Assembly (NCBI GenBank): GCA_016946835.1
Contig: JACVTC010000295.1
Span: forward strand, 1 to 32,500
Length of the DNA stretch: 32,500 bases
Direction: 5' to 3'
Source of the DNA: Neocallimastix lanati (nom. inval.)
Taxonomy: Eukaryota > Neocallimastigomycota > Neocallimastigomycetes > Neocallimastigales > Neocallimastigaceae
Positions 1 through 32,500 of this stretch are shown piece by piece. Made by a program: the position numbers and the translations under genes. The notes under the pieces are model-generated. The model saw only the letters and a program-made list of their open reading frames with translations, made no database searches and was not told where the DNA came from. How positions within the stretch are numbered: position 1 is the stretch's first letter; each line of letters opens with the position of its first letter.

Positions 1-378
1 AAATCCAAAGATCAAAATTAAATCAAAAATTATATTAAATTTATATTTATATTAAATCTTATATTAATAGTAATATTTTTATATATTTAAAACTATATTA
101 GCAATATTAATAATAAATCTTATTTTTTTTATTTTTATATTAATAAGGAAAATTTGTATTAATAATATTTTTATATATTGATAATTAAAAATTTATATAT
201 TATATTTAACTTTTATTATAAAATTTTATATCGAAATGTTTTATTTTATATTGAAAAATGTTTTATTTATTAAAAAACCTTTATATTAGAATAGTATTTT
301 TATTTTTATTTGAATATTTTAACAGATTGTAATATAAATTATAGCCAATTAAATAAATTCTTATTAGTAATATTTTAG

Positions 379-409
<31 letters not shown>

Positions 410-708
410 TGTTTTATTAATATTATAAATGTATTTTATTTATATTGTTATAATTAAATTTTATATAACTAATTATAAAATTCAATTTAAATTTAATAGT
501 TTTTTTAAAAAAAAATATAAATAAAATGTAATTTAGTGGCAAGAACAACTTTTATGCCTTGAAAAAAAGTATAAATAGTTGTAATTTTGCTACCAATTTT
601 TAAAAATCATGAAATAAAATCAAATAAATTTATAAATAAAAATAATAAATAAAAAATAAAATTTGTGTTTCTTTACTTTATTTTTATTTAATTCTCTAAA
701 CCTTAACA
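1..708 (+). repeat. 5' LTR of element A (partial)
   Basis: Bases 1-708 align with 7230-7951 with scattered indels. The LTR ends in CCTTAACA at 708. A TATAAATA box lies at 570-577. The first ~100 bp, which would begin with TGATAAGAATG, lie left of the window. Confidence 0.9.
570..577 (+). promoter_or_regulatory. TATA box of element A LTR promoter
   Basis: TATAAATA followed by G. The same octamer occurs once in the equivalent place of every LTR here: 7807-7814, 8418-8425, 11452-11459, 12434-12441, 14863-14870, 26833-26840, 27906-27913, and on the minus strand 18522-18529 and 24260-24267. Placement and recurrence support a Pol II TATA box. The start site itself is not mapped. Confidence 0.7.
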
Positions 709-714
709 TTTATA

Positions 715-733
715 TGGTGGAGATATCGGGGAA
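715..733 (+). other. Primer-binding site of element A
   Basis: TGGTGGAGATATCGGGGAA lies 6 nt after the LTR end. The same 19 bases occur at 28132-28150 in E. The complement ends in ACCA after a 7-nt acceptor strand, as a tRNA 3' end should, and implies a primer tRNA starting GGAGATA. I could not assign the amino acid with confidence; a Leu or Ser tRNA is possible. Confidence 0.75.
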
Positions 734-796
734 TTAAATAGAAATAATAGTAAATAACATAGATTTTTTTTTAATTTTTTTTTATTTTATATTGAT

Positions 797-842
797 AAAC
801 AAGTAAGTCGTTAATCCTTTGATTAACCTATGGCGCTTGTTT
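797..842 (+). ncRNA. Two-tier hairpin just after the PBS of A
   Basis: Outer stem AAACAAG (797-803) pairs with CTTGTTT (836-842), and inner stem GTTAATC (810-816) pairs with GATTAAC (821-827). Both are perfect 7-bp stems separated by an internal loop. Element E has the same two-tier plan at 28238-28279 with different stem sequences. It is likely a cis-acting element of the genomic RNA; its function is not known. Confidence 0.55.
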
Positions 843-1029
843 GATATATATATAAAAAAAAAAAAAAAATTTTTTTTAAATAAGTAAAATTAAGATTCTA
901 AAAAAAAACCAAATCTTGTAAAATTATAACAAGGAGCGGATAGAGCTCATACACAGTGTATTTCCAGAAAACAACAAAATATCTATTATTCATAGTAGGT
1001 TATTGGATAATAGTTATTTTGGGAATTAA

Positions 1030-1163
1030 TTGGAAAGTAGACGAAGGTATTTGGTTACCGACCCGGTAATAATAGTTCAGCCTTCAACGTTTCAACACAC
1101 GAAGGTGCGGGTACTTTCCAAGCACTGGCGAATAAGGAGCTTACGTCACCGAAGGCGTAAGAT
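1030..1163 (+). ncRNA. GC-richer structured block in the A leader
   Basis: A 10-bp stem TTGGAAAGTA (1030-1039) / TACTTTCCAA (1112-1121) encloses a second stem GAAGG (1043-1047) / CCTTC (1081-1085) and a 6-bp hairpin TTACCG (1055-1060) / CGGTAA (1064-1069). The octamer ACGAAGGT occurs at 1041 and 1099. Downstream lies another hairpin based on CTTACG/CGTAAG. GC content is far above the surroundings. I see no counterpart in E. Role unknown. Confidence 0.5.
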
Positions 1164-1407
1164 TGTTTTTTTTTATATCTTTTTTTATTTTTCTTTGTGC
1201 TAGTTATAAGGCACTTTATTATATAAAGTATCAGACTTTGGCTAACTTCGCCATTTAAATTTTTTTTATTTTTTTTATTACTAATACTTTATTTGTTTAA
1301 TAATTCCTGTAAAAGAATCTTAATTTACTTTGAAAATATTGTGTTTTTAGTTAATTTTTATTAGTTAATAAAAATATTATTGAATACTTTTAAAATTTTT
1401 TTTATTC

Positions 1408-1566
1408 CGTACATAGATTATCGGTTAAGTTTATCCTACATAGTAATTGGGCTAGTAGGCTCTGAACTGCTATATTTTATATTGAATATAGTAATCGTGG
1501 CACACGCGTGGCATGACACCATTACGTAAGCTGCACGTCAGACAGTGTGTACTATCAGATTGTACG
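1408..1566 (+). ncRNA. Conserved leader RNA domain, element A copy
   Basis: The closing stem is CGTACA (1408-1413) / TGTACG (1561-1566), extended by TAG/CTA. A conserved block around TCGGTTAAGTTTATC follows. Hairpin P2 is CCTAC/GTAGG (1435-1439/1455-1459). The block GGCTCTGAACTG is at 1458-1469. Hairpin P3 is CTATATT/AATATAG (1470-1476/1485-1491). Hairpin P4 is CGTGgCA/TGCACG (1507-1513/1532-1537), with loop TGACACCATTACGTAAGC. The same order of stems and blocks recurs in C and E with different stem bases, which is compensatory change. It may act in packaging, dimerisation or translation of the element RNA; the sequence does not say which. Confidence 0.65.
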
Positions 1567-1740
1567 ACAATAAAGATTATTTTTTGTGTTTAATAATTAT
1601 AATTAATTAATAATTTTATTAGCTATAACAATACAATATTTATCGTTTAAAAAGAAAAATTTTTGAAAGGTGAAAATAATAAATAAAACTTTGCTTCTAA
1701 ATTTATTACTACAAATATACTAAATTACAAAATTCAAGTG

Positions 1741-2050
1741 GTCGATAAAGATTTCGAACTTGAAAAATATTCTATTAAGTTGTCGATAAAGATTTCGAAC
1801 TTAAAATTATTCTATTAAGTTGTCGATAAAGATTTCGAACTTAAAATTATTCCATTGAGTTGTCGATAAAGATTTCGAACTTAAAAATTATTCTATTGAG
1901 TTGTCGATAAAGATTTCGAACTTAAAAATTATTCTATTGAGTTGTCGATAAAGATTTCGAACTTAAAAATTATTCTTAATAAAGTAGTCGAAAAGAACCT
2001 CGTGCTTTATAATTTCTACTAAGTTGTCGATAAGGATTTCGAGCTTATAT
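1741..2050 (+). repeat. Leader minisatellite of A, about 41-bp period
   Basis: Units beginning GTCGATAAAGATTTCGAAC start at 1741, 1782, 1822, 1862, 1903 and 1944. Two degenerate units start near 1987 and 2026. The array ends about 150 bp before the gag start. Each good unit carries the palindrome TTCGAA. Confidence 0.9.
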
Positions 2051-2202
2051 CTACTAAAGAAAGCAAATAAAATTATTATTTTCAAAAGTTACTAAAATAT
2101 TGTTTTAAAAATTGATTCGATATTAAATTACCTATTAAATTATATTTTGAAAGTTGGATTTCCCAAATTTATTCGTATTTAATCACCTCATATTTAGACA
2201 AA

Positions 2203-3114
2203 ATGTCCAAGGAAACAACTTTGAGCTTTAAAGAATTGAAAAAAGAATTAAGAGATATTGTGAAACTTAGCAAGGACAATTTAGATATTAAGTCCTGGGC
2301 TACTGAATTAAAACTTTGGATCAAGATACAAGGTATTACAGATCCAGAAACAATATTTAATGCTTGTTTACTTACCAGCTCTGGTGAAGTACAACGCATT
2401 ATTGAAGATTTGGGAGAAGATAGTGATGATGAAAGTGATGATTCATCAGATGAAGAAGAAGGTGATGATGAAGAAGAAAATGTTGATGATGATATTAAAT
2501 TTCCTTCTCTTGGAAAAATTATTTCAAGTCTTGAAAATTTTTACGGTATTAAAGAAGACCAAAATTTACTTCTTAAAGAACTTCGTGCAATGCGAATTAA
2601 AAGAAACGAAAAGATTAAAGACTTTAATGTAAGATATAGAACTTTGTACACTAAACTTGATAAAAAGAGAAGAAAGCGCATTGGTGTACTAGATTATATT
2701 GATTCAATTCAAAATAATTATGAAGCCTGGAAGAAATTATCCCTTAAAGATGATATAAGTATGGAGAAAGCTTTCAAAATTGCCGAGAAAGTAGATAGAC
2801 TTTCTGTAAGGAACAATAATATTAATATCTATAATGTTAATAATTCCCAGCATAATCAAAATAATCAAAACAGTACTACTTCAAGACTTTATCCTAAAAG
2901 AAGAAACGAAACTTTCCAAACAAGTCAAACAAATAATAAATTGAAACCTCAAGTTATTGTAGAAGAATCAACCCAGAAAATGAGAAATTTATCTGTTAAA
3001 ACTTGCTTCTTCTGTAAGGAAGAAGGTCATTACTCATACTATTGCCCTCAATTAAATAAGATTATGGAAAAATATAAAAAAGAAATATATTCCAAAAAGT
3101 CTTTAAACTTCTAA
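2203..3114 (+). CDS. gag: Gag polyprotein of element A
   Basis: This 303-residue protein is the structural capsid/nucleocapsid precursor that packages element RNA in the cytoplasm. Residues 1-70 and about 100-205 look like the two halves of a Ty3-type capsid and align closely with Gag of E. Between them, at about 72-98, sits a run almost entirely of D, E and S. A CCHC zinc knuckle CFFCKEEGHYSYYC lies at about 267-280. The ATG follows the leader minisatellite in an A-rich context (AAAATG), and the homologous E protein starts similarly. The last codons, TTA AAC TTC TAA, contain the frameshift site into the protease frame. Identification as Gag is firm; cleavage sites are not resolved. Confidence 0.93.
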   Translation: MSKETTLSFKELKKELRDIVKLSKDNLDIKSWATELKLWIKIQGITDPETIFNACLLTSSGEVQRIIEDLGEDSDDESDDSSDEEEGDDEEENVDDDIKFPSLGKIISSLENFYGIKEDQNLLLKELRAMRIKRNEKIKDFNVRYRTLYTKLDKKRRKRIGVLDYIDSIQNNYEAWKKLSLKDDISMEKAFKIAEKVDRLSVRNNNINIYNVNNSQHNQNNQNSTTSRLYPKRRNETFQTSQTNNKLKPQVIVEESTQKMRNLSVKTCFFCKEEGHYSYYCPQLNKIMEKYKKEIYSKKSLNF

Positions 3115-3154
3115 ATGGGAGCAGAAGCACTCCCAATGACAAAACAATAGCTTC
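3102..3154 (+). promoter_or_regulatory. -1 ribosomal frameshift signal (slippery heptamer plus pseudoknot)
   Basis: The heptamer T TTA AAC (3102-3108) sits in the gag reading frame as X XXY YYZ, two codons before the stop. After a 7-nt spacer, stem 1 is TGGGAG (3116-3121) / CTCCCA (3130-3135). Its loop carries GAAGC (3124-3128), which can pair with GCTTC (3150-3154), giving an H-type pseudoknot. A -1 shift at AAC enters exactly the frame that stays open to 4442. This is the textbook architecture of retroviral and coronaviral -1 signals. Element E keeps both pseudoknot stems. Confidence 0.82.
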
Positions 3155-4442
3155 ATTAAATAATTTACAAAATAATACTTTTACTAAGAATACTCCAATT
3201 GATAATAATTCCTTTAATGAAGAATCTGAAGAATCTGATTTTAGTGACACAACTGAAAGTGAGGATGATATCATTATTAATGCTATAAAAAGAAAAATGA
3301 ATGATAATAACAGTGAAAAAGAAGAAAATAATTCCAAGAAAGTACATAAAAGTTTAAAAGATAATCCATGTCCTTTTGCAACTCCTGCTTTAAGAAAGAA
3401 GAAAGAAAATGAGCTACATAATAAACCAAATAAAGTTTATAAAAATCAAATACTTCCTTCAATTTTAACTCAACCAAATATTAACAAAGAAAAACAAAAA
3501 GAAAAGGAATTAAGAAATATGACAAGAGTAAGAGAAAGTAAAGAAGAAAACAACAATTATTCATCAAAAGGAAAGGAAAAAGTTGAATCTGAAGATATAC
3601 TTGTAATCGATAATGAAATAGAAGATCTAGAAATGAATAAAGATAATCAACAAAATAAAACTACTACTTTGGAAAAATTAATTTCAACAAAAACTAAAGA
3701 AACTAATAATGGAAATACTCAGTTAGTAAAAAGGAATATCAAAATAATGAATAATAAAGAACCTTACAATATTATGGATGATTTAAATAATCTTAAATCC
3801 AGTATTACGATAGGTCAACTCTTGAATGCATGTCCGAAAATTCGTTCACAATTAACTCAAGGTTTAAAATTAGAAAAATCTAAAATAATTGGAACTGTAG
3901 ACAATGTAAAAGCACGAACTTTATTAGTAAATAACTATGATCATAGCTATATAAGTAAAAGTAATGAAGTAGCCGAAGAAGACTTAGCAATGGTTGATGC
4001 AAGTGTTGACGGAGTACTAGGAAAACTTTTAATTGATTCTTGTAGTAACCTAAGCATCGTTACTAAGCAGTATTTTGATAAATTACCTGGTGAATATGAA
4101 ACAGTTGGAAAAAGTCTTGGAAGAATCCAACTAGCAACACAAGATGAAGAATACTCGGAAGGAATTATTGTTCGATTACCAGTAAAAATTAATAATTATG
4201 AATTTAATGCGGACTTTAGAATTATTGAGAAAGAAGACTCATTTTATGATATGTTAATAAACTTTAAAACTCAAATCGATCATTGTTTATTTATTCATCC
4301 AACCTTAAACAGTCTATGTAAACTTTTGTCAGAAAGTGAATACGAAGAAATAGCTAAAATAAATAATCAATATTATGATGAAGAAAGTATAATTTGCACT
4401 ATTAGAAAAGTTAAAGAAACGAATAATGAAAGGAAATTATAA
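3108..4442 (+). CDS. pro: Protease-containing frame of element A (expressed by -1 shift from gag)
   Basis: The frame is open from the frameshift site to the stop at 4442, about 444 codons; the first ATG is only at 3297. The first half is charged and low in complexity (K, E, N, S), with a conserved stretch shared with E near 3340-3410. The aspartic protease core lies late, around residue 310, in LLIDSCSNLSIV. The catalytic triplet reads D-S-C where retropepsins normally have D-S/T-G. E has the same D-S-C, so it is a lineage trait rather than a random lesion. The next frame, pol, lies at -1 again. It could still be functional; activity is not provable from sequence. Confidence 0.8.
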   Translation, partial: LLNGSRSTPNDKTIASLNNLQNNTFTKNTPIDNNSFNEESEESDFSDTTESEDDIIINAIKRKMNDNNSEKEENNSKKVHKSLKDNPCPFATPALRKKKENELHNKPNKVYKNQILPSILTQPNINKEKQKEKELRNMTRVRESKEENNNYSSKGKEKVESEDILVIDNEIEDLEMNKDNQQNKTTTLEKLISTKTKETNNGNTQLVKRNIKIMNNKEPYNIMDDLNNLKSSITIGQLLNACPKIRSQLTQGLKLEKSKIIGTVDNVKARTLLVNNYDHSYISKSNEVAEEDLAMVDASVDGVLGKLLIDSCSNLSIVTKQYFDKLPGEYETVGKSLGRIQLATQDEEYSEGIIVRLPVKINNYEFNADFRIIEKEDSFYDMLINFKTQIDHCLFIHPTLNSLCKLLSESEYEEIAKINNQYYDEESIICTIRKVKETNNERKL

Positions 4443-4456
4443 AGGAATTAACTCAA

Positions 4457-7111
4457 ATGGAATTTATTGAGAGTGATGAATTTTTAAGTACCTTAAATAA
4501 AGATTATAAAGAACAAATTATTAAAATTCTCAAAGAAATGATTGACATAGTTGCCACTTCAACAGAAGAACTAACTCCTTCTAAACTTTCACCACATAAG
4601 ATCCGTTTAAAAGCAAATTCAAAGCCAGTAAAATTAAGAAGTTATAGGTTAACTAAATTAAAACCAGATATCTTAAAAGAAGAACTTACAAAACTTATTA
4701 AGAAAGGATTGATAGAACCATCCTGTTCAGAATGGTCATCTCCAGTAGTACTTATTCTAAAACACAATGGAAAGTGGCGCTTGTGCATTGACTACCGAAA
4801 AGTCAATGATATGACAGAAAAAGATTCTTATTCAGTTCCATATATAGATGAAATTTTTGATAGTCTCGGAGGAGCTAAAATATTTACAACTCTTGATTTA
4901 TTTTCTGGTTTTCACCAAATCTTAATGGATGAAGAAAGCGTTGAAGTAACCACTTTCACTACTAAGTTTGGAAATTATCAATTTAAGGTTATGCCTTTTG
5001 GACTTACTGGAGCTCCCTCAACCTTCCAAAGAGAAATGAATAAAATTTTATTCCCTTTTATTGGTGAATTTGTTTATGTATTTATTGATGATGTTTTGAT
5101 CTATTCAAAAAGTATCGAAGAACATTTAATTCATATTAAACAAGTATTAGAAGTATTTAAAGAAAACAAGTTAAAAATTAATATTGAAAAGTGCCATTTT
5201 CTTCAAACTGAAGTTGATGTATTAGGTCACAAACTTACTACTAAAGGATTAAGTCCTATGGAAAGTAAAATAACAGCTATTAAGAAGTGGGAAGCCCCTT
5301 CATCAATTCATGAATTAAGATCATTTCTAGGAGCAATAGGGTATTATCGTGACTTTATCCCTAAATATGCTCAAATTACCTCACCTTTATGTAAATTATT
5401 GAAAAAGAATACTAAATATGAATGGAATAAAGAACAACAAGAAAGCTTTGAACTCCTAAAAGAAAAATTAATCAATGCACCTATTCTAAAATTTCCGTCA
5501 TTTGACAAACCTTTTATCATTAGAACTGATGCTTCGTATAATGGAATTGGTGGAGTTCTTTTACAAAAAGAAGAAGAAACCGGTAAGGAGCATCCAATAC
5601 ACTTTATAAGTAGAAGTTTAAAGAAAGCTGAAAAGAATTATGGTATTACCGATTTGGAAGGAACCGCTTTGTTTTACTGTATGACTAAATTTAAATCTTA
5701 TATTGAAGGAAATCCACTACCTACAACTATTTACACAGATCATAAACCATTAGTTGGTTTATTTAAGAATAAAGAACCTTTGAATGCAAGGCAAACAAGA
5801 TGGTGTCTAACCGCTAGTATGCTTGGAATTAATATAAAATATGAATCAGGCAAAAAGAATGTGTTAGCTGGTGCTCTTTCAAGAATGAAAAGTAAGGAAG
5901 AGAGAAAGATATTATTAACAAAAATTACTAATGGAAATAATGAAGAATTATTATCTAAAGTTATAAAGGAATTTATTAATGAAAAGTTTACTGTTATTGA
6001 TGGTGAAGATTACTTTATCGACAATGGAAATTATAGAAAATTAATAACGGACGAAAATGAAAGGTTTAAATTAATTTTAGAAGCTCATAATATTGGCCAC
6101 GAAGGATATTACAAAACATATCAAAGACTTAAGAAAAACTTTTATTGGAATCATATGATTAAAGATATCAAAAGAATTGTTAGTAATTGTGAAAAATGCC
6201 AATTAAATCGTCCTCAACCATATCCAGAACCAACCGAAAACCATCCAACTAAAGTGGAAAGTCCCTTTGTGCATTTAGGATTAGATATTATAGGACCGTT
6301 ACCAAAAACAAGAAATAATAATCAATATATTATAGTAACTGTTGATTACTTTACCAAATGGGTTGAAGCCGAACCCACTGAAAACATAACTTCCTCTGAT
6401 ATAATTAAATTTTTAATAAATGTTTTTGCAAGACATGGTGTGCCTCAAGTTATTACCACCGATAATGGAGCCCAATTCACCTCTGACATGACAAAAATCT
6501 TTCTTGACCTTTATGATGTATATGTTAAATTTGTAGCTACTTACCACCCTGAATCAAATGGTCTTACTGAAAATCGAAACAAAGAAATTGGAAAATTACT
6601 TCGTTTATTAGGAAGGAAAAATCAAGATTGGGATGAAGTTTTACCTTCTGCTTTATGGGCACTTCGAACTACCAAAAATACAGCTACTGGACATTCTAGT
6701 TTTGAATTAGTATATGGAAGAGAAGACCAACAGCTTTATGATATAGCCATAAGAACAATTGAAAATGCAGGTAAATCATATGATGAAATTTTAATGGAAA
6801 AATTTGTTCGTCATTATCAATGGACTAGAGAAGCATGCGAAAATGTGAAGAATGCTAACAAGTATTGGGCAACAAGACGAGAAGAACAAATAAGTATGAA
6901 AAAAGGAAAAGAATTAAAGGCTGGTGATCTTGTTCTTGTTAGAAACTTTAGCCGCACTAAGCTAGAACCATATTACAATGGACCATTTAAAATTTTAAAA
7001 ATTCAATTCAACACGGCAACCCTAATCGATCAGAAGACTGGAAAGCAACTCGATAGGAATGTTCACTTTAAAAATTTAGTAAAGTTTAACTCCGCTTACA
7101 GAGAAGCTTGA
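4457..7111 (+). CDS. pol: Pol of element A: reverse transcriptase, RNase H, integrase
   Basis: This 884-residue protein copies the element RNA and integrates the DNA. RT palm motifs are LDLFSGFHQ (about 145) and FIDDVLIYSKS (about 209), with both catalytic aspartates kept. RNase H has RTDASYNG (about 355). Integrase has an HHCC zinc module (H near 543 to CEKC near 578) and a D,D,E core: LDIIG (about 609), TDNGAQF (about 668) and E in ESNGLTEN (about 704). A GPF/Y-type tail lies near 841, and there is no chromodomain. In E the protease and RT are one frame; here the protease stop at 4440 precedes this ATG by 14 nt and the frame is -1. The pol frame is open back to 4430, so either a second shift, reinitiation or a single-base lesion must be assumed. 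Confidence 0.92.
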   Translation: MEFIESDEFLSTLNKDYKEQIIKILKEMIDIVATSTEELTPSKLSPHKIRLKANSKPVKLRSYRLTKLKPDILKEELTKLIKKGLIEPSCSEWSSPVVLILKHNGKWRLCIDYRKVNDMTEKDSYSVPYIDEIFDSLGGAKIFTTLDLFSGFHQILMDEESVEVTTFTTKFGNYQFKVMPFGLTGAPSTFQREMNKILFPFIGEFVYVFIDDVLIYSKSIEEHLIHIKQVLEVFKENKLKINIEKCHFLQTEVDVLGHKLTTKGLSPMESKITAIKKWEAPSSIHELRSFLGAIGYYRDFIPKYAQITSPLCKLLKKNTKYEWNKEQQESFELLKEKLINAPILKFPSFDKPFIIRTDASYNGIGGVLLQKEEETGKEHPIHFISRSLKKAEKNYGITDLEGTALFYCMTKFKSYIEGNPLPTTIYTDHKPLVGLFKNKEPLNARQTRWCLTASMLGINIKYESGKKNVLAGALSRMKSKEERKILLTKITNGNNEELLSKVIKEFINEKFTVIDGEDYFIDNGNYRKLITDENERFKLILEAHNIGHEGYYKTYQRLKKNFYWNHMIKDIKRIVSNCEKCQLNRPQPYPEPTENHPTKVESPFVHLGLDIIGPLPKTRNNNQYIIVTVDYFTKWVEAEPTENITSSDIIKFLINVFARHGVPQVITTDNGAQFTSDMTKIFLDLYDVYVKFVATYHPESNGLTENRNKEIGKLLRLLGRKNQDWDEVLPSALWALRTTKNTATGHSSFELVYGREDQQLYDIAIRTIENAGKSYDEILMEKFVRHYQWTREACENVKNANKYWATRREEQISMKKGKELKAGDLVLVRNFSRTKLEPYYNGPFKILKIQFNTATLIDQKTGKQLDRNVHFKNLVKFNSAYREA

Positions 7112-7129
7112 GTCTTCGTCGGGGCATCT

Positions 7130-7614
7130 TGATAAGAATGTACTAAATAATGCATTCTTAATTAAATCTACGATTTATTTCTAATACATTATGTGTACAT
7201 TATTATTTTTGTACTTTAATAAATTTTTAAATCCAAAGATCAAAAATTAAATCAAAAATTATATTAAACTTTATATTTTTATATTAAATCTTATATTAAT
7301 AGTAATATTTTTATATATTTAAAACTAATATTAGCAATATTAATAATAAATCTTATTTTTTTATATTTTTATATTAAAAATGAAAATTTGTATTAATAAT
7401 ATTTTTTATATATTGATAATTAAAAATTTATATATTATATTTTAACTTTTATTATAAAATTTTATATCGAAATGTTTTATTTTATATTGAAAAATATTTT
7501 ATTTTATTAAAAACCTTTATATTAGAATAGTATTTTTATTTATATTTGAATATTTTAACAGATTGTAATAAAAATTATAGCCAATTAAATAAATTCTTAT
7601 TAGTAATATTTTAG

Positions 7615-7648
<34 letters not shown>

Positions 7649-7951
7649 TGTTTTATTAATATTATAAATGTATTTTATTTATATTGTTATAATTAAATTT
7701 TATATAATTGATTATAAAAATCAATTTAAATTTAATAGTTTTTATAAAAAAAAAATAAATAAAATGTAATTTAGTGGCAAGAACAACTTTAATGCCTTGA
7801 AAAAAGTATAAATAGTTGTAAATTTTGCTACAAATTTTTAAAAATCATGAAATCAAATAAATTTAATAAAATAAATAAATAAAATAATAAATAAATAAAT
7901 AAAATTTGTGTTTCTTACTTTATTTTTATTTAATTCTCTAAAACCTTAACA
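7130..7951 (+). repeat. 3' LTR of element A
   Basis: It starts TGATAAGAATG right after CGGGGCATCT, a weak polypurine tract, and ends CCTTAACA. Length is 822 bp, with the TATA box at 7807-7814. The terminal type TGwTAAr...CCwTAACA is shared with F and E. The base after the LTR joins ATC, the start of the tRNA-unit flank. Confidence 0.88.
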
Positions 7952-7954
7952 ATC

Positions 7955-8703
7955 TGATAAATAACAAAATTAATAAATCTTGAAAATTTATTATACATAA
8001 AATCAAAACTAACCTTAGCCAAGTTTAATAATAATTTAATAAAATAAAAAAAAAATTAATTAATTAATTAATTAAAACAAATAAATTACACTTAAAAATT
8101 ACATTAATACTCAGATATGAAAGAAATATTATATATTTTTCAAAATAAAAATATTAAGATTAAATTTAAAATAAAATAATTAGTTTTAATAATTAGTTTT
8201 ATAATAATTTTTATAATTAATTTTATAATTAAATAATAATTTTATAATAACAAAATTTATTAATTTAAATAACAAAATATTTTTAATTATTTTTATAATA
8301 AACAAATTTATTTATTTTATTATTAAATATTTATTTTATTATTAATTTTATTACTTTTATTTTATTTAATTATTCTTTTTATTTATAAATTATAAATAGT
8401 TTAATTTTAAAGAAAAATATAAATACTTGTAAATATTTCATGTAAATATTATTATTATTATTATTAATTAATTTTATAATTTTAATAATCACTTTTAATT
8501 TTTATAATGTTTAATAAATTTTAATAAAAGATTTATAAGATAAAATATTAGAAAACAAGTGTTCTAATAAACCAAATTTTTAGTGTTATTTTTAATAAAA
8601 CATTTTTAATTCATAAATAACTTATACAGTTATTATTAAAATAAATTGAAATTATCACTTTTTAATTCTATATTAAAATTAAGATAATTTCTAAAATTTA
8701 TCA
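7955..8703 (+). mobile_element. Solo LTR R1
   Basis: This 749-bp block has inverted ends TGATAAAT...ATTTATCA, one internal TATAAATA (8418-8425) and no coding capacity. It is flanked by AATC on both sides (7951-7954 and 8704-8707). It closely matches R2 at 10966-11746. Recombination between two LTRs would leave such a block. The internal region of this family is not in the window. Confidence 0.82.
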
Positions 8704-8709
8704 AATCAA

Positions 8710-9184
8710 GGTACGGGACGCCCTGATAACTATGAAATAAGCAATAAATTTGAAAATAAAGTTATAAGATTAAATATTTAAATTTTTAAAAAAATATACA
8801 ATTTTAACCTTAAATTAGATAAAAAAGAATATAAAAAGATGTAAATAAGAAAATAATTATAAGGGGGAAGAGATCAGAAAGAAAAGAAAGAAAAAAAAAT
8901 ATAAATAGGACAAAAATATAAAAAAATGTAGTGTAGAATGGAGATATAATAAGAAATAAAAATATATAGTTAGTTAGATTATAATAAAAATGTAGTAATT
9001 AAAATAATGTATAATTAAGTAATATAATAAATAAAAAAAAAAAAATATTAATAAAATAATAATAAAAAAAAATATTTTAATAATAAATAAATAAAAGTTA
9101 TTAATTTATGTGTTTATTCAATTTAGAATAATTTATCTTAACTAGAGTAGTGTCAAAAAAGCCCAAGGTACAATAACACGTACC
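8710..9184. mobile_element. MITE-like insert M
   Basis: This 475-bp block starts GGTACGGG and ends CGTACC, giving a 6-bp inverted terminus, between direct repeats AATCAA (8704-8709 and 9185-9190). The interior is A/T-rich with no open frame. Removing it rejoins the A/R1 flank to the start of tRNA unit 1 in the same way that F joins unit 2. The short terminal repeat makes the class uncertain; a non-autonomous DNA transposon is my best guess. Confidence 0.5.
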
Positions 9185-9298
9185 AATCAAAAAATTATAA
9201 TAAAATAATAAATCAATACATAGTAAATTTAATCATCCTAACCTAATCCAAAACTAGCCCGAGGCCTAATTCCTGCTAAAGAGAGCCGCAGATCACAC

Positions 9299-9422
9299 TA
9301 AGGTAAGAATGGCATTTTTTAGAATCATCACCAGAAATGATTTGGTTTTTAAACAAGAGCTATCCCATTCCTTGTTTTATAATTTGAATTAATAATGTCT
9401 TCATCTCTTATTTTTTTTTTTT
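9299..9422 (+). other. Intron-like sequence conserved in both units
   Basis: AAG|GTAAGA near 9299-9308 is a good 5' splice site, and a T-run ending in TTTAG at about 9422 is a good 3' splice site, roughly 120 nt apart. Copy 2 keeps both (about 12909-13034). Hairpin AATCAT/ATGATT lies between them. The flanking sequence has no clear coding frame, so it may be a relic of a gene end or chance. Confidence 0.25.
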
Positions 9423-9479
9423 AGACTTAGAGAATAACTTTATTTAATTTATAGTAATAATAAAAATTAAAAGATTTAA

Positions 9480-9870
9480 ATAAAAAAAAAATTAAAATAA
9501 AATAAAATAAAATAAAATAAAATAAATAGTTGAAATATGAATATAAAGTACAGATTGAATAAAATAAAATAAAATAAAATAAATAGTAGAAATATGAATA
9601 TAAAGTACAGATTGAATAAAATAAAATAAAATAAAATAAAATAAATAGTTGAAATATGAATATAAAGTATAGATTGAATAAAATAAAATAAAATAAAATA
9701 AATAGTTGAAATATGAATATAAAGTACAGATTGAATAAAATAAAATAAAATAAATATTAGAATATGAATATAAAGTACAAATAAAATAAATAGTTGAAAT
9801 ATGAATATAAAGTACAGATTAAATAAAATAAAATAAAATAAAATAAAATAAAATAAAATAAAATAAAATA
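9480..9870 (+). repeat. AAAAT-type minisatellite of unit 1
   Basis: About six units of roughly 60 bp alternate an (AAAAT)n run with a unique core, GAATATAAAGTACAGATTG and variants. The array ends in a pure (AAAAT)n run. Copy 2 has fewer units at about 13090-13410. Confidence 0.85.
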
Positions 9871-9917
9871 CATGAAATAAAATTATTATATTAATATATA
9901 TTGTAGTAATTATACAA

Positions 9918-10145
9918 AGTGCGTTAGAAGCAATAGCCTCTAACTTTTCTCATTCTTCGATAATAACACCACGTCCATTATTGTGAGTAAAGATTTCAGT
10001 ATTGGTGTTATCAACAAATTTTTATCAAATTTTTTCACTGAGGGGAGGTGAAAATCCATGCCACTCATTTCGGCGTCGACGCTTTCAGCAACGGTAGATT
10101 CAATAGATTTAACCAAATAATATTTTATCATCAATCTATTTTTTT
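9918..10145 (-). other. Conserved island with a short minus-strand frame, unknown
   Basis: This stretch has much higher GC than its surroundings and is repeated at 13466-13690. On the minus strand both copies read an open frame containing VAESVDAEMSGMDFHLPSV. Copy 1 gives 95 codons and copy 2 only 61. The ends differ through indels, and I do not recognise the peptide. It may be a relic exon or a noncoding island conserved simply because the duplication is recent. I assign no function. Confidence 0.25.
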
Positions 10146-10859
10146 TTTTTTGACAGGGAAGAAAATATACTTCCATAACTTTATTAATTTTATTATAAAA
10201 AAAAATACATGTTGGTGAAAAGTACATTTTGAAATTAAAAAATAAGAAAAAAAAAAATTTAAAAAATAAAAAATAAAAAATAAAAAATAAAAAATAAAAA
10301 ATAAAAAAATACTATGTATTTCGGCAAGTTATACTATACGGTAATTTTTTCCCTTCCTAACAAATAAAAAAAAAAAAAATAAATAAATAATAATAAAACC
10401 TAGAAGTAACATCTTTAAAAAAATAGATAGTGTGGTGTGGTGTCATCCACTAAACTCTCCCCCTCGGGATTCATCATTTATTGAATTACTAAGGCGAGAT
10501 TCACCCTTCGTAGAAATAGATTAAGATCCTGTATTATCTTATATATATACAATACTTTATAATATAAAATTTTTTATTATTTATTTATAATTTATATATA
10601 CATATATAATAAAAAAAAAATATTGTTCTTTACAATTAATTTAATTTTATATTTAAAAAATTTTTTTATAATAAAAACAAATAAAAATAATTATTAAAAA
10701 GAAATAATAAAAAAAAAAAAAGAACTAAAATAAAATAAAATAAAAAAGTAATAAAAAAAAAAATAAAATAAAATTTTAAAATTATAATATATATATAGAT
10801 ATGAATTATAATAAATGAATTAAAAAAAAAAAAAATTGAACAAAATGAAAAATAAAAAT

Positions 10860-10951
10860 GCTCATGGCGGGGGTCGAACCCTCGATCTTCGCGTTGCATA
10901 AGAGGTACTCTCTTATAAGTACGACGCCTTAAACCTCTAGGCTACACGAGC
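10860..10951 (-). tRNA. tRNA-Ile(UAU): tRNA-Ile(UAU) with 19-nt intron, copy 1
   Basis: The reverse strand gives acceptor GCTCGTG/CATGAGC, D arm GCC...GGC, anticodon loop CTTATA with TAT at positions 34-36, and T loop TTCGACC. A 19-nt intron (10895-10913) follows position 37, as in eukaryotic nuclear tRNAs; yeast tRNA-Ile(UAU) also has an intron there. Relative to copy 2, the anticodon stem reads TCGTA against CGCGA (one A-C mismatch) and the T stem reads GAGGG against CCCGC (one A-G mismatch), so this copy may be weakened. A run of five T follows the 3' end as a Pol III terminator. It reads AUA codons. Confidence 0.9.
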
Positions 10952-10965
10952 TGCTTGAAAAATCT

Positions 10966-11480
10966 TGATAAATAACAAAATTAATAAATCTTAAAAATAT
11001 ATTATACATAAAATCGAAACTAACCTTAGCCAAGTTTAATAATAATTTAATAAAATAAAAAAAAAAAAAAAAAAAAATTTAAAAATTAATTAATTAATTA
11101 ATTAAATAAAACAAATAAATTACACTTAAAAATTACATTAATACTCAGATATGAAAGAAATATTATATATTTTTCAAAATAAAAATATTAAGATTAAATT
11201 TAAAATAAAATAATTAATTTTTATAATTAGTTTTATAATAATTTTTATAATTAATTTTATAATTAAATAATATTTTTATAATAACAAAATTAATTAATTT
11301 AAATAACAAAATATTTTTAATTATTTTTATAATAAACAAATTTATTTATTTTATTATTAATTATTTATTTTATTATTAATTTTATTAATTTTATTTTATT
11401 TAATTATTCTTTTTATTTATAAATTATAAATAGTTTAATTTTAAAGAAAAATATAAATACTTGTAAATATTTCATGTAAA

Positions 11481-11511
<31 letters not shown>

Positions 11512-11746
11512 TAATTTTATAATTTTAATAATCACTTTTAATTTTTATAATGTTTAATAAATTTTAATAAAAGATTTATAAAATAAAATATTAGAAAACA
11601 AGTGTTCTAATAAACCAAATTTTTAGTGTTATTTTTAATAAAACATTTTTAATTCATAAATAACTTATACAGTTATTATTAAAATAAATTGAAATTATCA
11701 CTTTTTTATTCTATATTAAAATTAAGATAATTTCTAAAATTTATCA
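10966..11746 (+). mobile_element. Solo LTR R2, 14 nt upstream of tRNA copy 1
   Basis: This 781-bp block with TGATAAAT...ATTTATCA ends is nearly the same as R1. It is flanked by ATCT (10962-10965 and 11747-11750); a 5-bp AATCT reading is possible if the terminal A is counted as target. TATA is at 11452-11459. There is no coding capacity. Its first base is separated from the tRNA 5' end (10951) by exactly 14 nt. Confidence 0.87.
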
Positions 11747-11750
11747 ATCT

Positions 11751-12503
11751 TGGTAAAGAATGACTATAAATTACTTATTTTGTTATGTTTAGACATAACT
11801 TAACCATAATTAAGTTTATATTCTTTACTAATGGAACTTTCTTATATTCTTCCCTGAATTAAATTAAAAATTTTATTATATAATATTATAAATTAATTAA
11901 AATTATTATAATATTAATTAAAATTTTTATAAAAATATTTTTTATAAAATCATTACTGAATCTTAATTAAATTAATATTAAAATACATATAAACTCTTCA
12001 AAAATTTATATTAACAAATTCTTTATTGAATCTATATTAAAATTATTTTATATTTTTATTATATTTTTATCAAATTAATTATTATTAACTTTCAATAACA
12101 TTATAAATTAATATTAATTTTTATTAAACTTAAAATAAATTATCATTAAATAATTTATTATCTTTTACCAAATTCAATTAATATTTTTGTAAACTTTTAA
12201 TTAAAAATTTTATTAAAAACTTTTTAATTATTTACTCCAGATATTATTTAATTAAAATCTTTATAATATCTTTTTAAATAATAATTTTTTTTATTCCTTT
12301 ATGGAATTTATATTAAACATATTATTAATAATTTTATTTAACATTTAATTAAGAATGAATTAATAATTCTTTTAATTAAATACTTAAATTCTTTTTCATT
12401 TCCAAGATATTAAACTTTAAAAATGAAATCGAATATAAATATCTGAAGAAAATAACTTCTTCTAAAGATATAAATAAATAAAATAACACAAAACAATAAT
12501 AAA

Positions 12504-12550
<47 letters not shown>

Positions 12551-12791
12551 TAATAATAATAATAAAATAAAAATAGTAATAATATTAGTAATAATATAAG
12601 TAATAGTATTAATATTAATATTAGGAATAGTAATAATTTAGCTAATAAAATTTAATTAGTTTAATAAATAATGTAATTACTTTAAAAATTAAATAAATAA
12701 ATAAATTATAAAATTGTTATTGTGTAAATAAATATTTTAAATCTTTATCTTTTGTGTATAAAAATTTTGTTTTTCCCAATGAACCATAACA
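11751..12791 (+). mobile_element. Solo LTR F
   Basis: This 1041-bp block starts TGGTAAAGAATG and ends CCATAACA, flanked by ATCT (11747-11750 and 12792-12795). It shares GGAACTTTCTTAT and the terminal sequence type with the LTR of E, so it is a related family. TATA is at 12434-12441. A (TAA)n microsatellite lies at about 12500-12570. There is no open frame of note. Confidence 0.83.
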
Positions 12792-14150
12792 ATCTAAAAA
12801 TTATAATCAAATAATAAATCAATACTTATGTAAATTTTATCAATCTAACCTAATCCAAAACTAGTCCGATGTCTAATTTCTGCTAAAGAGAGCCGCAGAT
12901 CACACTAAGGTAAGAATGGCATTTTTTAGAATCATCACCAGAAATGATTTGGTTTTTAAACAAGAGCCATCCCATTCCTTGTTTTATAATTTGAATTAAT
13001 AATGTCTGCCTCTCTTATTTTTTTTTTTTTTAGGCTTAGAGAATAACTTTATTTAATTTATAGTAATAATAAAAATTAAAAGATTTAAATAAAAAAAAAA
13101 TTAAAATAAAATAAAATAAAATAAAATAAAATAAATAGTTGAAATATGAATATAAAGTACAGATTGAATAAAATAAAATAAAATAAAATAAATAGTTGAA
13201 ATATGAATATAAAGTATAGATTGAATAAAATAAAATAAAATAAAATAAATAGTTGAAATATGAATATAAAGTACAGATTGAATAAAATAAAATAAAATAA
13301 ATATTAGAATATGAATATAAAGTACAAATAAAATAAATAGTTGAAATATGAATATAAAGTACAGATTAAATAAAATAAAATAAAATAAAATAAAATAAAA
13401 TAAAATAAAATAAAATACATGAAATAAAATTATTATATTAATATATATTGTAGTAATTATACAAAGTGCGTTAGAAGCAATAGCCTCTAACTTTTCTCAT
13501 TCTTCGAATGATAACACCACGTTCATTATTGCGAGTAATAATTTCAGTATTGGTGTTATCAACAAATTTTTATCAAATTTTTTCACTGAGGGGAGGTGAA
13601 AATCCATGCCACTCATTTCGGCGTCGACGCTTTCAGCAACGGTAGATTCAATAGATTTAACCAAATAATATTTTATCATCAATCTATTTTTTTTTTTTTT
13701 TGACAGGGAAGAAAATATACTTCCAAAACTATATTAATTTTATTATAAAAATAAAAAAAAAATACATGTAGGTGAAAAGTACATTTTGAAATTAAAAATA
13801 AAAATTAAAAGTTAAAAAATAAAAAATAAAAATAAAAAACTCAAAAAATACTATGTATTTCGGCAAATTGTACTATGCGGGAATTTTTCCCTTCCTAACA
13901 AATAAAAAAAAAAAAAAATAAATAAATAATAATAAAACCTAGAAGTAACATCTTTAAAAAAATAGATAGTGTACGTGGTGTAGTGTCATCCACTAAAATC
14001 TCCCCCCGGGATTCATCATTTATTGAACTACTAAGGAGAGATTCACCCTTCGTAGAAATAGATTAAGATCCTGTATTATCTTATATATATACAATACTTT
14101 ATAATATTAAATTTTTTATCATTTATTTATAATTTATATATACATATATA

Positions 14151-14192
<42 letters not shown>

Positions 14193-14434
14193 AAAATAAA
14201 ATAAAATAGAAAAATAATAAAAAAAAAAATAAAATAAAATTTTAAAATTATAACATATATATAGATATGAATTATAATAAATGAATTAAAAAAAAAAAAA
14301 AAAATTAAACAAAATGAAAAATAAAAATGCTCATGGCGGGGGTCGAACCCGCGATCTTCGCGTTGCATAAGAGGTACTCTCTTATAAGCACGACGCCTTA
14401 AACCTCTAGGCTACACGAGCTGCTTGAAAAATCT
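12792..14434. repeat. Tandem tRNA-Ile unit, copy 2
   Basis: This is the second copy of the unit at 9185-10965, in the same order and orientation, with a shorter AAAAT minisatellite and a long A run at 14152-14187. The right end is the same 14-nt flank of the tRNA, and element E begins at the next base. The boundary bases ATCTAAAAATTATAAT match the corresponding start of copy 1. Confidence 0.88.
14329..14420 (-). tRNA. tRNA-Ile(UAU): tRNA-Ile(UAU) with 19-nt intron, copy 2
   Basis: The fold is complete: acceptor GCTCGTG/CATGAGC (one G-T pair), anticodon stem TCGTG/CGCGA, T stem GCGGG/CCCGC around loop TTCGACC. The anticodon is TAT and the intron lies at 14364-14382. A CTCTTAT segment in the intron can pair with the anticodon region, as usual for tRNA splicing substrates. 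Box B is GGTTCGACCCC. Five T follow the 3' end. This copy has no stem mismatches and is the better candidate for a working gene. Confidence 0.93.
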
Positions 14435-14436
14435 TG

Positions 14437-15225
14437 TGTAAGAAATTAATATAAATTTTTATAATTTATTTCTATTTCTTATTAATTAATAATTATTTCA
14501 TAATTATTATTCTTTAAAAAAATTTATTTCATTTAAAAACAATTATACCAATTAATGTATTAATTGTTATATGAAAAAATGTATTTAATATAACTTCTGT
14601 ATTATTTCATAGAAAAAATGTATTTAATAAAATTTCTGCATTATTTTATCCTTCTCTTTTTTATCCTTTTTCTTTTTAATTCTTTTAGTTATTAAAATCA
14701 GTTATTAAAGTTTTTCCGATTAATTATAATTGGTTTTATTTAATAACACGATGATCAATAAGTATAGATTATTGATCAAAAATCTTTCCAGTTTTTTCTT
14801 CTAATCTTTTTCTGGAAAGAATCATTGTTAAGATTAGAAAAATACATTTATTTTTGTAAAAATATAAATAGCTGTTGATTTTCGTCTTTAGAAAATCAAG
14901 AGTTATTATTTTAAGAAAAATATAATAACAATAAAAGACATTAATATTTCAATTAATATAAAATAGTTATTTTAAAATTTGTCAAAAAAAAATAATAAAA
15001 TATTTAATAATAAAATAGATTAATAAAGTTCTTTTGATAAAAACATATTTTATTTCTCTTTCATTTAAGGTCTATTATATTTTCTTATAATAAGCTCTAA
15101 TTTTAAAGATAAGTATTAAATTCTTATTTTTATTTTAATTTTTATTTTAATTTTTATTTAATCTTAATAGTTTAGTTAATATTAATTATAAATAATAATC
15201 TCTATAATTTATAGAAATTATTACA
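14437..15225 (+). repeat. 5' LTR of element C
   Basis: It has TGTAAG...TTACA ends and TATA at 14863-14870. Three perfect 9-bp inverted repeats sit near the TATA box: TGATCAATA/TATTGATCA (14752-14760/14770-14778), TCTTTCCAG/CTGGAAAGA (14783-14791/14812-14820) and TTGATTTTC/GAAAATCAA (14875-14883/14891-14899). The last lies just after TATA and could fold at the 5' end of the transcript. Confidence 0.92.
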
Positions 15226-15646
15226 ATAATAACTCTTCTAGATAATTAGTTAATTGTATTATGATATTGTAGTACAAAAGTAAAAAAAAAAAAAATTTAT
15301 TTTATCCGATCAAATAAATAAATAGATAATATTAGAGAAAAAAAAAAAAAAAAAAAAAAATTATTTTTTCCAATCAGATAAATAAATAATATAATAAAAA
15401 AAAAAAAAAAAATTTTAATAGTAAATTATAATTATATAAATTAAATTGTATATATTAATAGATAGTAAAATTATATTATTAAATAAAATAATTATAACAA
15501 TAACAATAATAATAAATACGTAAATTATATACTATAAATTATACTAACAATTAAATTTTTTATATTTAATAATATTAATTTATAATAAAGGATTCTAGAA
15601 GTTATTTCCAAAAATAAACAATATAATGAGAATTAGTACGAACTTT

Positions 15647-15846
15647 AGAAGCAGGAGTAGCCTGAGTCTTGTAACTGAGTGATTTCCGGATTAAGTTTAC
15701 CCTTCACGACAAGCTGTGCGGGAGGCTCTGAACTGGTCTGTTTTAATGGTAAACAGATTGCAATCGTGGTGCGCGCGGCAACAAGACACCATTAATAGGT
15801 AAGCTGGTCGTATAGCGCATACTATCACTCAAACTCAGGGGCTTCT
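15647..15846 (+). ncRNA. Conserved leader RNA domain, element C copy
   Basis: The closing stem has three parts: AGAAGC/GCTTCT (15647-15652/15841-15846), CCTGAGT/ACTCAGG (15661-15667/15833-15839) and TGAGTGAT/ATCACTCA (15676-15683/15824-15831). An 8-nt bulge sits on the 5' side of the inner pair. Then come TTCCGGATTAAGTTTAC, hairpin P2 CCC..CAC/GTG.GGG (15700-15722), GGCTCTGAACTG (15724-15735), hairpin P3 CTGTTT/AAACAG (15738-15743/15751-15756), and P4 GTGCGC/GCGCAT (15769-15774/15815-15820) enclosing GACACCATTAATAGGTAAGC. Stem sequences differ from A and E while pairing is kept. Confidence 0.75.
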
Positions 15847-15962
15847 GGAAAATTGGTCGGAAATGCTCATTTTTGTTAAAATATTGGAAGTGTTCTTCTA
15901 GACTCCGAAGTTATAAATTTCTATTATTAATATAAATAATTTATATTTTACAATTATACACA

Positions 15963-16018
15963 TATATTAAAGATATTTTAAAGATATTTTAAAGATATAT
16001 TAAAGATATTTTAAAGAT
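15963..16018 (+). repeat. Short leader repeats of C
   Basis: Five near-copies of a roughly 11-13 bp unit, AAAGATATTTT or AAAGATATATT, end 30 bp before the gag-pol ATG. Confidence 0.8.
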
Positions 16019-16048
16019 CTATATTAAAAAAGTCTATTTAGTATTTTA

Positions 16049-18286
16049 ATGAATTCAATCAGTATGGAAGCTACTAAGGAAGCTGAAGCGTCAAAATTAA
16101 TTTCTGCAATTACCGAATTTATTCCCACATTTTTTTCACCTAACGGTGTGTTGGCCCGCAATGAAGACAACACAAAGCTTAATCTAAACGAACTAACTGA
16201 ACAGTGTGAATTGTTCTTTGATGAACATGCCAATTCGTTCCCAAATGACAACTTTAGAAACGCTTTCGTTATCAGCAAACTTTATGGACCAGCTAAAAAA
16301 TGGGGATTATCTCTCAAGGCTGATGGAACACTTAATTCTCTCACCTATGAGGAATTTAAGAGGTTATTGTTAGAAAATTTTGGAGATACAAAGGAACAAA
16401 GGTTTGTTTTAATTGAAGAACTTTTGAACCTTAAACAGCTTCACCTCGGAAAGGCAGCTTTCTTTACTATTGAATTCAGAAGATTAGCGTCAAGAATTGG
16501 TTGGAACGACGATGTTTTTATTGACCTTATCCGGAGAGGCCTTCTTGAGGAGGTTCGTCTGGAGTTCGATAAAATTGAAAGACCAAAGACCCTTTTTGAA
16601 GCAACAAATTCAATCATCAGCATCGATAAAAAATGTTTCATTAACAACCTAGCCAAAACAAATAAGTCAACCAACAAGTCGCAAAAAAGAAAAAGAGATG
16701 AGCATCCAAAACAGGAATTCAAGAACAACAAAGTACACAAGAAATTCAGAAAAAATCAAAACAAAGAAAGCATCCTTTCGGCTAACTATACACCAAACAC
16801 TTCAAATTCAATGACCACAACATTTATATTAAATAATAATGGAAAGAAAATGAAAATAAACGTCCTTATTGATTCTGGTTCTGCAAGAAGTTACATCTGT
16901 AGAGACTTTGTAAACGCCAACAGAATTCAATTATCTACCTTGTCTTCACCATTGAACATTCAGTTACCGAACAACAAAAGTATGAATATAAGACAAGTAA
17001 CGAAGAAATTAGGCCTTGCCTTCATGGACCACAAGGAAAGCTATGAATTCTACGTAGCTACCTTACAACTTCAGGGAATATCAGCCATCCTTGGAAGAAA
17101 TTGGTTGAGTATTCATATGCCATACGTAGATTTCAAAAATAATAAGATTTACTTTTTAGAGAACCACTGCGGAAATCACTACCCTTCAGCAAAAGGGAAT
17201 AAATTCATTTTTCACTCTAAAGATGTTACTGCTGCAATTTTGCCAAACAACGAAAACAACAATGTATCAAAAGATAAAACAGAAACATACTCAATATCTG
17301 GTGACGAACTTTTTGATATAGATATTTGCGCCGCTTTAGTAAATGAAACTGATAAAGATGAAATTATCAACATATACTATCAAGATTTGAAAATTGTATT
17401 TGAAAAGAAAGAGGCAGACAAATTGCCTCCACATCGTGAATATGATATATCAATTGACCTAGTCCCTGGTGGTCAATTATATTATGGACCTGTGTACTCT
17501 CTTACGATTGTCGAAATGGAAGCTCTTAAAAACTATTTAAAAGAAAATTTAGATAAGGGGTTTATAAGGAAGTCAAAATCACCTGCTGGTGCCCCTGTCC
17601 TGTTTGTAAAAAAACAAGATGGAAGCTTACGACTCTGCGTTGATTATAGGAAATTAAATTCTATTACAATTAGGAATAGCTACCCTATCCCAAGATTGGT
17701 TGACTTGATTGAATCGTTTAAGGGAGCAGTAATATTCACTCGTTTGGACCTTCGATCTGCGTATAACCTTGTCCGCGTTAAAGAAGGTCATGAATATTTA
17801 ACTGCTTTTAGAACACCTTTAGGCCAATTTGAATATCTAGTAATGCCCTTTGGCTTAAGAAATGCCCCCTCGGTGTTTCAAAGATTCATCCAGGATGTTT
17901 TATCTGATGCAATTGGCATATTTGTTCAAGTATACTTGGATGATATAATAATTTATTCAAAAAGTTTGGACGAACATATTCAACATGTTCGTAAAATATT
18001 GTCGCTTCTAATTAAAAATGGTCTTTACGTGAAATTGGAAAAATGTGATTTTCATGTTAAAGAAACTATTTTTTTAGGGTTTGTGGTGTCTGTAAATGGT
18101 CTTTCAATGGACAAGAATAAGGTTAAAGCTGTTATCGACTGGCCTATCCCAAAAAATATTAAAGAACTCCAAGGGTTTCTAGGACTTTGTAACTTCTATA
18201 GGAAGTTTATAAATAATTTTGCCGAGATCATTGAACCTCTCCGTCGGCTTTTGAAGAAGAACTCTTCCTTCATTTGGGATGTTAGG
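16049..18286 (+). CDS. gag-pol: Gag-Pol of element C, N-terminal part (Gag, protease, RT)
   Basis: These 746 codons run without a stop up to the insertion point of D; the apparent stop at 18334 lies in the D LTR. Residues 1 to about 195 are a Ty3-type capsid. In place of a CCHC knuckle there is a basic stretch at about 210-235 beginning KRKRDEHPKQEF. The protease has LIDSGSARSY near 273. RT has LPPHREYD, LDLRSAYN (about 566) and YLDDIIIYSKS (about 630), all catalytic aspartates present. Gag, protease and RT are one continuous frame, with no frameshift or readthrough, unlike A, D and E. The rest is at 24639-26396 in the same phase. Confidence 0.92.
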
Positions 18287-18895
18287 TGTAACGAATATTG
18301 GAATATCCGTGTTTTAAAGAGTGTAACACAATAGGTAAGCACTTTTTGATTAATAAGTAATTTGGTTTTTTAAAATATAGTTTTATTAATTAAGAAATTT
18401 AAAAATATTAATTATAAAGATTAATTATTGTAATATTTCGAATTACTTATTAATTAATTCAATAATTAATAAAAACACAATTTTTAAAAAATATTTTTTT
18501 TTTGGCTGCGAAATTCACTCCTATTTATAGTTTTTCAAAATTTAAATCCATAAAAATTTAAAACCATAAAATCATTAAAAAGTTTCATAAAAATTGATTA
18601 TTTTCGGTTAAAAAGAATCTAAAAGAAATAATGATAAAAGATAAATTAAAATAGAATTTCTATCTGATTTGTTTCTATTAATTTCTAAGAATTTCTTTTG
18701 TTAATTTTTTACAGAAATTTATACAGAAACAAATACAGAAACAAATACAGAAATGAAGTATAAAAATTCTTTAAAATTTAAATGATATAAAATTTTAGTA
18801 AAGGTGTGAGTCGAACCCTAGTGGTTCAGGCTGAGGTCATAGTGACTAACCACTATGCCAGCATTCTAATTTCTAGTTTTTTAAGATTCGTTACA
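18287..18895 (-). repeat. 3' LTR of element D
   Basis: It has perfect 10-bp inverted ends TGTAACGAAT/ATTCGTTACA. The TATA box on the minus strand is at 18522-18529. The bases beside it at 18896-18907, read on the minus strand as AGAGGAGGACCA, are the polypurine tract and confirm orientation. A tRNA-like block is at 18800-18872. Confidence 0.92.
18800..18872 (-). ncRNA. tRNA-like Pol III promoter inside the D LTR
   Basis: On the minus strand, box A TGGCATAGTGG (18850-18860) and box B GGTTCGACTCA (18807-18817) are 32 nt apart, as in tRNAs and tRNA-derived SINEs. A TTTT run follows. The acceptor and T stems do not pair, so this is not a working tRNA. It recurs in the other LTR (boxes at 24588-24598 and 24545-24555), where box A carries the single LTR difference. 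Confidence 0.55.
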
Positions 18896-19116
18896 TGGTC
18901 CTCCTCTAGGATTCGGATGCCAGACGAATCTTTTACTTTAAATCTAAACTATTTCTAATTCTAACTTTTATAATAATAAACTATAACTAAAATACTTATA
19001 AGAGTGATAATTTAATTAATACATTGGATAATAAAAATTACATGAATTTTAAGTTTTAAAAATAAAGTATAAAAATAAAACTATCTAGAATAAATGTTTT
19101 TGAATAATATAAAATA

Positions 19117-19149
<33 letters not shown>

Positions 19150-19217
19150 ATCATAAGTTAGAATGATTAATAGTACTTTGATGAAATAAAATTTATTTTT
19201 GATTAAATGATTTATAT
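18896..19217 (-). other. 3' untranslated segment of D
   Basis: About 320 bp lie between the pol stop and the polypurine tract: A/T-rich sequence with a long T run at 19121-19143. I see nothing else in it. Confidence 0.6.
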
Positions 19218-21890
<2,673 letters not shown>

Positions 21891-23081
21891 TTATTTAAAG
21901 CAAAGTTTCTTTTCAGAGAAATTTATCATTGGATTATGGGTACAGAGCCATTCAGAGCCAAGTATGCAGCAGTAAGAGGGTAAATCGATGATGTAGAATT
22001 CAGCTAAGCATTTGTGATTATCATAAGTGAGGGAGAGTGGCATGGTTTTGCCTAATATAGTTTGATTTCCACCTATACCGGAGACTTGTGGGACAACATT
22101 TTGTTTTTCGAAGGGAATATTATTTTCTTTTGCGAAGTAGATATCCATAAGATTTAATTGTGATCCGGAGTCAATTAAAATTTTGGTTTTAACAGAAGCG
22201 TTTGAGGTACTTATATTGAATTCAAAGGTTGCAGTTTTAACATTGGGATTATCAGAGAGTCTTGGTCTTGGTTTGGTTGTTTCTGGATTTGTTACGTAAG
22301 TAGTATTACTGCTTGTACTGTTATTATTGTTTCTTTTTCTGTTTTTGATGGGGCAATTATCAAGTTGATGGTCAGTAGATCCACAATAGAGGCAGAGGTT
22401 TTCCTTTCTTCTTCTTTCTTTCTCTTCTTTTGAAAGAGGTCCATGGGTTTTATTAGGTTTGGATTGAAAAGGTTTTTTACCAGCGTTTCTTTTAAAATTG
22501 TTTCTAGTATTACTATTATTGTTGTTTTGTCGGTTGGTTAAGTTATTAAAGTTTCGATGGTTTGATATGCGGCTATCGATTCTGGAAGCAATTGTTTGCA
22601 TTGCGAATAATGAACGGGGTCCTGGAAACATTTCGAGTATTCTGGTAGCTATTTGGTCTTGTAATCCATCCAAGAAAGCATCCATCTTGGCTTCTTCTTT
22701 CCAAGATGAATCATCAGCATATCGGTTGAATTCCATGATGTAATGTTGAATATCACCGATTCTTTTTTGCTTTATTGTTCTTAACCTATGGTTTGCCACG
22801 AAAGTTGCGTCATTATTCCCAAAAACCGATTTCATTCGTTCGATGAATTCTTCGTAATTACCTAGGCATGGATCCATGTTTTCAATTAACGTTGCTGCCC
22901 AGTTCATAGCGGTTCCATATAGTCTTGAAATAATGTATACCACTTTTGATTCATCATCAACGAATCTATCTGGATAGATCATAAAAAGAAGTTCAATTTT
23001 AGCGAGGAATCCTTTAAAATACCTTCTATCGCCGGCGAATCCATCCTTGAGTGTTGCATTACTATTGTTTACTTCTTCCAT
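21891..23081 (-). CDS. gag-pro: Gag-protease of element D
   Basis: This 396-residue protein has a Ty3-type capsid at 1 to about 175, a CCHC knuckle CLYCGSTDHQLDNC near 230-243 preceded by a basic region, and a retropepsin with LIDSGSQLNLM near 302. It ends TAA at 21893-21891. The pol frame continues in the same phase after 11 further sense codons. In C the same region is one uninterrupted frame, so the stop is either a programmed readthrough site or a recent point change. The ATG lies directly after a run of 22 A on the minus strand. Confidence 0.92.
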   Translation of the reverse strand: MEEVNNSNATLKDGFAGDRRYFKGFLAKIELLFMIYPDRFVDDESKVVYIISRLYGTAMNWAATLIENMDPCLGNYEEFIERMKSVFGNNDATFVANHRLRTIKQKRIGDIQHYIMEFNRYADDSSWKEEAKMDAFLDGLQDQIATRILEMFPGPRSLFAMQTIASRIDSRISNHRNFNNLTNRQNNNNSNTRNNFKRNAGKKPFQSKPNKTHGPLSKEEKERRRKENLCLYCGSTDHQLDNCPIKNRKRNNNNSTSSNTTYVTNPETTKPRPRLSDNPNVKTATFEFNISTSNASVKTKILIDSGSQLNLMDIYFAKENNIPFEKQNVVPQVSGIGGNQTILGKTMPLSLTYDNHKCLAEFYIIDLPSYCCILGSEWLCTHNPMINFSEKKLCFK

Positions 23082-23103
23082 TTTTTTTTTTTTTTTTTTT
23101 TTT
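23082..23103 (-). other. A22 tract abutting the gag start of D
   Basis: Read on the minus strand, 22 A directly precede ATG. A longer, once-interrupted A tract (about 50 bases) lies further upstream at 23446-23503. Poly(A) leaders can bind poly(A)-binding protein and aid initiation in yeast systems; that role here is only a suggestion. Confidence 0.5.
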
Positions 23104-23445
23104 AATTCTAATTATTGATTACTAATTATTAATTATTAATTATTAATTATTATTAATTATTAAATATTGATTATTACTAATTATTATTAATTATTATTAT
23201 TAATTATTACTAATTATTGAATATTGATTATTACTATTAATTATTACTAATTATTGAATATTGATTATTACTATTAATTATTACTAATTATTGAATATTG
23301 ATTATTACTATTAATTATTACTAATTATTGAATATTGATTATTATTATTATTAATTATTAATTATTAATTATTACTAATTATTGATTATTAATTATTATT
23401 ATTAATTATTAAATATTAATTATTAAATATTAATTATTACTAATT
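23104..23445 (-). repeat. TTA-rich tandem repeats in the D leader
   Basis: Low-complexity ATTATTAATTATTACTAATT-type repeats. A roughly 47-bp unit with GAATATTGATTATTACT recurs several times between about 23216 and 23340. Confidence 0.8.
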
Positions 23446-23450
23446 TTTTT

Positions 23451-23505
<55 letters not shown>

Positions 23506-23737
23506 TTATTATAATCATTAATTTTGATTGAATAATAAATATACAATATAATTAATTATTAGAAGAAGTAAATATTTAATTTCAATATAAATAATTTTAA
23601 TTTCAAGGATGGCTATATGGATTATTGAAAATATTAATAATTTTAATATATAGTAAAATTCAAGGGTTCCGATTGAATTTATAAATTCATGCATGAATTT
23701 TGGTAGAAAAATTTATAGTCTTGGTAAGTGGTTTCAA

Positions 23738-23985
23738 AAATAGTAGAAAATGGGATTCCTTAACGGGGTTCCAAAAAGAGTAATAGAGAATGGGATTACT
23801 TAACGGGGTTCCAAAAAGAGTAGTAGAGAATGGGATTCCTTAACGGGGTTCCAAAAAAGAATAGTAGTAAATGGGATTCCTTAACGGGGTTCCAAAAATA
23901 GTAGTAGAAAATGGGATTCCTTAACGGGGTTCCAAAAATAGTAGTAGAAAATGGGATTCCTTAACGGGGTTCCAAAAAGAGTAAA
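23738..23985 (-). repeat. Leader minisatellite of D, about 40-bp period
   Basis: Six units contain GGGATTCCTTAACGGGGTTC (plus-strand sense), starting at 23752, 23792, 23832, 23873, 23913 and 23953. They differ at few positions. The array lies about 40 bp inside the 5' LTR of D, where a retroelement leader carries its cis signals. Confidence 0.9.
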
Positions 23986-24024
23986 AGTGCAAAGGTATTG
24001 TGCTTAGTTTAGTGGTGTTTTTAT

Positions 24025-24633
24025 TGTAACGAATATTGGAATATCCGTGTTTTAAAGAGTGTAACACAATAGGTAAGCACTTTTTGATTAATAAGTAATT
24101 TGGTTTTTTAAAATATAGTTTTATTAATTAAGAAATTTAAAAATATTAATTATAAAGATTAATTATTGTAATATTTCGAATTACTTATTAATTAATTCAA
24201 TAATTAATAAAAACACAATTTTTAAAAAATATTTTTTTTTTGGCTGCGAAATTCACTCCTATTTATAGTTTTTCAAAATTTAAATCCATAAAAATTTAAA
24301 ACCATAAAATCATTAAAAAGTTTCATAAAAATTGATTATTTTCGGTTAAAAAGAATCTAAAAGAAATAATGATAAAAGATAAATTAAAATAGAATTTCTA
24401 TCTGATTTGTTTCTATTAATTTCTAAGAATTTCTTTTGTTAATTTTTTACAGAAATTTATACAGAAACAAATACAGAAACAAATACAGAAATGAAGTATA
24501 AAAATTCTTTAAAATTTAAATGATATAAAATTTTAGTAAAGGTGTGAGTCGAACCCTAGTGGTTCAGGCTGAGGTCATAGTGACTAACTACTATGCCAGC
24601 ATTCTAATTTCTAGTTTTTTAAGATTCGTTACA
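24025..24633 (-). repeat. 5' LTR of element D
   Basis: This 609-bp copy of 18287-18895 has TATA at 24260-24267 on the minus strand. The only difference I noticed is C/T at 18851/24589. On the minus strand the next bases after the LTR read ATAAAAACACC, so no TGG-type primer site is evident. Confidence 0.93.
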
Positions 24634-24638
24634 TTAGG

Positions 24639-26396
24639 GCAGACAATGCTTTCAACAAACTCAAAGAAGCTTTTACGACGGAAGAAATCCTAGTTTATCC
24701 AGATCCAGAGAAAGAATTCTTTGTAGAAACGGACGCTAGCAATTTCGCTGTTGGTTGTGTTTTATCTCAAATTAGTAACAAAGACAATAAACTCCATCCG
24801 GTTGCTTTCTACTCTAGGTCCTTGTCTTCTGCTGAAATCAATTATACTATTTACGACAAGGAATTACTTGCAATAATCGTAGCTTTTGAAACCTGGCGCC
24901 ATCACCTAGAAGGTGCTAAATTCCCAGTACAAGTAGTCACAGATCACAGAAATCTGTTATATTTTAAGCAACCTCAAAAATTAAACCAAAGACAAATTAG
25001 ATGGAGTCTCTTTCTCTCAAAGTTCACTTATAGGATTTCATTTCGCTCCGGTATTAAGAGTGGTAAACCTGACTCTTTATCAAGACGCCCTGATTACGTC
25101 AACAAGGATTCGACCAATGAAGGTTATCCTCTGTTAGATGAAGAGATATTTTGTTGTGCACCTTCTGACAACTTAAAAGCCTTAATTGAAGCTCAGAAGT
25201 CTGACACATACTGTAAGGATACACTCAATAAAATTAAAACAAGGTCAAATGAAGTAAAAAGTTCGCTTTTTACCATCGTCGAAGGGGTTCTGCATTTTCA
25301 GAACCGAATAATTGTCCCTTCTTCACTCAAGGCCAAGGTATTGAATATGTATCATGATGGTCCAACTAATGGTCACCAAGGAGTAGATAAAACTTTTGAA
25401 AAATTAAGAAGAAATTATTGGTGGCCAAATATGAAAAAAGACATCAAGAATTACATATCCTCATGCGATGTTTGTGGAAGAAATAAGCTCCGAAGACACA
25501 AGCCATATGGTAAAATACAACCTTTACCGGTTCCCAGTAGACCTTGGGAAATAATTGGCGTTGACTTTATCACTTCACTTCCCAGTTCGCAAGATTGTAC
25601 ATGTTTAATGGTTGTAGCTGACCATCTGACCAAAATGATTCACCTTGTCCCTTGTTCTGATGTTCCCTCCGCTGATCTGACGGCCAAAATGCTTCTATTC
25701 AATGTTTTTCGCTACCATGGATTCCCTAAAATAATTGTTTCGGACCATGGTTCTCAATTTTCATCAGAATTTTGGACTTCGTTGTGCTCTGCTATTAACG
25801 CTAATCCAAGACTTGCCACAGCTCACTATCAACAATCCAATGGACAAATTGAGCGTGCAAATTCAGTAATTGAGCAGTATCTCCGATATTATTGTTCAAC
25901 GTCCCAAAATGAATGGTGTTATTATGTTCCTTTATGTGAAATGGCATATAACAACTCCCTGCATAAGTCCATAGGTAAATCACCATTCTTTGCTAATTAT
26001 GGCTTTAATCCTTCCTGTACTATAGAGTCGCCTCCTGTTCTTCTAAAGGATAATGCTTCCGCTTTAACCAGGGATTGGTCCTCACATTTCGAAGCATTGA
26101 AGAGACACTTACAAAAAGCTAAAGAAAATTTTAAGAAGTTTGGAGATTCGAAGAAAGCTACAGGACCTTCATTCAAAGTAAATGATTTTGTATGGCTAAA
26201 AAGATATTATTTTACAAATGAGCCATCCAAAAAACTTTCTTCACAATATCTTGGGCCGTTTAGAGTTTTGGAAGTGAGGGAGAGAATGAATTACCGTTTA
26301 GATTTGCCAGAAAATCTACATTTACATCCGGTATTTCATGTTTCCCAGTTGGAGCCTTATACAAAAAGAAATCCGGAACTAGTGGATGCATCATAA
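24639..26396 (+). CDS. gag-pol: Gag-Pol of element C, C-terminal part (RNase H, integrase)
   Basis: This frame continues the one cut at 18286: 24639 begins the next codon once D and one TTAGG are discounted, and no stop occurs until 26394. It starts at the RT/RNase H border. RNase H has [19 protein letters not shown] and TDHRNL. Integrase has an HHCC module (NGHQGVDKTFEKLRRNYWWP to CDVC), GVDFITSLP, SDHGSQF and QSNGQIERAN with the D,D,E residues. The tail has YLGPFRVLEV and HPVFHVSQLEPY, then stops without a chromodomain. The upstream region lies 6.3 kb away behind D, so it cannot be translated as a Gag-Pol fusion now. Confidence 0.92.
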   Translation, partial: ADNAFNKLKEAFTTEEILVYPDPEKEFFVETDASNFAVGCVLSQISNKDNKLHPVAFYSRSLSSAEINYTIYDKELLAIIVAFETWRHHLEGAKFPVQVVTDHRNLLYFKQPQKLNQRQIRWSLFLSKFTYRISFRSGIKSGKPDSLSRRPDYVNKDSTNEGYPLLDEEIFCCAPSDNLKALIEAQKSDTYCKDTLNKIKTRSNEVKSSLFTIVEGVLHFQNRIIVPSSLKAKVLNMYHDGPTNGHQGVDKTFEKLRRNYWWPNMKKDIKNYISSCDVCGRNKLRRHKPYGKIQPLPVPSRPWEIIGVDFITSLPSSQDCTCLMVVADHLTKMIHLVPCSDVPSADLTAKMLLFNVFRYHGFPKIIVSDHGSQFSSEFWTSLCSAINANPRLATAHYQQSNGQIERANSVIEQYLRYYCSTSQNEWCYYVPLCEMAYNNSLHKSIGKSPFFANYGFNPSCTIESPPVLLKDNASALTRDWSSHFEALKRHLQKAKENFKKFGDSKKATGPSFKVNDFVWLKRYYFTNEPSKKLSSQYLGPFRVLEVRERMNYRLDLPENLHLHPVFHVSQLEPYTKRNPELVDAS

Positions 26397-26406
26397 GGAG
26401 GTGCAA

Positions 26407-27195
26407 TGTAAGAAATTGATATAAATTTTTATAATTTATTTCTATTTCTTATTAATTAATAATTATTTCATAATTATTATTCTTTAAAAAAATTTATTTC
26501 ATTTAAAAACAATTATACCAATTAATGTATTAATTGTTATATGAAAAAATGTATTTAATATAACTTCTGTATTATTTCATAGAAAAAATGTATTTAATAA
26601 AATTTCTGCATTATTTTATCCTTCTCTTTTTTATCCTTTTTCTTTTTAATTCTTTTAGTTATTAAAATCAGTTATTAAAGTTTTTCCGATTAATTATAAT
26701 TGGTTTTATTTAATAACACGATGATCAATAAGTATAGATTATTGATCAAAAATCTTTCCAGTTTTTTCTTCTAATCTTTTTCTGGAAAGAATCATTGTTA
26801 AGATTAGAAAAATACATTTATTTTTGTAAAAATATAAATAGCTGTTGATTTTCGTCTTTAGAAAATCAAGAGTTATTATTTTAAGAAAAATATAATAACA
26901 ATAAAAGACATTAATATTTCAATTAATATAAAATAGTTATTTTAAAATTTGTCAAAAAAAAATAATAAAATATTTAATAATAAAATAGATTAATAAAGTT
27001 CTTTTGATAAAAACATATTTTATTTCTCTTTCATTTAAGGTCTATTATATTTTCTTATAATAAGCTCTAATTTTAAAGATAAGTATTAAATTCTTATTTT
27101 TATTTTAATTTTTATTTTAATTTTTATTTAATCTTAATAGTTTAGTTAATATTAATTATAAATAATAATCTCTATAATTTATAGAAATTATTACA
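26407..27195 (+). repeat. 3' LTR of element C
   Basis: This 789-bp copy of 14437-15225 lies directly after AAGGAGGTGCAA, a plausible polypurine tract just past the pol stop. It is followed by target repeat TCTTG (27196-27200). Confidence 0.93.
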
Positions 27196-27198
27196 TCT

Positions 27199-28124
27199 TG
27201 TTAAGGAATGAATAAATAATGTTAATTTTATTATTTTTCATAAAAATAACTTAACCACTAAAATTAAATTATTTATTTCCTTACTTGGGGAACTTTCTTA
27301 TGTTCTATTACTGCCAAATTATTACTAATATTAAATTTATTATTATTAATATAAATTCTTTATTAATATCAATACTTTATTATTAAAATTAATACTATAT
27401 TATTAATATCAATATTATTATCAATATCTAGTTTTATTAATATGATTAATTCTATCAATATTTTATTATTAAAGAAAATTTTATTTTACAAATATTACTA
27501 ATACAGATTATTTATTATTAATAAAAATTAATATAATTAATAATGATTTAAAAATATTTTACTTAAATCCATGATCCTTGTCATTAAAATTAGTAATACT
27601 TCCTTCCAAAATACACCCTATTTATAATAAGATTAATAATAGATAATAATCTAAAATACTTTTATTTAAAAATAGTATAAAATTAAATAATACTCTATTA
27701 CTAATAGTTCTGTAAAAGTAATAAAATTATTTTTAAAATATATTATCACTACAATTAATAATAAATAGTTTAGAATTTAATAATATGTAATAATTATTTA
27801 TTATAATAGAATAGATTATGAATTTATAATTTAAATACAATTCAAACATGTAACTCTAAGATATTCTAAAGAAATGGCTTGACCATTTCTAACGATAAAA
27901 AAAAATATAAATAGATGAGAAAATTGTATTTTAGAAAAATAATCTGAAGAAAAAAAAATATAATCTTATTAAAGAAATTAATTTATTTTTAGTTTTTAAT
28001 TGAATAATTTTTATTAAATAAATAAATAAAATATTTTAAAAAAAAAAATATATTTTAATTTTTAATTTTTTTTATTTTAGTGTTTATTTCTATATTTATT
28101 ATTATTCTGTCCCGAACCTCAACA
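27199..28124 (+). repeat. 5' LTR of element E
   Basis: This 926-bp LTR has inverted ends TGTTAAGG...CCTCAACA and TATA at 27906-27913. The assignment rests on termini, the primer site 7 nt later and the match of its start to LTR F, because the 3' LTR is not in the window. Confidence 0.85.
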
Positions 28125-28131
28125 TAAAAAG

Positions 28132-28150
28132 TGGTGGAGATATCGGGGAA
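28132..28150 (+). other. Primer-binding site of element E
   Basis: TGGTGGAGATATCGGGGAA is the same 19 bases as in A (715-733), 7 nt after the LTR. See the A entry for the implied primer. Confidence 0.75.
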
Positions 28151-28237
28151 GTTAATAATCGTAAATATAGAGTAAACAATAATAGGATAGTAATATTTCT
28201 AATAAAACAATTTTTTTTTTGTTAATTTTTTTTTTAA

Positions 28238-28279
28238 TATTAAAGTGATAGGTAAGCAATTACCGGTGAAGCTTTAATA
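28238..28279 (+). ncRNA. Two-tier hairpin just after the PBS of E
   Basis: Outer stem TATTAAAG (28238-28245) / CTTTAATA (28272-28279) and inner stem GGTAA (28251-28255) / TTACC (28260-28264). Layout and loop sizes resemble 797-842 of A, but the bases differ. Confidence 0.5.
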
Positions 28280-28337
28280 AAATAAAATTTATTGGAAACA
28301 TATAAAAAGGGATTTAGTACGGTTTAGAAGCATACCT

Positions 28338-28518
28338 AGTACTAAAATTCCAACAGTAGGTAGTTTCCGGATTAATTTATCTCAAGAATTGAAAGGTCAT
28401 TCTTGAGCTCTGGTCGTTCTGTTTATTTGAAAGCAGAAGCGTCTGGTTTGATTACTACATGACACCGTAATAGGCAAGCTGTAGTAATTCAAGCACTACA
28501 TACCTACTTTTTAGTACT
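28338..28518 (+). ncRNA. Conserved leader RNA domain, element E copy
   Basis: The closing stem is AGTACTAAAA/TTTTAGTACT (28338-28347/28509-28518) plus GTAGGTA/TACCTAC (28356-28362/28501-28507). An 8-nt bulge lies on the 5' side and one nt on the 3' side, the same bulge sizes as in C. Then come TTTCCGGATTAATTTATC, P2 CTCAAGAAT/ATTCTTGAG (28381-28389/28399-28407), GCTCTG, P3 TTCTGTTT against AAAgCAGAA (28417-28424/28430-28438) and P4 ATTACTACA/TGTAGTAAT (28451-28459/28480-28488), with loop TGACACCGTAATAGGCAAGC. It gives the clearest pairing of the three copies. GGAAATGCTC follows in both C and E. Confidence 0.78.
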
Positions 28519-28818
28519 GAATATGGAAAATTCCAGGAAATGCTCTTTTTATATGTATATTATTCAATAAAAATTCCATAAAATTTTTTTTTTGTTCTAA
28601 TAAATCATATTTTATTTTTTTTTAGTTGTTTACAAATAATATTTTTATTTTTAAATTTTAATTGAGTTATATCAAAGTCGTCTTACGATCAACTCAGAAA
28701 AAGTTTCCTACCACATTGCCAATTGATAATAACAAAAGCACACAACAACACCATTAATTCGAAGATTCCATTACATTAAAATTTTTTTTTGAAAGTAAAG
28801 AACAATACAATTATCAAG

Positions 28819-29010
28819 ATATATTTAGGGGCAAGACAAAGCACTAGTTTATATCTATATTATTTATTATTCCGATATATTTAGGGGTTATCACTACACT
28901 AGTTTATATCTATATATTATTCTTTTCAGATATATTTGGGGGTCAGTGTAACACTAGTTTATATCTTCAATAGTATATTTGGTTATCATTGGACTTTAGT
29001 TTATACTAGA
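28819..29010 (+). repeat. Leader repeats of E, about 55-bp period
   Basis: Three units begin GATATATTTAGGGG or GATATATTTGGGGG at 28819, 28874 and 28929. Each contains ACACTAGTTTATATCT or a near variant. A degenerate fourth unit starts near 28973. The array ends about 110 bp before the gag start. Confidence 0.85.
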
Positions 29011-29121
29011 ATTATTAACTTCAAGAAAAATCTGATATTACTTCAGTCAATATTATTTATTAATTATTTTCAAACATTCATTTTGCTCAATTCTATTCTG
29101 TTACTTTCAATATTAGTTAAA

Positions 29122-30072
29122 ATGAGTTCAGGATCTTCTCCATCAACTTCAAATCCTTCAGTTCCAATTCCAACTGTTATAAACAAAAATCACGCTATTA
29201 GCTTTAGAGAACTCAAGAAAGAATTAAAAGACATAGAAAAACTAAGCAAAGAACATCTCGATATTAGATCTTGGGCTTCAGATTTAAAATTTTGGATCAG
29301 ATATCAACATGTAGATGATCCAGAAACTATTTTTACGGCATGTATCTTAACTTCGACTGGTGAACCAAGAGAAGTAATTCAAAATATGGAATATGGCGAA
29401 AACTATAGTGATGACGATGACGATGATGATGATGACGATGATGACGATGATAGCGATGATGAAGAAGATAATCATTATCCAAGTCTTGATGAAATTATTA
29501 ATGAGTTAGAAACATTTTATGGAAAAAAAGAAGATCAAAACGTCTTGCTTAAGGAACTTCGCTCCTTAAAAATTAAAAAGTATGAAAAAGTTAAAGATTT
29601 TAACATTCGCTATCGATCACTCTATTTAAAACTCGATAAAAAGAGGAAAAGAAGAATTAGTGTATTGGATTATGCTGATTCTTTGAAAAATAATAAAGAA
29701 GCCTGGAAAAAGGTTTCACTCAAGGATGACATTTCTTTAAAGAAAGCATTTGCAATAGCTGAAAAAGTAGATAGATTGATGCCTACCTTTAACCAAGAAA
29801 TAAACGAAAATTTTAGAACAAATTTCAACAATTCTTATAAATCATCAAATTTTAATAACAACCAATCTAAAGGAAAAGTATTTAATGATTCAAAAATAAA
29901 GGAAAAAGATTCAACTGTTGATAACTTAACTAAAAGAATAAAAGGTTTAACTGTTAGTACCTGTTTCTTTTGTAGTGAAGAAGGTCATTTTCAAACCGAA
30001 TGTCCAAAACTTAATGCTATTATCAAAAAGAATCGTCAGGAATACTTCGAAAACAAACGTATAAATCACTAA
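29122..30072 (+). CDS. gag: Gag polyprotein of element E
   Basis: This 316-residue protein is the homologue of A Gag. Shared features are SFRELKKELKDIEKLS near the start, the LDIRSWASDLKFWIRYQ region, a D-rich run at about 95-118 (14 consecutive Asp), and a CCHC knuckle CFFCSEEGHFQTEC near 281-294. The frame is open back to 28936. I chose 29122 because similarity to A begins soon after it, the context is AAAATG, and the upstream 62 codons overlap the leader repeats and read as a hydrophobic low-complexity peptide. The stop is followed by the conserved pseudoknot. Confidence 0.92.
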   Translation: MSSGSSPSTSNPSVPIPTVINKNHAISFRELKKELKDIEKLSKEHLDIRSWASDLKFWIRYQHVDDPETIFTACILTSTGEPREVIQNMEYGENYSDDDDDDDDDDDDDDSDDEEDNHYPSLDEIINELETFYGKKEDQNVLLKELRSLKIKKYEKVKDFNIRYRSLYLKLDKKRKRRISVLDYADSLKNNKEAWKKVSLKDDISLKKAFAIAEKVDRLMPTFNQEINENFRTNFNNSYKSSNFNNNQSKGKVFNDSKIKEKDSTVDNLTKRIKGLTVSTCFFCSEEGHFQTECPKLNAIIKKNRQEYFENKRINH

Positions 30073-30112
30073 AAGGGAGAAGAAGCACTCCCATTGTCAA
30101 TAAAATAGCTTC
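30060..30112 (+). promoter_or_regulatory. Gag/pro junction of E: conserved pseudoknot, divergent slip site
   Basis: Stem 1 GGGAG/CTCCC (30075-30079/30088-30092) and loop GAAGC (30082-30086) pairing with GCTTC (30108-30112) repeat the plan in A. At the aligned slip position E has T ATA AAT (30060-30066), not a standard heptamer. The pro-pol frame is -1 to gag and is open back to 30015, so shifting must still occur in 30015-30069 if pol is made. Confidence 0.65.
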
Positions 30113-32500
30113 CGTTAAATATCAACAATCTTCAGCTAATGACTACTTCCATGAAGAAATAGAAGAAAAAAAAAAAAGTTATGAATTATCTGAGGATGAA
30201 ATCGAAGAAGAAGACATCAATGATTTAGAAGATATTGACTTAATTCAAGATGAAAACGACTACTTGGTTGCTGCTTTTAAAAGAAAGCGTGATAACATTA
30301 GTAAAGATCATAAAAGTAATCAAGAAAAGAAAATTCACAAAAGTCTTAGAGATAATCCTCGACCAATTGTTACTCCAGCTTTGCGAAAGAAGAAAGAAAA
30401 TGAATTGAAAGTTAATCCAACTCCAAAACAAACATCAAGTCAGATACATCCTTCGATAACGTCACAGCCCTTAATCAATCTCGAAAAACAAAAAGAAAAA
30501 GAAATTCGTGATAAAGAACGTGCTAGTACTTCTCAATCACCTATGGAAATTACTGATATAGATTTATCTAATCGCAGAAAAGAAAAAGAAAAAGGAAAAG
30601 AGGTTAGTGATACAGAACTTGCATCTACTTCCACCTCGCCCATTGAAATTGTTGATATTGATGAAACTGATCATATTATTTCTAATAATGATGAAAATAG
30701 TATTCCAAATAATACATTAAATAAACTCATTAATGATAAACTAAAAGTAAATAAACTTCCTGGAAACAAAATTCCTAGAGTTCCAAGAAAGATCCAAATG
30801 ATAGCTGATCATCTACCTTACAATGTTATTAAAGACTTAAATACTACTAAATGTAATATTACCTTTGGAGAATTATTTGAAGTATCACCAAAAATCAGAT
30901 CTCAAGTTGCAAAAGGTTTAAAGTTAGAAAAAGATTCTATTAAGATAGCCGGTGCCGTTGACAACATTTGTGCTACTACTACTATAGTTAATAATCTTGA
31001 TCACACTTATAAAAGTAAAAACAAAGAACCCAAAGAAGATGATATAGCCATGGTCGACGTTACTGTTGAAGGAGTCAAAGGAAAAGCATTGATTGATTCT
31101 TGTAGTAATTTAAATATTATTACTAATCAATTCCTTAGAAAGTTACCTTCTGTATATGAGCCTATTGGAATCAGTCGTGGAAGAATCCGACTAGCAACTA
31201 TTAATGATGATTATTCGGAAAACTATTTAATCAATATTCCTGTACAAATTAATAATTTTCATATGGTTGCTACATGTAGAGTTATAGATAAAGAAGATCC
31301 TTTCTTTGATATTCTTATTAACTTGAAAACTCAAATAGATCATAAATTGTTTATTCATCCTATTCTTTATAGTCTTTGCCAATTCAATGATAATGGATCG
31401 GTTGAAGAAATTGCTCCTATAAGCAATCAATATGAAAATGAAGAAAAATTAGTTTGTTTTGTAAAAGCTATTTCTAATGAATCTATTAAGAAAGAACTTA
31501 AGAAAATGGAAGGTCTTCCTCCTCGAGAATATATTCATAACGAAAAATTTATCAATACTCTTAATAAAAAGTATCGAGATCAAATAATTAGACTTTTAGA
31601 AGATAATATAGTTATAATTGCGACCTCTTCTGAAGAATTAACACCTTCGAACTTATCTCCACATAAAATTCACCTTAAACCTGGTGCTAGGCCAATTAAA
31701 CAAAAATTTTATAGAATCTCAAAACTTAAAACAGATATTCTTAAAGAAGAACTTACCAAATTAATAAATAAAAGACTTATTGAACCATCATACTCAGAAT
31801 GGTCTTCGCCTGTTGTTCTTGTTCCTAAACCAAATGGTAAATGGAGAATGTGTGTTGACTATAGAAAAGTCAATGATGCTACTATAAAGGATTCATATTC
31901 TCTTCCAAATATTGATGAAATATTCGATAGTTTAGATGGTGCTATAATATTTACTACAATGGACCTTTATTCCGGATATCATCAAATACTTATGGATGAA
32001 GAAAGCATTGAAGTTACCAGTTTTACCACAAAATTCGGAAATTATCAATTCAAAGTCATGCCTTTCGGACTTACTAACGCTCCAGCAACTTTCCAACGTG
32101 AGATGAACAAAATTCTCTTTCCTTTCATTGGTGATTTTGTTTTCAATTTCATTGACGATATCCTTATATACTCAAAATCTTTAGAAGAACACCTCGAACA
32201 TATTGCTAAAGTACTCGCTGTTTTCAAAGAACACAAACTTAAAATCAATATTGAAAAATGTTCATTTATGCAAATAGAAGTTGAAGTCTTCGGTCACAAA
32301 GTATCTGCACAAGGTCTGAGCCCTCTTGATAGCAAGATTGAATCAATTAAAAATTGGAAACCTCCTTCAAACCTCCATGAATTACGGTCTTTACTAGGGG
32401 CGATAGGATATTATCGAGACTTCATCGATAAATATGCTCGAATAACAGCTCCTCTTTGCAAATTGTTAAGAAAAAATGTTGAATTCCGATGGAATAAAGA
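30069..32500 (+). CDS. pro-pol: Pro-Pol of element E (partial, runs off the window)
   Basis: One frame, -1 to gag, runs from the gag stop to the window edge (about 810 codons) with no stop. The charged spacer is shared with A (KSLRDNPRP, PALRKKKENEL). The protease has ALIDSCSNLNII near residue 343, with Cys where Gly is usual. RT motifs are VDYRKVND, TTMDLYSGYHQ and FIDDILIYSKS (about 694), with intact aspartates. Unlike A, protease and RT are fused, which suggests the break in A at 4440 is derived. RNase H and integrase should follow beyond the window. Confidence 0.92.

Follow-up and report, generated by a model that had tools for sequence, protein, structure and literature searches.

The leaders of several Ty3/gypsy-type retrotransposons of what is most likely an anaerobic gut fungus share a structured RNA domain, a four-way junction within a closing stem, in which the stems change from one element family to another while pairing is maintained. 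Three of the host elements, denoted A, C, and E, lie in the window, that is, the entire 32.5-kb stretch of DNA analyzed, and two related families, F and G, were fetched from elsewhere in the genome (199 Mb, 762 contigs). The domain is common to elements with unrelated Gags and apparently different modes of priming, looks like a cassette that is exchangeable between element lineages, and is, judging by its sequence and location, a candidate packaging (Psi-like) element, an explanation to which we assign a probability of about 0.4.

Host elements and anatomy of the domain

The Ty3/gypsy membership of the host elements was checked on A and C, via the domain order of A and, for C, LTRs with TG..CA ends together with a 5-bp target duplication, TCTTG (Table 1). 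Element C is interrupted downstream of its gag-protease-RT frame by a nested element, D, the repeats of which span 18287-18896 and 24025-24634. The LTRs of A lie at approximately 1-708 and 7229-7951, whereas the likeness of E to its other copies begins near 27194-27199, and the 5,000 bases beyond the window are N. Gag relatives that bear an organism name or code belong to Piromyces, Neocallimastix, and 'Orpsp', which we take to be Orpinomyces, and point to an anaerobic gut fungus as the most likely host. The element groups differ in the sequence that follows the LTR. In C, this stretch is complementary to a segment inside the LTR, and the equivalent in F is a 13-nt complement found at three loci (L027, L028, and L030), as expected for Tf1-like self-priming, so that both families are apparently self-primed, with a candidate site in each. 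In A and E, the common post-LTR sequence TGGTGGAGATATCGGGG has the form of a tRNA primer site; a search of tRNA genes for a fitting 3' end with one pattern gave 0 matches.

Table 1. Positions in the window of the RNA domain and of the elements that carry it
Feature	Positions	Strand	Basis
RNA domain of C, whole, including outer strands S1 and S2	about 15633..15872	+	blocks, folding, covariance model
Core of the C domain: inner closing stem P1, four-way junction, arms Pa-P2, P3, P4	15676..15831	+	model R1, 175 bits at 15676-15832
RNA domain of E	about 28314..28548	+	R1 (built without E), 56.7 bits at 28357-28507
RNA domain of A, short closing stem, without S1 and S2	1407..1567	+	R1, 117.7 bits at 1411-1562
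5' LTR of C	14437..15225	+	LTR comparison
3' LTR of C	26407..27195	+	LTR comparison
Gag-protease-RT of C, single frame	16049..18334	+	Pfam; protease is RVP_2
Gag of A, with CCHC knuckle	2203..3114	+	sequence
RT-RNaseH-integrase of A, Ty3/gypsy order	4457..7111	+	Pfam
Gag of E, with CCHC knuckle	29122..30072	+	Pfam and sequence
Candidate self-primer of C, inside LTR	14898..14909	+	perfect 12-nt complement of 15226-15237

The surroundings of these elements hold some features of their own. The C LTR starts 16 bases from the 5' end of a minus-strand tRNA-like gene (window 14328-14437), a placement that brings to mind elements with integration sites adjacent to Pol III genes. The stretches at approximately 9427-10951 and 13036-14420 are alike, probably through local duplication, and each includes a tRNA-like gene that seemingly holds an insert near the anticodon. 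Tandem repeats of 40-41 bp are present in the leaders of A (1737-1968) and D (23696-24017).

The core of the domain comprises about 150 nt, and the whole, with the outer strands, about 235-240 nt in C and E, where the domain extends farther on both sides than the first-pass annotation had drawn it (Table 1). The closing stem, P1, is long in C, E, F, and G, and short in A, and encompasses three arms, Pa-P2, P3, and P4. The long P1 opens with a C-G pair in all 9 rows that have letters at this position and is interrupted in its 5' strand by a 5-8-nt bulge (by eye in F and G). The outermost strand, S1, reads UUAGUAC..UUAGAAG, and 3' of P1' lies strand S2, GAAAAU..GGAAAUGC, both compared by eye in C, E, F, and G; the AGUA of S1 and the GAA of S2 could, by eye, presumably make up the strands of a bulged-G (loop E) motif. 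Among the arms, Pa reads YCGGR/UCUGR, a bulged A occurs at one position of P2 in A, C, and F, and P4 consists of outer and inner stems with the tip GACACC..GGYAAGC, for which some rows have the variants GACGCC, GAAGCC, or GAAACC. The conserved words that are wholly or partly unpaired, namely, UUAA after Pa, GCUCUG, UGG before P4, GACACC..GGYAAGC, and ACUAY after P4, are located at the junction and the P4 tip. For A, C, and F, RNAalifold prefers an alternative helix, AGUUUA/UGAACU (UGGACU), over Pa, which E and G, by eye, are unable to form. AUG-led frames that start within the core are 3 to 73 codons long.

The conserved blocks that had been noticed in the leaders of A, C, and E are where the first-pass annotation placed them, and they align cleanly among 12 copies in an alignment made from sequence. 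The further claim that these leaders carry one order of parts holds in the core but not outside it, given that A has a short closing stem and lacks S1 and S2. The proposed P2 stem of C is better drawn in another register, CCUUC-A-CG/CG-GGAGG, which is that of F and A. Similarly, the closing stem has an asymmetric bulge in both C and E, although not of equal size as had been thought (8/1 in C and 7/0 in E). The window copy of A differs at two points from most of the A copies read, with CGGTTAAG for CGGATTAAG and ACGTAAGC for AGGTAAGC.

Covariation and the search for known relatives

The folding of single copies is weak evidence, informative for E (z of -3.6) but not for C (-0.8), A (-1.3), or F (0.0); the case for the structure rests on covariation. 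A covariance model, R1, built from A, C, and F only (alignment A2, 40 pairs), finds the unseen E (E-value 3.5e-12) and the unseen G (E-value 2.2e-10); its matches to four E rows score 44.6-60.7 bits and those to two G rows 48.0 and 49.5 bits, with E-values from 3.5e-09 to 3.6e-13. Within the window, the model gives 175 bits for C, 118 for A, and 57 for E, which is absent from the model, compared to 9.1 bits for the best match beyond these three domains when both window strands and the L091 locus are searched with filters off.

In the model-fitted alignment A3 (17 rows, 16 distinct, with row L060 fitting poorly at the 3' end), 92.8% of the 625 cells pair and 28 of the 40 pairs are changed on both sides, with a covariation score of 0.55; sliding the partners by 1-3 columns lowers this score to 0.14 or less, which makes chance unlikely. 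A3 is fitted to the structure, itself drawn mainly from C, but A1 and A2 are not, and structure-blind alignments agree: with MAFFT on sequence only, 6 sequences give 90.7% paired cells, two-sided changes at 19/40 pairs, and a score of 0.43 (0.14 or less when slid), and 12 sequences give 84.3%, 31/54, and 0.36 (0.11 or less), the count of 54 pairs taking in the outer closing stem. In these three counts, four of five measures exceed all 500 shuffles; the fifth, which concerns further pair types, fails to do so in each of them. When each family is represented by one sequence, pairing is seen in 185 of 196 cells and two-sided changes in 27 of 40 pairs, these being five families from one genome and hence few independent lineages; with arms mixed between families, 550 of 784 cells pair. 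Unaided, RNAalifold recovers P1, Pa, P2, P3, and the outer P4 stem from A3, and P1, P2, P3, and P4, with the alternative to Pa, from A2. Another compensatory change is seen in the first 80 letters of a further A-like copy (C23:579546), where P3 has gone from CUAUAUU/AAUAUAG to CUAUUUU/AAAAUAG. The third pair of the P4-tip stem is non-standard in 11 of the 16 rows of A3. G-U pairs are present, one of them invariant in 16/16 rows, and would become A.C on the opposite strand, which identifies the domain as RNA of the gag-sense strand. Thus, the covarying stems proposed in the first-pass annotation persist when more copies are aligned, and the covariance model it called for recovers families outside its training set. 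Chance or an alignment artifact was rejected as their source in view of the two-sided changes, the slid controls, and the sequence-only alignments.

Rfam 15 has no family on the domain at the gathering score, whether in the window, in the C domain, or at loci L028, L092, and L060, in keeping with the initial impression that it belongs to no known family. In the window, the only matches at this level are two tRNAs, both elsewhere than the domain; the C domain alone has a best E-value of 1.4, under gathering, and the sole gathering-level match at L028, L092, and L060 is a tRNA outside the domain. A known Rfam family as the identity of the domain was rejected on these grounds. Searches of viral contigs with two DNA patterns or three proteins, and of prokaryote genomes with one DNA pattern, yielded no relatives. 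No report of such a domain was found in the accessible portions of the open-access literature on retrotransposons, transposable elements, and noncoding RNA of anaerobic fungi, or of that on leader-RNA covariation, packaging and dimerization, IRESs, and ribozymes. Among surveys of fungal structured RNAs, one mentions transposable elements twice in the text available to us, in one case as features that are annotated and in the other as ones to be avoided (PMC8216456), and the available text of another has zero occurrences of the five words checked (PMC5640933).

The compact junction, the conserved unpaired nucleotides with no obvious partner, and the conservation across unrelated Gags might suggest a ribozyme or an element whose conditional cleavage would set mRNA apart from genome RNA. 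We regard this as very improbable because no self-cleaving ribozyme family of Rfam matches the domain at the gathering score and cleavage at this place would sever the LTR-side leader from gag-pol.

Distribution and exchange between element lineages

In BLAST comparisons with the genome, the C leader recovers, among the best 40 of 68 rows, 26 full-length copies at 97-100% identity, 13 rows at 71-75%, and one partial row; the E leader, among the best 40 of 53, 31 rows at 92-100% and 9 at 73-76%; and the A leader, among the best 40 of 631, 40 rows at 98-100%. Families F (L027, L028, L030, and L094) and G (L092 and L093) are divergent rows from these comparisons that were read. A gapped pattern spanning the junction and the tip of P4 matches the genome at 410 places, and a second pattern, which covers C, F, and some A-like copies, at 68, with 0 matches for either in the reversed control. 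A gag row on the same strand lies 209-307 nt downstream of 57 of these 68 matches; this count used 144 of the 276 gag rows, so that the remaining 11 matches need not be solitary. Viewed from the gag side, the second pattern lies upstream of 23/29 C-type and 31/42 F-type rows, 3/28 rows of a distant E-like class (60-61%), and 0/21 of a distant C-like class (58-60%), as well as 0/15 E and 0/9 G rows although both these families carry the domain; given that the pattern misses all E and G copies, these counts are lower bounds from which absence cannot be demonstrated. G was read in short pieces, with its gag characterized by location and identity; among the matches listed, a gag row of 65% identity follows about 1 kb downstream of 6 of the 7 places at 73%. 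Copies of the E-type domain recur about 7.1 kb apart on contigs C391 (2169, 9266, 16364) and C223 (260774, 267872, 274972), a spacing that suggests tandem elements.

In A, C, and E, the domain occupies part of the leader between the LTR and gag, and in A and E it follows the primer site; in F, it precedes gag. The interval between the domain and gag varies from 122 nt to about 1 kb. A location in the leader, downstream of the primer site, could suit a role in reverse transcription, be it primer placement or strand transfer; such a role is highly unlikely, considering that the domain is common to the apparently self-primed C and F and the tRNA-type A and E, and that its distance from the LTR is 407 nt in C, 189 nt in E, and 698 nt in A.

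Diversity within families is lowest in the core, with pi of 0.0087 in C and 0.0125 in E, from nearly all full-length BLAST rows, and 0.0008 in A, from 30 loci chosen by identity to the domain, which biases this last value; the leader flanks and gags range from 0.0079 to 0.063. Between families, the domain does not follow gag. The gags of A and E are 50% identical (3e-95) and those of C and F 63% (2e-110), with C and D at 27% (1e-13), whereas the comparison of the A and C gags gives no significant similarity (0.42). The groups are set apart also by the zinc knuckle, a CCHC knuckle being present in the A and E gags and absent from the inspected parts of the C and F gags (251 and 252 aa, respectively), as well as by apparent priming. 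Yet, the A core is closest to that of C (identity 0.67, followed by F at 0.60, G at 0.57, and E at 0.52), while the E core is nearest to G (0.73). D is nearer to C in pol than A is, and no domain is detected in it by R1; similarly, a third A/E-type element, at locus L091, has a leader that is complete from the primer site to gag and no R1 match above 7.6 bits. Hence, a shared covarying RNA in the leaders of elements with dissimilar gags, as originally claimed, is borne out, and the suggestion that it moves between families gains support from the mismatch between the groupings by domain and by gag. From the identities among the five families, rather than from a tested tree, the domain looks like an exchangeable cassette.

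The domain-free leader of the L091 element holds a different, G+C-richer stretch (L091:6380-6690; C218:38779-39089) that folds at -94.3 kcal/mol (z of -3.5; 1 of 100 shuffles as good) and has no Rfam family at the gathering score. By this prediction, the stretch is possibly a leader RNA of another kind.

Possible functions and known counterparts

The explanation that we favor, packaging, accounts for the position, the sense strand, the low diversity, and the exchange, all of which fit a mark on the full-length RNA. The location characteristic of a Psi element, in the genomic RNA between the primer site and gag, is found in A, C, and E, the site in C being the candidate for self-priming. The domain would mark full-length element RNA as cargo and would be bound by Gag or a Gag-host complex; RNAs that share this mark would enter one particle, where template switching during reverse transcription could move the cassette between families. 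That elements relying on one particle may have a signal in common is not without precedent: in the accessible part of the source, BARE2 makes no Gag, yet is packaged and has kept conserved dimerization and packaging signals (PMC3735527). Against packaging stand the difference in CCHC knuckles between the C/F and A/E gags, the protein-related elements that are free of the domain (D and the third A/E-type element), and the incomplete presence of the second pattern upstream of C-type, F-type, and E-like gag rows, in counts that are lower bounds. As regards dimerization, no palindrome common to the P2, P3, and P4 loops of the five families is seen by eye.

Retroelement leader signals are expected to change with Gag, and a signal read by Gag should diverge with it, so that the constancy of the core favors a host partner. 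The domain might bind a putative host factor involved in the export or stability of the long unspliced transcript, or in the movement of ribosomes along the leader, in the manner of a constitutive transport element but at this position. The unpaired nucleotides are retained although the elements have unrelated Gags and seem to be primed differently, which is best explained by a constant host partner; D and the L091 element, related by protein but with no domain detected, speak against a host-factor role. With the constancy of the core across unrelated Gags as its main argument, a host-factor element is on the unlikely side, ranking close behind packaging. Constitutive transport elements are cis-acting RNAs for the handling of unspliced transcripts, and the well-known ones appear to differ from the domain in position and fold. 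A broader proposition, tentative as it is, would have a portable cassette that has passed between unrelated retrotransposon lineages of gut fungi and whose reader is not the Gag of each element but a host factor or a common packaging route; if so, elements with the cassette would form a community that has particles or host machinery in common, irrespective of their proteins.

Internal initiation, which was among the functions first considered, would make the domain a place where ribosomes enter or land internally for the translation of gag. Between the domain and gag, with the domain-edge AUG left out, there are 0 AUGs in A (7.2 expected), 1 in E (4.7 expected), and 0 in C (1.2 expected, which is not significant); moreover, an AUG at the 3' edge, within GGAAAUGC, starts a short frame, which is 12 codons long in C (15863), 13 in E (28540), and 16 in F (L027, L028, and L030), and G carries, by eye, the same letters at this edge. 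However, AUGs are depleted upstream of the domain too, in A and E. The leaders have 2 AUGs in A against 17.2 in dinucleotide shuffles, 4 against 9.5 in E, and 4 against 10.9 in C, and the same holds for leaders that lack the domain, those of the L091 element (L091:5455-7251, 1.8 kb; 1 against 17.8) and of D (3 against 6.8). The antisense control, CAT, is itself reduced in E (14 against 20.6) and C (4 against 8.6), and a little so in A, whereas its number is close to that expected in the L091 element and D, such that the AUG argument is carried mainly by A and the L091 element. An AUG-free landing zone peculiar to the domain was rejected because domain-free leaders are depleted as well. In addition, the spacing between the domain and gag is variable, and F has 2-3 AUGs in this interval, where base composition predicts 1.4-1.5. 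Depletion that is independent of the domain argues against the need for an IRES, which we consider improbable; scanning to gag is the simplest reading of these leader sequences.

A candidate packaging element of this kind finds partial counterparts in several known systems. Like the 5' cis-acting regions of retroviral (Psi) leaders and of Ty1 and Ty3, as described in the parts of the sources available, it is structured sense RNA near the 5' end, the primer site, and the gag start (PMC5454406, PMC4974528); unlike these, it has a sequence-conserved core that is common to elements with unrelated Gags and apparently different priming, and its packaging role is our inference. This persistence of the leader RNA allows a direct question, namely, what reads the domain, and the mismatch between domain and gag is a traceable record of recombination between retrotransposon lineages. 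The domain is, moreover, a candidate RNA family in gut fungi, a group for which no earlier report of one was found in the accessible part of the open-access literature.

The other counterparts, each drawn from the portion of the source at hand, illuminate separate aspects. A structured retroelement RNA is known as an IRES, but in the antisense mRNA of a mussel element (PMC10974842), and the AUG pattern of the fungal leaders does not call for an IRES. Retrozymes, ribozyme-bearing retroelements, are likewise folded RNAs that travel with mobile elements (PMC4918200), whereas the fungal domain matches no Rfam ribozyme at the gathering score. The self-primed Tf1 and Tj1 resemble C and F in the complementarity of the post-LTR stretch to an LTR segment, and the accessible text mentions no such leader domain in them (PMC4600332). 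A further parallel is BARE1 and BARE2, two elements with common packaging and dimerization signals, one of which uses the Gag of the other (PMC3735527); there, BARE2 is a deletion form that stands beside BARE1, whereas the fungal elements that share the domain have unrelated Gags and are proposed to share particles.
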